NCBI GenBank assembly: GCA_944391855.1
Contig: CALXVB010000006.1
Coordinates: 1 to 62,079, forward strand
Direction: 5' to 3'
From: an uncultured Clostridia bacterium
GTDB lineage: Bacteria; Bacillota; Clostridia; TANB77; CAG-508
Length of the DNA stretch: 62,079 nt
Part shown: positions 1 to 62,079 of the stretch, piece after piece
Layout of the letters: every line of letters starts with the position of its first letter
Position numbering within the stretch: the stretch's first letter is position 1
Translations under genes and position numbers: made by a program
Notes under the pieces: model-generated
Told to the model about the DNA's origin: nothing
Databases searched by the model: none
The model's input: only the letters and a program-made list of their open reading frames with translations

Positions 1-1502
1 TCTATATATCCTAATTTTACCATTGATTCATCTGTTACTATAAATGCTCTTGTTATATCTGGCATTTTTTCTAAATATCCTATTGAACCTGCTTCAAAAT
101 ATATTTTTTCTGGAATTTTAAACCATTGCATATTAACTCTCCTCTCTGCAACTCTTTTTATATTAATTAAGTTTACACTTGATACATTTGCTGTTGTTGA
201 ATTTCCTCCAAATGTACCACAACCTAGTGTAAGTGATGGCATATTTGTATTATATATATCACCAATCGCACCATGAGTTGATGGAGAATTTACAATAATT
301 CTTCCTACTTTTACTTTTTCTGAAAATTTAAGAATTGTTTCTTTATCTTCTGAATGAATTACTGCTGAATGTCCAAGTCCTCCAAATTCAATTAGTTTTT
401 CTGCTAACTCTATTCCTTCATCTGCATTTTCTACTACATAATATGCAAGAACTGGACTTAACTTTTCTTTAGAAAATGGATATTCTATTCCAACACCATT
501 TTCTTTTAGTACTAATACTTTGGTATCTTTTGGAACTTCTATTCCAGCGGTCTCTGCTATTTTATATGGACTTTGTCCAACTATTGCAGAATTTAAAGCA
601 CCATCTTTTTCTTTTATAAACATGGTATCTCTTAATTTGTTTGTCTCGTCTTCTGATAGAAAATAACAACCTGCTTCTTTCATTAATTTTTCAAATTCAT
701 CTTTTATTTCTCTATCCACTATAACTGATTGTTCTGAAGCACATATCATACCATTATCAAATGATTTTGACATTACTAAATCATTTACTGAAGTTCTTAA
801 TTTTGCTGTTTTATCTATATAGCATGGTACATTTCCAGGTCCAACACCTAAAGCTGGTTTACCACATGAATATGCAGCTTTAACCATACCAGTTCCACCA
901 GTTGCCAAAATTAAATTTATATCTGGATGATGCATAAGCATATTTGTAGCTGTTACTGATGGTTCTTCTATCCATAAAATACAATTTTCTGGTGCACCTG
1001 CTGCTACTGCAGCATCTCTTAATATGCTTGCTGCTGCCACACTACATTTTTGTGCAGATGGGTGGAATCCAAATACAATAACATTTCTAGTTTTTGCTGC
1101 TATTATTGACTTAAACATTGTTGTTGAAGTTGGGTTTGTAACTGGTGTAACTCCTGCAATTATTCCTATAGGTTCTGCTATTTCTACATATCCTTCTTCC
1201 TCATTTTCTGATATTACTCCAACTGTTTTATCATATTTAATACTATGATAAATATATTCTGTCGCAAACATGTTCTTTGTTATTTTGTCTTCATAAATTC
1301 CTCTTCCAGTTTCTTCTACAGCCATTTTAGCAAGTTCCATGTGATGCTCTAATCCTGCCATGGACATAGCTTTTACTATTCTATCTACGTCCGCTTGAGT
1401 TAATTTCATATATTCTTCAGATGCTTTTTTTGCCTTTTTCATTAAGTCATCTATCATATTTTTTATTCTTAATTGTTCTTCTTCACTAACTTCCTTACTC
1501 AT
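1..1502 (-). CDS. adhE: bifunctional acetaldehyde-CoA/alcohol dehydrogenase AdhE, 3' part cut by window edge
   Basis: Reverse-strand translation from the ATG at 1502 gives about 500 residues, open to the window edge. The first ~440 residues form a CoA-acylating aldehyde dehydrogenase domain, with a catalytic Cys in the '[10 protein letters not shown]' motif. A linker ('[16 protein letters not shown]') follows and leads into the start of an iron-type alcohol dehydrogenase domain. This order is diagnostic of AdhE, which reduces acetyl-CoA to ethanol in two NADH-dependent steps during fermentation. AAGGAGG lies 6 nt before the start and a strong promoter lies 55 nt further upstream. The ADH domain is missing only because the window ends. 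Confidence 0.93.
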
Positions 1503-1556
1503 ATGTTCCTCCTTATATATTTTTTAAGCATTAATATTCATTAATACTTCAAAGAT

Positions 1557-1585
1557 ATCATATATAATTAGCCTCTTATTGTCAA
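1557..1585 (-). promoter_or_regulatory. sigma-A type promoter of adhE
   Basis: On the minus strand, TTGACA (1580-1585), a 17-bp spacer and TATGAT (1557-1562) lie upstream of the adhE start. An exact -35 and a 5/6 -10 make this a convincing housekeeping promoter. I see no clear Rex-type operator (TTGTTAA-N4-TTAACAA) at it. Confidence 0.7.
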
Positions 1586-1676
1586 GTAATTATAACGGCG
1601 TTTTGCTATATTTTTATAGTATTTTATTGTGCTTTTATACCATTTTTTACAGAATTGGAAAAACAAATACTATATT

Positions 1677-2138
1677 TTAGTATATAATCTTGTTATTTTT
1701 TTCATATTCTTCAAATAAATCTATACATTTTTCTCTATCAATTTGTTCTAATTTAATTAAATCTTTATTTTTTCCTTCCAAGTAATCATAAATAATGTCA
1801 TCTCTAAAACCAATTTTCCCTGCATCTTCTCTTGTACATGCATAATATACTTCTTTAATATTTGCCCAGATAATTGCAGATAGGCACATTGGACAAGGCT
1901 CGCATGAAGTGTATAGAGTGCATCCTGATAAGTCATAAGTTTCTAATTTCTTACATGCCTCTCTTATAACTGTAACTTCTGCATGTGCAGTAGGGTCATT
2001 ATTTGCAAGTACCATATTATTTCCTTTTGCAATAATATTTCCTGCTTTATCTACAATTACAGCACCAAATGGTCCTCCTTCATTATGACTTACTCCATGC
2101 TGTGCACATTCTTTTGCCATTTTCATAAATTTATCCAT
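1677..2138 (-). CDS. guanine deaminase-like cytidine/deoxycytidylate deaminase family protein
   Basis: This 153-aa protein has the zinc-binding signature of the CDA fold: HAEV at about residues 53-56 (zinc His plus catalytic Glu) and PCPMC at about 81-85 (zinc Cys pair). The flanking 'GGPFGAVIV' and 'NDPTAHAEVTAIR'-like segments and the length match the short Bacillus guanine deaminase GuaD better than the tRNA adenosine deaminase TadA. GuaD converts guanine to xanthine in purine salvage. AAGGAGG lies 8 nt before the ATG. It is a single gene between adhE and leuS. TadA-like or other nucleobase specificity is the alternative. Confidence 0.8.
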   Translation of the reverse strand: MDKFMKMAKECAQHGVSHNEGGPFGAVIVDKAGNIIAKGNNMVLANNDPTAHAEVTVIREACKKLETYDLSGCTLYTSCEPCPMCLSAIIWANIKEVYYACTREDAGKIGFRDDIIYDYLEGKNKDLIKLEQIDREKCIDLFEEYEKNNKIIY

Positions 2139-2270
2139 AGTTTATTCCTCCTTAAAGTTAATATATATATTTATACATTATATATGAATAAATACTATAA
2201 TTTATGTTTTTTGTCAAATGTTTAGTTATAATAGAATTTATAGGATATATGTATTTGCAGTATTACAAAT

Positions 2271-2315
2271 AACACTATTAATAATTGTCAGCATTTATTA
2301 ATAGTGTTTTTTATT
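2271..2315 (+). terminator. hairpin with U-tract in the leuS leader
   Basis: Perfect 14-bp stem (AACACTATTAATAA, 2271-2284, with its complement at 2295-2308), 10-nt loop, then a T-run. It points toward leuS, about 100 nt before the leuS start, and no plus-strand gene precedes it. A TATAAT lies at 2227-2232. It may act as a leader attenuator. No T-box signature is present. Confidence 0.7.
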
Positions 2316-2412
2316 TTTTTCTTTAAAAAAAGTTTCCCAAACTATAGTAATTTTAGCCATTTTGTGATATATTTAGTAAATAGTTTAAATTTGCAAAGAG
2401 AGGATTGATACT

Positions 2413-4809
2413 ATGTCATATAATTTTACCGAAATAGAAAAAAAGTGGCAGGAATATTGGGAGAAAAACGAGACTTTTAAAACTGACGTATGGGATTTTT
2501 CTAAGCCTAAATACTATGCACTAGATATGTTTCCATATCCATCTGGACAAGGACTTCATGTAGGTCATCCAGAAGGATATACCGCAACAGATATCATGTC
2601 TAGAATGAGAAGAATGCAAGGATATAATGTGCTTCATCCTATGGGCTGGGATGCATTTGGTCTTCCTGCAGAGCAATATGCAATAAAAACTGGTAATCAC
2701 CCAGCTGGATTTACCAAAAGAAATATAGAGACATTTAAAAAACAATTAAAAATGCTTGGTCTTTCTTTTGATTGGAGTAAAGAAATATCTACATGTGATC
2801 CAAGCTATTATAAATGGACACAATGGATTTTTAAACAACTATATAATGATGGACTAGCTAAACTTATAGAAATGCCTGTAAATTGGTGTGAAGGATTAGG
2901 TTGTGTACTTTCAAATGATGAAGTTATAAATGGGAAAAGTGAAAGAGGTGGATTTCCTGTTGTTCGTAAAAATATGAAACAATGGGTAATGGATATTCCA
3001 AAATATGCAGAAACTCTTTTAAGCGGATTAGATGAAGTAGATTGGCCAGAATCTACAAAGGAGATTCAACGTAATTGGATTGGTAAATCTGTTGGTGCAG
3101 AGGTTACTTTTAAAGTTGCTGGTAGCGACAAGTCATTTACTGTATTTACCACAAGAGCAGATACTTTATTTGGTGCAACATATTGTGTACTTTCACCAGA
3201 ACATGAATTAGTAGATGAAATAACTTCAGAAGATTGTAGAAAAGCTGTAGAAGAATACAAAAAAGCTGCTGCTGCAAAATCAGATTTAGAAAGAACTGAA
3301 TTAAATAAAGAAAAGACAGGTTGCTTTATTGGCAGCTATGCTATAAATCCTGTAAATGGAAAGGAAATTCCAATTTGGATTTCTGATTATGTTTTAGCTA
3401 CCTATGGAACTGGTGCAATTATGGCTGTTCCTGCACATGATGAGAGAGATTATGAATTTGCTAGAAAGTTTGGTATAGAAATAATTCCTGTACTAGAAGG
3501 AGGAGACATTTCTAAAGAAGCATTTGTAGGTGATGGAGTTCATATCAATTCAGACTTTTTAAATGGTCTTGGTAAAGAAGAAGCAATAGATAAAATGATT
3601 GCATGGCTAGAAGAAAATGGTATAGGAACTAAAAAAGTAAATTACAAATTGCGTGAATGGATATTTGCAAGACAACGTTATTGGGGAGAACCAATTCCTA
3701 TTGTATTTACAGAAGGAAATGAAATTCATGTGCTAGCTGATGAAGATTTACCTCTAGTTTTACCAGAACTTGAAGATTATGCACCATCAAAAACAGGTGC
3801 CTCTCCACTAGATAAAGCAACAGATTGGGTTAATACTACATTTGAAGGAAAACCTGCTAAAAGAGAGACTAGTACAATGCCAGGTAGTGCCGGTTCTAGT
3901 TGGTATTTCTTAAGATATATAGACCCTAACAATGAAAATGAAATAGCAGACCCAAAATTACTTAAACACTGGATGCCAGTTGATTTATATGTAGGTGGAC
4001 CAGAACATGCAGTAGGACATTTGTTATACTCGAGATTTTGGAATAACTATTTGTATAACAAAGGAATTGTTCCGGTAAAAGAACCATTTGCTAAATTACG
4101 TCATCAAGGTATGATACTTGGTTCAAATGGTGAAAAAATGAGTAAATCAAAGGGCAATGTAATAAATCCAGATGATATGGTTAAAGAATATGGTGCAGAT
4201 TCTTTAAGAGTATATGAAATGTTTATGGGACCTATAGACGCTGCAAAGCCTTGGGATCCAAATGGTATTGATGGTTCTAAGAAATTCTTAGATAGAGTAT
4301 GGAGACTATTTGTTGAAACAGATAAAGTACAAGAAAAAGAGAATACAAACTTAGATAAAGTATATAACTATACTGTTAAAAAAGTTACAAACGACTATGA
4401 AAATATGTTCTTTAACACAGCAATATCTCAAATGATGATTTTTGTAAATAGTGCTACAAAAGAAGATATTCTTCCTAAAGAATATGCTGAAGGATTTGTA
4501 AAATTACTAAGCCCCGTAGCACCACATATTGCAGAAGAATTGTGGAATAGGCTTGGGCACAATGATACTATCACCTATGAAGCTTGGCCTACATATGATG
4601 AATCTAAATTAGTAGATGAAAGTATCGAAATTCCTGTTCAAGTTAATGGTAAAGTTAGGGCAACTGTCCAAATAGCTGTGGACTCGGCCGAAGAAGAAGT
4701 GAAAAATATTGTACATGCAAATCAAAATGTACAAGCTCAATTAGAAGGAAAAACAATAGTAAAAGAAATATATGTTAAAAATAAAATATATAATATTGTT
4801 GTGAAATAA
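2413..4809 (+). CDS. leuS: leucyl-tRNA synthetase
   Basis: This 798-aa class I aminoacyl-tRNA synthetase charges tRNA-Leu. The HIGH motif appears as HVGH within '[14 protein letters not shown]' near residue 50, and KMSKS is present as '[11 protein letters not shown]' near residue 577. Between them lies the CP1 editing domain with the conserved '[12 protein letters not shown]' and '[15 protein letters not shown]' segments, so hydrolytic editing should be intact. The anticodon-binding and C-terminal domains are complete. Length is usual for bacterial LeuS. The start is supported by AGAGAGG 10 nt upstream. It stands alone, with a hairpin in its leader and a strong terminator after it. Confidence 0.98.
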
Positions 4810-4818
4810 AATGAATTG

Positions 4819-4859
4819 ATAAAAGCAATTAAGTTCATTCTTAATTGCTTTTATTTTTT
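4819..4859 (+). terminator. leuS terminator
   Basis: Perfect 15-bp stem (4819-4833 with 4840-4854), 6-nt loop and a T-rich tail, 10 nt after the leuS stop. The tail overlaps the 3' end of the converging small membrane-protein gene. Confidence 0.88.
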
Positions 4860-5169
4860 ATTCTTTATTTTCTTTATCATTTTCACTATTTATGTTTTCT
4901 TCTTTATTTTCCTTCTTACTACTGTAAATTACTGCCCATACTATAACTCCAACTACTACAGCAATTACAAGTATTATTGGTATTATTATAGATGCCATTG
5001 TTCCTAGAATTCCAGTAATTCGACTAGACACTGACGTTATAGGTTCTACATTTTCAATATCACTTGGTTCTAATAATGATGAAATATCAGTTGATCCTAA
5101 AACTGTTGTACTTAATAATATAAGTAAGCCTAATATTATTATCCCTATCTTCATTAATTTGTTTTTCAT
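4858..5169 (-). CDS. small secreted/membrane protein, function unknown
   Basis: This 103-aa protein has a lysine-rich N-terminus and a hydrophobic segment at about residues 8-25 ending 'VLGS', which reads as a signal peptide or anchor. A short polar stretch follows, then a second strong membrane segment at about 58-83 and a highly charged Glu/Lys/Asn tail facing the cytoplasm. A GGGGGAAA ribosome site precedes the ATG. It converges on leuS and shares the terminator region. I do not recognise a family. The layout (signal peptide, ~30-residue outside loop, TM, charged tail) would suit a small anchored or pilin-like exported protein, but that is a guess. Confidence 0.6.
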   Translation of the reverse strand: MKNKLMKIGIIILGLLILLSTTVLGSTDISSLLEPSDIENVEPITSVSSRITGILGTMASIIIPIILVIAVVVGVIVWAVIYSSKKENKEENINSENDKENKE

Positions 5170-5334
5170 TTATCTTTCCCCCTTTTTTATCATTTATTAT
5201 GATATTAACACGATATCTGTTCCAAGTCAATTTATGTAATATTTTTGTAACAAAAAAGTCATATTCTTGTAATATTACTTTTCTTATTTTGTAGTATAAT
5301 GTTGATATATGAATTACTAAGGAGAAATACGTAT

Positions 5335-6411
5335 ATGAGTATAGAATCAGATTTAAAAAAGGATGGTATAACTGTAGTAGGTAAGCTAGATACATTAAGT
5401 ATAAATACTATATCTAGAGATATAGCTGAAAAATTATGTAAAACTTTTCCTAATCAAAACTTTATATTTCAAAATCTATTTATAGTATTATCTAGAATAC
5501 CTATGTATATAGCTGATATTCCTGAAGGATTTGCAGAGGCAACATATTTTTATAAAAATTCTTCTATGTATTTTAAACAAGGTCTTAAATTAGATGAATT
5601 AGAGAAATTTGCTGTACATGAATTTATTCATTACTTGCAAGAAATAAAAGATAAAAAAGGAAATTTAGTAAGACTTGGCTTATGCGACTTTGGAGATTTA
5701 AAAATATGTGGTATGGCATTAAATGAAGGTGCTGTACAATATATGGCTTCAAAAGCTATAAATTCTGAAGAAGAAATCGTAAAATACTATGGAATATCAC
5801 TTCCAACAAATAGTCCATCATATTATCCAATTTTATGCAATTTAATTGCTCAAATGGCATATATAACTGGAGAAGAAGCTTTATATGATAGCACTTTCTA
5901 TGGTTCAACCTTATTCAAAGATAAATTTGCTAATTTATGTGGGGTAAATAGCCTTCTAAAAGTAGAAAGTAATATGGACAAAATAATGGAAGCTGAAGAA
6001 AAGGCAATTAAATTCAATAACAAATTAATGAGCGATAAATGTGAAGGCATGAAAGCTCAAAAAGTAGCTAAAAAAATTGAAGAATGTAAGAGTAAAATAT
6101 ATAATCTATATTTTGAAACACAAAAACTAATATTCACTTCATACTTTAATAATCAATTTAATAAAATACTTACAACAGCAGATATTGATGAGTACAGATT
6201 ACGATTATATAATTATAAGAATTATATTGGAATTTCTGAAAATTATTCTGAATTTAATGAATTTTATATAAATAAAATGATGGATTTAGATAATAAATAT
6301 GAAAGTATTGTAAATAACACAAGTTTAACTGTTGTAAACGATTCTAAAATATCTAAATTCTTTAGAAAAATTAAATCAATTTTATCTACAACTGTCGAAC
6401 TAAGCAAATAA
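5335..6411 (+). CDS. putative cytoplasmic zinc metalloprotease (HEFIH motif)
   Basis: The chosen ATG at 5335 has AAGGAGA 10 nt upstream; an in-frame ATG 12 codons earlier lacks a site. The 358-aa protein has 'VHEFIHYLQE' near residue 97, an HExxH zinc motif, and about 40 residues later 'LNEGAVQYMAS', whose Glu would be the third zinc ligand of a gluzincin. The C-terminal half is helical and Lys/Glu-rich, with no recognisable domain. There is no signal peptide or membrane segment, so it should act inside the cell. Its substrate is unknown. The stop codon lies only 5 nt before the first REP-like palindrome. Confidence 0.6.
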   Translation: MSIESDLKKDGITVVGKLDTLSINTISRDIAEKLCKTFPNQNFIFQNLFIVLSRIPMYIADIPEGFAEATYFYKNSSMYFKQGLKLDELEKFAVHEFIHYLQEIKDKKGNLVRLGLCDFGDLKICGMALNEGAVQYMASKAINSEEEIVKYYGISLPTNSPSYYPILCNLIAQMAYITGEEALYDSTFYGSTLFKDKFANLCGVNSLLKVESNMDKIMEAEEKAIKFNNKLMSDKCEGMKAQKVAKKIEECKSKIYNLYFETQKLIFTSYFNNQFNKILTTADIDEYRLRLYNYKNYIGISENYSEFNEFYINKMMDLDNKYESIVNNTSLTVVNDSKISKFFRKIKSILSTTVELSK

Positions 6412-6415
6412 AAAG

Positions 6416-6548
6416 TGGAACGAGGGGACACACACTTCGTTCCATTTCTTATTTATTAAGAGGACAAATATATAATAGATTATGATAATCATTATATATC
6501 TGTCCCTTTGTTTCATTTCTGGAACGAAGTGTGTGTCCCCTCGTTCCA
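6416..6548. repeat. paired REP-like palindromes, locus 1
   Basis: The first element (6416-6444) has arms TGGAACGA and TTCGTTCCA around the core GGGGACACACAC. The second (6520-6548) is the exact reverse complement of nearly the same sequence. Between them is a further imperfect hairpin (GGACAAATATATAAT against ATTATATATCTGTCC). The pair sits between two converging genes, and its right half supplies the last codons of the GltD-like gene. The core matches other loci; the arms are unique to this locus. Confidence 0.8.
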
Positions 6549-7799
6549 AATGGCTTCTGCTACGTCTCTTCCTGCTCTAGCAGCCCATGCTACTGTTCCC
6601 TTATCTCCTACCAAATCTCCTCCTGCATATATTTTTTCTTTTGAAGTTCTATGGTTTTCGTCTACATTTATATATCCCCATTTATTTAACTCTAAACCTA
6701 ATGAGTTAATTACTTCTTTTTCTGGACCCCCACCTACTGCCATTACCACATAGTCCATCTCTAATTCATAATTACTATTTTCTATGTTTACTGGTACTTC
6801 TCTTGTTTCTCCTTCTTTCTTCACTAGCTGTGTTTTTATACATTCTACTTTTTCCACTTTATTTTTTCCTAGTATTTTAACTATATTATTTTGAAATAAA
6901 AATTCTATTCCTTCTTGTTTTGCTTCTTCTATTTCTTTTGTTTCTGCTGGCATTTGTTTTTCTGCCCTTCTATATATTACAAAAACCTTATCTGCACCTA
7001 ACCTTTTTATTGTTCTAGCACAGTCCATTGCTACATTTCCGCCACCTATTACTGCAACTTTTTTTCCTATATATGATGGATGATTTCCTTTTTCTAACAA
7101 ATAATTTCCTCCAAATACGCCATCTAAATCCTCACCTTCTATATTCATTCTAGATGGTATATTTGCACCAAAACTTAAAAATATTGAATCATATTTATTT
7201 TCTAAATCTGCTAATTCTAGATTTTTCCCTAGCTCTTGTCCATATTCTACAGTAATATCTAGTATTCCTTCATTTAAAATTGATTTTATTGCTTCTTTTA
7301 ATACTTTCCTAGCTAATCTAAATTCTGGTATTCCATGTGCTAATATTCCACCTAATTCATTATATTTTTCATATATAACTACTTGTGCACCTTTTCTTGC
7401 TAAGAAGCTTGCACAAGTGAGTCCTGCTGGGCCTCCACCAACTACAGCTATCTTTTTTCCTTCTAATTCATTCGTTTTTTCTATTTCTTTATACCATTCA
7501 TTTTTTATGGCTTCATCAAAAACATATGCTTCTATCTTGCCTATATTTACTGGCTCTCCTTTTATTCCTCTTACACAACTTCCCTCACATTGCTTCATAT
7601 GAGGGCATATTCTTCCGCATACACTACCTAAAACTGTAGTTTTTGATAGTATTTTATATGCTTCTTTTATATTACCTTCCTTTATTTGTTTTATGAAAGC
7701 TGGTATATCATTATTTAGTGGGCAACCTTTATTACTACATGGTTTTACTGGGCAGTTTAAACAATACTCTGTATATTTTTGTATTTCTTCGTTCATCAT
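6513..7799 (-). CDS. NAD(P)H-dependent FAD oxidoreductase of the glutamate synthase small-chain (GltD) type
   Basis: This 428-aa protein begins with a Cys-rich N-terminal domain (Cys at about 13, 16, 21, 26, then a second cluster near 60-76) typical of the Fe-S domain in GltD, NfnB and dihydropyrimidine dehydrogenase relatives. An FAD-binding Rossmann motif follows ('GGGPAGLTCASFLARKG', ~117) and then an NAD(P)H-binding one ('GGGNVAMDCARTIKRLG', ~250). The terminal 'AGGDLVGDKGTVAWAARAG' closes the FAD site. No large subunit lies nearby, so it probably transfers electrons to an unlinked partner. The last dozen residues (from 'WNEGTH') are encoded by a REP-like palindrome and are not part of the family fold. 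Confidence 0.85.
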   Translation of the reverse strand: MMNEEIQKYTEYCLNCPVKPCSNKGCPLNNDIPAFIKQIKEGNIKEAYKILSKTTVLGSVCGRICPHMKQCEGSCVRGIKGEPVNIGKIEAYVFDEAIKNEWYKEIEKTNELEGKKIAVVGGGPAGLTCASFLARKGAQVVIYEKYNELGGILAHGIPEFRLARKVLKEAIKSILNEGILDITVEYGQELGKNLELADLENKYDSIFLSFGANIPSRMNIEGEDLDGVFGGNYLLEKGNHPSYIGKKVAVIGGGNVAMDCARTIKRLGADKVFVIYRRAEKQMPAETKEIEEAKQEGIEFLFQNNIVKILGKNKVEKVECIKTQLVKKEGETREVPVNIENSNYELEMDYVVMAVGGGPEKEVINSLGLELNKWGYINVDENHRTSKEKIYAGGDLVGDKGTVAWAARAGRDVAEAIWNEGTHTSFQK

Positions 7800-7943
7800 A
7801 TTTTACCTCTACTTTTTATCCATTAACTATTTCAAAATTAAAGTTATATAAATAATCTAAATAATAATTATTTATATAACTAAAATTTATCTGAATATTA
7901 TTATACAATATAAGTCTACTATCCTGTCAATGTATCTGACTGC

Positions 7944-8540
7944 TTATTCTTTATTTTCTTTTATATTATTTTTGCTATTTCTATTATTTTCTTCATACAT
8001 AAAATAATATAGCAATCCTACTGTTTCACTTGAAGTTTGAATTTCTCCATCTTCTAACATTTTTCTAACTTCTTCTACTGGTATTTTTAATACTTTAATA
8101 TCTTCTGTTTCATCTAAATGTCTTTGGGTCTTTACTAAATCTGTTGCTAAGAATATAATTGTTTGTTCATTTGAATATCCAATAGCAGGATATACTTCTC
8201 TTAATTTTTTTAATTTTCCTGCTCTATATCCTGTTTCTTCTTCTAATTCTCTTATTGCACCATCTTCTGGCTTTTCTCCTTCTTCTATCATTCCTGCCGG
8301 AAATGCTAGTACATTTTTTCCTATTGGAGTACGTGGTTCTTTTATCATTATAAATTCATTATTGTCTGTCATTGGCATTATTATTGCTGCATGCCCTGCT
8401 AAAACATGTTCTCTATATATTATTTGGTTTGTGCGTGGGTTTTTGTAATGTAATTCTTCTACTACAATTCTTTTTCCTCTATATGCTGTTTTTTCGTCTA
8501 ACAATTTGTAATCTATATCATCAAAGTACTTGTTACTCAA
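7944..8540 (-). CDS. nudF: Nudix hydrolase, ADP-ribose pyrophosphatase type
   Basis: This 198-aa protein carries the Nudix box 'GMIEEGEKPEDGAIRELEEE' at about residues 88-107, matching Gx5Ex7REUxEExGU. The surrounding segments ('FPAGMIEEGE', 'ATDLV', 'IKVLKIPVEEV') fit ADP-ribose pyrophosphatases, which split ADP-ribose into AMP and ribose 5-phosphate. The start is a TTG with AGGAG 10 nt upstream. It lies 14 bp from udg in the same direction, so the two are probably cotranscribed. The C-terminus is an Asn/Lys-rich tail beyond the usual fold. Confidence 0.85.
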   Translation of the reverse strand: MSNKYFDDIDYKLLDEKTAYRGKRIVVEELHYKNPRTNQIIYREHVLAGHAAIIMPMTDNNEFIMIKEPRTPIGKNVLAFPAGMIEEGEKPEDGAIRELEEETGYRAGKLKKLREVYPAIGYSNEQTIIFLATDLVKTQRHLDETEDIKVLKIPVEEVRKMLEDGEIQTSSETVGLLYYFMYEENNRNSKNNIKENKE

Positions 8541-8553
8541 AAGACTTCATCTC

Positions 8554-9114
8554 CTAAACCTTTATTTCTTCATATTTTCTTACAACTTCTTTTAAGTCTT
8601 TCCAAAATTCTATTTTTTTGTTTTCATCTCTTAAAAGTGCTGCAGGATGCCATGTAGGCATATATAATATTCCTTTTTTTTCTATCCATTTTCCTCTGCA
8701 TACTGTAATCCCATATTCTTTACCACATATATTCTTTAAAGCTGTACTGCCTAATAGAACAATTATTTTAGGTTTTACTAATATTACTTGATTTCTTAAA
8801 TAATTTAAACAAGCTTCTGCTTCATCATCTTCTGGAACTCTATTGCTAGGTGGTCTACATTTTACTATATTTGCTATATATACTTTTTCTCTTTCTATTC
8901 CTAAACCTTCAAATGCTTTATTCATTAATTGACCTGCTTTTCCAACAAAAGGTATTCCTTGCTTATCCTCGTCTCCTCCAGGGCCTTCTCCTACCAGCAT
9001 AATATCTGCATCTTTCTTTCCTGTTCCAAAAACTATATTAAGTCTTGTTTTACATAGTTTACATTTATTACAATTTTCTATTGACTCCTCTAATTCTTCC
9101 CAATTATTGTACAT
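8554..9114 (-). CDS. uracil-DNA glycosylase, family 4
   Basis: About 186 aa. It has the 'CNKCKLC' Cys pair near the N-terminus that ligates a 4Fe-4S cluster in family-4 UDGs. The catalytic region follows ('GEGPGGDEDKQGIPFVGKAG'), then 'NIVKCRPPSNRVP' and the C-terminal 'WHPAALLR' motif. It removes uracil from DNA at deaminated cytosines. Of the possible starts I prefer the ATG at 9114, because AAAGGA then sits upstream at a usable distance; at 9126 it would touch the start codon. Reading further upstream enters the edge of the IS110 insertion, which therefore separates this gene from its original promoter. Confidence 0.9.
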   Translation of the reverse strand: MYNNWEELEESIENCNKCKLCKTRLNIVFGTGKKDADIMLVGEGPGGDEDKQGIPFVGKAGQLMNKAFEGLGIEREKVYIANIVKCRPPSNRVPEDDEAEACLNYLRNQVILVKPKIIVLLGSTALKNICGKEYGITVCRGKWIEKKGILYMPTWHPAALLRDENKKIEFWKDLKEVVRKYEEIKV

Positions 9115-9169
9115 TTTAAATTCCATTCCTTTCTCGCTTCGCTCAAAGGCACACATAGGTATGAAAGCC

Positions 9170-9198
9170 TTGAGCTTAAAGCTTTTTCGTTATATAAT
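9170..9198 (+). promoter_or_regulatory. candidate promoter of the IS110 bridge RNA
   Basis: TTGAGC (9170-9175), 17-bp spacer, perfect TATAAT (9193-9198). It would start transcription near 9205, at the beginning of the structured leader. In IS110 elements such a promoter is often completed when the ends join in the circular form; here it is already whole. Confidence 0.6.
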
Positions 9199-9204
9199 AT
9201 ACCT

Positions 9205-9395
9205 TAAGGGAATATATACTACAAAGCACGGGGAGGTGAGTTGCAGACTTCTGCAACTTTCAGATCAAATCAGTATTTTAAACAGTGCAAGTGCAGTTGT
9301 TTCAAGCACACATAAGTAGTCCCTTGAGGCTGTAAACTAATCATTGACTGATAAGTTCTTTATAGTGTTAATTGCACAGTCCCTATATTCCCTAA
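9205..9395 (+). ncRNA. candidate IS110 bridge RNA
   Basis: About 190 nt upstream of the recombinase, close to the ~177 nt known for the IS621 bridge RNA. Visible structure: a perfect 8-bp hairpin (GTTGCAGA with TCTGCAAC, 9240-9257) near the 5' part, and a long-range 10-bp pairing (AGGGAATATA 9207-9216 with TATATTCCCT 9384-9393) that closes the whole region. A segment GCACACATAAGTA (9306-9318) repeats 12 of 13 bases of the left-end sequence at 9149-9161. That is expected if this loop guides recognition of the element's own end. Role inferred from family knowledge. Confidence 0.55.
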
Positions 9396-9420
9396 AAATC
9401 TATATAAAGGAGTTTTTATT

Positions 9421-10713
9421 ATGGAAGTTATCTATTCTAAATCTTGTGGTGTTGACGTGCATAAATCATTTATTGTAGCAGTTATTTGTGACTCTACTTC
9501 CGTCAAACCTCAATATCTTCGCAAACGTTTTTCTACCTTTAATAATTCTTTAATTGAATTTAGAAATTGGTTATTAGCTAACGATTGTCAGAATGTATGC
9601 ATGGAATCTACTGGAAAGTATTATGTTCCTGTATACAATGCATTAGAAGGTCATATTTCTAATGTCGTCGTTGCTAATCCTAAATGGGTTAGATGTATTA
9701 AAGGCGAAAAAGATGATAACAAAGATGCCAAATGGATTGCTGATCTTTTTAAACTTGGAATAGTACGTAGCAGTTTTATTCCAAATAAAGATATTAGAAT
9801 CCTTAGAGAACTTACCAGATATCTTTACAAATTAACCAATATGCGTACCTCAGAAAAGAACAGATTTACAAATGCTCTTACTGTTGGTAATTGCAAATTA
9901 GATATGGTTTTCTCTGATATTTTTGGTAAAACATCTTCTGCTATCATCAATACTATTTTATCACAAAATGAGTATAATGAGGAAGATATTTTAAAAAATA
10001 TTCATAAAAATTGTAAATCATCTAATGAAGATATACTTAATTCTGTAACTGGCATATCTTGGGAAGATAGTCAAAAACAACGTATGAATATCATTCAAGA
10101 ACATATTAATTATTTAGATAAATCAATTAAAACTGTAAGAGAAATAATTGATTCTATTACTGCACCTTATGAAAGTGCTATTAATCTCTTATGCTCTATT
10201 CCTGGTATTGACCGTAAATCCGCAATAACAATCATTTCTGAAATTGGTACTGATATGAGTCAATTTTCTTCACACTATCGTTTAGCTTCTTGGGCTGGTC
10301 TTGCACCTGGTTGTAACGAATCTGCTGGTAAAAAGAAATCTGTTAAAATTTCTAGAGCCGGTGTTTATCTTAAACCTGCACTTGTGGAAGTTGCTCATTG
10401 TGCTGTAAAGGATAAAAATAATCCTTACTATGCCAATAAATTCAATGTACTTTCTAAGCGTAGAGGTAAGAAACGTGCTTATATTGCTATTGCTAGAAAA
10501 ATATTGGTTGCTATTTATCATATGCTTTCAACTGGTGAATTTTTTAATCCTTCTGATGCTTCTAAAGTTGAAACTACTGATAAAGATAAAATTAAATTTA
10601 CTAAAAATAATTTTATGCAATCTACAAAACAACTATTGTCTCTTGGTTTAACAGTTGATGAATTACAAACATTTATTACATCTAAAATATCAGATTTAAC
10701 TCCCGTCATATAA
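9421..10713 (+). CDS. IS110-family transposase/recombinase
   Basis: This 430-aa protein has the DEDD RuvC-like N-terminal domain: 'GVDVHKSF' (first Asp), 'CMESTGKYYVPVY' (Glu) and 'GEKDDNKDAKWIADL' (last Asp pair). A coiled middle region follows, then the Tnp_20 C-terminal domain with 'SIPGIDRKSAITIISEIG' and the serine-bearing 'GLAPGCNESAGKKKS'. IS110 recombinases use both domains, with the bridge RNA, to join donor and target. All landmarks are present with no frameshift, so the element may be active. AAGGAG lies 9 nt before the ATG. A ~50-residue C-terminal extension follows the catalytic domain. Confidence 0.95.
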   Translation: MEVIYSKSCGVDVHKSFIVAVICDSTSVKPQYLRKRFSTFNNSLIEFRNWLLANDCQNVCMESTGKYYVPVYNALEGHISNVVVANPKWVRCIKGEKDDNKDAKWIADLFKLGIVRSSFIPNKDIRILRELTRYLYKLTNMRTSEKNRFTNALTVGNCKLDMVFSDIFGKTSSAIINTILSQNEYNEEDILKNIHKNCKSSNEDILNSVTGISWEDSQKQRMNIIQEHINYLDKSIKTVREIIDSITAPYESAINLLCSIPGIDRKSAITIISEIGTDMSQFSSHYRLASWAGLAPGCNESAGKKKSVKISRAGVYLKPALVEVAHCAVKDKNNPYYANKFNVLSKRRGKKRAYIAIARKILVAIYHMLSTGEFFNPSDASKVETTDKDKIKFTKNNFMQSTKQLLSLGLTVDELQTFITSKISDLTPVI

Positions 10714-10830
10714 TTGACTTTTTGGGGGTAAGGGGGAACTATACCCTTTTTCTATTATTTTGGTTTCATTTTTATAATTATTTCTTTCAAACTATTTAAC
10801 CTTCCTTTAGTCCAAAACAAAATTGTCATT

Positions 10831-11739
10831 TTATTTCATAAAATTTTCTGTAATTTCTATTTTTACCTTTTTTGAAGTATCTATTTTTGCCTTTCCTCCA
10901 ACTGGTATAACTGTTTTTCTTTCTGTATGTCCAAAGTTATTTGATTTTATTATTGGAAATGTGTATTTGCCTTCTAATACGTCTAATAATATTTTTTCCA
11001 GAGCTACACTTCCATCATAATTTCCTACCCAAATTCCTTTTATTTTATCAAATACTCCATTTTGCTTCATGTTATATAAATAATTCGATACAAGCTCTGG
11101 TGGTGTTTCTAGACAAAATTCTTCTATAAAAAGTATTTTATCTGTAAAATTAATAGCGTATTTTCCTGCAGACATTTCATTTACTAAACTTAAATTTCCG
11201 CCTACTAGTATTCCTTCTGCTATTCCTTCTTTTATAGTTATATATTCGTCATCATCTTTTCCAAGACTCATATCACCATTTATAAATCTCTTTACAACTT
11301 CTTCATACGCATATGGTGTAGCCCAAGAAGTTAGCGCCTTAAATGTTGGTCCATTAAATGTTATTACACCTGTTTTAGCATATATCATATTTTCAAGTGA
11401 AGTACTGTCACTAAACCCACATAAAGGTTTTGGATTGTTTTTTATTACTTCATAATCTAAATATTCAAATACTGTATTAGAGTTAAAACCTCCACTTACA
11501 CAAAATATTAGTTTTACCTCTTTATCAGCAAACATTTCATTTATATCTTCTGCTTTTTCTTTTGGCGTTGCACCATATCCTAATGTATTTTTAAAAGCAT
11601 TTTTAGCAAATTTTACTTTTAATCCTGTACTTTCCATTAATAATACTGAATTATTTATGGTTTCTAAATCATCTTCATCTATTTTTGATGAAGGTGCTAT
11701 TACTCCTACCGTATCTCCTTTTTTTATTTTTGTAAACAT
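10831..11739 (-). CDS. S66-family LD-carboxypeptidase / MccF-like serine peptidase
   Basis: About 302 aa from the ATG at 11739, which has AAAGGAAG 6 nt upstream; an ATG eight codons earlier lacks one. Family marks are 'GDTVGVIAPSS' at the N-terminus, 'CVSGGFNSN', and the nucleophile elbow 'GFSDST' near residue 107. C-terminal Glu and His candidates lie in 'EGILVGGNLSLV' and 'FGHTERKTVIPVG'. S66 enzymes cut the L,D-bond of muropeptides (LdcA) or peptide-nucleotide antibiotics (MccF). The sequence alone does not separate these roles. No signal peptide, so cytoplasmic recycling or detoxification is likely. Confidence 0.85.
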   Translation of the reverse strand: MFTKIKKGDTVGVIAPSSKIDEDDLETINNSVLLMESTGLKVKFAKNAFKNTLGYGATPKEKAEDINEMFADKEVKLIFCVSGGFNSNTVFEYLDYEVIKNNPKPLCGFSDSTSLENMIYAKTGVITFNGPTFKALTSWATPYAYEEVVKRFINGDMSLGKDDDEYITIKEGIAEGILVGGNLSLVNEMSAGKYAINFTDKILFIEEFCLETPPELVSNYLYNMKQNGVFDKIKGIWVGNYDGSVALEKILLDVLEGKYTFPIIKSNNFGHTERKTVIPVGGKAKIDTSKKVKIEITENFMK

Positions 11740-11853
11740 ATATCTTCCTTTCATAAAATGCATATTTGTTTCTATTACTATATACTATCATTATTTTAAT
11801 TTATTATCAAGCTAAATAGGATCTTAAAATCTTTTCATAATTGCTAACTTAAA

Positions 11854-12654
11854 TTATACCATTCCAATAAATGCACCATTTCTTCCAGATAATTCTTTAT
11901 CTGTTCTATATGAATGAAATAAATCGGAATTGCATACAGTGCAGATACCACTATCTATAATGTTTTCTTCTTTTAGTCCTACCTCCATTAAAATAATCTT
12001 ATTAATTAATGTTGTATCAATATTGTATTTTTGTATGCCATTTACTATTCTTCCTGTTTCTATAATTTCGTTTATTCTTCCTGTATATTCAAACTCTTTT
12101 TTAAACATATTTGCCACTTCTTCTTCAACTTCAAAATGGCATTTTCTTATACATGGAGAAATAGAGCAAATTATATTCTCTGGTTTACACTCATATATTC
12201 TTATCATTTTCTCTACTGCTTTTTTTCCTATTTTTTGAAGTGTACCTCTCCACCCAGAATGTACGTCTCCTATTATTTTATTTTCGTAATCATAGAATAA
12301 TAGTGAAGTACAATCTGCAGAAGTAGTGCATAAAAATATATCTTTTTTATTTGTAATTAATCCATCTACTTCTTCAAATTGTTCATCTATATTATTTATT
12401 ACCTCAACTCTATCAGTATGTGTTTGATGGGGTTTTACAATGTTTTTATAATTAATTCCAAGTGCATTTCCTACCTTTTGATAACTTTCTGTTATCACAG
12501 ACTTGTCATTATTTTTTACTTGTATATTAATATTATTTTTTCTTAATGTGTAGCAATGTTTAATATTAGGAAACTCTAGTAATTTTTTAAATTGTATAAA
12601 TTCAGTTCCATTTATATTTTGATGCAATATAATATCATTGGTTAAGTTTCTCAT
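11854..12654 (-). CDS. pgeF: peptidoglycan editing factor PgeF (laccase-domain protein)
   Basis: This 266-aa protein shows the zinc/copper-site motifs of the YfiH/YlmD family in order: 'KPHQTHTD', 'TTSADCTSLLF', 'GDVHSGWRGTL' and a C-terminal 'DSGICTVCNSDLFHSYR'. PgeF removes misincorporated L-Ser from UDP-MurNAc peptides in cell-wall synthesis; some relatives act as adenosine phosphorylases. It lies 37 bp downstream of addB in the same direction and is probably cotranscribed with it. The start has AAAGGA about 13 nt upstream, somewhat far. Confidence 0.88.
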   Translation of the reverse strand: MRNLTNDIILHQNINGTEFIQFKKLLEFPNIKHCYTLRKNNINIQVKNNDKSVITESYQKVGNALGINYKNIVKPHQTHTDRVEVINNIDEQFEEVDGLITNKKDIFLCTTSADCTSLLFYDYENKIIGDVHSGWRGTLQKIGKKAVEKMIRIYECKPENIICSISPCIRKCHFEVEEEVANMFKKEFEYTGRINEIIETGRIVNGIQKYNIDTTLINKIILMEVGLKEENIIDSGICTVCNSDLFHSYRTDKELSGRNGAFIGMV

Positions 12655-12691
12655 GTTTAACCCAATTCCTTTCTTTATTTACAAATTACAT

Positions 12692-15600
12692 TTAACCTTC
12701 TTGCTCTTCTTTTATTTGCTCTAAAATATATTCTTTTTCTTCATTGCCTATGTAATTATATTCTTTTTTACAAATTCCTGAATTAAAGTTACAAATAGAT
12801 TTATATTTACAATACTCGCATGGTGTTTTTCCTTGTTTTATTTTATAATATGGCTTTACACTAATATTTCCTGTTAGTATTTCTTCAGAAATTTGCTTTA
12901 ATATTTTGTTCATATATTTTTGTAGATTTTCGAACCCGCTTTTGGTAATCGCATTTGATTTTTTAGATAAATTTCCTTCTTTATCAATATATGCAGGAAT
13001 TATATTAGAGCTTCCACTATCTAATGTTTTATCCATCTTTTTTACTATATCTACATTTGCTAAAATTAATCCCTTCATTTTAAATTGTTTTCTAATTTCT
13101 TCTTCTAACTTTTCTGCATCTACATTTTTATTTTCTTTAATTACCGGATCTATTAAATTAAAATATAGTACACCTGCTGGCATTACGTCTTCTATATTAC
13201 ATACAGCATCTAAATATGTTAAAAGTTGTAATTGAAGTCCTGCTATCACTTCATTTAAATTAATATCTTTAGCAGATGATTTATAGTCTATTATTCTTAT
13301 ATAATTTCCGTCTTCTGTTTTAGCAATATCTATTCTATCTATTTTACCTGTAATTTCTACTTTCTTTCCATTATCTAACTTAACTTGTATTGCTGGATAT
13401 TCTTTCCCATTTTTGAATTCCATTTCATGTCCCATTACCTCAAAATCACTATATTTTAAACTATATACAATATATTTTATTGATTTTTTTACTACTGCTT
13501 TTAACCTGTTTGAAAGTACTCTATATTTTGGTATTCCTGTAAAGATATAATTCTTTTTTAATTCCAATTTTTCTTCTATAATCTCATCTATTATTTTTTC
13601 TTCTTCTGCTTCATCAATTGTTTTTACACTAATATTTCTTTCTTGTAATTTATCAAAAAAGCTATCTATGATATCGTGCATAAATGTTCCTGTATCTATA
13701 GCTTGCAACTTAAATTCTTGTCTTTCTGATAAATTTAATCCATATTTTAAATAATATGAAAATGGACATGCTTTATATTGTTCTAATCTTGATATACTAG
13801 TTTTTAAAGTATTGCCATATAACTTTTCTAGAGTATCATTTTTTATTTTATCAGTATTTATGCTATAGTTTAAAGCTTTTATACTACTTTCTAATTTTTC
13901 CTTCCATTCTGGTTTAGACATGTAGTAGTTATATAGTTCAAACCATTTTTCGTCTATTTCTTCTCCATCTCTAAATGCTTCTAAATTTTTTAACAATTCT
14001 TCAAATGTGTTTAACTCTGTTACAATTTCACTTTGACTTGATATAATATCGCTCTCTTCTTTTATATTAGTAAATATTTTCTTTACTCTATTTATTAATA
14101 TTGATGGTCTCAATCCTCTTCCTTCTAAATCAGAAGATATATATGATAAAAACACTTTTTCTTCTGCTGTTGAAAATGCTTTATATATATTAAAATTATC
14201 ATCATAAAGCTTTTCTATTGTTCCTTTTGCAAGTTCTGTACCTAGTTTTTTTAATTCCTCTCTATCTTTGTCATTAAAATATCCTTCGTCTTTATTATTA
14301 CTTGGAAATACTCCATCATTTAATCCTATTATAAATACAGCTTTTGTTTTATGACTTCTTGACCTATCCACATCTCCTACAATTACTTGGTCTTGTGTTG
14401 TTGGAATTTTTCCCAAGCTACTATTACCTAAACCTATTTTTAAGATTTCCGCATATTTTTCAAAACTTACTTTCTCGTCTCCAAATATTAAAGCAATCTC
14501 ATCTAAAAGTTCTATTATCTTTTTATAACTTGTTTCATATTCGTTTGCTTTTTCTAATTCTCCCAATTCTTCTAACTTTTTTATTTCATTGCTTAGCTTT
14601 ATGTTTATTTCGTTCTCTATTAAAAATTCATATAACTTTTGTGTGATATTTTTATAGTTCTTTGTATTAGATATTCCTTCTTTTAATTGTAATAATGGCT
14701 TTATTACCTTTTCACGTATATGTAATATTTTTGTTTGTTCTTCTTCTGTCTCGTTATAGAAGGTAAGTTCTTTTGCATACCATTTATTGCCCTTTATTCC
14801 CCATCTTAAAGCATAATTTTCTAATATATATATGTCATTTTCATCAATACCACTAACCAATCCAGATTTTATATATTCAATAACACTTTCTTCTGACCAA
14901 TTTTTAGCAAATATATTTAAAATAGATAATATATATTTTACTAACATATTTTGACTAAAATCTTTCTTTTTATCGATAAACACAAGAATATTGTATTTTG
15001 CAAATATAATCTTGCATAAATTTGAATATTCCTCTAAATTTTTGGTAATAACTGAAATCTCATTATATCTATAGTTTTCATCTCGTGCAAGTTTTACTAT
15101 ATTTTGAGCTATATGCTCTATTTCTGAATACTGATTTTTTGCTAAAAATAGCTTTATATAATTTACTTCTCCATTATATTTTGTATATGGAAAAGCATAT
15201 ATATTTTCTTCTAAATGCTTTAATTCATTATTCTTAAATCTATAGCAATTACCTAATTCTACTGGTTTTTCTATTTTTACATTCTCACTTCTTGCAATAA
15301 AATATAGTTTATCTATTGTCGTCTTGTTACTATAAAATATATCTGTATCTTGATTTTGGTTTACATTAATATCGTCTGTACAAATAGTAATATTTACTTC
15401 ATTTGCTTTTAATAGTAACCTTTTTATTATTTCATATTCTTGGTATGTAAATCCAACAAATTCATCTATGTAGATATCTACATTATCAAAGTCTTTAACT
15501 AAATCAATTCTATCTACTAACATGCTCAAATTGTCGTTTTCATCTATATATTTTTGCTCTATCTCATCTGCGTAATCTTTATATACAAGTAACATGTCTT

Positions 15601-16054
15601 GTAATTTAGATTTTAAATATTTATTTTCTAAATTTTCTATGGTTTGTTTTAAGTTTTCTACTGTAATTCCATGTTTTTTAAATTCTGTTATCTGAGTCTC
15701 TATCAAATCCACATTTTCTAGCGACTTTCCTATAAAATTTAGCTTATTTTTTTCTTTAGAAAGAATATTATATATTAACATTGATTTGCCAGTTTGAGAC
15801 AAATTTTTAAGATTACTATTACCAGTTTCTTTTATTACTCTATATGCCATACGATTAAATGTTAATACTTCTGCTAATACTACAGAATTTGTGTCTATAG
15901 AATCTAATAGCTTTTTTTCTGCAGTAAATGAAAATTGTTCAGGAGTTATTATATATATCTTTCTATTCCCCATTTTAATTTTCTCTGCTATTTCATTAAA
16001 AATATATGTACTTTTACCTGTTCCCGACTTTCCATATATAATTTTTAGACTCAT
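12692..16054 (-). CDS. addB: ATP-dependent helicase/nuclease subunit B (AddB)
   Basis: 1120 aa, slightly shorter than the ~1160 of Bacillus AddB. The N-terminus has a Walker A motif ('IIYGKSGTGKST'). The C-terminal third holds the RecB-type nuclease domain, with 'KIDRIDI' and 'IRIIDYKSS' supplying the metal-binding Asp and catalytic Lys. A Cys near 'QYKACPFSYYLKYG' and three near the C-terminus ('TPCEYCKYKSIC') form the 4Fe-4S staple. AddAB resects double-strand breaks for recombination. The usual partner addA is not next to it: the following gene is pgeF. AAAGGAG precedes the start. It lies 11 bp from the LtaS-like stop. Confidence 0.95.
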   Translation of the reverse strand: MSLKIIYGKSGTGKSTYIFNEIAEKIKMGNRKIYIITPEQFSFTAEKKLLDSIDTNSVVLAEVLTFNRMAYRVIKETGNSNLKNLSQTGKSMLIYNILSKEKNKLNFIGKSLENVDLIETQITEFKKHGITVENLKQTIENLENKYLKSKLQDMLLVYKDYADEIEQKYIDENDNLSMLVDRIDLVKDFDNVDIYIDEFVGFTYQEYEIIKRLLLKANEVNITICTDDINVNQNQDTDIFYSNKTTIDKLYFIARSENVKIEKPVELGNCYRFKNNELKHLEENIYAFPYTKYNGEVNYIKLFLAKNQYSEIEHIAQNIVKLARDENYRYNEISVITKNLEEYSNLCKIIFAKYNILVFIDKKKDFSQNMLVKYILSILNIFAKNWSEESVIEYIKSGLVSGIDENDIYILENYALRWGIKGNKWYAKELTFYNETEEEQTKILHIREKVIKPLLQLKEGISNTKNYKNITQKLYEFLIENEINIKLSNEIKKLEELGELEKANEYETSYKKIIELLDEIALIFGDEKVSFEKYAEILKIGLGNSSLGKIPTTQDQVIVGDVDRSRSHKTKAVFIIGLNDGVFPSNNKDEGYFNDKDREELKKLGTELAKGTIEKLYDDNFNIYKAFSTAEEKVFLSYISSDLEGRGLRPSILINRVKKIFTNIKEESDIISSQSEIVTELNTFEELLKNLEAFRDGEEIDEKWFELYNYYMSKPEWKEKLESSIKALNYSINTDKIKNDTLEKLYGNTLKTSISRLEQYKACPFSYYLKYGLNLSERQEFKLQAIDTGTFMHDIIDSFFDKLQERNISVKTIDEAEEEKIIDEIIEEKLELKKNYIFTGIPKYRVLSNRLKAVVKKSIKYIVYSLKYSDFEVMGHEMEFKNGKEYPAIQVKLDNGKKVEITGKIDRIDIAKTEDGNYIRIIDYKSSAKDINLNEVIAGLQLQLLTYLDAVCNIEDVMPAGVLYFNLIDPVIKENKNVDAEKLEEEIRKQFKMKGLILANVDIVKKMDKTLDSGSSNIIPAYIDKEGNLSKKSNAITKSGFENLQKYMNKILKQISEEILTGNISVKPYYKIKQGKTPCEYCKYKSICNFNSGICKKEYNYIGNEEKEYILEQIKEEQEG

Positions 16055-16065
16055 AATATTCTCCT

Positions 16066-17916
16066 TTATTTTTCAAATAAGTAATATTGCATGTTTTCGC
16101 GTAATCTTTTTGTATCTTCCATTTCTTCTGTCATTTTCTCATTTGTATAGTAAATGCTTCCATTTGTATCTAAACTTAAATATCTATTTTGTGCTGGAAG
16201 AATATTTCTTATACTGTATAGCCATTTATAGTACGGTGAAAGTTCTATATCCATTCTATTTACTATATTTGTAAGTAACATATCTGGACTTATGTATTCA
16301 CTTTCAAAATCAATTTCCACACCATAATTAGATATAACTAAACCTGGAGTTGTATATTTTCTAAGTAAATTTAATTTATCGTCTCCTGTATTAAAATATG
16401 ATAATTTTCCCAGTATATCTTCCCCATCACTATTATATAAATATGGTAAATGGTCTCCTAAAACCACAACTATTGTTGGCTCTTCTATATTTTGTATTTC
16501 TTCATATAGTCTTTGTATTTGTATATTTGTATCATATACTCCTTGTGCATATGATAAAAGAGTTCCAGTTTCTTCTTCTGATAATTCTGAATTTGCTACA
16601 TTTATATCATATTCATCATATTTATCTTCAGAAAATGGCATATGTGTCTGTACTGTAGCAACCATATAGAAAATTGGTTCATCTTTGTCACTATTTTTCA
16701 ATGTATTTATTACGTCATCAACTAATGCTTCGTCAGATATATGTGTTCCTTTAATCTTTTCTTCATAATCTGGCATATCAACATATGCATTTACATATTC
16801 ATCGATTCCTAATTTTTTATAGATATTTCCTGATACATAATAGTCTCTACCAAAAACTACTTTAGTATAATATCCATTGTCTTTTAGTTCTTTTATAATT
16901 GATGGTTTATTATCCTCTTCTTTTTCTTTGTATAGCTGTGTAAAAGGATTATATCCCGTTGGGAAATATGCTATATTTCCTCCTGTTAATAATTCAAATT
17001 CTATATTACTTGATAATCCTCCATAGGATGCGGATAGTAAATTTACTCCGTTTTCTTTTTCTTGTAAATTTCTAAAATTTGCTGTAATGTCTTTATCAAA
17101 TTCTATTTCCTCTATGTTTTCTATATCAAAATATGATTCTTGGAACATTACTATTATATTTGGTTTTCCTAAATCTTTTTCTTCATCAGCTTCCTTACTT
17201 GCCTCATTTAATACAGCTATAACTTCTTCTTCATTGTAACCTTCAGGCTCGCTTTTTCTGTTTTCTAGTTCTAGTCCATACATTCCTGCAAGTACACTGT
17301 ATTTTGTATAATACATAAAATCCGTTGAAACCGCTTCATAATCTTTTCTTCCTTCTGTGTCATATATGTATTTTAATATAAACCTATCTTTTTCAGTAAT
17401 TGGAAGTAACATTATTATAAATACTAATATAGAGGTAATTGCAGTAATTACTCTTATCTTTGTGCTTTCTATTGTAACTGTATTTTTTCTAGCTAGTATA
17501 CAAACTAATATTAATAATACTAAAAGTATCCCCATCTGAGGATAATTTATATGAAATATGAAATCGTTTTTTACTATACTAGTTATATCACCAATATTCC
17601 CTAAAAAGTATATATCTGATGGATATATTGGAGTAGAGGTATAATATAGCTTTATATCATTTATAACTGAAAAAATAAATGTAAAAATGGAAATAATATA
17701 TGTCGCTATATGTGTCTTTTTTACAATAGCTAAAACTAATGCATATATTAAATACATTATTACAAACGACAAATATAATGCTGGTATGTGTGAAGATACC
17801 ATAAATAATAGCCCACAAAATCCAAAGTTAAGTAGTAAATTTAATATAGCTGGTATTATTGCACAAATTGTATCTTTTCTTAATTCTTTTAAATTATTTT
17901 TACTTTCTTCTTCCAT
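16066..17916 (-). CDS. LtaS-like sulfatase-domain membrane enzyme (phosphoglycerol transferase family)
   Basis: 616 aa. About five hydrophobic helices fill the first ~190 residues. An extracellular sulfatase/alkaline-phosphatase-fold domain follows: 'KPNIIVMFQESYFD' (metal ligand), 'YGGLSSNIEFELLTG' (nucleophile region), 'TVQTHMPF' and 'VVVLGDHLPY'. This matches lipoteichoic acid synthases and related MdoB-type phosphoglycerol transferases, which polymerise glycerol phosphate on the outer face. Where LtaS has a catalytic Thr, this protein seems to have a Ser ('GLSSN'). Substrate is therefore uncertain. Same strand as addB and ogg. Confidence 0.85.
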   Translation of the reverse strand: MEEESKNNLKELRKDTICAIIPAILNLLLNFGFCGLLFMVSSHIPALYLSFVIMYLIYALVLAIVKKTHIATYIISIFTFIFSVINDIKLYYTSTPIYPSDIYFLGNIGDITSIVKNDFIFHINYPQMGILLVLLILVCILARKNTVTIESTKIRVITAITSILVFIIMLLPITEKDRFILKYIYDTEGRKDYEAVSTDFMYYTKYSVLAGMYGLELENRKSEPEGYNEEEVIAVLNEASKEADEEKDLGKPNIIVMFQESYFDIENIEEIEFDKDITANFRNLQEKENGVNLLSASYGGLSSNIEFELLTGGNIAYFPTGYNPFTQLYKEKEEDNKPSIIKELKDNGYYTKVVFGRDYYVSGNIYKKLGIDEYVNAYVDMPDYEEKIKGTHISDEALVDDVINTLKNSDKDEPIFYMVATVQTHMPFSEDKYDEYDINVANSELSEEETGTLLSYAQGVYDTNIQIQRLYEEIQNIEEPTIVVVLGDHLPYLYNSDGEDILGKLSYFNTGDDKLNLLRKYTTPGLVISNYGVEIDFESEYISPDMLLTNIVNRMDIELSPYYKWLYSIRNILPAQNRYLSLDTNGSIYYTNEKMTEEMEDTKRLRENMQYYLFEK

Positions 17917-17946
17917 TTCATTCCTCTTTTAATAGTTAATTAATTA

Positions 17947-18816
17947 CTATGCAGTATCTCTTTTCCAGAAAAACAAATATTGCTGTGCTATTCCTTCTAA
18001 GTTTCCATATTTTTCTTTTGCTAATTTCTCTATTTCTTTTTTGTTTACTTTTGTTTCATCTTCCTTTTTAATATATAGCTCATTCATTACTCGTCTTACC
18101 CATACATCAATTGGAAATACGTCAAATCTTTTTAGAGTAGAGAATAAAAGTATACAATCTGCAACTTTTGGTCCTACTCCAGAAAGTGTTAATAATATAT
18201 TTCTTACTTTTTCTGTATCTTGTTCGTTATGTAATGCTTTTAAATCAACTTCTTTTGATAATATTCTATGTGTTGTTTCATATACACGTATATCTCTAAA
18301 ACCTAATCCTAAACTTCTCAAATCTTCTACACTTGCTTTTGATAATTCTTCTACTGTTGGAAATGTATAGTATTCTTTACCTTTCCATTCTATTTTTTCT
18401 CCATATTTTTGTGAAAGTCTATTTATTATTCCTTTTATTCTAGGAATATTATTATTAGCTGAAATAATAAATGATATAATTGTTTCCCATAGATTTTGGT
18501 TTAATATTCTTATTCCACTTCCATATTCTATACTTCTTGCTAAATGTTCATCTATCTTTGAAAGTGTAACTTTTATCTCTTCGTAATTTCTATCCAAATC
18601 AAAATAGTTTTTTACTAACTTCTCTAAATTATCTACACCATAGCTTGAAAATACAACCCTGTTTTCCACTTCTTTAACATTTATTACATTTTCTCCGACA
18701 ATACCTGTATAACTTTTATCTTCTTTCTCATCCCATCTAAAACATTGACCACATTCAAAAATATGTCTTGTATTAAATGATGGTAAATTTTCTAATTCAT
18801 AATGTTGTTCTTGCAT
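17947..18816 (-). CDS. ogg: 8-oxoguanine DNA glycosylase/AP lyase (Ogg1 type)
   Basis: This 289-aa HhH-GPD protein has an Ogg-type N-terminal domain ('FECGQCFRWDE') before the glycosylase domain. The catalytic Lys lies in 'LSGVGPKVADCILLFS' (helix-hairpin-helix, ~210-225) and the conserved Asp in 'FPIDVWVRRV'. It excises 8-oxoguanine and cuts the resulting abasic site. No 4Fe-4S cysteine cluster is visible, separating it from MutY/Nth. AAAGGA precedes the ATG. With udg, addB and the NudF-like enzyme it gives this region a DNA-maintenance flavour. Confidence 0.92.
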   Translation of the reverse strand: MQEQHYELENLPSFNTRHIFECGQCFRWDEKEDKSYTGIVGENVINVKEVENRVVFSSYGVDNLEKLVKNYFDLDRNYEEIKVTLSKIDEHLARSIEYGSGIRILNQNLWETIISFIISANNNIPRIKGIINRLSQKYGEKIEWKGKEYYTFPTVEELSKASVEDLRSLGLGFRDIRVYETTHRILSKEVDLKALHNEQDTEKVRNILLTLSGVGPKVADCILLFSTLKRFDVFPIDVWVRRVMNELYIKKEDETKVNKKEIEKLAKEKYGNLEGIAQQYLFFWKRDTA

Positions 18817-18938
18817 CTATTTTTGTCCTTTCTTAGTACAAATTTTTTGCATAAAAATTAAAACTACTTGTCTAAATTCTGTAGTTATATTATATAAATT
18901 TAAATTAATAGTGTCAATTGATTTTATTGACAATTTAA

Positions 18939-19799
18939 TTACTTAAAACCTTTTCCCCATGCTTCACGTGCATTTGATATTACAATAAAAGCTCTTGGAT
19001 CTATTTCTTGTGAAATTTGTTTTATTCTTACTACTTCTCCTCTTGATGCCACACACCAAAGAACCATCTTTTTTTCTCTGGTATACATTCCCTTACCATA
19101 TAGTGCGGTACTTCCTCTGTCTATCTTTTCTTCTATCTCTTTAGCTATTTTCTTATATTCATTTGATACTATAAACATTGTTTTTGTAAAATATACACCT
19201 TCAAATACAATATCTATCATTTTTCCCATTAAATATATTGCTATTGCAGAATACAAACCTATCTCTATTTCTTTAAAAAATAATACGTTTAAAAACACTA
19301 TTGTAGTATCTACAATAACTATTAAATTACTAGTTTTAAAATGTGGCTTAAATGCTCTAACAATATATGACAATAAGTCCGTTCCACCAGTTGATGCATT
19401 TGCCTTTAATACTATTGCTGTTCCAAGTCCAACTAAAATCCCTCCATATATGCATGCAAGTAATCTATCTTGTGTTAGTGGTTTTAATTTTTCAAATATA
19501 TCAATAAAACTAGAAAGTACTATAGTTCCAAATATTCCCTTAATTGCTATTTCTTTCCCTACTTTTATAATTGTTAATACTATTAGTGGAATATTTAAAA
19601 TTAACATAACTATTCCAAGTGGCATATTAAATAAATAGTAAATAATTGTTGAAATACCAGCAAATCCACCTGAAGATAATTGATTAGGAAGTAAAAATAA
19701 CGCTGTTCCTAATGCCATTAAAATACAACCTATTATTATTTCTATTCCTTCTTTTAAATATTTTTTTAATAGAATTTGCTTTCTTGTTAGTTTTTTCAT
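18939..19799 (-). CDS. YitT-family membrane protein (DUF2179 C-terminal domain)
   Basis: About 286 aa from the ATG at 19799 (AAGGTG 8 nt upstream; a longer reading frame lacks a site). Five or six hydrophobic helices with Gly-rich turns ('GGFAGISTIIYYL', 'ANASTGGTDLLSYI') make the YitT membrane domain. The last ~80 residues ('YTREKKMVLWCVASRGEVVRIKQI') form the soluble DUF2179 domain. The family is widespread in Firmicutes with poorly defined function, perhaps transport. It stands between ogg and the Elp3-like gene on the same strand. Confidence 0.88.
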   Translation of the reverse strand: MKKLTRKQILLKKYLKEGIEIIIGCILMALGTALFLLPNQLSSGGFAGISTIIYYLFNMPLGIVMLILNIPLIVLTIIKVGKEIAIKGIFGTIVLSSFIDIFEKLKPLTQDRLLACIYGGILVGLGTAIVLKANASTGGTDLLSYIVRAFKPHFKTSNLIVIVDTTIVFLNVLFFKEIEIGLYSAIAIYLMGKMIDIVFEGVYFTKTMFIVSNEYKKIAKEIEEKIDRGSTALYGKGMYTREKKMVLWCVASRGEVVRIKQISQEIDPRAFIVISNAREAWGKGFK

Positions 19800-19867
19800 A
19801 AAAAAAATCACCTTATTTGTTGATATTATTACCAATTAATAGGTGATTTATTCTTTATTAATATCTT

Positions 19868-20908
19868 TTATTCATAAGATTCTAATATTTCTAATTCAAA
19901 TTTTCCAGGTTTTATATTATCATCTTTTTCTATTATTACTTCTACGTCATATACTTCTTTTAATTTAGTTATATTTTCTTTTTTATGCCCTATAATATTA
20001 TTTACATTTATATCGTTTGCTTTTATTTTAACTTTCTTTACTTTTGCATTTACTTCTTTTATTTCGTTTACTATGCTATCATACCACATACTAGACTCTA
20101 CTAATTGTCTAAAAGCTGGATGATATGGTCCTGCAACCACACTACTTTCTTTCATGCTTGGGTCTGTTATTTCTTCTGTGTTTTGCAGACCTATTCGTAT
20201 AATATTTATCTTTTTTCTGTTAAATAACTCTACTATTTCTTTACACCTTTCTACTGCTTGTCCAACAGTAAGAGGTGTATATTCTCCAGATTTATATTCT
20301 CTCTCGAGTTCAGTATCTTTTATAACTAACACTGGATATATTCTAACAATTTTAGGTTTTAATTTTATTAGCTCTTTTGCTGTATTTATTTCATCTTGTT
20401 TTGTACTTTCTGGGAGTCCTACCATCATTTGGTGTCCTAATATAAATCCATATCTTCTTATTAATTTTGATGCATTTTTAACATCTTCTCCTGTATGTCC
20501 TCTTTTGCATCTACTTAATATGTAATTATTGGTCGATTGTACGCCTAACTCTATTGTTTTTACATTATATTTTTTTAGCATTTTTAATATATCTTTATCT
20601 ATACAATCTGGCCTTGTAGAAATCCTAATGCTGTTTACTTTTTTATTCTTTATATATTCTTGTACTGCTTCTAAAAGTTCTTCTTGTTTTTCTTTTTCTA
20701 TTGCTGTAAAACTTCCTCCAAAAAATGCAACTTCTACATATTTGTGATTATCTCTAAAGTTTTTAAGATAATATTCTATTGTCTCTTTCACGTCTTCTTT
20801 TGTTACCATTTTAGTTTGTCCACTTATTTTTTTCTGATTACAAAATGTACAATTATTTGGACAACCTAAATGTGGGACAAATATTGGTATTATATACTCT
20901 TTTTTCAT
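19868..20908 (-). CDS. Elp3-like radical SAM protein
   Basis: 346 aa from the ATG at 20908, which has GGGGAGG 6 nt upstream; the ATG six codons earlier overlaps that site. Near residue 15 is 'CPNNCTFCNQKK', the CxxxCxxC motif that binds the SAM-cleaving 4Fe-4S cluster. It is followed by 'EVAFFGGSFTAIE' and 'ISTRPDCID', typical of the Elp3/MiaB-like half-barrel. It lacks the GNAT acetyltransferase domain of full Elp3. In many Clostridia this gene lies right after rnc, as here (31 bp gap). Its substrate is unknown; a tRNA-modification role is possible. Confidence 0.85.
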   Translation of the reverse strand: MKKEYIIPIFVPHLGCPNNCTFCNQKKISGQTKMVTKEDVKETIEYYLKNFRDNHKYVEVAFFGGSFTAIEKEKQEELLEAVQEYIKNKKVNSIRISTRPDCIDKDILKMLKKYNVKTIELGVQSTNNYILSRCKRGHTGEDVKNASKLIRRYGFILGHQMMVGLPESTKQDEINTAKELIKLKPKIVRIYPVLVIKDTELEREYKSGEYTPLTVGQAVERCKEIVELFNRKKINIIRIGLQNTEEITDPSMKESSVVAGPYHPAFRQLVESSMWYDSIVNEIKEVNAKVKKVKIKANDINVNNIIGHKKENITKLKEVYDVEVIIEKDDNIKPGKFELEILESYE

Positions 20909-20939
20909 CAAAGCCTCCCCTTTCAAATATATAGAAATA

Positions 20940-21614
20940 TTATTTAAGTTTTTCTAAAGCCTTTCCTGCTGCATCCATTTCAGCTGCTTTTTTTGTTCTT
21001 CCTTCTCCAATAGCAAGCTCTTTTCCATCAGCTTCTACTTTTACTGTAAATGTTTTATCATGATCTGGTCCTGTTTCTTTTATTACTGTATATTTAATGG
21101 AAATATCTCCATTTTCTTGCAATTTTTCTTGTAGCACTGTTTTGTGGTCTTTCATACCAACATGCTCTGTAGATTTTTCTATAGCATCTTTTAAATTTCT
21201 TATTATAAATTTTTCTGCCTCGTCTAATCCTCCATCAAAATATATTGCTGCTATAGTAGCTTCTATGCTATCTGCAAGTATTGCTGGTTTAAAATTCCCC
21301 CCACTATTTGCTTCACTTTTCCCAATTAAGATAAAATCACTAAAATTATGTAGTTTTGCTATCTTATACAGACTATCTTCACAAACTACTTCTGCTCTAA
21401 CTTTAGTCATTTCACCTTCTCTTAATTTTCTATAATTGTTATATATATACTTACTCGATATATATTCTAATATACTATCTCCTAAGAATTCTAATTTTTC
21501 ATTACTTTCTAGTTTGTTTTCGTATGCATATGAAGTATGAGTTAGTGCTTTTTTTAATAAATTTTTATCTTTGAAAGTATATCCTATGCTTTTTTCTAGA
21601 TTTTCAAAATTCAC
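20940..21614 (-). CDS. rnc: ribonuclease III
   Basis: 224 aa. The signature 'NEKLEFLGDSILEYI' (~37-51) carries metal-binding Glu/Asp residues, and 'LADSIEATIAAIYFDGG' supplies the other catalytic acids. The C-terminal ~70 residues form a double-stranded-RNA-binding domain ending 'GRTKKAAEMDAAGKALEKL'. It processes rRNA precursors and structured RNAs. The start codon is GTG with AAGGAGG 6 nt upstream. Gene order plsX, acpP, rnc, elp3-like on one strand is classic for Firmicutes. Usually smc follows, but here smc lies 11 kb upstream instead. Confidence 0.97.
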   Translation of the reverse strand: MNFENLEKSIGYTFKDKNLLKKALTHTSYAYENKLESNEKLEFLGDSILEYISSKYIYNNYRKLREGEMTKVRAEVVCEDSLYKIAKLHNFSDFILIGKSEANSGGNFKPAILADSIEATIAAIYFDGGLDEAEKFIIRNLKDAIEKSTEHVGMKDHKTVLQEKLQENGDISIKYTVIKETGPDHDKTFTVKVEADGKELAIGEGRTKKAAEMDAAGKALEKLK

Positions 21615-21701
21615 GTTTTTCCTCCTTATTATGTTCTTAATTTTATATTTTCAATGTTTATATTATACACCTTTTTATCCGAAAAAAAAAGTTATTTGAA
21701 A

Positions 21702-21731
21702 AAAACTTAAGATAATTTAATCTTAAGTTTT
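21702..21731. terminator. hairpin between acpP and rnc
   Basis: Perfect 11-bp stem (AAAACTTAAGA, 21702-21712, with 21721-21731) flanked by A and T runs on both sides. It could work on either strand. On the minus strand it lies after acpP and before rnc, and may limit read-through. Confidence 0.6.
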
Positions 21732-21755
21732 CTTTTGTTTTACATGTTTTAAACA

Positions 21756-21797
21756 AAAAATGAGCTAAACAAGTATATTTACTATTTGCTCATTTTT
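21756..21797 (-). terminator. acpP terminator
   Basis: 10-bp stem (AAAAATGAGC with GCTCATTTTT), 22-nt loop, then a T-run in the minus direction, starting 4 nt after the acpP stop. Confidence 0.7.
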
Positions 21798-21801
21798 GTG
21801 A

Positions 21802-22044
21802 TTATGCTATATGATCTTTTATATAATCTACAACGTCACTTACAGAAACAACCTTCTCTGCATCTGCATCTGGTATTTCTATATCAAACTCTTCTTCAAG
21901 AGCCATTATTAATTCTACTATATCTAGTGAATCAGCTCCTAAGTCATCTATAAAAGATGCTTCCATTGTAACTGCTGTTTCAGCTACTCCTAGTTGTTCA
22001 ACTATTATTCCTTTTACTTTTTCAAAAACTTCTTCTGAACTCAT
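21802..22044 (-). CDS. acpP: acyl carrier protein
   Basis: 80 aa, acidic, with the phosphopantetheine attachment serine in '[19 protein letters not shown]' near residue 39. It carries growing acyl chains in fatty acid and phospholipid synthesis and works with PlsX, encoded just upstream. AAGGAGG precedes the ATG. Length and motif are typical. Hairpins follow it. Confidence 0.98.
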
Positions 22045-22237
22045 TATATAAGTTCACCTCCTTAAATTTTATCTAAAAACTTGTTTATCTAACAATAATA
22101 CATATTAATTTAATTGTCAATATATTTTATAAATTTTATTAAAATATTTGCTATTTTTACTTATTTTACAGTACTTTTTAGATACCTTAATAAAAAAGTA
22201 TTTATTATACTAACCAGTCTTATTTTGTATTTTTATA

Positions 22238-23287
22238 TTATTCCTTTTCTTCTTTATTATCTTCGGCTACATTTTTTCCTTCAAAAGCTTCAATCATTTT
22301 ATCGACTGCTCTATTTTCTACAAACTTTTCGGCTTGTTTAATAGTAAATTCAAATAATTTTTCATCACTGCTACCGTGTGCTTTTACAACAGGTTTTTTT
22401 ACACCTAAGAATAAAGCACCACCATATTCTTTGTAATCTACTGTTTTAGAAAATCTCTTAATTGCTGGCAAACTCGGAAGTGCAGCAATTTTTGTTAGTA
22501 TATTACGTTTTAAACTCTCTGTTAGGCTTCTTTTTACAAATTTGCCTAATCCTTCAACTGACTTTAAGAAAACATTACCTGTAAATCCATCTGTTACAAC
22601 AACATCTACTTTTCCAGAAAAGGCATCTCTTCCTTCTACATTTCCAATAAAGTTTATATCTAATTTCTCTGCATTTTCTTTTAATAATTTATAACTTTCT
22701 TTAGTAAGCTCATTGCCCTTTGTTTCTTCTGTACCAATATTTAAAAGACCAACAGCTGGTGCTTTCATTCCAAAGGTATTTTTTAAATATATACTTGCCA
22801 TTTGCGCAAATTGTAGTAAATTAATTGGTTTACAATTTGTATTAGACCCACAATCCATAAGAAGTAATCTACTTTTATATGCTGGTAATATTCCAGCTAG
22901 TGCTGGTCTATCTATTCCTTTAATTCTTCCTACTAAAAGAGTTGCACCAGTAAGAAGTGCACCTGAATTACCAGCTGAAATAAATACGTCTCCTTCTCCT
23001 GCTTTCAACATATTAAAACCAACTACCATTGAAGAATCCTTTTTATGCTTAATTGCTTGTGTTGGTATATCTTCCATTTCTATTGTCTCTGTTGCATTTT
23101 TTATAGAAAGTCTTGGAGATATATCTGCTATATCTTTACCATATAATTCTTTAATTCTTTGTTTTATAACTTCTTCTTTTCCTATTAAAACTACCTTTGC
23201 AGATATTTGGTTAATTGCTTTTATTGCCCCTTTTATATTTGCGTCTGGTGCATTATCTCCGCCCATTGCGTCAAGTAAGATAATCAT
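22238..23287 (-). CDS. plsX: phosphate acyltransferase PlsX
   Basis: 349 aa beginning 'IILLDAMGGDNAP', the family hallmark, with 'GNSGALLTGATLLVGRIKG' and 'DGFTGNVFLKSVEG' further along. PlsX makes acyl-phosphate from acyl-ACP, the first step of the PlsX/PlsY phospholipid pathway. The C-terminal ~25 residues are a charged extension. GGAGG lies 6 nt before the start. The DGR lies immediately upstream, so whatever originally preceded plsX has been displaced. Confidence 0.97.
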   Translation of the reverse strand: MIILLDAMGGDNAPDANIKGAIKAINQISAKVVLIGKEEVIKQRIKELYGKDIADISPRLSIKNATETIEMEDIPTQAIKHKKDSSMVVGFNMLKAGEGDVFISAGNSGALLTGATLLVGRIKGIDRPALAGILPAYKSRLLLMDCGSNTNCKPINLLQFAQMASIYLKNTFGMKAPAVGLLNIGTEETKGNELTKESYKLLKENAEKLDINFIGNVEGRDAFSGKVDVVVTDGFTGNVFLKSVEGLGKFVKRSLTESLKRNILTKIAALPSLPAIKRFSKTVDYKEYGGALFLGVKKPVVKAHGSSDEKLFEFTIKQAEKFVENRAVDKMIEAFEGKNVAEDNKEEKE

Positions 23288-23390
23288 AAGTTTCCTCCAA
23301 TATTTTAGTACTATATTATTTTCTATATTATTTCTTAAATATATATTAATATTTAATTATTTTATAACTTATATTTACTAAAGTCAATGC

Positions 23391-23465
23391 ACAAATTTAA
23401 ATTATGTAATAAAATATAAATTACATTAATTAAATACAAATTTAAATTATGCAATAAGATATAAA
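23391..23465. repeat. two-copy AT-rich direct repeat in the plsX-DGR gap
   Basis: The gene-free stretch 23288-23608 holds two 30-bp direct repeats (23391-23420 and 23436-23465, 28 of 30 identical, beginning ACAAATTTAAATTATG). A hairpin ATAACTTG...CAAGTTAT follows (23481-23511) and may terminate the DGR transcript on the minus strand, although its T-tract is weak. Confidence 0.5.
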
Positions 23466-23608
23466 TCATAAATATAAAGTATAACTTGGATTAATAAAAA
23501 TTCAAGTTATAATGTTTAAACTAGATCTTTTGATTAAATTAGATGACTGCAAAAATTTATTATATTTTTACTAAATTTTGTAATACCATATTATATATAA
23601 TAATCAAA

Positions 23609-24631
23609 TCACTTTTTTAGTACAAATTCATTAAACATTTTACTAACTAAATTATAGCTATTGCAATGTTTTGCATGACCAACCCATGAATTTATACACG
23701 CTAATATATATTCTAATTCTACTTTATTTTCTTTATATAGCTTTTCAAACTTCTTTAATTTCCTTCTCATTTTCTTTTTACTTTGTTCTCTTAATAATCT
23801 ATGTGTTTTCCATATTCTAAATCCACAGAAATTTACTCCTTGTTTTGCCTTAAAGTATGCTGTTTTGCTATTTAATTCTAATTTCAATTTTTCTTTTAAA
23901 AACCACCTTATTTTTTTCAAATATTCTTTTGCTTTTGCTTTACAATCAAACAAAAGCACAAAGTCGTCCATATATCTTACTAGATATTTTACTTTCAATT
24001 CTTCCTTTATGTATCTATCAAGTTGGTTCAAATAAATATTAGCATATATTTGTGACGTATAATTTCCTATTGGAATACCTACTATCTCATCATCATAAAA
24101 TATTATCTTTTTAGTTAAATTCAAAAAATATTTATCCTTTATTTTTCTCTTAATTAAGTCATATAAAATCTTTCTATCTATATTAAAGAAAAATTTTCGT
24201 ATGTCACATTTCAGCACCCATACTTCTTTAAACTTCTTATCTGCTCTTTTTAAATATTCTTGCATCTTGTCAACTGCTTTATGTATCCCTCGTTTTTCTA
24301 TACATGCATAAGTATCTAATATATATGAGCTTTCAAAATATGGTTTTAAAAAATTTTCTACATACCATGTTTGCACTACCCTATCTCTATATTCAAGTGT
24401 TTTTATCTTTCTTTCCTTTGGTTCATATATTGTAAATTCAAAATACTTTGAAAATGTATAATTTTCATTAAGCAATTCTCTACCTATTTTTAATAAATTA
24501 TTCTCTAAATTCATTTCAAATTCTATTACTTGCTTTTTAAACCTTTTATGCTTTTTACATTTATTATGTGCCTCTAGTAATTTAGAAAAAGTTATATTTT
24601 TTACATATATATTATTTACTCTTTTAGGCAT
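23609..24631 (-). CDS. DGR reverse transcriptase
   Basis: 340 aa. Reverse transcriptase blocks appear in order: 'LKCDIRKFFFNIDRK' (first catalytic Asp, ~130), 'GIPIGNYTSQIYANIYLNQ' (~180-200) and 'YLVRYMDDFVLLF' (catalytic DD, ~215). The IGxxxSQ form at the template-handling motif is characteristic of diversity-generating retroelement RTs; group II intron RTs differ there. There is no maturase or endonuclease domain. It copies the template repeat with errors at adenines to produce cDNA for mutagenic homing. The start overlaps the avd stop by 16 bp, suggesting translational coupling. Association with Avd, TR and VR makes the call secure. Confidence 0.97.
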   Translation of the reverse strand: MPKRVNNIYVKNITFSKLLEAHNKCKKHKRFKKQVIEFEMNLENNLLKIGRELLNENYTFSKYFEFTIYEPKERKIKTLEYRDRVVQTWYVENFLKPYFESSYILDTYACIEKRGIHKAVDKMQEYLKRADKKFKEVWVLKCDIRKFFFNIDRKILYDLIKRKIKDKYFLNLTKKIIFYDDEIVGIPIGNYTSQIYANIYLNQLDRYIKEELKVKYLVRYMDDFVLLFDCKAKAKEYLKKIRWFLKEKLKLELNSKTAYFKAKQGVNFCGFRIWKTHRLLREQSKKKMRRKLKKFEKLYKENKVELEYILACINSWVGHAKHCNSYNLVSKMFNEFVLKK

Positions 24632-24984
24632 GATTTTATCCAGCCTCCTAATATTCTTCCTATCTCATCTAATCGTTTACTCCATTCTAAGTAATTCTTA
24701 CTACTTATATATTTTTTATTATATGAAAATCTTACATAAAAGCCTTGCATAGCAAGTTCTGCATCTATTTTATTTAATATTTTTATTCTAGTATATTTAT
24801 CCGCTATTTTATTTGCATATAGAATTAACCTTAATGTTTCAAACATACTGTTTCGTATGCTAGTACTTAATGCATATTTCTCTATTTTAGGATATTTCAC
24901 AAGAAGGTTATATCCATAATCTATTACATCAGTATATTTTTGGTATATTAATAATTTACTTTCAACTTTTTTTGGTTTATACAT
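24616..24984 (-). CDS. avd: DGR accessory variability determinant (Avd-like four-helix protein)
   Basis: 122 aa, all-helical and basic, with segments 'YQKYTDVIDYGYNLLVKYPK', 'SIRNSMFETLRLILYANK', 'KINKIDAELAMQGFYVRF'-like and 'YLEWSKRLDEIGRILGGWIK'. These match the bAvd/23S-insertion four-helix-bundle family. Avd forms a pentameric barrel that binds the RT and the TR RNA and is required for cDNA priming and homing. It precedes and overlaps the RT gene, the standard DGR order. The ribosome site (GAGAGA) is weak. Confidence 0.92.
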   Translation of the reverse strand: MYKPKKVESKLLIYQKYTDVIDYGYNLLVKYPKIEKYALSTSIRNSMFETLRLILYANKIADKYTRIKILNKIDAELAMQGFYVRFSYNKKYISSKNYLEWSKRLDEIGRILGGWIKSCLKE

Positions 24985-25116
24985 TTTTTCTCTCTTTCTT
25001 ATCTATATTTTTTTCTTTTACTATCACTTTTTTTACACTTTTATTTATTTTTTTAGCTATTTTTTCTTAAAACATTTATCCACATTTTGTCCATAAAAAA
25101 ACATACCCTTTCTTAA

Positions 25117-25381
25117 ACAAATTTATTGTATAACTAAATACTAAAATACTTATTTTTACTTAAAAATTTAAGTATTTTATATACATAATTAACAAATAAA
25201 TTTGTAATACTAAGATATGTTTTTGCATTAAATATGATTTTTCACATTTAAATATTCATATTTTTACCAACAGCAATTGTTTTATATACTTTTCTACCTG
25301 CTATGGAAGGAATATAACTTGTATGGCATTAATACTCTATATTTATCCTTAAACAAATATACCTGATTTTTGTATGCCATA
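25117..25381 (-). ncRNA. structured TR-RNA 3' spacer (DGR RNA scaffold)
   Basis: The stretch between TR and avd (about 400 nt) has no gene but is folded. Directly after TR, ATGCCATA (25374-25381) pairs with TATGGCAT (25322-25329). Further on, a long nested hairpin spans 25117-25205: outer ACAAATTTATTGT (25117-25129) against ACAAATAAATTTGT (25192-25205), inner AAAATACTTA against TAAGTATTTT. In the Bordetella phage DGR the RNA downstream of TR is essential for cDNA synthesis by RT-Avd. By analogy this is the functional core RNA. Confidence 0.6.
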
Positions 25382-25385
25382 TTAA

Positions 25386-25528
25386 GGCCAAACGGAAAGA
25401 GTTGTTGTTGTTGGCGTTACCATTGTTGTTGTTATAGTAAAACACACCTGTGTTAGAAGCATTGTTGTTATAGTTACCCCCACGTTTGAAGAAAGGGTTG
25501 TTCGAATTCACAAAGTTAGCGTTATCTG
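25386..25528 (-). repeat. DGR template repeat (TR)
   Basis: 143 bp matching the VR at 25720-25862 without gaps. Read on the minus strand it is full of AAC triplets. TR and VR differ at 24 sites, and every one is an A in TR (48 adenines in total); there are no changes at G, C or T. The adenine-free GC-richer end (CTCTTTCCGTTTGGCC on the minus strand) is identical in both and is the likely initiation-of-homing side. A short open frame here is only the template and is not a gene. Confidence 0.97.
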
Positions 25529-25595
25529 TTCAGTTATATCCCTAATGTTTAAGTTTTATGAATTTATTGTTTTTGAAGCTTTTATCATTTTCTCG

Positions 25596-25630
25596 GGTTT
25601 TCGTGCTAGCTTTCAGCCTGCTCGAAAACC
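25596..25630. other. hairpin/cruciform between VR and TR
   Basis: An 11-bp stem with one mismatch (GGTTTTCGTGC, 25596-25606, with GCTCGAAAACC, 25620-25630), lying about 90 bp after the target gene's stop. Hairpins near the homing end of VR are known to stimulate DGR retrohoming. The distance here is larger than in the Bordetella phage case, so the role is inferred. Confidence 0.6.
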
Positions 25631-25707
25631 ATACTATTGTTCTAGTTTTAGTATTTTTTCATAATGCAATGTTAACTTGTTATGTTGTTCAGATTACAGA
25701 TATCACA

Positions 25708-27267
25708 TTACACTACTAGGGCCAAACGGAAAGAGAAGTAGTCGTTGGCGTCACCACCGTTGCTGGTAAAGTAAAACACACCTGTGCTAGAAGCATTGTA
25801 GAGATAGCTACCCCCACGAGGGAAGAAAGGGTAGAACGAATACACAAAGTTAGCGACATCTGAATGCCAACCACTTGTTTCATAAGTTGCATCTCCGTAT
25901 TTATAGTATAGATTTGCCGAACTACTTCCTGAACTGTTGTATGCTGTTGAGTATTCATTACTACTTCCTCCTATACTTGCAAACGATGAGCCATAGCCTA
26001 TATAGGTAGTATTTGCATCTGATCCATTATAGTAACCTGCTACATATTCATATGATCCTCCTCTTAAATCATATATTCCATATTCATTTCCTGTAGAGCT
26101 TTGCAATTTATTTGAATCTACATATGCTGTTCCTGTTCCTCCTCCTGTTAAGTAACTTGAGTTTGTATTTTGTGCTATTTCTGTTCCATTTCTTCCATAT
26201 GTACTTTCTGTTAAATATGCTACTGCACCCCATTCACTATTTTTTAACATATGGCTTTTCAAGTCTGTTGGAGAATATGCTCTTGCATATGTGTACATAT
26301 CTCCTATTTTTATACTTCTAAAACTTGTTTGTCCAGGTTGTACTTTTAAGGTTGTTGCACTTCCTTGTGTTGAACCTACAGTATCACTTCTTGCTGCTTC
26401 GTATTTTCCTATCCATAGTCCACTTATTCCATTATCACTGCTTCCATTATTATTTCCAAATCCTCCACCATATGTTACATCTGCAGTGAATGCTGGATGC
26501 ACCATGAAATAGTCTTTACTTACCATTGTTTTCGTTGTACTTTCTACATTTGCTACTTTCTTGCCTTCTGCATCTACTATTCCTCTACTATCTGAATATC
26601 CTTTTATTTTTCCTTGTGCTTTTGCTTCTTCTTCTGTTAATGTTCCATTTTGATATGCTATTTTACTATCATTACTGTCAAAATATATTATTCTATATGC
26701 ATATCTTGGTATCCATACAAAATAACTATCTATTCCGTCTATAGTTACTCTTGCATTTGCCCATTTGCTTGATCTGTTATCATTTGAACCTGTTCCTGGT
26801 AAATAGCTATATTCTGTTCCTGCTACCCATCTTTCTCGTTCTGTTGTTCCCTCTCCTGTGTATCTTACAAGTTCCATTGTTGTTCCTTCTGGTAAATCTT
26901 CCTTTATTAATGGTGCATTTGGTTCTGTACTTACTTTATCACTTGTTCCACTTAACCATTTTATTTCTATTACTCCATTTGTTTTATCTTCATCTGCTAG
27001 CTCTGTTTCACCTTGTTCTGGTTCTGGTGTTGGCTGTGGTTCAAATGGTAGTACTGATTCTATTTCACTTAATAGTGAATCCAATTGTGCTTGTTCTTCT
27101 TCTTGTGCTTGTTCTGTTAAATCTTTTGCGTCTCGTGCTCTTTGTATTAGTCCTCCTTCTCCCAATACCACATTAATTGATACTGTTGCTAAGATTATTA
27201 GTATTACTATTGTTATTACAAGTGCTATTAATGTAATACCTCTTTGTTGTTCTCCTTTTTTCAACAT
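25708..27267 (-). CDS. DGR variable protein with type IV pilin-like N-terminus
   Basis: 519 aa. It starts with a short basic leader (MLKKGEQQRG) then 'ITLIALVITIVIL', a class III (prepilin) signal with cleavage expected after Gly10 and a ~22-residue hydrophobic helix. An acidic, Pro-rich linker (~70-95) follows. A large C-terminal domain has 'YFVWIPRYAYRI', 'YFMVHPAF', 'GLWIGKYEAA', 'NSEWGAVAYL' and 'GIYDLRGGSYEYVAGYY', resembling the formylglycine-generating-enzyme/C-type-lectin fold used by DGR targets. The last ~48 residues are the VR, ending 'FSFRLALVV'. Inferred role: a diversified surface or pilus-tip binding protein. A consensus promoter precedes it. Confidence 0.93.
   Translation of the reverse strand: MLKKGEQQRGITLIALVITIVILIILATVSINVVLGEGGLIQRARDAKDLTEQAQEEEQAQLDSLLSEIESVLPFEPQPTPEPEQGETELADEDKTNGVIEIKWLSGTSDKVSTEPNAPLIKEDLPEGTTMELVRYTGEGTTERERWVAGTEYSYLPGTGSNDNRSSKWANARVTIDGIDSYFVWIPRYAYRIIYFDSNDSKIAYQNGTLTEEEAKAQGKIKGYSDSRGIVDAEGKKVANVESTTKTMVSKDYFMVHPAFTADVTYGGGFGNNNGSSDNGISGLWIGKYEAARSDTVGSTQGSATTLKVQPGQTSFRSIKIGDMYTYARAYSPTDLKSHMLKNSEWGAVAYLTESTYGRNGTEIAQNTNSSYLTGGGTGTAYVDSNKLQSSTGNEYGIYDLRGGSYEYVAGYYNGSDANTTYIGYGSSFASIGGSSNEYSTAYNSSGSSSANLYYKYGDATYETSGWHSDVANFVYSFYPFFPRGGSYLYNASSTGVFYFTSNGGDANDYFSFRLALVV
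25720..25862 (-). repeat. DGR variable repeat (VR)
   Basis: The 3' coding end of the variable protein. Against TR, 17 codons are changed by 24 substitutions: mostly Asn to Val, Tyr, Phe, Ser, Leu, Thr, Gly or Asp, plus Lys to Pro (AAA to CCT) and one Tyr to Phe. The framework residues (ANFV, PFF, RGG, NAS, TGVFY, SFRLA) are constant. Confidence 0.97.
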
Positions 27268-27322
27268 TTTCTGTTCCTCCTCTTTATTTTTTCTTTTGCT
27301 TAATGCTTTCTGTATGTTTATT

Positions 27323-27350
27323 ATTATATCAATAGTATAATAATTGTCAA
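27323..27350 (-). promoter_or_regulatory. consensus promoter of the DGR variable protein
   Basis: Minus strand TTGACA (27345-27350), 16-bp spacer, TATAAT (27323-27328): both boxes perfect, placed about 55 bp before the start of the pilin-like gene. It faces the divergent XRE gene. Confidence 0.8.
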
Positions 27351-27356
27351 GTATTT

Positions 27357-27376
27357 ATGCGTTATTTTTCGCGCAT
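27357..27376. promoter_or_regulatory. candidate operator between the XRE gene and the variable protein
   Basis: Inverted repeat ATGCG-N10-CGCAT (27357-27361, 27372-27376), just upstream of the -35 of the variable-protein promoter and 40 bp before the XRE start. Its GC-rich arms stand out from the AT background. Plausible binding site for the neighbouring regulator, not shown. Confidence 0.4.
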
Positions 27377-27416
27377 ATTATTATTTATTTTTTGCTATAC
27401 TTTTTTTGGTGATTTT

Positions 27417-27653
27417 ATGTATTTATCAGAAGCAATTAAACTTAGAATTGTTGAACTATGTAATATATATAACTTAAATGTAAATTCCCTTAGTAACAAA
27501 GCAGGTATTAATCCTTCTACTATTAGAAGTATTTTAAAATCTAAATGTAATACTCCTAATACTCAAACTATTTACTATATTTGTTTAGCTTTAGATATGG
27601 ATTTAAAAGATTTTTTTAATTCTAAATTATTTTCTAATTTAGATGATAATTAA
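27417..27653 (+). CDS. small XRE-family helix-turn-helix regulator
   Basis: 78 aa from the ATG at 27417, which has GGTGA 5 nt upstream; the longer upstream frame has no site. Nearly the whole protein is one HTH domain ('LSEAIKLRIVELCNIYNLNVNSL', 'INPSTIRSILKSK', 'YYICLALDMDLKDFF'). There is no effector domain. It is transcribed away from the DGR target gene across a 149-bp spacer with the target's promoter and an inverted repeat. It may control the DGR cassette, but this architecture is common elsewhere in Clostridia too. Confidence 0.85.
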   Translation: MYLSEAIKLRIVELCNIYNLNVNSLSNKAGINPSTIRSILKSKCNTPNTQTIYYICLALDMDLKDFFNSKLFSNLDDN

Positions 27654-27665
27654 TTTTTACATATC

Positions 27666-28145
27666 TTAGTTTTTATGTTTTTTTATACTTTCTATTATCT
27701 GTTTTAGTTGATTTATTAATTCCTCAAAATTTTCTCTTTCTATTTCATATTTATTTATATCTTTAGTATATACATTGTTTACACAATTTATACAATTCAA
27801 ATTTTTTTTATTTTTTTTTATACTCTCTCCTTGTATTTCTAAAATTATATCATAACTCTTATCTTTATATCTATATTTTCCTCCTTTTATCTCATCATAA
27901 ATAGCAACACTTATCTTTTTTTCTTCTAATCTTTTCTTTACTTCTTCTAAATTTTCTCTTACATAGCTAACTGGTAATCCACATTTGCATAAAAATTTTG
28001 CATGACAAGTTCTTTTTAAACCCAAAAGCCTTTCTAAAATAATTGCATCTCTACCTATCGCATTAAAAAATGCACCACTTTTTACCATAATAACTTTATC
28101 CGGATTTTCTTTTTGTAAAAATTCTATAAATTCATAAAATTTCAT
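27666..28145 (-). CDS. stand-alone MutS-domain-I-like protein (DGR-associated MSL type)
   Basis: 159 aa from the ATG at 28145 with AAAGGAGG 6 nt upstream. The first ~85 residues ('VIMVKSGAFFNAIGRDAIILERLLGLK', then 'GLPVSYVRENLEEVKKRLEEK...ISVAIYDE') follow the mismatch-recognition domain I of MutS. The Phe-x-Glu pair of true MutS is not evident ('GAFFNAIG'). A Cys pair (CINC) and a helical tail follow, and there is no ATPase. MutS-like accessory proteins have been reported next to some DGRs. It ends 13 bp from the converging XRE stop. Confidence 0.72.
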   Translation of the reverse strand: MKFYEFIEFLQKENPDKVIMVKSGAFFNAIGRDAIILERLLGLKRTCHAKFLCKCGLPVSYVRENLEEVKKRLEEKKISVAIYDEIKGGKYRYKDKSYDIILEIQGESIKKNKKNLNCINCVNNVYTKDINKYEIERENFEELINQLKQIIESIKKHKN

Positions 28146-28171
28146 TTTTTCCTCCTTTACACACAAAAAAA

Positions 28172-28285
28172 TTGAGTACTCTTTTTTTATTTGAGTACTC
28201 TTTTTTTATTTGAGTAGTGGCATAAACTGTATGCTATGCACACTGTTTATACCACTCATTTCAAGTAACTTCGTCTCTTGAAATG
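28172..28285. repeat. direct repeats and tandem hairpins in the MSL leader
   Basis: Two perfect, adjoining 19-bp direct repeats (28172-28190, 28191-28209; unit TTGAGTACTCTTTTTTTAT) and a partial third copy. Two hairpins follow: AGTGGCATAAAC against GTTTATACCACT (28216-28256, one mismatch) and CATTTCAAG against CTTGAAATG (28257-28285, perfect). They lie between the M23 gene and the MSL gene. They may be a terminator for the former or a structured 5' leader for the latter. Confidence 0.6.
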
Positions 28286-28361
28286 TTTTCTTATTAATCA
28301 ATAAAGCTCTATTATGTTTTATATAATAACATTAGTTATATTTTTTTGCAAGTATTTTTCA

Positions 28362-29300
28362 TTAATTATATAAATAATTTTGTGGGTCTATTTCAGTTCC
28401 GTCTACTAATACTTCAAAGTGTAAATGGTTACCTGTTGAGTTACCAGTAGAACCTACAGCTGCAATTACGTCTCCTGCTTCAATTTTTTCTCCTGCAGAT
28501 ACATATAATTCGCTACAGTGTGCATAATATGTTTCTATACCGTTACCATGCGACATTTTTACTACATAACCGTATCCACCACTATATCCAGCAAATGTAA
28601 CTGTACCGTCTGCAGCAGCTCTTATAGAAGTACCTGCTGGTGCAGCTATGTCTAGACCTGTGTGTCCATATGTTCTTATACTCTCTCTACTACCAAATCT
28701 GGAAGTTATTATACCAGATACTGGTGTAACTTCTAAATAAACTCCTTGTACAGTATGAGATTCAATTTCGATTTCTTCCTCTATTTTTTCTATTTTTTTC
28801 TCTATATCATTGTTTAAAGTAGCTTTCGCCACTTTAACTGTACTTTCATCTTCTTTATCAGTTGTAATAATATTAGTTATACCAATGTCCAATTCCAAAT
28901 CATCTTCATATTTTTCTGTCATTTCATCAACAATTTTTTCAGCTTCTTCTAAGCTTGCTAGAACAGTTTTTTCTTCACCGTCTAGTGTCACGGCATATAA
29001 TTCATATGTTGTTTCAGAATCTTCCTCTAATTTAGCTAATATTGCTTCTTCATTTGTTTTTTCTGACTTATCAACTAATTTAAATTTATATTCTGGCATA
29101 TTTTCAATTGTAGTATACAATTTTGCCTCTTCTTCTTTATTTATTATTTCATTTACTTTGTTTTCAAACTCATTTTTATTTGCTATATAACCTACAGATT
29201 CACCTGCTATTGTTACTTCACATACTAAATCAAATTTGAATAAAACAATTAACATTATTATAAACAGTGCAATCGCTACTATATTTATAAGCCTAATCAT
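28362..29300 (-). CDS. membrane-anchored M23 (LytM-type) peptidoglycan endopeptidase
   Basis: 312 aa. A hydrophobic segment at residues 4-24 anchors the protein or acts as a signal peptide. An acidic, helical stalk follows (~30-190). The C-terminal M23 domain has 'GHTGLDIAAP' (HxxxD zinc ligands), 'YYAHCSEL' and 'TGNHLHFEV' (HxH). It hydrolyses peptide cross-links in the cell wall, consistent with growth or separation. The only ATG has no ribosome site; AAGGAGAG sits ~42 nt upstream, and the frame is open back to an ATT beside that site, so translation may begin earlier. Confidence 0.88.
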   Translation of the reverse strand: MIRLINIVAIALFIIMLIVLFKFDLVCEVTIAGESVGYIANKNEFENKVNEIINKEEEAKLYTTIENMPEYKFKLVDKSEKTNEEAILAKLEEDSETTYELYAVTLDGEEKTVLASLEEAEKIVDEMTEKYEDDLELDIGITNIITTDKEDESTVKVAKATLNNDIEKKIEKIEEEIEIESHTVQGVYLEVTPVSGIITSRFGSRESIRTYGHTGLDIAAPAGTSIRAAADGTVTFAGYSGGYGYVVKMSHGNGIETYYAHCSELYVSAGEKIEAGDVIAAVGSTGNSTGNHLHFEVLVDGTEIDPQNYLYN

Positions 29301-29374
29301 TTCTTTTGTACAGTATTTAATTTTCCTGTTTAAAATATAAATTCACTCTCCTTTTTTGTGACGTGACAAAGTTA

Positions 29375-29403
29375 ATTATACTATATATTGTATTCAATTT
29401 CAA
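29375..29403 (-). promoter_or_regulatory. promoter of the M23 peptidase gene
   Basis: Minus strand TTGAAA (29398-29403), 17-bp spacer, perfect TATAAT (29375-29380). Phased A-tracts lie about 80 bp upstream. Confidence 0.7.
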
Positions 29404-29480
29404 ATCATATATTCTTTTTTCTCGTATTTTGACTAATTTTGAGACTTTTGCCAGATACTAAAAACTAATTTACACCATAG

Positions 29481-29530
29481 TTTTCTCGTTTTTTCTCACT
29501 TTTCCTCGTTTTTTCTCGTTTTTTCTTGTA
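29481..29530. repeat. five phased decamer repeats (A-tract array)
   Basis: Five adjoining 10-bp units with consensus TTTTCTCGTT (29481-29490 through 29521-29530). The same motif recurs near 29415. Poly-T/A tracts at exact 10-bp spacing are expected to bend DNA. It lies upstream of the M23 promoter. The rest of the gap 29301-29642 holds that promoter and the ATPase terminator. Confidence 0.7.
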
Positions 29531-29564
29531 TTGACTTTTGTCAAAAATTACTATCTAAGTCAAA

Positions 29565-29596
29565 AAATGCCAAAAGAACGGCATCTTTTGGCATTT
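29565..29596 (-). terminator. P-type ATPase terminator
   Basis: Perfect 13-bp stem (AAATGCCAAAAGA with TCTTTTGGCATTT), 6-nt loop, T6 tract on the minus strand, 47 bp after the ATPase stop. Confidence 0.88.
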
Positions 29597-29642
29597 CAAA
29601 TTATTGTTAACTATATTGTATTATTTCATAATGTATTTGTAT

Positions 29643-32354
29643 TTATTCTGCTAATTTTCTTTGCTTAAAAATTTTAATAGACGAAGTATTCTTTAAGCGA
29701 TTGTCTAATTTCTTTTGTGCTTCTATTATTATAATTGGCATGATAGATATTCCTAAAGTATACGACCATTGAGTTCCATTTAGTGGTACTAAACCAAATA
29801 TGTTTGCAAGCATTGGTATCATAACCACTGCTACTTGTAGAACTGTGCCTAACAAAAATGCACCAATTAAATATCTATTCTCTAGTAAACCTACTTTAAA
29901 TATAGATTCATCACTTTTGATATTAAAGCTATGTATTAATTCTAACATTGCTATTGATACAAATGCCATAGTTCTACCTATTTCTAAGCCATACAAATTA
30001 GTTCCTATACTAAATGCTACTAATGTAAGCATTCCTATCATTATTCCTTCTAATATAATTTTACTCCATAATCCATCTGCAAATATACTTTTCCTACTAT
30101 TTCTAGGCTTTTTATTCATAATGTTTTTATCTGGTGATTCTAAACCTATTGCTATTGCAGGTAGTGAATCTGTAATTAAATTAATCCATAAAAGTTGTAT
30201 AGCAAGTAATGGGGATTTTAATCCTAAAACTAATCCCATAAAAATTGTTACGATTTCGCCAATATTAGTTGCAATTAAAAAGTGTATTGCTTTTCGTATG
30301 TTTTCAAAAATATTTCTACCTTGTTTTACTGCCTCTACAATAGTTATAAAATTATCATCTGCTAAAATCATATCAGCCGCATTTTTAGCTACATCTGTGC
30401 CATTTTTTCCCATTGCTATCCCAATGTCTGCTTTTTTTAAGGCTGGTGCATCATTTACTCCATCTCCGGTCATTGCTACTACTGCACCAGTTTTTTGAAA
30501 AGCTTCAACTATACGTACTTTATGTTCAGGTGATACTCTTGCAAATACGGAATATTTAGAAATATTTTTTTCTAATTCAATTTTTGAGATTTTATCTAAC
30601 TCCTTTCCTGTTATTGCTAAATCATTATTTCCCATTATTCCTAATTCTTTTGCTATAGCTTTAGCAGTTAAAATATGGTCTCCTGTAATCATAACTGTTT
30701 TTATTCCTGCTTTTTTGCAGCTTTGTACCGCTTCTTTTACACCTTCTCTTGGCGGGTCAATCATTCCTATTAAACCAACAAAAATTAAATCTCTTTCTAT
30801 GCTTTCGCTGTCTATATTTGCTGGTAATCTAGGCATTGTAGAATATGCTACTGCTATTACTCTTAATGCATTTTCTGCCATTTTGCTATTTATATTTTCT
30901 ATTTTTCTTATCGTTTCATTATTCAAAATATTAACTTCTCCATTTAAGTAATATTTTGAACAATTTTTTAATATAACTTCTGGTGCACCTTTGGTTATAC
31001 ATAAAAATTTATCTTCTTTATTATGTATTAATTCCTTTACTTTTATGTCTTCTAATTCATTTTCTCCATCTCTTACTTTTTCTAAATTTATTTTATGTAT
31101 TGTACTCATCATTTTTCTATCTGAGTCAAATGGTATGTCATTAATTCTAGTAAATTTTTGATATAGTCTTTCTTTATACTTTCCTTGCTCTCTTGCTGCA
31201 TTTATAATTGCAAGTTCTGTTGCTTCCCCAACTTCTTCCTCTACGTCTGTACACATCGTTCCTAATTCCAAAATTAAATCTTTTTGAAAATCTAAACTTT
31301 CTCCTTTAGTGTCCATTACTTTAGTAACTTTCATTTTATTTTGAGTAAGTGTTCCTGTTTTATCCGAACATATTACACTACTACTACCTAATGTTTCAAC
31401 AGCTGGCAATTTTCTAATTATACTGTTCTTTCTTGCCATCCTAGTTACTCCGATAGATAACATTATTGTTACTATAGCTGGAAGCCCTTCTGGAATTGCC
31501 GCTACTGCAAGTCCCACTGAGGTCATAAACATTTCAACAGGCTCTATCTTTTTAAGTATTCCTATAACAAATATAAATGCACAAATACATAAACAAGCTA
31601 TTCCTAAAATTTTTCCGACTTCTCCAAGCTTTTTTTGAATTGGAGTTTCTGGCGACTCATTTGTTATTATCATTTTAGCAATTTGTCCAACTTTAGTATT
31701 CATTCCGATATCTGTTACTATTGCCTCTCCATGTCCATTTACAACAATAGTATTTGCAAATGCCATATTTAAAGTATCTCCTAAAGGAGTTTTATCATCT
31801 AATAAAACTTCTGCATCTTTTGTTACAGGCATCGTTTCTCCTGTTAAACTAGATTCTTCTATTTTTAAATTATAGCTGTTTATAAGTCTACAATCTGCTG
31901 GGACAAAGTTTCCTGCTTCTAGTAAAACAATATCTCCAGGGACTACTTCTGTTCCTTTAATGGTAACTATTCTACCATCTCTTCTTACCTTAGCAACAGG
32001 GGCCGACATATCCTTTAATGCTTCTAATGATTTTTCTGCTTTCGCTTCCTGCACTAACCCCATAATAGCATTTAATACAACTATAGAAATTATAATTATG
32101 GAGTCTATATAATCATTTTCTCCTTGTATGTATGATACGGCAGCTGATATAATTGCTGCTATTATTAGAATAATTATCATAAAGTCTTTAAATTCTTTTA
32201 TAAATCTAATAAATAGACTTTCCTTTTTTTGTTCTTCTAATTTATTTGGTCCATGCTTATTTCTTCTATTTTCTGCCTCTTCTTTACTTAATCCTCTATC
32301 AATGCTTGTCCTTAATTTTCTTGCTACTTCGTTAATATTAAAAGACTGCCACAT
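29643..32354 (-). CDS. P-type calcium-transporting ATPase (PMCA/SERCA type)
   Basis: About 903 aa from the ATG at 32354 (AAAGGAG 11 nt upstream). Landmarks in order: N-terminal cation-ATPase domain, 'SLTGETMP' (actuator), 'AAIPEGLPAIVTIML' (TM4 calcium site with Glu), 'CSDKTGTLTQNK' (phosphorylated Asp), 'MITGDHILTAKAIA' and 'MTGDGVNDAPALKKADIGIAMG' (P domain hinge), then a C-terminal bundle of membrane helices. It pumps Ca2+ (perhaps Mn2+) out of the cell. Downstream of smc on the same strand, separated by the large foldback element. Confidence 0.95.
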   Translation of the reverse strand: MWQSFNINEVARKLRTSIDRGLSKEEAENRRNKHGPNKLEEQKKESLFIRFIKEFKDFMIIILIIAAIISAAVSYIQGENDYIDSIIIISIVVLNAIMGLVQEAKAEKSLEALKDMSAPVAKVRRDGRIVTIKGTEVVPGDIVLLEAGNFVPADCRLINSYNLKIEESSLTGETMPVTKDAEVLLDDKTPLGDTLNMAFANTIVVNGHGEAIVTDIGMNTKVGQIAKMIITNESPETPIQKKLGEVGKILGIACLCICAFIFVIGILKKIEPVEMFMTSVGLAVAAIPEGLPAIVTIMLSIGVTRMARKNSIIRKLPAVETLGSSSVICSDKTGTLTQNKMKVTKVMDTKGESLDFQKDLILELGTMCTDVEEEVGEATELAIINAAREQGKYKERLYQKFTRINDIPFDSDRKMMSTIHKINLEKVRDGENELEDIKVKELIHNKEDKFLCITKGAPEVILKNCSKYYLNGEVNILNNETIRKIENINSKMAENALRVIAVAYSTMPRLPANIDSESIERDLIFVGLIGMIDPPREGVKEAVQSCKKAGIKTVMITGDHILTAKAIAKELGIMGNNDLAITGKELDKISKIELEKNISKYSVFARVSPEHKVRIVEAFQKTGAVVAMTGDGVNDAPALKKADIGIAMGKNGTDVAKNAADMILADDNFITIVEAVKQGRNIFENIRKAIHFLIATNIGEIVTIFMGLVLGLKSPLLAIQLLWINLITDSLPAIAIGLESPDKNIMNKKPRNSRKSIFADGLWSKIILEGIMIGMLTLVAFSIGTNLYGLEIGRTMAFVSIAMLELIHSFNIKSDESIFKVGLLENRYLIGAFLLGTVLQVAVVMIPMLANIFGLVPLNGTQWSYTLGISIMPIIIIEAQKKLDNRLKNTSSIKIFKQRKLAE

Positions 32355-32423
32355 ATATATCAACACTCCTTTGTTTTAGGTTATATTAATATATATGCAT
32401 GCAGTCTTAAAATTATGACTAAT

Positions 32424-32687
32424 TTTTTTGCAAAAGGGGACGGGCTTGCAAAAGGGGACGGGCTTGTTTTGCAAAAAATAATTGCTTCCTTTTTAGAATA
32501 AGTTTGCATTTTTCATTTTGCTGGAGTGCTTAAGGTGGGGACCGACAAGTATAAAAACTGTTAGACAAAGCGTAGGTTTGTCGTTACAGTTTTTACGCAG
32601 TTGGGGGCCGAAAGCAAAACAAAAAATACAAACTTATTCTAGAATTTTATAAGAAATTTGCAAAATAGACCCGTCCCCTTTTGTAAA
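32424..32687 (-). repeat. large nested foldback element with paired REP-like ends, locus 2
   Basis: Outer ends: a REP-like palindrome with a tandemly doubled core (GGGGACGGGCTTG at 32436 and 32454, arms TTTTTTGCAAAA/TTTTGCAAAAAA) and an inverted copy at 32657-32687 (arms TTTGCAAAA/TTTTGTAAA). Inside, 29-nt arms at 32494-32522 and 32613-32641 match 26 of 29, and the three mismatches become G-U pairs if the minus strand is RNA. The centre is a further hairpin (AAAAACTGT...GACAAA / TTTGTC...ACAGTTTTT, 32553-32594). The whole gap between smc and the ATPase gene is this structure. Confidence 0.75.
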
Positions 32688-32702
32688 AAGCTTTACATAA
32701 TT

Positions 32703-35700
32703 CTATCCTAATTTCATTGAAAGTAATTTACTTACCCCATTTTCTTCCATTGTTACACCATATACAGTATTTGCTGCTTCCATTGTTCCTTTTCTATGTG
32801 TTATTACTAAAAATTGTGTTTCTTTACTAAATTTCTTTAAATATTCTGCAAATCTATATACATTTACGTCGTCAAGTGCAGCTTCTATTTCGTCTAATAC
32901 ACAGAATGGCGCTGGATTTATTTTTAGTATTGCAAATAATAGTGCTATTGCTGTAAAGGCTTTTTCTCCACCAGATAAAAGCATCATATTTTGCAATTTC
33001 TTTCCTGTTGGTTGTACTTGTATATCTATTCCACATTCTAATACATTGCTTTCATCTTCAAGCTTTAATTCTGCTTTTCCGCCACCAAATAATTCAACAA
33101 ATACTTCATTAAAGTTTTGATTTATTTGTTTGAATTTTTCTACGAATTGTTCTTTCATAGTTTGAGTCATCTCTGCTATTATCTTTCTTAACTTAGTAGC
33201 TGTGTTTTCAAGGTCTAATCTTTGCTCGCACATAAAGTCATATCTTTCTTTTGTCTTCTTATATTCCTCTATTGAATCAACATTTATACTTCCTAATTCT
33301 TTAATCTCGTTTCTTAAAATATTTACATCTCTTGAAGCTTTTTGTACATTTTGTGGTTTTTCGTAACCTTCAGTATTGTTTGGTGTAAGTTCATATTCTA
33401 CCCACAAATTATTTACAACTTGTTCTAAGTCTTGTTCTAGCTTTGTTTTCTTTACATCTAATTTTACAAGCCCGCCTTTTAATTCTTCTATAATATTAAA
33501 TTCATCATTAATTTTTGCTTCTGATGTCTTTAATTTTTCGCTTTTTTCTATTCTGTCATTTTTTAATTTTTCTACTATATTAGAGCTATTTTCTACATCT
33601 GATTTAATTTTTTCTATTTCACTTTCCAATTCAGTTATTTTCTTGTTTAATTCTTCATTTTCTTTTATAACTTCATTTATATTTTGTTCTTTATTTTCTA
33701 TAGATTTTTTATTATTTTCTATATCTTGTTTTATTCTTTCTACCATCTCATCTATTGAACTTCCACTTTCATCAAATGAAGATACTGATATTTTTAAGTT
33801 TGTAATATCGAAATTCAAATCATCTATATATTTTTGATTATCTTTATTGTTAATAGCAAACTCTTCTACAATTTTACTTAAGGCTTCTATTTGATTTGTT
33901 AAGCTATTAATTTCTTCTTCTTTATTTTCTTTTTCTGCTCTATTATCAATTTTCTCTTTTGCAAGTTCTTCTAATTCTTGCTTTATCTTTTCTCTTCTAG
34001 CCTCTAACTTAGTAATTCCATCTTCTACGTTTAGAATCTTTTGATTTTCTGCAGCATACACTATTTCAATATCTTGAAGTTCTTTTTCAAGCCTTGTAAC
34101 TTCTTCAATTACATCTGCAACAGATTCAGTATATTCTTGTTTTTCCTTTGTTAATTTTTCTATTTTCTTATTTATTTCTTTTAATTCTTTTTCTAAACTC
34201 TCAATTTCTCTACTTCTGCCTAGTATATTTACAGTTTTAGTTTGAACAGATCCACCTGTTATAGCTCCTGTATTACTTACTATATCGCCTTCCAAAGTTA
34301 CAATTCTAAATGAATATGAATTTAACTTTGCAATTTGTATTGCTGTATCCATATTTTCTACAATTAGAGTTCTTCCAAGTAAATTTAGCACAATTTGCTC
34401 ATATTTCTTATCACATTTAACTAAATCAGATGCTATGCCAATAACACCTTCTGTGCTATTTTTTATAACTCTATCTAACTTCTTTCCTCTTATTGAAGAT
34501 ACAGGTAAAAACGAAGCTCTACCTAATTTATTTTTTCTTAAATGTTCTACTAATTTTTTAGCATTTTCTTCAGTGTCTGTAACCACATTTTGAAGTACTT
34601 GTCCCAAGCACATTTCTATTGCTGTTTCATATTTTTTATCAACTGAAATTAAATTTGCTAAAACTCCATTCATTCCTTTATTTAAGCTAGCATCTTTTTC
34701 GCAATCTACAAGTAATGATTTTACACTTCTTGTGTATCCTTCTTTTTCTTTTTCTGTTTCTATTAAGAACTTTAATCTTGAATCTTTCATTCTTAGTTCA
34801 TAATTTAAATTGTTTAAGCTAGCATCAAATTCTTTAATTTTTTTCATACTTTCTTCTTTTTTAGCTTGTTTTTCTTGCAAAGTTTTTGTTAGCTCATTTT
34901 TCTTGTATTCAATATCATAGAAAGCTTTTGATTTTTCTTGTTTATCATTTCTTGCAAAATCTATTTCAGATGTTAAACTTTGAACTTCTGATTTTGCTGT
35001 TTTTTCTCTTTTTTCTAAGTTTTCTAAATTAGCGTCTAATGTACTAATTAAAGATACAATTTCATATTTTTTATCTGTATTTTGTTCTATGGTCTGCTTT
35101 TTACTTTCAATCTCTAATTCTTTATCAGATAATTTTTTAGTAAGTTCTTCTAATTCTTTTTGTTTTTCATCCAATTCTTTTTGAAATTTTTCTCTGTTTT
35201 GAGATAGATTTTCTTTCTTACTTAATTTCTGTTCTTGTTCTTCTTCTAATTCTTTTATTCTTTCTCTTAATTCTTCTATTTCTTTTTCTAATCTTTCTTT
35301 ATTTGCCCCATTATTTTGTATTCTTTCTCTAGAAATCCCTATTTCAGAATTTATTTTTTCTATTTTGTTTGTACTTTCAAACCCTAAATTTTGCATTTCT
35401 TCTATCTTTGAAGTAATCTCATCAATTTCTGCTTTTAATTCTTCTTTAGCCCTTTGCAGATTTTCCATTTTTTCATTTTCATCTGAATTTTGCCCTTCTA
35501 CAATTTTAATGTCTTCAGCTAATTTTTCCAATTTTTCTTTGTATTCTGATATATTATGTAAAAATAGTCCCACTTCAATATTTTTCAATTCTTCACGTAA
35601 ATCTAAATACTTCTTAGCTTTTTCCGATTGAAGTCTCAAAGGCTCAATGTTAGATTCAATTTCTGATAATATATCATTAATTCTAAGTAAATTTAATTTT

Positions 35701-36251
35701 GTTTGTTCCAATTTTTTTTCTGATTCTACTTTTCTTGTTCTATACTTAACAATTCCGGCAGCCTCTTCAAAAATCTTTCTTCTATCTTCTGATTTATTAC
35801 TTAATATTTCATCAATCTTACCTTGTCCTATTATACTGTATCCATCTTTTCCAATGCCTGTATCCATAAAAAGCTCTAGCACATCTTTTAATCTGCAAGG
35901 AACTTTATTTATGAAGTATCCTGTTTCACCACTTCTAAAAATCTTTCTTGTAACAGTTACTTCTGAATATTCTATTGGAAGCTTTCCATCTGTATTATCA
36001 ATTACCATAGATACTTCAGCAAACCCAAGCGACTTTCTTGCTTGAGTTCCTGCAAAAATTATATCTTCTGATTTAGCACCTCTTAGAGATTTCATACTTT
36101 GTTCTCCAAGTACCCATCTTATGCTATCAGAAATATTACTCTTTCCTGAACCATTTGGCCCTATAACTGACGTGATACCACTTTTAAATTCTAAAACCGT
36201 TTTATCTGCAAAGGACTTAAATCCTTGTAATTCTATTCTTTTTAAATACAT
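32703..36251 (-). CDS. smc: chromosome segregation protein SMC
   Basis: 1182 aa, full length. Walker A 'VIGPNGSGKSNISDSIRW' near residue 30, a long coiled coil (~170-500), a hinge domain (~515-640, 'GMNGVLANLISV', 'GGSVQTKTVN'), the returning coiled coil (~670-1020), the ABC signature 'MLLSGGEKAFTAIAL' and Walker B 'FCVLDEIEAALDD'. With ScpA and ScpB it organises and segregates the chromosome. Firmicutes usually have rnc-smc-ftsY; here rnc is 11 kb downstream and ftsY is not seen. The ribosome site is weak (AGTAGGTG). Confidence 0.98.
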   Translation of the reverse strand: MYLKRIELQGFKSFADKTVLEFKSGITSVIGPNGSGKSNISDSIRWVLGEQSMKSLRGAKSEDIIFAGTQARKSLGFAEVSMVIDNTDGKLPIEYSEVTVTRKIFRSGETGYFINKVPCRLKDVLELFMDTGIGKDGYSIIGQGKIDEILSNKSEDRRKIFEEAAGIVKYRTRKVESEKKLEQTKLNLLRINDILSEIESNIEPLRLQSEKAKKYLDLREELKNIEVGLFLHNISEYKEKLEKLAEDIKIVEGQNSDENEKMENLQRAKEELKAEIDEITSKIEEMQNLGFESTNKIEKINSEIGISRERIQNNGANKERLEKEIEELRERIKELEEEQEQKLSKKENLSQNREKFQKELDEKQKELEELTKKLSDKELEIESKKQTIEQNTDKKYEIVSLISTLDANLENLEKREKTAKSEVQSLTSEIDFARNDKQEKSKAFYDIEYKKNELTKTLQEKQAKKEESMKKIKEFDASLNNLNYELRMKDSRLKFLIETEKEKEGYTRSVKSLLVDCEKDASLNKGMNGVLANLISVDKKYETAIEMCLGQVLQNVVTDTEENAKKLVEHLRKNKLGRASFLPVSSIRGKKLDRVIKNSTEGVIGIASDLVKCDKKYEQIVLNLLGRTLIVENMDTAIQIAKLNSYSFRIVTLEGDIVSNTGAITGGSVQTKTVNILGRSREIESLEKELKEINKKIEKLTKEKQEYTESVADVIEEVTRLEKELQDIEIVYAAENQKILNVEDGITKLEARREKIKQELEELAKEKIDNRAEKENKEEEINSLTNQIEALSKIVEEFAINNKDNQKYIDDLNFDITNLKISVSSFDESGSSIDEMVERIKQDIENNKKSIENKEQNINEVIKENEELNKKITELESEIEKIKSDVENSSNIVEKLKNDRIEKSEKLKTSEAKINDEFNIIEELKGGLVKLDVKKTKLEQDLEQVVNNLWVEYELTPNNTEGYEKPQNVQKASRDVNILRNEIKELGSINVDSIEEYKKTKERYDFMCEQRLDLENTATKLRKIIAEMTQTMKEQFVEKFKQINQNFNEVFVELFGGGKAELKLEDESNVLECGIDIQVQPTGKKLQNMMLLSGGEKAFTAIALLFAILKINPAPFCVLDEIEAALDDVNVYRFAEYLKKFSKETQFLVITHRKGTMEAANTVYGVTMEENGVSKLLSMKLG

Positions 36252-36272
36252 TTACTACACCTACTTGTCGAA

Positions 36273-36320
36273 TTTTGGACAGGCATTTTTTTGTTCTTTT
36301 GTCCAAACTATGGACAAGCC
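36273..36320. repeat. possible degenerate REP-like hairpin upstream of smc
   Basis: TTTTGGAC (36273-36280) pairs with GTCCAAA (36301-36307). The sequence continues to TGGACAAGCCC, recalling the GGGCTTG core of other loci. Otherwise 36252-36549 is AT-rich with no gene seen. Confidence 0.3.
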
Positions 36321-36549
36321 CAGTCTCTTCCTGTAAATTATATATAAAAATGTATTTTTTTTCAATGGTTTTTTACTTTAATAAATAAAAAATCTTAAAA
36401 TCCATTATTTACCTACTAGATTTATAATAAAAAGTATTTACAATTTTATATAAATTTGATATAAATAATATATATTAGTACAGTTATCTACAAAATATTA
36501 TAAATTTTAACTTACTAACTTTTATTATTATAACAAAAGAAAGGGGGGA

Positions 36550-37008
36550 ATGAAAATTAATAGTATTTTAGAGAAATTTTAAAATACTCGTATTTTAGCA
36601 ACTATTGTAATAATCGCAATAGTTTTAAGTACATTTTTTTCATATGTTAGCTACAATATTTTTGGATACAAATATAGTGTCTCATTATGGCATTATTGGT
36701 AAGGCAAAGTTATTCTTATTTTAGCAATTGCCGATTTAATATTTATTTTCAAAGACTATGTTGAAAAGTATATTCCTAATCTAATTAATGCTGGCTTTTG
36801 GCAAAAAATTGCAAACATTAAAAATTCTAAGGCTTCTTTTGTTCCAACATTTTTAATTGCAGCTTTAGCGCTTTATTTAGCCTTAAATGCTAATATTAAA
36901 TTTTCATATTATAGTTTAGGATTTTATTTACTATGGCTTGGAATAATTTGCTTAATTGCATATCCAATATTACATAAAAATAATACTGATGTCCAAAACA
37001 ATGGATAA
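36550..37008 (+). pseudogene. decayed membrane-protein gene with two in-frame TAA stops
   Basis: Starting at an ATG behind AAAGGGGGG, one continuous frame of 153 codons runs to a final TAA, broken only by TAA at codon 11 (36580) and codon 51 (36700). The translation has four hydrophobic helices: 'ILATIVIIAIVLSTFF', 'VILILAIADLIFIF', 'FVPTFLIAALALYLAL' and 'FYLLWLGIICLIAYPIL'. There is no frameshift. Each stop is one change from CAA, AAA or GAA. I do not recognise the family. It sits just upstream of the LPxTG surface-protein gene. Nonsense decay is the simplest reading; sequencing error or use of internal starts cannot be excluded. Confidence 0.65.
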
Positions 37009-37045
37009 ATAATTATTAATAAGCTAAAGAAAATAGGAGGTAAAA

Positions 37046-38581
37046 ATGAAAAAATTAAAACTTATTATACTTTTCTTTGTTATATTAGCATTGTTTCTAA
37101 TTATTCATAATGTTTCCAATGCTGCAACAGAATATACATATTCTGATACAGAACAAGGCGTAGAGTGGACTTATGAATTAGATGATAATAATAATGTAAT
37201 AAACTTAAAGTGTAATACATCAACTAAAACCGGAACAATTGTTATACCATCTACAATAGATGGAAAAACAGTAATTTCCTTAAAAGATGGTAATTTATTG
37301 GAAGACAATGGCGCTTTTATGTATTTTTCTGGATTAACAGGAATTACTATTCCAGATACAATAACAACTATAGGTGATTATGCTTTTTATAATTGTACTG
37401 GATTAAAAAATATAACAGTTCCTAATAGCGTCACAAAAATTGGAGATAGTGCTTTTCAAAATTGCTCAGGTATAACTTCTGTTACATTATCAGAAAATCT
37501 TACTTCAATTGGCTCATATGCTTTCGCTGGTTGTAGCGGATTAAAAAGTATTAGTATTCCAGATAGCGTTACTGAAATTGGTTCTTCTGCTTTCAAAAAT
37601 TGCAGTGGATTAAAAGATTTAACTCTTTCTAAAAATTTAACTAAGATATCTGCTGGATCATTTGAAGGATGTACAGGGCTTACAAGTGTAATTATCCCAG
37701 ACTCGGTTACAACTATAATAGGAAATGATACATATTACCCAAATGTTGGTGCTTTTAAGGACTGTAAAAATCTAGAAAAAATATTAATTCCAGATACAGT
37801 TGCAAGTATAGGAGAATATGCTTTTTACGGGTGCGATAAACTAACTATCTATGGAAATGATGGTATGACTTCTAAAGAATATGCTGAAGAACATTCAATC
37901 AGTTTCGACTATATTGCTAACTGGGATAAAGAAGATTCTGGATCTGATATAACATCTCCAACAGTAGAAAAGATAGAAGTAACTTATGATAGTGTTAAGG
38001 ATTATGATAAAGATACTAATAAAAATATGTATATACTTCCATCTAATGCTAAGATAGTAATAAACGTATATTTTAGTGAAGTTGTAGAAGGAACATCTGT
38101 GCCTACTCTAACAATCAAATTTGGAGATGGTAAAAACATAGAAGTAAAAGAAGGCGCAATTAGTGGTTCTACAATTACATATATTTATACTGTAAAAAGT
38201 ACAGATAAAGGAATAATGAGTACAGTTAGTTATTCTGGTGGCAATTTAACAGATGCTGCTGGAAATAAAGCAACCTTAAGTTGCCCTGCTTTAAGAATAC
38301 AATATAGCAGTGGAGACTTTGTATATGCAAATGGAACTATTACAAATCCAGATGACAATAACAACTCAAACAATAATAACAATAATGGCTCTAATAACAA
38401 CGGTTCTAACAATAATAATTCTAATACAGATAATAAAAATGAAGACGGAAAAGATGATACAACCGCTAGCGGAAAACTACCACAAACTGGTTTATCAATC
38501 ACATTGTCTTTAGTAATAGTTGTTTTAATAACTGGTTGTATATTTGCATACATTAAGTTTAAAAACTTAAAAGATATTTAA
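37046..38581 (+). CDS. BspA-like leucine-rich-repeat surface protein with LPxTG anchor
   Basis: 511 aa. A signal peptide ('LKLIILFFVILALFLII', cleaved after about residue 28) precedes a tandem array of ~23-residue BspA/TpLRR repeats (~75-280), seen as recurring 'IPDSVTxIGxxAFxNCSGL'-type units. An Ig-like segment follows (~300-430), then an Asn-rich linker (~440-470). The C-terminus 'LPQTG' plus hydrophobic helix and Lys-rich tail is a sortase-anchoring signal. Such proteins are covalently attached to peptidoglycan and often bind host or microbial surfaces. AGGAGG lies 6 nt before the ATG. Confidence 0.93.
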   Translation: MKKLKLIILFFVILALFLIIHNVSNAATEYTYSDTEQGVEWTYELDDNNNVINLKCNTSTKTGTIVIPSTIDGKTVISLKDGNLLEDNGAFMYFSGLTGITIPDTITTIGDYAFYNCTGLKNITVPNSVTKIGDSAFQNCSGITSVTLSENLTSIGSYAFAGCSGLKSISIPDSVTEIGSSAFKNCSGLKDLTLSKNLTKISAGSFEGCTGLTSVIIPDSVTTIIGNDTYYPNVGAFKDCKNLEKILIPDTVASIGEYAFYGCDKLTIYGNDGMTSKEYAEEHSISFDYIANWDKEDSGSDITSPTVEKIEVTYDSVKDYDKDTNKNMYILPSNAKIVINVYFSEVVEGTSVPTLTIKFGDGKNIEVKEGAISGSTITYIYTVKSTDKGIMSTVSYSGGNLTDAAGNKATLSCPALRIQYSSGDFVYANGTITNPDDNNNSNNNNNNGSNNNGSNNNNSNTDNKNEDGKDDTTASGKLPQTGLSITLSLVIVVLITGCIFAYIKFKNLKDI

Positions 38582-38600
38582 AAATTATACAAAAGTAATA

Positions 38601-38636
38601 GCTGAGGATATAATAAAACATCCTCAGCATTTTTTA
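38601..38636 (+). terminator. terminator of the LPxTG protein gene
   Basis: Perfect 9-bp stem (GCTGAGGAT with ATCCTCAGC), 10-nt loop, T-run. The tail reaches the 3' end of the converging XRE gene. Confidence 0.88.
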
Positions 38637-38969
38637 AGACACATTACTCTTATTAAAATATTCAATCATATGAATAATAGTATCTTGATTATTTGGTTTT
38701 AGTTTATCAAACCCAAATAATGCACTATTAATTTCTTTCTTTCCTTTTACATCGAGATATTCACTGAAAATCTCATCCATTCCTATGTTATATAAATTAC
38801 ATAGCTTTACCAACACCTCGTATGATGGTTTTGACCTATCCTGCTCTATATCCCCGATATACCTAGGTGAACACTCAATTGCTTCAGCTAATTTTTCTTG
38901 CGTATATCCATGACTTTTCCTTATGGCCTGAATATTTTTTCCAATCTTTATTACCTTTGCTTTTTTCAT
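38634..38969 (-). CDS. XRE-family transcriptional regulator
   Basis: 111 aa. An N-terminal Cro/CI-type HTH is complete: 'IGKNIQAIRKSHGYTQEKLA', 'CSPRYIGDIEQDRSKPSYEVL', 'LCNLYNIGMDEIF'. The remaining ~40 residues ('SALFGFDKLKPNNQDTIIHMIEYF') may mediate dimerisation. It converges on the LPxTG gene, so it need not regulate it. No operator is evident. Confidence 0.88.
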   Translation of the reverse strand: MKKAKVIKIGKNIQAIRKSHGYTQEKLAEAIECSPRYIGDIEQDRSKPSYEVLVKLCNLYNIGMDEIFSEYLDVKGKKEINSALFGFDKLKPNNQDTIIHMIEYFNKSNVS

Positions 38970-39123
38970 ATTCTACCCCTTCTCTTAAGAAATTAAATAT
39001 ATGATAACAAAGGTAATTATTATATAAAACGAATTATATGCGTATTTTATACTTATATATTTCTGGTTTCACCATATGTAAATCGCTTCTTTTAAACTAT
39101 TTCTACTATATTATTTATTAATC

Positions 39124-40395
39124 TTAATTTTCAAATTTTTTTAGAACTTCTTTCGTATCTATAACTTTTACTATTCTATTTTCCATTAAAATTTTGCCAT
39201 TAACTATAGTTGTATCGACACTTCTTCCTTCAGTATTATAGACTAAATTAGATATTATATCTACATTTGGTAACATTTTAATATTATCTAATTTTTTAGA
39301 TATATCTACAATAATTATGTCTGCTTTTTTCCCTTTTTCTATACTTCCTATTTTATCATCTAGTCCCAATAGCTTAGCACCATTTATTGTTGCCATTTTT
39401 ATTACGTCTCTTGCACTAATTCTTTTTTCATTTTCATGAATTCCACCTTGTATTAATCCTGCAATTTTCATTACTTCAAACATGTCTAAGTTATTTCCAG
39501 AACCTTGTCCATCAGTTCCTAGTGCTACATTTAGTCCTTCTTCTAAATATTTAGTAGTATCTGCAATTTTGCAACCAAGTCTTAAATTTGATATTGGATT
39601 ATGTGAAATACCACAATCTAATGTTTTTAAAACTCCTATATCAAAATCAGACAATTTTACTCCATGTGCTAGTATAATATGAAGTCCTTCAAAATATTTC
39701 TTTAGTACATTTACAGCAATATCTCCATGTAATTTTTTTATACTCTCAATTTCATCTATGCTTTCTAAAAAGTGTACATGAATTGGTAAATTATATTTTA
39801 ATGCAAGTTCTCTTGACTTTTCTAATACTTCTTTCGAACAAGTATATAACCCATGTGGTGCTACTGAATATGTTATTAAATCATTATCTTTATCTCGAGT
39901 TTCATATAATTTAATAAACTCATTTATCCTATTCTCTGAAGCTTCTTTTCCGTCACTATCCATAAGAACTCTTGTAATCATAGCTCTCATTTTACTCTTT
40001 TCTAATGCTTCCCTTATCTTTTCTGAAAAGAAATAATGGTCATTTACACAAGTAGTACCTGTTGAAATCATTTCTAATATAGAAAGATTAGTAGCGTTAT
40101 ACACTTCTTCCTCTGTTAGTTTGTCTTCTATTGGCCATATTTTTTCACTAAGCCATGTATATAAATCTGAGCCTTCGAAAGTTCCTCTAAATATACTCAT
40201 TGCAATATGTGCATGTGTATTTATTAGTCCTGGCATAACCACTTTATCCCTTGCATCTATTACCTTTTCATCAGGATTTTCATTTAAACTTTCTGAAATT
40301 TCGGTAATCTCGCTCTCTTCAATTCTAATATCAAGTTTTTTTACTTTAACGTCATTATTCTCAAATATAATAACATTTCCATTTTTAATTAACAT
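39124..40395 (-). CDS. mtaD: amidohydrolase, MTA/SAH deaminase (MtaD) type
   Basis: 423 aa. Metal-dependent amidohydrolase landmarks: 'PGLINTHAHIAM' (HxH, ~60), 'APHGLYTCS' (~188), 'LPIHVHFLESIDE' (metal His plus Glu, ~212-222), 'ILAHGVKL' (His, ~250) and 'ALGTDGQGSGNNLDMF' (Asp, ~295). This matches 5'-methylthioadenosine/S-adenosylhomocysteine deaminases, which clear by-products of SAM use. Related cytosine or guanine deaminases are the alternative. A GAGAGG site lies 11 nt before the start, and a REP-like pair lies 20 bp further upstream in the leader. Confidence 0.85.
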   Translation of the reverse strand: MLIKNGNVIIFENNDVKVKKLDIRIEESEITEISESLNENPDEKVIDARDKVVMPGLINTHAHIAMSIFRGTFEGSDLYTWLSEKIWPIEDKLTEEEVYNATNLSILEMISTGTTCVNDHYFFSEKIREALEKSKMRAMITRVLMDSDGKEASENRINEFIKLYETRDKDNDLITYSVAPHGLYTCSKEVLEKSRELALKYNLPIHVHFLESIDEIESIKKLHGDIAVNVLKKYFEGLHIILAHGVKLSDFDIGVLKTLDCGISHNPISNLRLGCKIADTTKYLEEGLNVALGTDGQGSGNNLDMFEVMKIAGLIQGGIHENEKRISARDVIKMATINGAKLLGLDDKIGSIEKGKKADIIIVDISKKLDNIKMLPNVDIISNLVYNTEGRSVDTTIVNGKILMENRIVKVIDTKEVLKKFEN

Positions 40396-40415
40396 AATCT
40401 ACATTACCTCTCTTT

Positions 40416-40489
40416 TTTACAAAAGGGGACGGGCTTGTTTTGTAAATTTACAATTTAAGCCCGTCCCCTTTTGTATCCCCTTTTGTAAA
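40416..40489. repeat. paired REP-like palindromes, locus 3
   Basis: First element: arms TTTACAAAA (40416-40424) and TTTTGTAAA (40438-40446) around GGGGACGGGCTTG. The second follows directly, inverted: TTTACAA, then AAGCCCGTCCCC, TTTTGTA, a partial extra TCCCC unit and TTTTGTAAA (ends 40489). Same core as locus 2, with arms changed from TTTGCAAAA to TTTACAAAA on both sides. Confidence 0.8.
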
Positions 40490-40559
40490 TTTACTATATT
40501 TAATATACAGTATGTAAGTGTTTATTGCAAGATTATTTTTCAAGTTTTACTTTTTAATA

Positions 40560-40999
40560 ATTTTTTATACATAAAATTTGGACAAAAGAAATAAAATTCT
40601 CTTGCCCAAATTTATCATAAAACTGATATTAATCTCCAGCTAAAACTAATATACCTAATTTGTAACCTAATATACATTGCTGTATAAATAAGCTAGTTCT
40701 TAAATATATTAATCAGTTGCTCGACTATTAATGCACCCATAATAACCATATTCGTCCAAGCGTGGGACTAGTAACAGCCATTAAAAAATACAAGAACAAT
40801 CTTAACTTTGAATATATTACATATATTTTAACCATACATTAAGCAAATTATATCTACAAACATATTATATAAATTAAGTAAATATAACTTTTGTACAGCT
40901 TGCGTACAAATAATATACTCTCATCTCCGACATATAATAATATAAGGTCATTACACTATTATATATCTTTGCTCGAACAATATAGAAAATTAATATAAA
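40560..40999 (-). ncRNA. candidate structured non-coding RNA in a 650-bp gene-free stretch
   Basis: No plausible gene fits 40490-41141. On the minus strand a promoter-like TTGATA (41028-41033), 16 bp, TAGTAT (41006-41011) would start near 40999. Hairpins follow (TTTGTAC...GTACAAA near 40897-40911). A GC-richer block at 40712-40790 contains GTCC...GGAC (40754-40768) and GCTCGAC. At the far end is a long stem, AAATTTGGACAAAAGAA against TTCTCTTGCCCAAATTT (about 40574-40613). I cannot name the RNA. Confidence 0.4.
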
Positions 41000-41141
41000 C
41001 CTCCTATACTACTCTTATTTCAACTAATATCAATCTTATGCTATTATTATGTTCAAAAATTTTTTTATTATTCATCATACTTGTATTTTTCTTTATTTTA
41101 TAGTATCATTAATTTGTATTATTTAACATAGGAGAAAGCTT

Positions 41142-42074
41142 ATGAAAAGTGAAAAGTTTGATTTTTATAGTCCGATTAATTTAAAATCATATAACTTAGA
41201 TAAAACCATGAGATATCAATTAGATATTTTGGGTAGCTTAGATTTTTTTACTAGAAGACATAGTGAAAATGTTGCAAATTTAGTTTGTAGAATTTGTGAA
41301 TATTTTCATTTTAATCCAAAGTTCACCATTTATTGTACTATTTGCGCATACTTACACGATATCGGTAAACTCTTTATTCCTTCTGAAATTTTAAATAAGC
41401 CTGATAGGTTAACTGATGAAGAATTTGAAATAATGAAAACTCATACAACAAAAGGCTATGAAATGTGTATGAAGGATTTAAAACTACGTCCTTATGCAAT
41501 AGGTGCTTTAGACCATCATGAAGCTTTAAATGGCAGTGGATATCCAAATGGTATTACTAAAATACCAATGGAAGCACAAATAATTCGTGTTGCAGACGAA
41601 TATGATGCAATAGTTACAAAAAGACAGTATACAACTCACGTAAACATTTCTGAAACTTTAAGAGATTTGATTAAAGATGCCCAACCAGATCCAAAGTTTG
41701 TTGCATTAGATCATTTATCTCAAAATTCTAAAATTGGAAAAATTAATAAACGTGTTTTAAGAGTGTTATTTAAAGTTGTTATAGATGATATATTGTATGA
41801 AATTAGTTGTTTGTATGATTATTTAGATTATTTAAAAGATAATATCAAAAGATTAGAGTTAATACTCAAATACAATGATAAAATGAATGAAGCTAAAACT
41901 GATAAGAAAAGAGAGTATTACAGAGAAGGTATGAAGATGCTCTTCTTGATCGACGAAAATTTCGATAATTTTAAACAAGTTTATGAAGACTACAAACATG
42001 CTCTAGAAATTCGTAGTGATAGAGTAACAAAACTATATAACGAAATTAAGATTATAAAGAAGTTAGAAGTTTAA
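41142..42074 (+). CDS. HD-GYP-type phosphodiesterase domain protein
   Basis: 310 aa. The HD motif 'CAYLHDIGKLFIPSEILNK' (~65-83) and the GYP stretch 'LDHHEALNGSGYPNG' (~124-138) define HD-GYP proteins, which hydrolyse cyclic di-GMP or related dinucleotides. 'RVADEYDAI' supplies a further conserved Asp. There is no N-terminal receiver or sensor domain and no membrane helix. The C-terminal ~110 residues are helical and charged, without a known domain. AGGAG lies 8 nt before the ATG. It stands alone between the ncRNA region and a shared terminator. Confidence 0.9.
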   Translation: MKSEKFDFYSPINLKSYNLDKTMRYQLDILGSLDFFTRRHSENVANLVCRICEYFHFNPKFTIYCTICAYLHDIGKLFIPSEILNKPDRLTDEEFEIMKTHTTKGYEMCMKDLKLRPYAIGALDHHEALNGSGYPNGITKIPMEAQIIRVADEYDAIVTKRQYTTHVNISETLRDLIKDAQPDPKFVALDHLSQNSKIGKINKRVLRVLFKVVIDDILYEISCLYDYLDYLKDNIKRLELILKYNDKMNEAKTDKKREYYREGMKMLFLIDENFDNFKQVYEDYKHALEIRSDRVTKLYNEIKIIKKLEV

Positions 42075-42093
42075 TATAATAATAAATGAAGAG

Positions 42094-42145
42094 GATGATT
42101 TCCAAATTTGCTATTATATATATATAGCAAATTAAAGAAATCATC
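42094..42145. terminator. bidirectional terminator between the HD-GYP gene and mazF
   Basis: Long stem: GATGATTTC with GAAATCATC outside, AAATTTGCTAT with ATAGCAAATT inside, around a short AT loop. T-rich on the plus side and usable on both strands. Confidence 0.8.
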
Positions 42146-42149
42146 TTTC

Positions 42150-42497
42150 TTATTCTAGTCCAAAGCTTACCCCTAATGCATTATTTACTTTTGAAATTAT
42201 ATTTTCATCATCTATATGACCTATTTTTTCTTTTAATCTACTTTTATCTATTGTTCTTATCTGTTCTGCTAAAACTACAGAATCTGCTTTTAGACCATTA
42301 TTTTGAGAACCAATTTCTATATGTGTTGGTAATTTTGTTTTTCCTGTTTGCGAAGTAATTGCTGCTGCTATAACTGTTGGACTATGCTTATTTCCCATAT
42401 CATTTTGTATTATTAAAACAGGTCTTATTCCTCCCTGTTCTGAACCAACGACTGGGCTTAAATCTGCATAAAACATATCTCCTCTTCTTATTACCAT
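42150..42497 (-). CDS. MazF/PemK-family endoribonuclease toxin
   Basis: 115 aa from the ATG at 42497 (AGGAG 8 nt upstream). The fold is easily recognised: '[31 protein letters not shown]' (split: '[10 protein letters not shown]', '[11 protein letters not shown]'), '[10 protein letters not shown]', 'LPTHIEIG' and '[13 protein letters not shown]'. This is the EndoA/NdoA type of Bacillus, which cuts mRNA at short sequence motifs. A MazE-like antitoxin normally lies directly upstream; here the upstream gene is a 227-aa membrane-anchored protein, and the 71-bp gap holds no small gene. The antitoxin must be elsewhere or absent. Confidence 0.92.
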
Positions 42498-42568
42498 ATT
42501 CTTCACTCCTATTAGTTTCTATATTTAAGGTCTATTTTTTAATATATTTTAAAAACAGTTTAAGATAG

Positions 42569-43252
42569 TTATTTTATTTCTATCTCATTATATAATATGT
42601 AAACTATATTTTCTCCGTTAATATCTTGCACTAATAATTTGGATGGCTTCGCTGTATTTTTATCAATATATAGAGTTTTCTTACATATATATTTATTTAC
42701 TTTTTCTTTTACCTCCATTATCACATTATTTTCTTCTTCATATATACTTGTTTTATTGCTTTCTTTCAATTCTGTATAATCTGATATAAATGATTCTAGT
42801 GTTATAAAATTATCTATTAAATATTCATAATTTTCATAGACTTTTTCTAAATTCAATCTAGTATTTTTTAATATAAGATTTTGTCCATTATATTCTATTT
42901 CTAATCCCTCTATATTACTTGGCTCTAAAACTACTTGTTTCGTCTGCTTAGTTTTTTCATAAGTTTGCATAATAACATATTTATTAGTATTTTTGTTGCT
43001 GTTTATTGTTGCTTCTATTTTTGCCTCATAAGAACTGATATTTAAAATATATTCCTCAATTTCCTCAATACTATTATTACCAAGTTTTAAATTTTTATAA
43101 TCTTTTTTAGAGAAAAATATTAAAAAAATAACTATAATTATAATTAGAATTAGAAATGTTATTTTGATTTTATTATTTAATTTCTTTTTACTTTTTTTTA
43201 ATTTATTATGCTTGGTTATATTTATTTTACTTTTACTTAATTTACTAAACAT
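42569..43252 (-). CDS. membrane-anchored protein, possibly LolA-fold (GerS-like)
   Basis: 227 aa. A very basic N-terminus (~28 residues, many Lys) is followed by one hydrophobic helix ('ITFLILIIIIVIFLIFF', ~30-46). An extracytoplasmic domain then shows alternating short strands ('YEAKIEATINSNK', 'KYVIMQTYEKTKQTKQVVLEP', 'GLEIEYNGQNLILKN', 'KKTLYIDKNTAKPSKLLV'). That pattern resembles LolA-like beta folds such as the GerS germination protein, but the likeness is structural guesswork. There is no lipobox. AGGAGG precedes the start; mazF follows. Confidence 0.5.
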   Translation of the reverse strand: MFSKLSKSKINITKHNKLKKSKKKLNNKIKITFLILIIIIVIFLIFFSKKDYKNLKLGNNSIEEIEEYILNISSYEAKIEATINSNKNTNKYVIMQTYEKTKQTKQVVLEPSNIEGLEIEYNGQNLILKNTRLNLEKVYENYEYLIDNFITLESFISDYTELKESNKTSIYEEENNVIMEVKEKVNKYICKKTLYIDKNTAKPSKLLVQDINGENIVYILYNEIEIK

Positions 43253-43276
43253 ATCTTAACCTCCTAAACAAACAAA

Positions 43277-43306
43277 AAATAGATTAATTAAAAAACTAAT
43301 CTATTT
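43277..43306 (-). terminator. dusB terminator
   Basis: Perfect 10-bp stem (AAATAGATTA with TAATCTATTT), 10-nt loop, T-run on the minus strand just after the dusB stop. Confidence 0.8.
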
Positions 43307-43315
43307 CATTTTATT

Positions 43316-44287
43316 TTATATATTTTTAAAGTATTCGTTAAGACAATCTACTAACTCTTGTTTGTTATCAATTTTATTTATTTTTTCTCGTAATTTACTT
43401 GCGTCTTTTCCGTTTCGTATATAATATGATAGATGCTTTCTCATTTCTTTTATAGCAATATTTTCTCCTTTTTCTTCTATAGCTAAATTAATATGTTCTA
43501 AAATAACATTTAGTTTTTCTTTATTGTTAACTACTCTTTGTTCTTTTCCCGCTAGATAGTTTATAACTTCTTCAAATATCCAAGGGTTTCCTATTGCAGC
43601 TCTTCCTATCATTATTCCATCTACATTAGTTTCTTCAAACATTCTTAGTGCATCTTCGTTAGTCTTTATATCTCCATTTCCTATTACTGGTATATTTACC
43701 GCTTCTTTTACTTTCTTAATTATTTTCCAGTCAGCCACACCAGAATAGTATTCTTCTCTTGTTCTCCCATGAATTGTAATTGCTGATACTCCTGCATCTT
43801 CTAGTATTTTTGCTACTTCTACTGCTACTATGCTATCTTTATCCCAACCCTTTCTTATTTTTGCTGTTACTGGTACTTTTGAAGATTTTACTACTTCTTT
43901 TGCAATCTCTTCTAATAGTTCTAAATTTTTTAGTAGTCTACTTCCATCTCCATTTTTTACAATTTTAGGCGCAGGACACCCAAAATTTATATCTACAATA
44001 TCCACAAAATTCCCCACATATTCTGCTGCATATTTTAATGCTTCTATGCTACTTCCAAATATTTGAGCAGCAACAGGTCTTTGTTCATCCTCTATGTTTA
44101 GCAAAAGCTTTGTTTTTGAATCATCATAATACAAGCCTTTGCTACTAATCATCTCTGTACAGGCTAGACCGGCACCATATTTTTCGCATATCAACCTAAA
44201 TGGCAGGTCTGTTATACCTGCCATTGGTGCTAAGAGTATATTATTTCTTAATTCTACATTCCCTATTTTTAACTTTTTTAAAAACAT
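43316..44287 (-). CDS. dusB: tRNA-dihydrouridine synthase
   Basis: 323 aa. FMN-binding TIM-barrel landmarks: 'LLAPMAGITDLPFRLIC' at the N-terminus, 'VDINFGCPAPKIVKNGDGS' with the catalytic Cys (~100), 'AITIHGRTREEYYSGVADW' (~175) and 'VIGNGDIKTNEDA' and 'GIMIGRAAIGNPWIF' as phosphate-binding loops. It reduces uridines in the tRNA D-loop. The DusB subtype is inferred from the Firmicute context. AAGGA precedes the start. The gene lies 70 bp downstream of rodA on the same strand. Confidence 0.93.
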   Translation of the reverse strand: MFLKKLKIGNVELRNNILLAPMAGITDLPFRLICEKYGAGLACTEMISSKGLYYDDSKTKLLLNIEDEQRPVAAQIFGSSIEALKYAAEYVGNFVDIVDINFGCPAPKIVKNGDGSRLLKNLELLEEIAKEVVKSSKVPVTAKIRKGWDKDSIVAVEVAKILEDAGVSAITIHGRTREEYYSGVADWKIIKKVKEAVNIPVIGNGDIKTNEDALRMFEETNVDGIMIGRAAIGNPWIFEEVINYLAGKEQRVVNNKEKLNVILEHINLAIEEKGENIAIKEMRKHLSYYIRNGKDASKLREKINKIDNKQELVDCLNEYFKNI

Positions 44288-44357
44288 TTTTATTTCCTTC
44301 TACTTTTATATTGTTTTTTCTTATCTTTATATTATTTTTCTATTTATTTCAATAACA

Positions 44358-45464
44358 TTAATCAATGAAAATTGCTTTTTGTCGTCTTCCTGAAATAGCT
44401 AACAGTAATCCTATCATTATAAAATTACTTAAAAGTGAACTTCCTCCATAACTTACAAATGGTAGAGGTATTCCTGTTATAGGTAAAAGTCCCATGGTCA
44501 TACCTATATTTTCTACCATGTGAAAGAAAAAAACTCCTGCTATACCTGCTGCTATATATGAGCCTAAATCATCTTTAGCAGTTTTTGCTACAAATATAGC
44601 TTTGGTAATTAGTATTACATATAGAATTATTACTCCTGCCGCTATTATAAATCCCATTTCTTCTGCAATCAATGCAAATATGAAGTCTGTGGTTTTTGGG
44701 TATAGAAAGCCTAATTGGGTTTGGTTTCCTTTAAATAACCCCATACCAAATAACTCCCCTGCACCTATAGCAAGTTTTGATTGAATTATATTATAGCCAG
44801 CGCCTCTTGGATCTAAATCTGGATTTAAATAAACATCTATTCTTGTTTTAGCATGTTCTGGTAATACAAAGAAGTATAAAAGTGGAACTGCTATAACTAC
44901 TAATAATATAGCTGTTACTATATATCTCTTTTTTATTCCTGCTACGAATAACATAAAAATCAGTGCCATAATAAATGCTAAAGCTGTTCCATAATCCGGT
45001 TGTTTTATAATTAAAAGTGTTGGTACTAAAAATACTAATAGTATTAATAGCAATTTCCCAATTCTACTAATTTCGTCTTTTCCATTTTTTTGTATCTTTG
45101 TTATGACTAATGCAAGCATAAGTATACATATAATCTTTGCAAATTCGGCTGGCTGAATTGAGGCCGAACCTATATTAAACCAGCTAGTAGCCCCATTAAT
45201 AGGTTCTGTAAATAGTACGCCTATTAAAAGTGCTATTATTATTCCATACAATATTGGAGATAATTTTGCTATAAAATTATAGTCAATAAATATTATTACT
45301 ATCATTACTGGCAAACTTATAATCAGCCACATAATTTGTCTTTGTAATTCTTCATAATTAGAATTTTGTGTAGCTGAAGTTAATGCTACTAGTCCTATTG
45401 CTACAAGAAGAATGGTACAAATTAATATCCCCCACTCTATATTTTTAAGGATTTTTCTTTTCAT
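44358..45464 (-). CDS. rodA: peptidoglycan glycosyltransferase RodA (SEDS family)
   Basis: 368 aa from the ATG at 45464 (AGAGG 6 nt upstream; a TTG two codons earlier is less likely). About ten hydrophobic helices. Conserved SEDS segments are 'IKQPDYGTALAFI', 'RIDVYLNPDLDPRGAGYNI', 'QTQLGFLYPKTTDFIFALIAEEMGF' and 'LPITGIPLPFVSYGGSS'. RodA polymerises glycan strands during elongation with a class B PBP. Placement behind minD-minE favours RodA over FtsW. The start overlaps the minE stop by 20 bp, implying translational coupling. Confidence 0.93.
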   Translation of the reverse strand: MKRKILKNIEWGILICTILLVAIGLVALTSATQNSNYEELQRQIMWLIISLPVMIVIIFIDYNFIAKLSPILYGIIIALLIGVLFTEPINGATSWFNIGSASIQPAEFAKIICILMLALVITKIQKNGKDEISRIGKLLLILLVFLVPTLLIIKQPDYGTALAFIMALIFMLFVAGIKKRYIVTAILLVVIAVPLLYFFVLPEHAKTRIDVYLNPDLDPRGAGYNIIQSKLAIGAGELFGMGLFKGNQTQLGFLYPKTTDFIFALIAEEMGFIIAAGVIILYVILITKAIFVAKTAKDDLGSYIAAGIAGVFFFHMVENIGMTMGLLPITGIPLPFVSYGGSSLLSNFIMIGLLLAISGRRQKAIFID

Positions 45465-46002
45465 TCTCAACCTCTTCTATAACATTTTCGTCTTTGCTGT
45501 CCTGTTCTTCTTCTTTTTCTTTACTTGTTTGCTCTTCTAAAGTACTAGTTTCTTCTTCTACAACTTGATCATCTTCAATACTATCTATATTCTCTTGCTC
45601 TTGCTCATCATTTTCTTCTATATTTTCTTGCTCATTTTCCTTATTTTCTTCATCTTTTTCTTCTTTAACTGTGTTATTTTCTTTGTTTAATGTTCCTTCC
45701 AATTTTCTTGCTTCATTTTTTATTGTAATAATTGGTATGTTAGCATATAAAGCTGGGGCACCAATTTTTCCATCTTCCCCTTCTTTATTTGTTAGTCTTA
45801 CATCTATTGCTTTTTCATCTATATCTATATACTTTTTTATAACTTCTAAAATTTCCTGTTTCATCATTTCTAAAAAGTCTGCTGAAATATTTGCTCTGTC
45901 CTGTGCTAACACTAAATGCAGTCTCTCTTTAGCAGTACTTTTAGATTCTTCTTTTTCGCTTTTTCTAAATTTCTGAAAAAACTGTGTTATGCTTTTGAAC
46001 AT
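45445..46002 (-). CDS. minE: cell division topological specificity factor MinE with a long acidic tail
   Basis: 185 aa. Residues 1-~85 follow MinE: an amphipathic N-terminus ('MFKSITQFFQKFR'), the anti-MinCD region 'AKERLHLVLAQDRANISADFLEMM' (split: 'AKERLHLVLAQDR', 'ADFLEMMKQEI') and the topological domain ending 'GAPALYANIPII'. Normal MinE is about 85-90 aa. Here ~90 further residues are almost entirely Glu, Asp, Asn, Lys and Ser, with no predicted fold. MinE drives MinD oscillation to place the septum. It lies 18 bp after minD and overlaps rodA. Confidence 0.9.
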   Translation of the reverse strand: MFKSITQFFQKFRKSEKEESKSTAKERLHLVLAQDRANISADFLEMMKQEILEVIKKYIDIDEKAIDVRLTNKEGEDGKIGAPALYANIPIITIKNEARKLEGTLNKENNTVKEEKDEENKENEQENIEENDEQEQENIDSIEDDQVVEEETSTLEEQTSKEKEEEQDSKDENVIEEVENEKKNP

Positions 46003-46020
46003 ATTTTACCTCCAATAGTA

Positions 46021-46821
46021 TTAATGTTTACCTTTTGCGAAAAAACCTCTCATTTTACTAAATAGACCTTCTTTTCTTCCAGGAACTGTTACTTCTATAT
46101 TTTCTCCTAATATTCTTCTTGCTATTTCTGTATACGCTTTTCCTGATGGTGCTTTATCTTTAATAACAACTGGCTCTCCCTTATTTGTTTGAGTTATTAT
46201 GTATTCATCATCTGGAACTACGCCTATAAGATCAATAGATAATAAATCTACTATATCTTCTACATCCATCATTTCACCTTTTTTTACCATCGCTGGTCTA
46301 ATTCTGTTTATAATGAGTTCTGGATTTTTTATTTCAGATGCTTCAAGTAATCCTACAATTCTATCAGCATCTCTTATTGCTGATATTTCTGCTGTTGTAA
46401 CAACAATAGCTCTATTCGCACCAGCTATAGCATTTCTAAATCCTTGCTCAATTCCTGCTGGGCAATCTATTAGTATATAGTCAAATTCTTCTTTTAGTTT
46501 TCCTATTAGTTCTTTCATTTGTTCTTCATTTACTGCACTTTTATCTCTTGTTTGGGCTGCTGGTAATAAAAATAATTCGTTAAATCTTTTGTCTTTTATT
46601 AGGGCTTGTCTTAACTTGCATTTTTCTTCTACAACATCTACTATGTCATATACTATTCTGTTTTCTAAGCCCATTACAACATCTAGATTTCTTAAACCAA
46701 TGTCTGTATCTACTAATGCAACTTTTTTATTTCTTAAAGCTAAAGCTGCACCAAGATTAGCTGTTGTTGTCGTTTTACCTACTCCGCCTTTTCCGGATGT
46801 TATAACAATAACCTCTCCCAT
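46021..46821 (-). CDS. minD: septum site-determining ATPase MinD
   Basis: 266 aa. A deviant Walker A motif 'SGKGGVGKTTTTANLG' near the N-terminus, 'VDTDIGLRNLDVVMGLE', 'YILIDCPAGIEQGFRNA' and a C-terminal amphipathic membrane-targeting helix 'LFSKMRGFFAKGKH'. MinD binds the membrane in the ATP state and recruits MinC, released by MinE. No minC is seen upstream, where a pilin-like gene lies. AGGAGG precedes the start. Confidence 0.97.
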   Translation of the reverse strand: MGEVIVITSGKGGVGKTTTTANLGAALALRNKKVALVDTDIGLRNLDVVMGLENRIVYDIVDVVEEKCKLRQALIKDKRFNELFLLPAAQTRDKSAVNEEQMKELIGKLKEEFDYILIDCPAGIEQGFRNAIAGANRAIVVTTAEISAIRDADRIVGLLEASEIKNPELIINRIRPAMVKKGEMMDVEDIVDLLSIDLIGVVPDDEYIITQTNKGEPVVIKDKAPSGKAYTEIARRILGENIEVTVPGRKEGLFSKMRGFFAKGKH

Positions 46822-46953
46822 ATATTTTCCTCCTCATAAAATTAAAGCAACTTTTTAAAGTTGTATTTTGTTTCAATAAAAATGCATAATTTTAAACACA
46901 TATATTATATACGGAAATCCCCAAAAGGTCAATGTTTATTAATAATATTTACA

Positions 46954-46986
46954 AAAAAATGCAGTGATTTTTCTCACCGCATTTTT
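46954..46986 (-). terminator. terminator of the glycine-rich protein gene
   Basis: Stem AAAAATGCAGTGA with TCACCGCATTTTT (one mismatch), 8-nt loop, T-run on the minus strand, directly after the stop at 46992. Confidence 0.75.
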
Positions 46987-46991
46987 AATAT

Positions 46992-47978
46992 TTAAAAACT
47001 AATCCATGTTATTTTAGCATATCCGTCTCCTGTATTTGCACCATCAGTTCCTGTCGCAGACGTATCTAATGACCAGCTTGTAGATTGATAATTACTTGTG
47101 CCTTTGCACCAACCTCCTCCATAAGAGTAGTTGTCATCAGAAGCACCGCCTCCGCCATATCCGCCTTGTGATCTTCCATTACCTCTAGTATAGTATGCAC
47201 CTTTTGCATCATAAGTTATAAATTGTGATATTCCCATTGTATTGCTTGTAGCTGAACTTGATGTTCCCGCTTTAGTGGCGGTTGAATATGCTGTATAATT
47301 ATTAGGAGATTTATATGAAGCAGCTTGCCCATTATATCCAGTAGAACTTGTATTTCTATATGCACAATCTTGGCTTCCGCCTCCACCTGCTACTGCAAGT
47401 AATGTTTCATAATTTATACTTCCCTTTGTAAATTGATATCTAGAATCTGTTATTGAACTTATTCTCTTAAAGGCAAATGTTCCGCCTCCTCCACCTCCAG
47501 CAGTTCCGTCCCTTGCTGTAGCTTGCGTACAAGTACCTTGTCCTCCTACTACTAAATCTACTATATCTCCTTCTTTTAAAGTAAATGTTGCTACAATTTT
47601 TGCACCTTTTCCTCCAGTTCCAGTATAACTTGTTCCATAGGTATTTCCACCAGAACCTGAAGCACCTGCTAGTTCAAATTGATATTTTCCATCTGCTGGT
47701 GCAGTAAATGTTTGCAAGCTTCCTGTATAATTAAATGTAAATAATTTTTGTGATGGTTCTTTACTTGTTGTTAATTCTTTATAAATGTCTGCAGCCTTAC
47801 TATTATCAGCTTGATAACTTTCTTTTACTTTTATTGCTGTAATAATCTGACTTTTTATTGCAGAGTTGGAAGTTATAAATATTGCTGAAAGAATTATTAA
47901 CATACTAAATAAAACAACTGTAACATAAACTGCAATTGAACCTTTTTGACTTTTTACTTTTTTTGTCCTCAAGTTCAT
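46992..47978 (-). CDS. glycine-rich surface protein with pilin/PilX-like N-terminus
   Basis: 328 aa. The N-terminus ('KVKSQKGSIAVYVTVVLFSM') has a basic leader, a Gly at about residue 13 and a long hydrophobic helix, like minor pilins or PilX. A β-rich domain follows ('FNYTGSLQTFTAPADGKYQFELAGA', shorter pieces 'TFTAPADGKYQFEL'). The rest is a glycine-rich domain with runs such as 'TAGGGGGGTFAF' and 'GGYGGGGASDDN', and 'VAGGGGSQDCAY' with a Cys. This resembles the Gly-rich domain of receptor-like proteins. Probably displayed on the surface; exact role unknown. GGAGG precedes the ATG. Confidence 0.75.
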   Translation of the reverse strand: MNLRTKKVKSQKGSIAVYVTVVLFSMLIILSAIFITSNSAIKSQIITAIKVKESYQADNSKAADIYKELTTSKEPSQKLFTFNYTGSLQTFTAPADGKYQFELAGASGSGGNTYGTSYTGTGGKGAKIVATFTLKEGDIVDLVVGGQGTCTQATARDGTAGGGGGGTFAFKRISSITDSRYQFTKGSINYETLLAVAGGGGSQDCAYRNTSSTGYNGQAASYKSPNNYTAYSTATKAGTSSSATSNTMGISQFITYDAKGAYYTRGNGRSQGGYGGGGASDDNYSYGGGWCKGTSNYQSTSWSLDTSATGTDGANTGDGYAKITWISF

Positions 47979-48235
47979 AAATTCCTTCCTCCATTTTATC
48001 TTTTGACTTATTTTTTTTGATTAAAAATATACAACTATATCATAATTCAACTTTACTTTATTGTCAATTATTCTACCAGTATTTTTCTCATATTTTATAT
48101 TTTTATTCTTTTTTGTTGCATACATTATTTCTAGTATTTTTGACCAATTTTTCTAAAACCATTGATAAGTTCAAAAAAAAAATATATAATATTAAAGGTA
48201 AAAAATAAAATTATTATTTACAGGAAGTGTTTTAG

Positions 48236-48874
48236 ATGAAAATGAGTGAAAAAACTAAAGATATTATAGAATGGATTATTTGTATATTAGTTGCTTTAAT
48301 ATTAGCACTATTAATTAGATATTTTATAGGTACACCAACAATTGTTAAACAATCTTCAATGAAACCTACCTTAATTGAAAATCAACGTCTTATACTAAAT
48401 AGATGGACTAGAACGACAAAGCAAATGCCTGAAAGAGGAGATATTGTTACATTAGAAGCACCATCGGAAAAATATGTTTACGATTATGACGAAAATAATG
48501 TAATCGCCAGATATGATAATGAGCCAACAAATTGGTTTAATAAATTTGTATACTATTTTCTTGAAATAGGAAAAGAAAGCTATATAAAGAGAGTTATAGC
48601 ATTACCTGGTGAACATTTGGAAATAAAAGACGGAAAAGTATATATAAATGGAGAAGAATTAGACGAGCCATATCTTCAAGAAGGTGTGACTACACAAGTT
48701 GGAAGTGACCAACCATATTATGATTTAATCGTTCCAGAAAATTGTGTTTTCGTAATGGGAGATAACAGAAATGCTTCTACTGATAGTAGAGCTTTTGGTT
48801 GTGTTCCTTTAGAGAAACTTGAAGGTACTGTATGGATTAGATTTTGGCCTTTAAATTTATTTGGTAAAGTTTAA
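48236..48874 (+). CDS. lepB: signal peptidase I
   Basis: 212 aa. One N-terminal membrane helix (~12-30), then the catalytic Ser in 'VKQSSMKPTLIENQR' and the catalytic Lys in 'YIKRVIALPGEHLEI'. The later boxes 'VFVMGDNRNASTDSR' and 'LEGTVWIRFWPL' are present. It cleaves Sec/Tat signal peptides at the outer membrane face. It begins an apparent operon with holB (27 bp), ricT and a ferredoxin. AGGAAG lies 8 nt before the start. Confidence 0.96.
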   Translation: MKMSEKTKDIIEWIICILVALILALLIRYFIGTPTIVKQSSMKPTLIENQRLILNRWTRTTKQMPERGDIVTLEAPSEKYVYDYDENNVIARYDNEPTNWFNKFVYYFLEIGKESYIKRVIALPGEHLEIKDGKVYINGEELDEPYLQEGVTTQVGSDQPYYDLIVPENCVFVMGDNRNASTDSRAFGCVPLEKLEGTVWIRFWPLNLFGKV

Positions 48875-48901
48875 ATAATTTATGTCATAAGGAGAAATAT
48901 T

Positions 48902-49816
48902 TTGAATTTTGATAATATTATTGGAAATGACAATATAAAAGTGCTTTTAGATAATTTAATAAAAACCAATAGTTTAGTTCATAGTTACATGTTTATTGGT
49001 ACAGATGGAATTGGTAAAGTGCTTTTTGCAAATGACTTTGCCAAAATGATTTTGTGTCAAAATGAACCTAAGGTATGTAATAGTTGCTCTTCTTGTATAA
49101 AGTTTGATAGTAAAAATCATCCAGATTTTATGCAAATAGATTCTGAAGATGGAAAAAGTATTAAAATAAATCAAATTAGACTTTTACAAGAAAAGATATC
49201 TGAAAAGCCAATAATTTCTAATAAAAAAGTATATATAATTAATAACAGTGATTTAATGACAGTTGAAGCACAAAACTGTCTGTTAAAAACTTTAGAAGAA
49301 CCACCTGAATACGCAGTTATAATCTTGGTATTATCTAATGAGAATAAATTATTAAGTACAATTAAGTCCAGATGTACAAAGATAGCTTTTCAAAAGCTTA
49401 CTAATAATGAGCTAATGAAATATGCTAATTCTAATAATTTAGAGCTTAATTCTTCGCTATTATCAGTTTGTGATGGAAGCATTTCTAAATTATTAAATTT
49501 ACAAACTAACATTGAATCATATAATTTGCTTGATGATATTATAGCTTCATTTTCTAATGATAATATTATTGATATTTGGAATAAGTCAGAGATATTATAT
49601 AAATCAAAAGATAATATTATACAATTACTTGAATATTTTAATAATGTATTTCTAGAAAAATTAAAAAATACAAAAGATACCAAATACATATCAGCAATAA
49701 AAATTATAGAAGATACTAAGAATAAGTTATCTAATAACGCAAATTATGATATGTGCATTGACAATTTATTACTACAAATATGGGAGGAATTTAATGAAGG
49801 TTATAGTAGGAGTTAG
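48902..49816 (+). CDS. holB: DNA polymerase III delta-prime subunit
   Basis: 304 aa starting at a TTG with AAGGAG 8 nt upstream. AAA+ clamp-loader features: 'GTDGIGKVLFANDFA' (P-loop position with Lys but a Val where Thr/Ser is usual), a zinc-binding set 'CQNEPKVCNSCSSC', 'NSDLMTVEAQNCLLKTLEEPP' (split: 'AQNCLLKTLEEPP', the sensor region) and 'IKSRCTKIAF', which carries the SRC arginine. Delta-prime is the stator of the sliding-clamp loader. Its 3' end overlaps ricT by 23 bp. Confidence 0.93.
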   Translation: MNFDNIIGNDNIKVLLDNLIKTNSLVHSYMFIGTDGIGKVLFANDFAKMILCQNEPKVCNSCSSCIKFDSKNHPDFMQIDSEDGKSIKINQIRLLQEKISEKPIISNKKVYIINNSDLMTVEAQNCLLKTLEEPPEYAVIILVLSNENKLLSTIKSRCTKIAFQKLTNNELMKYANSNNLELNSSLLSVCDGSISKLLNLQTNIESYNLLDDIIASFSNDNIIDIWNKSEILYKSKDNIIQLLEYFNNVFLEKLKNTKDTKYISAIKIIEDTKNKLSNNANYDMCIDNLLLQIWEEFNEGYSRS

Positions 49817-50723
49817 ATTTAAAAAATCAGGAAAAATTTACTTCTTTAATCCTGGAAATTTACATATAAATTTAAAAAATAAAGTAATCGTCGAAACAGC
49901 TTTAGGAGAAGAATTAGGCGAAGTAGTTGCAAAAAAGAAACTTTTAACTGACAATGAACTAAATTCTCCATTAAAAAAAGTTATCCGTATAGCTAATCAC
50001 AAAGATATAAAACATGATGAAGAAAATAAAAAGAAGGAAAAAGAAGCTTTCAAAATTTGTGAAGACAAAATCAAAAAATTAAAATTGGATATGCATTTAA
50101 CAGATGTACAATATACATTTGATAATAGTAAGCTATTATTCTGCTTTACAGCAGATGGAAGAATAGATTTTAGAGAATTAGTAAAAGAACTAGCTGCTAT
50201 TTTTAAAACTAGAATAGAGTTAAGACAGATTGGTGTAAGAGATGAGGTAAAAAGAATTGGCGGAAATGGAGTATGCGGAAGAGAACTTTGCTGTTGTTCT
50301 TTCCTAAATAATTTTGAAACTGTCTCTATAAAAATGGCAAAAGAACAAAACATGTCTCTAAACCCTTCTAAAATATCTGGAAATTGTGGTAGATTAATGT
50401 GCTGCTTAAAATATGAGCAGGAGGTATATGAAGATAAATTAAGTCATTTACCTAAAATAGGTGCTGTTGTCCAAACAGAAGACGGAGAAGGTATAGTAGA
50501 CTCAATAGAAACTTTAAAAGAAATCGTTAAAGTAAAATTAAAAGACGACAATAATGAAACATATTATAAAAAGTATGATGCCAAAGATTTAAAAATTATT
50601 AAAAATGCAGATTCTGAGGTAATTGACGAAGAAGAAAAAGAAAATATGGCAGAACTTCAGAAACTGGAAGAATTAGAAAAGCAGGACAAGGAAACAGAAA
50701 AAAATAATGAAGATATATTTTAA
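49794..50723 (+). CDS. ricT: PSP1-domain protein RicT (YaaT)
   Basis: 309 aa from the ATG at 49794, with GGGAGG 7 nt upstream inside holB. The PSP1 domain carries the Cys-rich core 'GGNGVCGRELCCCSFLN' (~160-175) and 'GNCGRLMCCLKYEQEVYED' (~195-213). In Bacillus, RicT with RicA and RicF forms a Fe-S complex that helps RNase Y process mRNAs and affects sporulation and competence. The last ~40 residues are a Glu/Lys-rich tail. The holB-ricT order is conserved in Firmicutes. Confidence 0.93.
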   Translation: MKVIVGVRFKKSGKIYFFNPGNLHINLKNKVIVETALGEELGEVVAKKKLLTDNELNSPLKKVIRIANHKDIKHDEENKKKEKEAFKICEDKIKKLKLDMHLTDVQYTFDNSKLLFCFTADGRIDFRELVKELAAIFKTRIELRQIGVRDEVKRIGGNGVCGRELCCCSFLNNFETVSIKMAKEQNMSLNPSKISGNCGRLMCCLKYEQEVYEDKLSHLPKIGAVVQTEDGEGIVDSIETLKEIVKVKLKDDNNETYYKKYDAKDLKIIKNADSEVIDEEEKENMAELQKLEELEKQDKETEKNNEDIF

Positions 50724-50735
50724 GGAGGTGATTTT

Positions 50736-50909
50736 ATGGTATATAGAATAAGCGACAAATGTATAAGCTGTGGTGCTTGTGCTGGTGCTTGCCCTATGCA
50801 ATGCATTTCTCAAGGAGACGAAAGATATGTTATTGATGAGTCTGTTTGTATAGGTTGCGGAACATGCGCTAATGTATGCCCTATGTCTGCCCCAGAAGCA
50901 CAAGAATAA
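50736..50909 (+). CDS. 2[4Fe-4S] ferredoxin
   Basis: 57 aa. Two cluster motifs: 'CISCGACAGACPMQCI' and 'CIGCGTCANVCPMSAP', each CxxCxxCxxxCP, as in clostridial ferredoxins. AAGGAGG lies 8 nt before the ATG, only 12 nt after ricT, so it is the last gene of the lepB operon. It can carry electrons for pyruvate:ferredoxin oxidoreductase, encoded nearby on the other strand. Confidence 0.95.
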   Translation: MVYRISDKCISCGACAGACPMQCISQGDERYVIDESVCIGCGTCANVCPMSAPEAQE

Positions 50910-51040
50910 TTTGTAATAATATAAATTTAGGTAGCATATTTATATATTATTACATAATAATACAATACATTAAATAGGAAATTTGAAATTTAAACAATAC
51001 AAAGTTTTCTAAAAATTATTAATTTTTTCTTAATTTTATA

Positions 51041-51069
51041 TTGCATTAAATTTTAATTTGTTGTATAAT
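51041..51069 (+). promoter_or_regulatory. promoter of the DUF4190-like gene
   Basis: TTGCAT (51041-51046), 17-bp spacer, perfect TATAAT (51064-51069), 35 bp before the start codon. Confidence 0.7.
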
Positions 51070-51103
51070 GTTATCATATTATGTCGGATAAGGAGGATGT
51101 TCT

Positions 51104-51379
51104 ATGGAAGAAAAGAAATCAAATGGATTAGCTATAGCTTCATTAGTTTTAGGTATAGTAGCTATACTATTTAACTTCATTGGTCTAGGAATAGTAGGAC
51201 TAGTTTTAGGTATAGTTGGTATAGTTTTAGGTGTAATGGCTAAAAAGAAAAATCCAACAGGAATGGCAACAGCAGGATTAGTATTATCTATCATAGGTAC
51301 AGTTCTATGTGCTTTAATATTAATAGCTTGTGCTGCATGTGTTGGTGCAGCTGGATGCGCAAGTACATCACTTTATTAA
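51104..51379 (+). CDS. small DUF4190-like membrane protein
   Basis: 91 aa. It begins 'KSNGLAIASLVLGIVAILF', has a Gly-rich second helix ('GIVGLVLGIVGIVLGVMAKK'), the turn 'NPTGMATAGLVLSIIG' and a third helix ending in Cys/Ala-rich sequence. This is the usual DUF4190 pattern: two or three membrane helices with Gly zippers. Function is unknown; such domains often sit in envelope proteins. AAGGAGG precedes the ATG, and it has its own promoter and terminator. Confidence 0.85.
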   Translation: MEEKKSNGLAIASLVLGIVAILFNFIGLGIVGLVLGIVGIVLGVMAKKKNPTGMATAGLVLSIIGTVLCALILIACAACVGAAGCASTSLY

Positions 51380-51411
51380 TAATAAAATTTAAATTAATAA
51401 AAATATTTACG

Positions 51412-51440
51412 GGTAAACAATTTATTTGTTTACCTATTTC
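51412..51440 (+). terminator. terminator of the DUF4190-like gene
   Basis: Perfect 9-bp stem GGTAAACAA with TTGTTTACC, 5-nt loop, then a T-rich run. Confidence 0.8.
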
Positions 51441-51537
51441 TTTTTAATTAGTATATAATATCTTTAATTAGTGATAATTTTATGATATATTTTATATAGA
51501 AACATATATTTTTTAATTATACAAGGGGGATTAATAA

Positions 51538-52347
51538 ATGTTACCATTCATTAATGTATTTGGAAAAGAATTTCCAATGTATGGTATAGTTATTTTTATT
51601 GGACTAGCTATCGGTTCAGTGATAGCAATTCAATATTTTTCTAAGTTTAATAATATAAAAAAGGATGACGTATTATATGCAATACTTTATGCACTAATTG
51701 GACTAGGTATAGGTGCTAAATTATTATATTTCTTAACTAATATTCCTTTTATGATAGAAAGTTCTCAAGAGATTGGCTTTTGGAATACTATAACTCAAAT
51801 GTTTACTGGTGGTTTTGTGTTCTACGGTGGACTAATTGGTGGAGTATTGGGTGTATATATATACTCAAAGCAATTTAAAGTTTCTTTTAAATCGTTATGC
51901 TTAACCTTATTTCCTGTAATACCACTTGTACATGCTATTGGAAGAATAGGTTGCTTATGTGCTGGTTGCTGCTATGGAATGGAATATAATGGTTTTGGTG
52001 CAATTACATTTCATAATTCATTACTAGCCCCAAATAATGTTCCATTGTTTCCTATGCAAATAGTAGAAGCGATCTGTAATTTTATCATATTTTTAATCTT
52101 GTTAGTTACATATAAAAGATTTTTAGGTACATATAAAACAGTAGGTCTATATTGTGTTTTATATGGAATTACAAGATTTACTCTAGAATTCTTTAGGGGA
52201 GACCTAATAAGAGGTATATATTTTAGTCTATCTACTTCACAATGGATTAGCATAGTAATTGTTATCATAGGAGTTATTTTACTTTGTGGACAAAAGGGAC
52301 ACACCATTTTGTCCACGATAAAAAATAAGAAAAAAAGTAAAGCCTAA
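51538..52347 (+). CDS. lgt: prolipoprotein diacylglyceryl transferase
   Basis: 269 aa, about seven membrane helices. The signature 'PLVHAIGRIGCLCAGCCYG' (~130-147) includes the conserved His and Arg; 'GGFVFYGGLIGG' and 'ITRFTLEFFRGD' are also typical. Lgt transfers diacylglycerol to the lipobox Cys of lipoproteins. The family fold ends near 'IGVILLCG'. The last ~20 residues ('QKGHTILSTIKNKKKSKA') come from a REP-like palindrome (52286-52316) and a Lys tail, so the element has become the C-terminus. Confidence 0.93.
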   Translation: MLPFINVFGKEFPMYGIVIFIGLAIGSVIAIQYFSKFNNIKKDDVLYAILYALIGLGIGAKLLYFLTNIPFMIESSQEIGFWNTITQMFTGGFVFYGGLIGGVLGVYIYSKQFKVSFKSLCLTLFPVIPLVHAIGRIGCLCAGCCYGMEYNGFGAITFHNSLLAPNNVPLFPMQIVEAICNFIIFLILLVTYKRFLGTYKTVGLYCVLYGITRFTLEFFRGDLIRGIYFSLSTSQWISIVIVIIGVILLCGQKGHTILSTIKNKKKSKA

Positions 52348-52450
52348 ATAATAAGTATTTGACTATAATTATAATTTAGGTTATACAATTTTTATCAACA
52401 TGATACAGAAAACTGTGGACAAAAAGGTGTGTCCCTTTTGTCCACAGTTT
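52286..52450. repeat. paired REP-like palindromes, locus 4
   Basis: First element (52286-52316): arms GTGGACAAAA and TTTTGTCCAC around GGGACACACCA, inside the lgt coding end. Second (52410-52450), inverted: arms AAACTGTGGACAAAA and TTTTGTCCACAGTTT, perfect 15 bp, around AGGTGTGTCCC, just after the porB stop. The core matches locus 1; the arms differ from every other locus. Confidence 0.85.
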
Positions 52451-52453
52451 GTT

Positions 52454-53407
52454 TTATTCTTTATTGCTCATTTCTTCTAATTTTAATAATTCTTCCCATC
52501 TTCTATCTACTTCTTTTTGGAATTCCTCTATCATCCACTCATTTCCTGGTTTAAACATATGTTTAAAACGTTTTTGTGGTTTTAAGAATTCTTCTATTGG
52601 TAGTTTTTTAGCTGGCTTATATGTTATTTTATATTTTCCATCTTCTATCTCATATAATGGCCAGTAGCATGTTTCAACAGCTAATTTATTTATTTCCATT
52701 AACATATCTGTTGGATATCCCCAACCTCTTGGGCATGGAGATAAAACATTTAAGAATGTTGGTCCTTCTGTATATATTGCTTTTTCTGCTTTCTCGTATA
52801 AATCTTTAAAGTTCATATATGCTATTGTTTGTGCAACATATGGTAAATGGTGTGCTTCCATTATTTCTGTTAAGTCTTTCCTTGATTGCATTTTTCCAGG
52901 AATAACAGTCCCTGCTGGGCTTGTTGTTGTATCTGCAAATCTTGGTGTTGCAGATGAACGTTGAATACCTGTATTCATATATGCACCATTATCGTAGCAT
53001 ACATAAGTCATATCATGTCCTCTTTCCATTGCACCTGATAAGCTTTGGATACCTATATCATAAGTTCCTCCATCTCCTCCAAATGCTATAAATTTTGTAT
53101 GTTCGTCTTCTGGTAATTTTCCTTGCTTTTTCATTGATTTATATGCTGCTTCTGCACCCGATAAAGTTGCTGCTGCACATTCAAATGCTGTATGAATATA
53201 TGAATCTGTCCATGAAGTATATGGGTATATGAAGCTTGAAACCTCCATACAACCAGTTGCATTTGATATTACTGCATGGTCTTCTGGTTTTAGTGCTCTT
53301 AAAATCATTCTTGCTACTGGTGGTGCACCACAACCTGCACACATTCTATGTCCTGAAGTAAATCTTGATGGCTTTTCTGCCACTATTTCTTTCATATTAT
53401 ATGCCAT
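52454..53407 (-). CDS. porB: pyruvate:ferredoxin oxidoreductase, beta subunit
   Basis: 317 aa. The thiamine-diphosphate-binding subunit: 'FTSGHRMCAGCGAPP' provides cluster-binding Cys, 'GDGGTYDIGIQSL' is the GDG diphosphate/Mg motif, and 'CYDNGAYMNTGIQRS' is family-typical. The enzyme oxidises pyruvate with CoA to acetyl-CoA, CO2 and reduced ferredoxin. It is last in porC-porD-porA-porB. Other 2-oxoacids are possible, but the sequence fits the pyruvate type. Confidence 0.92.
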   Translation of the reverse strand: MAYNMKEIVAEKPSRFTSGHRMCAGCGAPPVARMILRALKPEDHAVISNATGCMEVSSFIYPYTSWTDSYIHTAFECAAATLSGAEAAYKSMKKQGKLPEDEHTKFIAFGGDGGTYDIGIQSLSGAMERGHDMTYVCYDNGAYMNTGIQRSSATPRFADTTTSPAGTVIPGKMQSRKDLTEIMEAHHLPYVAQTIAYMNFKDLYEKAEKAIYTEGPTFLNVLSPCPRGWGYPTDMLMEINKLAVETCYWPLYEIEDGKYKITYKPAKKLPIEEFLKPQKRFKHMFKPGNEWMIEEFQKEVDRRWEELLKLEEMSNKE

Positions 53408-53414
53408 AATTCTT

Positions 53415-54599
53415 TTACTCCTTTCTTAATCCTATATATCTATATGGATTTTCTATTTTCTCTTTTTTACGGTCTTCCATAAGGTCATTAAATACTGATT
53501 CTATCTCTTTTGAAGTCGTATCTCTACCACCTATTCCATATACATAACTTACTGTAGGAACTGTGTTTTTATTCAAATACATACCTGATACTACGTCTTC
53601 AAATAAAGCACCTCCAACTCCATTTAATGAATCTGCTTTATCAAGTACTGCTACTGCTTTTAAATGTGATAATGCTTTTGCTACTTCTTCTGCTGGGAAT
53701 GGTCTAAACACACGAATTTTTAAAAGTCCTGCCTTTATTCCCTTCTCTCTTAAAGCATCAACTACGTCTTTTGTTGTTCCAGCTGTAGAGTTCATACAAA
53801 CTATTGCTATTTCAGCATCATCTAGTCTGTATTCTTCAAATAGTCCATATTTTCTTCCTGTCATTTTTTCAAAATCTTTTGCTACGTCTAGTATAACTTG
53901 TTTTGCTCTTCTCATAGCTTCTGCTTGTTGATATTTATGTTCAAATAAATATGCTTGTACGTCCAATGGGCCTATTGCTATTGGCTCTTTTTTATTTAAT
54001 AAATAATGTTCTGGTTTATATTTTCCTACAAACTCTTTTACCTTTTCATCTTCTATTAACTCTATATTTTCAATAGAATGTGAAGTTATAAATCCATCTT
54101 GGCATACCATTAATGGAAGTAATACGTCTTTATTCTCTGCAATTCTATGTGCCATAATTAAATTGTCATAAGCTTCTTGATTTGTTTCAGAAAATAATTG
54201 GATCCACCCACTATCTCTTACTCCCATTGCATCAGAATGATCATTATGGATATTAAGTGGTCCTGATACTGCTCTATTTACTAAAGACATTACTATTGGA
54301 AGTCTTAAGCTTGAAGCAATATATATCATCTCCCACATAAGTGATAATCCATTTGCAGATGTTGCTGTCATAGCTCTGCTACCAGCCGCTTCTGCACCAA
54401 TACATGCGCTCATAGCACTATGCTCACTTTCAACTGCAACAAATTCTGTATCTACTTGTCCATTATCCACAAATGTTGAAAAATATTGTGGAATTTCTGT
54501 TGATGGTGTTATAGGAAATGCTGCTACAACATCTGGATTTATTTGTTTCATCGCTGTTGCCGCTGCCTCATTTCCACTTAAACGCTCTCTTATACTCAT
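53415..54599 (-). CDS. porA: pyruvate:ferredoxin oxidoreductase, alpha subunit
   Basis: About 394 aa from the ATG at 54599 (AAGGAGAGG 5 nt upstream); the longer frame runs into the foldback element. It carries 'RLSGNEAAATAMKQINPDVVAAFPITPSTEIPQ' features in shorter pieces ('SGNEAAATAM', 'AAFPITPSTEIP'), 'SEHSAMSACIGAEAAGSRA' and 'NIHNDHSDAMGVRDSGW', typical of Por alpha. It forms the pyrimidine-binding half of the active site with PorB. The porB start is 7 bp downstream. Confidence 0.93.
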   Translation of the reverse strand: MSIRERLSGNEAAATAMKQINPDVVAAFPITPSTEIPQYFSTFVDNGQVDTEFVAVESEHSAMSACIGAEAAGSRAMTATSANGLSLMWEMIYIASSLRLPIVMSLVNRAVSGPLNIHNDHSDAMGVRDSGWIQLFSETNQEAYDNLIMAHRIAENKDVLLPLMVCQDGFITSHSIENIELIEDEKVKEFVGKYKPEHYLLNKKEPIAIGPLDVQAYLFEHKYQQAEAMRRAKQVILDVAKDFEKMTGRKYGLFEEYRLDDAEIAIVCMNSTAGTTKDVVDALREKGIKAGLLKIRVFRPFPAEEVAKALSHLKAVAVLDKADSLNGVGGALFEDVVSGMYLNKNTVPTVSYVYGIGGRDTTSKEIESVFNDLMEDRKKEKIENPYRYIGLRKE

Positions 54600-54640
54600 T
54601 ATATCCTCTCCTTTTAATAATAAATTCTTCTTATCCTCTT

Positions 54641-54768
54641 CAAATTGAAAAAAGAAACAAGTATTGCTAGGCAAACGAGCTTTAAATTTATGAGGCGTAC
54701 AATTGGTACGTTGAATAAATTTAAAGTGAAGTTTAACAACGCAAGACGAAGTTTATTTTTTCAATTTG
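54641..54768. repeat. large foldback element inside the por operon
   Basis: Outer 18-nt arms (54641-54658 and 54751-54768, 17 of 18 complementary, CAAATTGAAAAAA-type), inner 12-bp perfect stem (CTTTAAATTTAT 54680-54691 with ATAAATTTAAAG 54715-54726) and a tip stem CGTAC/GTACG. It starts 1 nt after the porD stop and ends about 60 bp before the porA start. Layout resembles the 32.5-kb foldback, but no GGGGAC core is seen. Confidence 0.7.
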
Positions 54769-54769
54769 C

Positions 54770-55066
54770 TTATTCGCCTTCAACTTTCATAGTTATAGCC
54801 CCAAAAGGACAAACCTTTGCACAAACCCCACAACCTTTACAATAATCATAGTTAAAGTCTGTTCTTTTTTGGTCTTTTCCTACTGGTATAGCATCTTCTG
54901 GGCAAACTGGAAAGCATAATCCACATTGAATACATTTTTCTGGTATATATACAGGTTTTACACTTCTCCAATCTCCTGTTTTAAATTCTCTTGCATTACC
55001 AGCTTCATAAATATTACCTGCAATAGTCATCTTGCATGCTGATGTATCTTTATTTATATCTGTCAT
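54770..55066 (-). CDS. porD: pyruvate:ferredoxin oxidoreductase, delta (ferredoxin-like) subunit
   Basis: 98 aa. After an N-terminal strand region ('FKTGDWRSVKPVYIPEKC', shared with Por delta subunits) there are two cluster motifs, 'CIQCGLCFPVCPEDAI' and 'CKGCGVCAKVCPFGAI'. It wires electrons from the TPP site to free ferredoxin. It lies 14 bp after porC. AAGGAGGG precedes the start. Confidence 0.94.
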   Translation of the reverse strand: MTDINKDTSACKMTIAGNIYEAGNAREFKTGDWRSVKPVYIPEKCIQCGLCFPVCPEDAIPVGKDQKRTDFNYDYCKGCGVCAKVCPFGAITMKVEGE

Positions 55067-55080
55067 TTTACTTTCCCTCC

Positions 55081-55662
55081 TTATTTTACTTCTTTAACTT
55101 CTTTTAAAGCCATTTCCAAAGCCTTCATATTCCCATCAATTACTTCTGGTTTCTTTGCAAATTTATGTTTAAAAGAACCTTGCATATCATTTAGGAAATC
55201 ATTTTCATCCATTATTTTGCTTACTTTAATAATTGCTGCAAGCATTGGAGTATTAGGGAAGTATTTACCTAAAGTTTCCATTGATATTTTTCTTGCATCT
55301 ATTTTATATACTTTTCCACTATATCCTTTTAGTGATTTTTTTATCTCTTCATCCTCTTTTACAGTGTTTATAACTATTGCACCTTCTGGTTTTAAACCTG
55401 CTGTAACATCAACACTATCTAATAGAGTATCATCTACTACTACTACATAGTCTGGCTCATAAATATTGCTATGTATCCTAATTGGTGAGCTACTTATTCT
55501 GTTATATGCTGTTATTGGTGCCCCCATTCTTTCTGGACCGTACTCAGGAAATCCTTGTATGTATTTTCCAGTATTAAATGCTGCATCTGCTAATAATAAT
55601 GATGCTGTCTTAGCACCTTGTCCACCTCTTCCATGCCATCTGATTTCTATCATATCATTCAT
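55081..55662 (-). CDS. porC: pyruvate:ferredoxin oxidoreductase, gamma subunit
   Basis: 193 aa. It starts 'IEIRWHGRGGQGAKTASLL', the hallmark of the Por/Vor gamma domain, and has 'FPEYGPERMGAPITAYNR' and 'NTPMLAAIIKVSKI'. First gene of the operon, with AAAGGAGG upstream. The separate-subunit, four-gene form contrasts with the fused single-chain PFOR of many Clostridium species. Confidence 0.94.
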   Translation of the reverse strand: MNDMIEIRWHGRGGQGAKTASLLLADAAFNTGKYIQGFPEYGPERMGAPITAYNRISSSPIRIHSNIYEPDYVVVVDDTLLDSVDVTAGLKPEGAIVINTVKEDEEIKKSLKGYSGKVYKIDARKISMETLGKYFPNTPMLAAIIKVSKIMDENDFLNDMQGSFKHKFAKKPEVIDGNMKALEMALKEVKEVK

Positions 55663-55755
55663 ATTTTGAAAAACCTCCTTTTCTTGTTTAAATTAACATT
55701 TACAGTATATATCTTTAGCCCAAAATAGTCAATATTTTCTGACCCTTTGGATAAT

Positions 55756-55794
55756 AAAAAATGTAGTTTACCGTTTCAGTAAACTACATTTTTT
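55756..55794 (-). terminator. terminator after the duplicated-domain protein gene
   Basis: Perfect 16-bp stem (AAAAAATGTAGTTTAC, 55756-55771, with 55779-55794), 7-nt loop, T-run on the minus strand, 2 bp after the stop. Confidence 0.9.
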
Positions 55795-55796
55795 AT

Positions 55797-56969
55797 TTAT
55801 CTTGCATGATAAATATACTCTTCTCCATTAATTATTATTTTTATATCAATAGATTTATTATCTTCCTTTATATTATCAGGTATTTGTGCTACAATATGAT
55901 ATCTCATTGTTTCCAACGGATTTATTTCATATAGATTTGTATATCCATTAAAGTCTTGTCCGTTGTCCTCTTCTACTACTAAGAAACAGTCATATTCATA
56001 ATTTTCATCATAAATAAGAGTAATATTTCCTACAATAGAATCTTGCTTTATAGCTGATGTTTTTAAATTCTTAATATCTGCAATTAAATCAAAATATATT
56101 TTTCCTTTTTCCTCTGGGTAGTATGTATAATACCCAGATGCTGATGGTGGTAATATTTCTTCCTTCATATTAGATTTTACTATCTTAATTTCACATACAT
56201 TTTCTACTTTCAAAGTTTCATTTGCTTTTATTTCTATTGGTTGTTCATTCAAGTTAATACTAGGATTTTCATTATCTTCATTCGAATTTTCTTCATCTGT
56301 TATAGATATTTCATATTTATATTCTTTTCCATTTGCATTTATAATAAGCTTTACCATCTTTCCTACTTCTATTGTATTTTCTGGGACTTGAGCTGCTATA
56401 TGATATGTCATAGTTTCTAATGGTTTTATTTCATATAGATTTGTATATTCATTAAAGTCTTGTCCGTTGTCTTCTTCTACAATTAAAGAGCAATTATATT
56501 CAGAATTATCTATATATAATTTAGCTGTAAATAAAGAATTTTGTTTTACAGCAGATGCTGTTAAATTTTTCACGTTTGCAATTACATCAATATATACATT
56601 TCCTTCATCTGCTGAAAAATATGTATAATATCCTGATGCTGATGGTGGTATTATTTCTTTAGTTGCTCTATTCTTTAAAATAGTAATTTCCACATCATCG
56701 CTCATTGCTACAGTTTGATTCATTGTAATAGTTTGTTCATTACTTATATTGCTTTCATTTGTTTCCACAAATGTATTTATAAAGTTTCTTATTACCCAAA
56801 TAACTCCTACAACGATAGCAACCAATGCAATTACTCCAATAACAATCCCAATAATTAATGCTTTATGACTTTTTTTATTGCTTGTTTTAATGTTTTCACT
56901 TTGATTTATTTTTTGATTTTCCTTTAAATCTTCTCCTATTTTGTCTTGTAATTCCTTTGAATCATTCAT
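55797..56969 (-). CDS. membrane-anchored protein with two tandem homologous extracellular domains
   Basis: 390 aa. A polar N-terminus (~34 residues) leads to one membrane helix ('ALIIGIVIGVIALVAIVVGV', ~35-60). Two copies of a ~125-residue beta-rich domain follow (~85-240 and ~255-385), sharing 'PPSASGYYTYF/YP', 'AxKQ(N/D)S', 'VEEDNGQDFN(E/G)YTNLYEI' and 'PLETM(T/R)YHI'. The copies are close enough to suggest recent duplication. The fold recalls DUF4352/DUF5067 immunoglobulin-like lipoprotein domains. Extracellular; function unknown. Confidence 0.7.
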   Translation of the reverse strand: MNDSKELQDKIGEDLKENQKINQSENIKTSNKKSHKALIIGIVIGVIALVAIVVGVIWVIRNFINTFVETNESNISNEQTITMNQTVAMSDDVEITILKNRATKEIIPPSASGYYTYFSADEGNVYIDVIANVKNLTASAVKQNSLFTAKLYIDNSEYNCSLIVEEDNGQDFNEYTNLYEIKPLETMTYHIAAQVPENTIEVGKMVKLIINANGKEYKYEISITDEENSNEDNENPSINLNEQPIEIKANETLKVENVCEIKIVKSNMKEEILPPSASGYYTYYPEEKGKIYFDLIADIKNLKTSAIKQDSIVGNITLIYDENYEYDCFLVVEEDNGQDFNGYTNLYEINPLETMRYHIVAQIPDNIKEDNKSIDIKIIINGEEYIYHAR

Positions 56970-57059
56970 ATATTTTCCTCCTTCTATTTTCTATTTATTA
57001 TTATATCATAATAAGTAATGTCTTTCAATATATGTTTAAACATTATTTTTTCATTCATA

Positions 57060-57094
57060 AAAAAACAGCTATATAATAAATTCAGCTGTTTTTT
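57060..57094 (-). terminator. terminator of the two-component operon
   Basis: Stem AAAAACAGCT with AGCTGTTTTT, 13-nt loop, A/T runs on both sides; 17 bp after the histidine kinase stop. Confidence 0.8.
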
Positions 57095-57110
57095 ACTATG
57101 TTTCTATCAT

Positions 57111-58553
57111 TTATTTCTTTGTTGGAATTCTTATTACTACTTCTGTACCTTTTCCAACCTTGCTTTTTATATCTATGCTTCCCTTATTTTTATCTAATAT
57201 TTCTTTTGCAATAGAAAGTCCTAGTCCTGTTCCACCAAGTTCTCTACTACGCGCTTTATCTACTCTATAAAATCTTTCAAATATTCTTGTTAAATCACTT
57301 TCTGGTATTCCTATGCCATTATCTATTACTTTTATATATGCATCATTATATACAAATCCTACATATACTTTTATAGTTCCATTGTCAGGAGTATATTTTA
57401 TAGCATTTGATAATATGTTTAGAACTACTCTTTCTATTCCATATTTATCTGCTACTACTGGCGGTACACTAGCTGTTACAAAGCATTCTACATGATGACC
57501 TTTTTTTTCTATTTCAAATCTTAATTTTTCTTGGCATTTTTTTACGAGTTCTCCTAAATCAAAGCTCGTTACCTCTTGAGTTACCTTCTTATTGTCATAT
57601 CTTGACAATGTTAAAAGGTCTGTTACAAGTTTTGCCATACGTCTTGCTTCTGAAGAAATAACTGTTAAGAATTTCTTTCTAGTGTCTTCATCATACTCGC
57701 ATTCTAATAATGTATCTGAATATCCCATAATAGATGTTATTGGTGTTTTTAACTCATGCGATACGTCTGCGACAAATTCTTTTCTCATATTGTCAAGTCT
57801 TACATGTTCTGTAATGTCTTGTATTAATGCAATTACTCCGGCTGGTCTATCATTTTCGTCTTGAAATGGCGCAAATAGTATGTTTATATATTTATCTCCT
57901 ACATTTTTTCTTTGTTCTGAAGAGGTCCAGCTCTCTAAATATACTATCTTTTCTATATTTATATCTATAGCCAATTTCTTAAAAATTTTATCAAAAGTAT
58001 TTTCTTTTTCACTTAACCCTAACAATATTTTTGCTGCTGGATTTATATGTATTATATTTCCATCCATATCAAATGCAATTATACCATCAGTCATATGTAG
58101 TAATATAGTTTCTATTTGTCTTTTTTGTCTGTTTACTTCATTAAGTTTTTGATTTAATTCATTTGTTACTATACTAAATGCATTCTCTAAATCTCCTACG
58201 TCGCCTGCGTCCCCTATATTTGGTACTTTATCTTCTATTTTTATATTTTCACCTGATGCAATTTTTTCAGCACTTTTTATTAACTTTTTCATTGGAGATA
58301 CTACCGATTTTAGCACAAAATATCCAATTAAAATAGATATTATAGTATATGCAATCATAGATATTATAACTATAATTTTTGCTTGAAATAATTGATTGTT
58401 TATACTTTCTATCAATTCAATATTAGCTTGATTATTTCCTATACTTTCAAGTTGATTTAGCATTAAAATATAACTTATTCCTAACCCCAAAATTAGAATA
58501 ATTCCAACTATAAAAAACATAATAACAATTTTCAAATTTACATTTTTTTTCAT
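57111..58553 (-). CDS. sensor histidine kinase (WalK/PhoR type)
   Basis: 480 aa. Two membrane helices (~8-30 and ~53-75) enclose a short ~22-residue outside loop. Then come a HAMP domain (~75-130), a PAS domain (~140-240), the HisKA box 'FVADVSHELKTPITSIMGY' with the phospho-accepting His (~268) and an ATPase domain with 'NILSNAIKYTPDNG', 'DNGIGIPESDL' and 'GGTGLGLSIAKEI'. The short sensor loop suits WalK- or PhoR-like wall or phosphate sensing; which one is not clear. It follows the response regulator by 35 bp, and I see no good ribosome site, only a small hairpin. Confidence 0.9.
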   Translation of the reverse strand: MKKNVNLKIVIMFFIVGIILILGLGISYILMLNQLESIGNNQANIELIESINNQLFQAKIIVIISMIAYTIISILIGYFVLKSVVSPMKKLIKSAEKIASGENIKIEDKVPNIGDAGDVGDLENAFSIVTNELNQKLNEVNRQKRQIETILLHMTDGIIAFDMDGNIIHINPAAKILLGLSEKENTFDKIFKKLAIDINIEKIVYLESWTSSEQRKNVGDKYINILFAPFQDENDRPAGVIALIQDITEHVRLDNMRKEFVADVSHELKTPITSIMGYSDTLLECEYDEDTRKKFLTVISSEARRMAKLVTDLLTLSRYDNKKVTQEVTSFDLGELVKKCQEKLRFEIEKKGHHVECFVTASVPPVVADKYGIERVVLNILSNAIKYTPDNGTIKVYVGFVYNDAYIKVIDNGIGIPESDLTRIFERFYRVDKARSRELGGTGLGLSIAKEILDKNKGSIDIKSKVGKGTEVVIRIPTKK

Positions 58554-58588
58554 AATATATAATTGAAAAGATTAGCAATTATTAATTG

Positions 58589-59353
58589 CTAATCTTCTCC
58601 ATCCCTTTCTTTTGATGATAAATAATATCCTACTCCTCTTTTAGTAATTAATAATTTAGGACTTGATGTGTCTTGTTCTATTTTTTCTCTTATTCTTCTT
58701 ATTGTTACGTCTACTGTTCTAATATCTCCATAGTATTCATATCCCCAAACCTTTTCAAGTAATGCCTCTCTTGTTACTACTTGTCCTGGTTGGTTTGCTA
58801 AATATCTCAATACTTCAAATTCTCTTAATGTTAGTTCTATAGGCTTTCCTTTTACTTTTACTTCAAATTCATCCAAGTTAATAAATAGATCTCCAATACG
58901 AATAACTTTTTTGTTTGTATCGTTTTTATCTGTTTCATTTTTTGTATTCGAAGTCGAGTTATTTAGTTCAGCTTTTCTTAAATTTGCCTTTACTCTTGCT
59001 ACTAGTTCTCTTACACTAAAAGGTTTTGTTATATAATCATCTGCACCTAGCTCTAATCCTAGAATTTTATCTATTTCTTCATCCTTTGCAGATATCATAA
59101 TAATTGGTATATTTAATGAGTTCCTTATTTTTTTGCATACTGTTAAACCATCTACTTTTGGAAGCATAATATCTAATAATATCAAATCTGGTTTTTTTTC
59201 AAATGCCATTTCTATTCCTGCTTCACCATCATTTGCCTCTATTGTATTATATCCTTCCTTTTGTAGATTATATACTAAAATGTCTACAATTGGCTTTTCG
59301 TCATCTACTATTAATATTGTTTTTTTTGCTTCTTCATTTCTATCTTCTTCCAC
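58589..59353 (-). CDS. OmpR/PhoB-family response regulator
   Basis: 254 aa, GTG start with AAGGGTG 6 nt upstream. The receiver domain has 'ILIVDDEKPIVDIL', the phosphorylated Asp in 'DLILLDIMLPKVDG' (~60), the Thr/Ser in 'PIIMISAKDEE' and Lys in 'YITKPFSVRELVARV'. An acidic Asn/Lys linker (~130-150) precedes a winged-helix domain ('LTLREFEVLRYLANQPGQV', 'RTVDVTIRRIREKIE'). It partners the following kinase. A WalR-like identity is plausible from the domain pattern, but no YycH/YycI genes are near. Confidence 0.92.
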   Translation of the reverse strand: MEEDRNEEAKKTILIVDDEKPIVDILVYNLQKEGYNTIEANDGEAGIEMAFEKKPDLILLDIMLPKVDGLTVCKKIRNSLNIPIIMISAKDEEIDKILGLELGADDYITKPFSVRELVARVKANLRKAELNNSTSNTKNETDKNDTNKKVIRIGDLFINLDEFEVKVKGKPIELTLREFEVLRYLANQPGQVVTREALLEKVWGYEYYGDIRTVDVTIRRIREKIEQDTSSPKLLITKRGVGYYLSSKERDGED

Positions 59354-59444
59354 AAAAAATTCACCCTTCTTATTTTTCTTTAATTATATTTATATCATAG
59401 AAAATCCAAATATACAAGTATTATTTTATGTTTTTTTATTTTAT

Positions 59445-60335
59445 TTATATTTCCTCCTCATCTTTTTCAGCTGTTTTATTTTTGTCAATTTCATTTTCTC
59501 TCGTCTCATAATCTGTTAATTCTATATTTCCTTTGTCGTCCATGCTAAAGTCTTTTACTGCTATATCTGATATTTTTCTATATAACTTTTCTAATTCTTT
59601 TATTGCATTAACTTTAGTAATATGATCTGCCTTTAAATCATTAACTATTGATTCATAGCTTCCTGTTTGAACTATTAAGTTCACAATTTCTCGTGGTATA
59701 GTATCTTCTTTTCCTAAACCAAATAATACTCCATAATCATTATTATATGCTTCTCTCTTACCATATTGATCTTCATTTATTTTTACAATAGCATAATAGT
59801 TTCCATCACCTTTATCAAAGCTATAATATAGTTTCACATCTTCTCTTTCTACTCCTCTTAAATCTGCCATTTTATCCTTAATTACATTAAAGTTTAAAGT
59901 TCTAATGTCCTCTATCATTTCTATTACATCATTGTCTGTTAAATTTGCAGTTTTAGGATTAAAGTCCGCAAAATACTCATCATACCTTTCCATCATTTCT
60001 AAAGTATCTTGTTCTAAACCTAAATTCTCTTCACTTACTCCCATTTCTTGCATTTGTGTTACTGTAGGTTCTGGTTCTTTATTAAGGCTTCCTGTTACAG
60101 TTATACCCCCTAGCCCAATTCCTGCTGCTAGTATAAGTGATGCTACTTTTAATTTTAATCTTGTTTTTTTCTTTCTTTCTTTTGCTCTACGAGCTGTTCC
60201 CTTTTTAGCTGTGTATCTTTCTGGAAATTGAACTATATTTTCTCTTCCTCGCATATTATTTCTAGTATTTCTATTTTGCTGTATTGGCCTTCTAACCTCA
60301 TATTCCCTTCTAAATCCACGTGCTTCATCATTCAT
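59445..60335 (-). CDS. single-pass membrane protein, function unknown
   Basis: About 296 aa from the ATG at 60335 (a GTG three codons earlier is the alternative). The first ~65 residues are strongly basic ('RRAKERKKKTRLKLK') and would lie inside the cell. One helix ('VASLILAAGIGLGGITVTG', ~65-85) is followed by ~210 residues outside, rich in Asp and Glu, with segments 'YDEYFADFNPKTANLTDND' and 'KADHITKVNAIKELEKLYRK'. There is no family I recognise. It lies upstream of the two-component genes on the same strand and could belong to their operon. Confidence 0.65.
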   Translation of the reverse strand: MNDEARGFRREYEVRRPIQQNRNTRNNMRGRENIVQFPERYTAKKGTARRAKERKKKTRLKLKVASLILAAGIGLGGITVTGSLNKEPEPTVTQMQEMGVSEENLGLEQDTLEMMERYDEYFADFNPKTANLTDNDVIEMIEDIRTLNFNVIKDKMADLRGVEREDVKLYYSFDKGDGNYYAIVKINEDQYGKREAYNNDYGVLFGLGKEDTIPREIVNLIVQTGSYESIVNDLKADHITKVNAIKELEKLYRKISDIAVKDFSMDDKGNIELTDYETRENEIDKNKTAEKDEEEI

Positions 60336-60413
60336 TCTTATCACACTCTCTTTTTTCTTTTTTTAAATTATATATTATTTTATTTTTTTGTCAAGATATC
60401 CAAAACATAATAG

Positions 60414-60438
60414 AAGACCTCACTATTTGTGAGGTCTT
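60414..60438 (-). terminator. terminator of the 142-aa protein gene
   Basis: Perfect 10-bp stem AAGACCTCAC with GTGAGGTCTT, 5-nt loop. GC-richer than other terminators here, with a weak T-tract on the minus strand. It starts 6 bp past the stop. Confidence 0.7.
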
Positions 60439-60444
60439 AATGTT

Positions 60445-60873
60445 TCAACCAGCCTTGCGTCTGTTCCATTCTTCTCTAGCCCTCTCCTGTTTATATAGTT
60501 TAACTTTGCGTTTCACTTTATAAACAAAGGTGTTAATCTGGAAAATCCAGACTAAGAGCATTGTAGGATACATTGCAAATGCCAGAAGCAATATTGCTGT
60601 TTTCACAACGAAGTTTTGATTGCTGAAGGTTCTTATGACCATGTCATCAGAGTTATAGATTTCCTGCCGTAAGCTGTGGTTTTCCAAATAAGCTTCAGTC
60701 ATTGAATCAGTCTTAACTGGTTGCTCGTTGTAGAAATTTGCATTGTCATTTAAGACAATAAGCTTTGCTGACGTTGCAACAATCTTGTTGCTTGTACGGA
60801 TGATTCCCACTGTGCCAAGTAGCAAGGCTACGAAGGTCATCAGTATGATGATTGCCCGAAGTTTCTTTTGCAT
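60445..60873 (-). CDS. two-helix membrane protein of foreign base composition
   Basis: 142 aa with one hydrophobic helix at each end ('AIIILMTFVALLLGTVGII', ~7-26; 'TAILLLAFAMYPTMLLVWIF', ~92-112), about 65 outside residues between and a basic tail ('YKVKRKVKLYKQERAREEW', shorter 'KVKRKVKLYKQERAREE'). I do not recognise the family. The coding sequence uses GC-ending codons far more than its neighbours and looks clearly richer in GC than the ~28% surroundings. GGAAGGG precedes the ATG. The composition and the nearby integration site suggest recent acquisition. Confidence 0.65.
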   Translation of the reverse strand: MQKKLRAIIILMTFVALLLGTVGIIRTSNKIVATSAKLIVLNDNANFYNEQPVKTDSMTEAYLENHSLRQEIYNSDDMVIRTFSNQNFVVKTAILLLAFAMYPTMLLVWIFQINTFVYKVKRKVKLYKQERAREEWNRRKAG

Positions 60874-60934
60874 GTTTTACCCTTCCTTTTCAAAAAAGTT
60901 GATACATATATTATACCATTTTATTAAGTTTTTT

Positions 60935-61441
60935 TCAAATTTCTACCTCTACATTATATATTCTTCCGTCATTTTTTAATATAATCTCATGTGCTTCTAT
61001 TTGTTCTTCATTAATTTTTATTTTAATTTTCTTATCACTATTTTTATTATTATTTATAACTTTTATATTGTAAATACTTTCTCCATATTTATACTTTATA
61101 CTATATTCTTTCCAATTTTCTGGAATATGTGGCTCTATTTTTAAGATATTTTTTTCTAAATTGAATCCTAATATATATTTTAGCCCTGCTTCATAAAGCC
61201 AACTACTAGATCCAGTATACCATGTCCATCCACCGCGTCCAGCTAATTCTCCACCATATATATCTGCTGCAATAACATATGGTTCTACCTTATATTTTTT
61301 TGCTTCTTCTTTGGTTTTTGCATGTTCTATTGGATTAATCATCCTAAAAAACTCAGTAGCTTTTTCTCCAAATCCTAGCATTGCTTCTGCAATTATAGTC
61401 CATACCGCAGCATGTGTGTATTGCAGTTGTGGACATTTTTT
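60935..61441 (-). pseudogene. 3' remnant of a GH94-type glycoside phosphorylase gene
   Basis: An open frame of ~168 residues runs from the recombinase stop to 60935. It holds the C-terminal part of a GH94/GH36-like enzyme: 'QYTHAAVWTIIAEAMLGFG', 'FFRMINPIEH', 'GRGGWTWYTGSSSWLYEAGL' and 'IEPHIPENWKEYSIKYKYG'. The family continues several hundred residues upstream, but here homology stops at about 61418, right where the serine recombinase gene begins. The gene was most likely split by integration of a mobile element; the 5' part would lie beyond the element. The fragment itself is not decayed, so the event may be recent or reversible. Confidence 0.8.
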
Positions 61442-62079
61442 CTATCCTACTTTTTTCTCATAACTTTTTCTAGCACATATAAAATTTAATTTTTCTTTCA
61501 TTTCTTGTAGTGGTTTAAAATTGAAATAAATATCAACTTGCTTGTCGCTATGAATTTCAATTTTTTCTATAAATTCTCTAATTATTTCTTTTGTTGGTTT
61601 CTCCATATTAAGAAATTCTTCTATCAAATTATCTAATCTATTATCATTTTTTGTCTTATCACTTTCTCCAGATAGTTCTTTTTCAAGCTCTTTGATGTTT
61701 TGTTCATATCCTTTTACAATCTCTTTTATTCTATTAGCATTTTTCATATATTCGTCAAGTGTGATAATTCCTGCCAGTCTGTCATCATACATTACTTCCA
61801 ACTTTCTAGTTTCATTGTTTATTGCTTGTTTAAAAGATTCTATTTGCTTTTTTATATCAAACTCTTTACATTGTTTTGTTTTAGTTTGTTTTGCTATTTC
61901 TTCTAGTTTTTTCGTATTTGTGTATTCCTTGCAAACTTTTCTTAAAACTTCTAACATTTGTTCTTCAAAAACTTGATAATTAAAATTGTGTGGTGAACAT
62001 ATATCAAATTTTCCAAACCTTCCATATCTTTGGCATCTACCATAAATATTTCCGTTTTTATCTGGACTTCTTATTCCAA
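61442..62079 (-). CDS. large serine recombinase, C-terminal part (cut by window edge)
   Basis: About 212 residues, open to the right window edge. The visible part is the C-terminus of a large serine recombinase: a recombinase/zinc-ribbon-side segment with Cys ('YGRCQRYGRFGKFDICSPH'), then a long coiled coil rich in Lys/Glu ('KNANRIKEIVKGYEQNIKE') and a terminal strand region ('IREFIEKIEIHSDKQVDIYF'). Such enzymes integrate and excise phages and conjugative elements. The stop codon abuts the interrupted GH94 gene, as expected when int lies at the end of its element. The catalytic Ser domain is outside the window. Confidence 0.85.
   Translation of the reverse strand, partial: GIRSPDKNGNIYGRCQRYGRFGKFDICSPHNFNYQVFEEQMLEVLRKVCKEYTNTKKLEEIAKQTKTKQCKEFDIKKQIESFKQAINNETRKLEVMYDDRLAGIITLDEYMKNANRIKEIVKGYEQNIKELEKELSGESDKTKNDNRLDNLIEEFLNMEKPTKEIIREFIEKIEIHSDKQVDIYFNFKPLQEMKEKLNFICARKSYEKKVG

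Follow-up and report, generated by a model that had tools for sequence, protein, structure and literature searches.

A probably active diversity-generating retroelement directed at the end of a gene for a putative lectin-like protein in an uncultured Clostridia bacterium

Closest described systems

The archetype of the diversity-generating retroelements (DGRs) is that of the Bordetella phage BPP-1, which, according to passages of PMC12875486, has the order avd-TR-brt and a structured spacer after the template repeat (TR). Six DGR clades, phage and cellular, are distinguished in passages of PMC8144416, and those of PMC6642488 describe cassettes with an altered order of elements and cite putative pilin structures among DUF1566 targets. 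A MutS-like protein (MSL, PF01624) is a known DGR accessory (passages of PMC10053308); the word MutS occurs in the main text of neither PMC6642488 nor PMC8144416, pilin is absent from the main text of the latter, and the passages of PMC8144416, PMC10053308, PMC12875486, PMC6642488, PMC6199706 and PMC10743442 contain no test of MSL.

The cassette described here lies in a 62,079-nucleotide stretch of an uncultured Clostridia bacterium (contig CALXVB010000006.1; “the window”) and is best read, with a probability of roughly 0.93, as a chromosomal DGR that rewrites the end of one lectin-like surface protein; it is probably an active DGR of an already known system type, with some unusual extra parts. 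It resembles the BPP-1 element in its reverse transcriptase (RT; 37.5% identity, structure 8ub7_A), its Avd (4dwl_A), the adenine-specific change between TR and the variable repeat (VR), and the structured element after TR. It differs from BPP-1 in being chromosomal, in having a prepilin-like target in place of the tail fibre Mtd, in its additional MSL and HTH genes, and in its order, the target gene ending in VR being followed on the minus strand by TR, avd and the DGR-type RT. An initial annotation had reported RT, an Avd-like protein, TR and VR in standard order; all four parts are indeed present, but VR-TR-avd-RT is not the arrangement of BPP-1. With the MSL-containing DGRs the cassette shares a MutS domain I protein beside the RT, whereas here Avd and MSL co-occur and the MSL gene precedes the target, placed behind an HTH gene and a two-hairpin element with covariation.

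Organization and chromosomal setting

The RT, avd and target genes are intact open reading frames in the window (Table 1). DGR-type RTs carry the motif [ILV]GxxxSQ, here IGNYTSQ, which together with YMDD had been read correctly in the initial annotation, and both the phage-protein profile and the nearest solved RT are consistent with this class. The Avd assignment is likewise borne out by the curated NCBIfam model DivGenRetAVD (94.5 bits against a cut-off of 80), and a MutS_I protein is present besides. The cassette is larger than first reported: the span 23609-28145 also holds two genes that had gone unnamed, those of the divergent HTH protein and of MSL, and to these are added the two-hairpin element, the post-TR hairpin and the post-VR motif.

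Table 1. Features of the cassette, in window coordinates
Feature	Position	Strand	Evidence
Block missing at the homologous site of congener G017	23417..28354 (approximate ends)		homology to G017 ends at 23416, restarts at 28355
DGR reverse transcriptase, 340 aa, intact, IGNYTSQ and YMDD	23609..24631	-	RVT_1 5.6e-18; phrog_1423 Reverse transcriptase 1.6e-123; best solved relative 8ub7_A 1.1e-57
avd, accessory variability determinant, 122 aa	24616..24984	-	bAvd 2.1e-28; DivGenRetAVD above cut-off; 4dwl_A 1.4e-5
Conserved hairpin directly 3' of TR, putative DGR RNA element	25322..25381 (position from alignment A4)	-	20 pairs
TR, 143-bp core	25386..25528	-	24/24 differences at adenines
23-nt motif GTAATGTGAWATCTGTNATCTGA, putative IMH, directly after VR, across target stop codon	25689..25711	-	ten cassettes
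VR, 143-bp core, 3' end of target gene	25720..25862	-	gapless TR alignment, codon count
Target gene, 519 aa: prepilin-like N-terminus (GITLIALVITIV...), FGE-sulfatase/C-type-lectin-like body ending in VR	25708..27267	-	family profile matches
Promoter-like TTGACA-16-TATAAT, TG ahead of second hexamer, upstream of target gene	27323..27350	-	12/12 matches
HTH_26 (Cro/C1-type) regulator, divergent from target	27357..27653	+	HTH_26 5.3e-8; in 7/10 cassettes
MSL, MutS-domain-I-like protein, 159 aa	27666..28145	-	MutS_I 9.6e-8, 32.7 bits against cut-off 20.6
19-bp repeat (GAGTACTC...), 2.4 copies, between hairpins and MSL	28172..28216	-	copy number varies among cassettes
Two-hairpin element upstream of MSL	28212..28290	-	covariation among 4 sequences

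The site is empty, with the flanking genes adjacent, in 18 of 29 congeners. A domain search of the five annotated cassette genes revealed no recombinase, visual inspection of the cassette showed no shared terminal repeats, and the window gave no Rfam match at the gathering threshold, two sub-threshold matches falling in the cassette region. The setting bears on the possibility that the cassette is a prophage or phage remnant diversifying a phage receptor-binding protein, for which it can be said that three of the six DGR clades consist almost wholly of viral elements (passages of PMC8144416) and that relatives of the RT occur in 77 phage records. However, the best listed phage RT is 40.3% identical, both flanking genes are of chromosomal type (plsX-like and M23 peptidase), the target begins like a prepilin, and a scan of viral contigs with one protein, sensitive to close relatives only, returned no relative; a phage origin is very improbable.

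Adenine-confined differences between the repeats

In a gapless alignment over 149 bp (TR 25380-25528, VR 25714-25862) the repeats differ at 26 sites, 25 of which are TR adenines (hypergeometric P 3.2e-13), the single exception being a T->C change at the 3' edge, just outside the 143-bp core. Within the core, where 48 of the 143 TR positions are adenine, all 24 differences fall on adenines and none of the 95 other sites has changed, so that the computed alignment returns the very numbers that had been counted by eye, as it does for the 17 codons said to be altered (17 of 47 whole codons, with the residue changed in all 17). The TR contains 16 AAC codons, and a stop can be reached through adenine changes at only one of the 47. 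Its VR counterpart forms the end of the 519-aa target frame, the 3' location expected of a DGR. A search with TR of the source genome, which is 85% complete, returned only TR, VR and a further match of 15 bp at E 0.6, which gives a single TR and a single VR found there.

It is extremely improbable that the two repeats, the presence of which is all that speaks for such an origin, arose without any RT, through a simple duplication and later point mutations biased to adenine. A deaminase would not turn adenine into T, G and C alike, and the core VR has T at 12, G at 8 and C at 4 of the altered adenines; RT and avd are adjacent; and the tracking of TR by its own VR at non-adenine sites, described below, already contradicts this account.

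Evidence for retrohoming in related cassettes

The VR-TR-avd-RT arrangement and the adenine-biased differences are common to ten cassettes. When the window is compared with the cassette L089, each VR matches the base of its own TR in all 22 informative cases at non-adenine sites where the two TRs differ; at the sites that the TRs have in common, VR differences fall on 27 of 41 adenines and on 0 of 75 non-adenines. Between L092 and L096, two near-identical cassettes from MAGs, 32 of 149 VR positions are different, 31 of these where one TR or both have an adenine, but only a single base in the 1.4-kb constant part of the target. Non-adenine differences between TR and VR occur in four relatives (at least two in L091, at least five in L093 and at least one each in L095 and L096). 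Because the relatives show adenine bias, VRs that follow their own TRs and recent VR divergence, the comparisons support retrohoming in the lineage of the window, in agreement with the earlier statement that mutagenic retrohoming has worked there. The cassette thus documents a DGR in Clostridia of small genome size, and the natural evidence that it retrohomed recently is clean.

As an alternative, the DGR may have been active once and have since fallen silent in the strain of the window, as suggested by relatives that look damaged, with the RT split over two frames (G013/L095, L096 and L097). It is nonetheless unlikely, given that the RT, avd and target frames of the window are undamaged, that the post-TR element is present, that the target has a consensus promoter, and that the non-adenine core sites are unchanged, with one T->C just outside.

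Nucleic acid elements at TR and VR

In the probably active DGR, the RT with Avd would copy the TR RNA, misreading adenines, and this RNA is probably held by the hairpin directly after TR, at which priming may occur. The hairpin is paired in 97.2% of cells, a value that none of 500 shuffles reached; three pairs are changed on both sides, as high a number being reached by 41 of 500 shuffles. The model R2, whose construction included the hairpin of the window, scores window positions 25284-25399 at 121.8 bits, and a similar hairpin follows TR in a second DGR group.

The mutated cDNA would then replace VR at the 3' end of the target, for which the 23-nt post-VR motif is the likely homing signal, a putative IMH. 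It is exact in eight of the ten cassettes and has two mismatches in the remaining two; it occurs once in its own genome with up to three mismatches allowed (control 0), and the sequence after TR differs from it, as IMH* does from IMH in DGRs. These comparative DNA and RNA signals, together with the MSL leader discussed below, are directly testable.

The target protein and its link to pili

The target is likely a lectin-like surface protein. By itself the window protein is marginal, below the Pfam thresholds for both FGE-sulfatase (0.014) and N_methyl (0.031), and as a single sequence it found no solved relative; among the ten members of its family, FGE-sulfatase is matched in eight (best 5.7e-7) and N_methyl in four at 0.01 or better. 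The best solved match of the family profile is 5vf4_A (8.1e-5), labelled ‘Uncharacterized protein’ in the PDB, which we take to be the Thermus aquaticus DGR variable protein, an FGE-type C-type lectin; it differs from the window target, which has a prepilin-like N-terminus, and the alignment covers the constant core (profile 275-418), without VR. A C-type-lectin or Ig fold is expected of DGR targets. The AlphaFold models of the target (mean pLDDT 42.2) and of MSL (39.8) are poor, and the lectin fold therefore rests on sequence profiles. The result of retrohoming would be a changing, putatively ligand-binding face on this protein.

Export and assembly of the target most likely proceed by the type IV pilus pathway, which may display it on a pilus. 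A type IV pilus-like locus is present in the genome, and the pilus-type genes of the genome comprise those of a prepilin peptidase, T2SSF and two T2SSE proteins; the DGR is in this way tied to a lectin-like protein with a prepilin-like start where pilus-type genes are also encoded. Pilins as a rule have a class III signal with a methylation motif, and Glu at mature position 5, where the target has Ala; the idea that Ala5 marks proteins of the pilus tip was rejected, the pilin-like gene of the pilus locus having it too. Promoter-like sites weaker than the one upstream of the target are no commoner than in shuffles (37 against 36.6).

MSL, the HTH protein and the MSL leader

MSL was found in six of the ten cassettes, MutS_I being matched in all six aligned members, and is absent in L093 and L097, whose contigs extend to the expected place. 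As a single sequence it found no solved relative, and its profile gave chance-level matches only. The mismatch-reading motif of MutS domain I is F-x-E, carried as GDFYE by the genome's own MutS; in the MSL-like frames Phe is retained in 39 of 39 and Glu in 1 of 39, and a MutS mismatch-repair enzyme was rejected on this ground. Upstream of MSL, 12 of the 29 pairs of the two-hairpin element are changed on both sides among four sequences, as high a count in 0 of 500 shuffles, and the model R1, built including the window element, scores it at 95.7 bits. With up to one mismatch allowed, TTGAGTACTC is matched three times in the window, where shuffles give 2.8; two of these matches are the 19-bp repeat array itself and none lies at the HTH/target promoter; since there is neither an excess nor a copy at that promoter, the 19-bp repeat as operator of the HTH protein remains a guess and was not retained.

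A joint reading of these parts is speculative and, taken as a whole, unlikely. MSL, as a stripped-down mismatch-binding domain that has kept the intercalating Phe and lost the Glu, might coat the many-mismatch cDNA:VR heteroduplex and shield it from host MutS, while a structured leader of a new class, made up of two hairpins that covary and of variable tandem repeats, would set the dose of MSL together with the divergent HTH protein. If true, this DGR family would have a built-in switch for the timing of the rewriting of a pilus-displayed lectin. Among 41 examined RT loci, the window included, 34 have a MutS domain I protein beside the RT, and because 33 of the 41 encode both Avd and MSL and a similar RT is present in 37 of 95 related genomes, the role of MSL is approachable.

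Anatomy of the cassette and its relatives

The window, contig C6 of a 1.38-Mb genome assembly (57 contigs, 85% complete), carries a complete, chromosomal diversity-generating retroelement (DGR) with interesting accessory anatomy, which belongs to an already known kind of system and is probably active.

Features of the DGR cassette, its surroundings and one relative
Feature	Position	Strand	Evidence or remark
RT			RVT_1 match; phrog_1423 1.6e-123; best solved match 8ub7_A 1.1e-57
Avd			DivGenRetAVD above cut-off; 4dwl_A 1.4e-5
Target gene (VR at 3' end)	25708-27267	-	Marginal single-protein matches: FGE-sulfatase 0.014, N_methyl 0.031
HTH_26 protein	27357-27653	+	Between MSL and target, divergent
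MSL (MutS_I protein)	27666-28145	-	32.7 bits, passing the Pfam cut-off of 20.6
Variable-number 19-bp repeats and two covarying hairpins	28172-28290		Upstream of MSL
M23 peptidase-plsX interval	23288-28361		5074 bp
45-bp tandem duplication	23391-23480		Intergenic, at the insertion's plsX-side end
BspA-type leucine-rich-repeat protein	37046-38581		LRR_5 1.3e-51
L093, VR against own TR	7033-7465 of L093		5 non-A differences

The nearest named relatives of the RT come from MAGs listed as uncultured Clostridium sp. or as uncultured Clostridia bacterium, and a scan of named genomes for such relatives returned 11 loci. Of 95 related genomes, including that of the window, 37 have a similar RT (E<=1e-30; 51 match rows); the window and 40 regions from these rows, several weak or broken ones being left out, make up 41 RT loci. 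Among these, some on cut contigs, 38 have an Avd-like ORF, 34 an MSL-like ORF and 33 both, and an adenine-biased TR/VR pair was detected in 25. The window and L089-L097 supply the ten closest TR-bearing cassettes, with L098 (a fragment) and L099 (31% identity) excluded; L089 and L095 correspond in length and content to the contigs G001:C91 and G013:C6 and thus add no evidence to L034 and L039. Where all parts are present in the ten, their order is MSL, HTH gene (reverse), target-VR, TR, avd and RT. MSL occurs in six and the HTH gene in seven; the contigs of L090 and L094 are cut on that side, but L093 lacks MSL and L097 lacks both genes although their contigs extend there, and MSL is therefore dispensable to the cassette layout.

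Evidence for adenine-specific transfer from TR to VR

The untrimmed gapless alignment of TR and VR over 149 bp places 25 of 26 differences at TR adenines (hypergeometric P 3.2e-13). In the 143-bp core all 24 differences fall on the 48 TR adenines (12 to T, 8 to G, 4 to C in VR) and G, C and T positions are unchanged, so that the alignment computed here reproduces what the initial annotation had claimed for this stretch, including its 17 altered codons (17 of 47 whole codons, each with a changed residue). Changes affect 15 of the 19 AAY codons, and a single TR codon (AAA) could turn into a stop via its adenines.

TR/VR differences in the ten cassette cores; core trimming penalises non-A differences, making the non-A counts lower bounds
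Cassette	At A	At non-A
Window	24	0
L089	26	0
L090	23	0
L091	22	2
L092	25	0
L093	25	5
L094	21	0
L095 (partial, 9-nt indel)	18	1
L096	30	1
L097 (partial)	13	0

The TRs of eight cassettes were aligned with their VRs carried along, the partial L095 and L097 being dropped. At non-A sites where the TR of the window differs from that of L089, VR carries the base of its own TR in 22 of 22 cases; the same holds against L090 (28/28), L091 (38/38), L092 (28/28), L094 (50/50) and L096 (28/28), counts which lean toward agreement through core trimming, the window core itself having no non-A difference available for trimming. Against L093 the agreement is 27 of 30, the three misses carrying the other TR's base. 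At TR sites common to the window and L089, the two VRs disagree at 27 of the 41 adenines and at 0 of the 75 non-adenines, and in the other six comparisons at 23-31 of 37-43 adenines and 0-2 of 57-73 non-adenines. As VR tracks its own TR while VRs diverge at shared adenines, VR was overwritten from TR after the lineages parted, which upholds the earlier proposal that the system has worked in this lineage.

In L093, which is also without MSL, three of the non-A cases agree with the TR of the window, and its own TR has apparently been altered after the most recent homing. The MAG cassettes L092 and L096 are nearly identical apart from VR and RT. Over 4515 aligned columns their VRs differ at 32 of 149 positions, 30 of these at L092 TR adenines (31 counting adenines of either TR). 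Outside VR the pair differs at 2 TR positions and by 30 further substitutions, with gaps at 2 positions. Of the 30 substitutions 26 fall in RT and one in the constant part of the target; the L096 RT carries a frame change and may be decayed, recombined or misassembled.

Insertion site

Among 30 genus genomes searched, the own one included, 18 of the 29 others have the M23 peptidase and plsX on the same contig and strand, 153-477 bp apart, and nine of these 18 empty sites were aligned. In G015 and G026 the separation is 1369 and 1895 bp with a fragmented M23 match; five genomes have the two genes on separate contigs, and four are without plsX or a close M23 match. Against the close congener G017, homology stops at 23416 and restarts at 28355. 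Related cassettes occupy other places: L089 lies ahead of gatC, L095 ahead of an alanyl-tRNA-synthetase-type gene, L092 behind mfd (by eye also L091 and L093) and L097 ahead of a phosphorylase-family gene (by eye also L094). No recombinase was seen in the cassette.

MSL and the structured elements

MSL is a published DGR accessory according to PMC10053308. The F-x-E motif of MutS retains Phe in 39 of 39 MSL-like ORFs and Glu in 1 of 39, unlike the MutS of the own genome, which reads GDFYE. In a BPP-1 assay (PMC12875486), MutS is host mismatch repair, and mutS deletion had no effect on an 18-nt repair.

The two-hairpin element upstream of MSL, followed by tandem repeats of about 18-19 bp, shows both-side changes in 12 of 29 pairs, from four sequences only (0/500 shuffles; sliding controls, 2-3 pairs), and its count of further pair types in these four is unremarkable (461/500). 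Its covariance model R1, run over 292 family genomes under Infernal's stricter filters, matches strongly in G000, G013 and G302 only, two matches adjoining a cassette of this kind and that of G302 lying at a contig end that terminates within the repeats, before any downstream gene; four other genomes gave weak matches (29-35 bits). The covariation does not distinguish an RNA leader from a DNA hairpin, and Rfam gave no match in the window at the gathering threshold.

Directly after TR a hairpin of 20 pairs is common to all ten cassettes, with 97.2% of cells paired and a covariation score of 0.186, each unmatched in 500 shuffles (0/500). Only 3 pairs are changed on both sides (41/500 shuffles as high), solely through L094 and L097, which may reflect one event. 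The model of this hairpin, R2, found the ten cassettes strongly among 48 sources and gave nine weak matches (E 0.018-0.96): those in L047, L050, L055, L057 and L059 start 13-18 nt short of the 3' end of a detected TR, those in L044, L054 and L056 belong to loci without a detected TR, and one (L091) sits after VR. In a second DGR group, with TR after RT, eleven loci carry a comparable hairpin whose covariation is weaker (both-side changes in 3 of 20 pairs, 46/500 shuffles as high; score 3/500). After VR, a 23-nt motif is exact in eight of the ten cassettes, with 2 mismatches in L094 and L097, and occurs once in the own genome.

The target and other likely surface proteins

FGE-sulfatase matches eight of ten target family members (best 5.7e-7) and N_methyl four of ten, and the best solved match of the family profile is 5vf4_A (8.1e-5). 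The N-terminal region of the target recurs in five other genes of the genome, and the target is therefore one of a set of proteins with this start. The genome also holds a type IV pilus-like locus, with genes for a prepilin peptidase, PilC-like and PilB-like proteins and a second T2SSE ATPase as well as prepilin-like genes, and the target may be displayed on a pilus. Own-genome loci L085, L086, L087 and L088 encode more proteins that share this prepilin-like N-terminus and have differing C-termini; a Pfam search gave no lectin domain in them. Close to their ends, those of L087 and L088 carry FRSQLY, which recalls FRLAL in the target. The BspA-type protein of the window is likely another surface protein.
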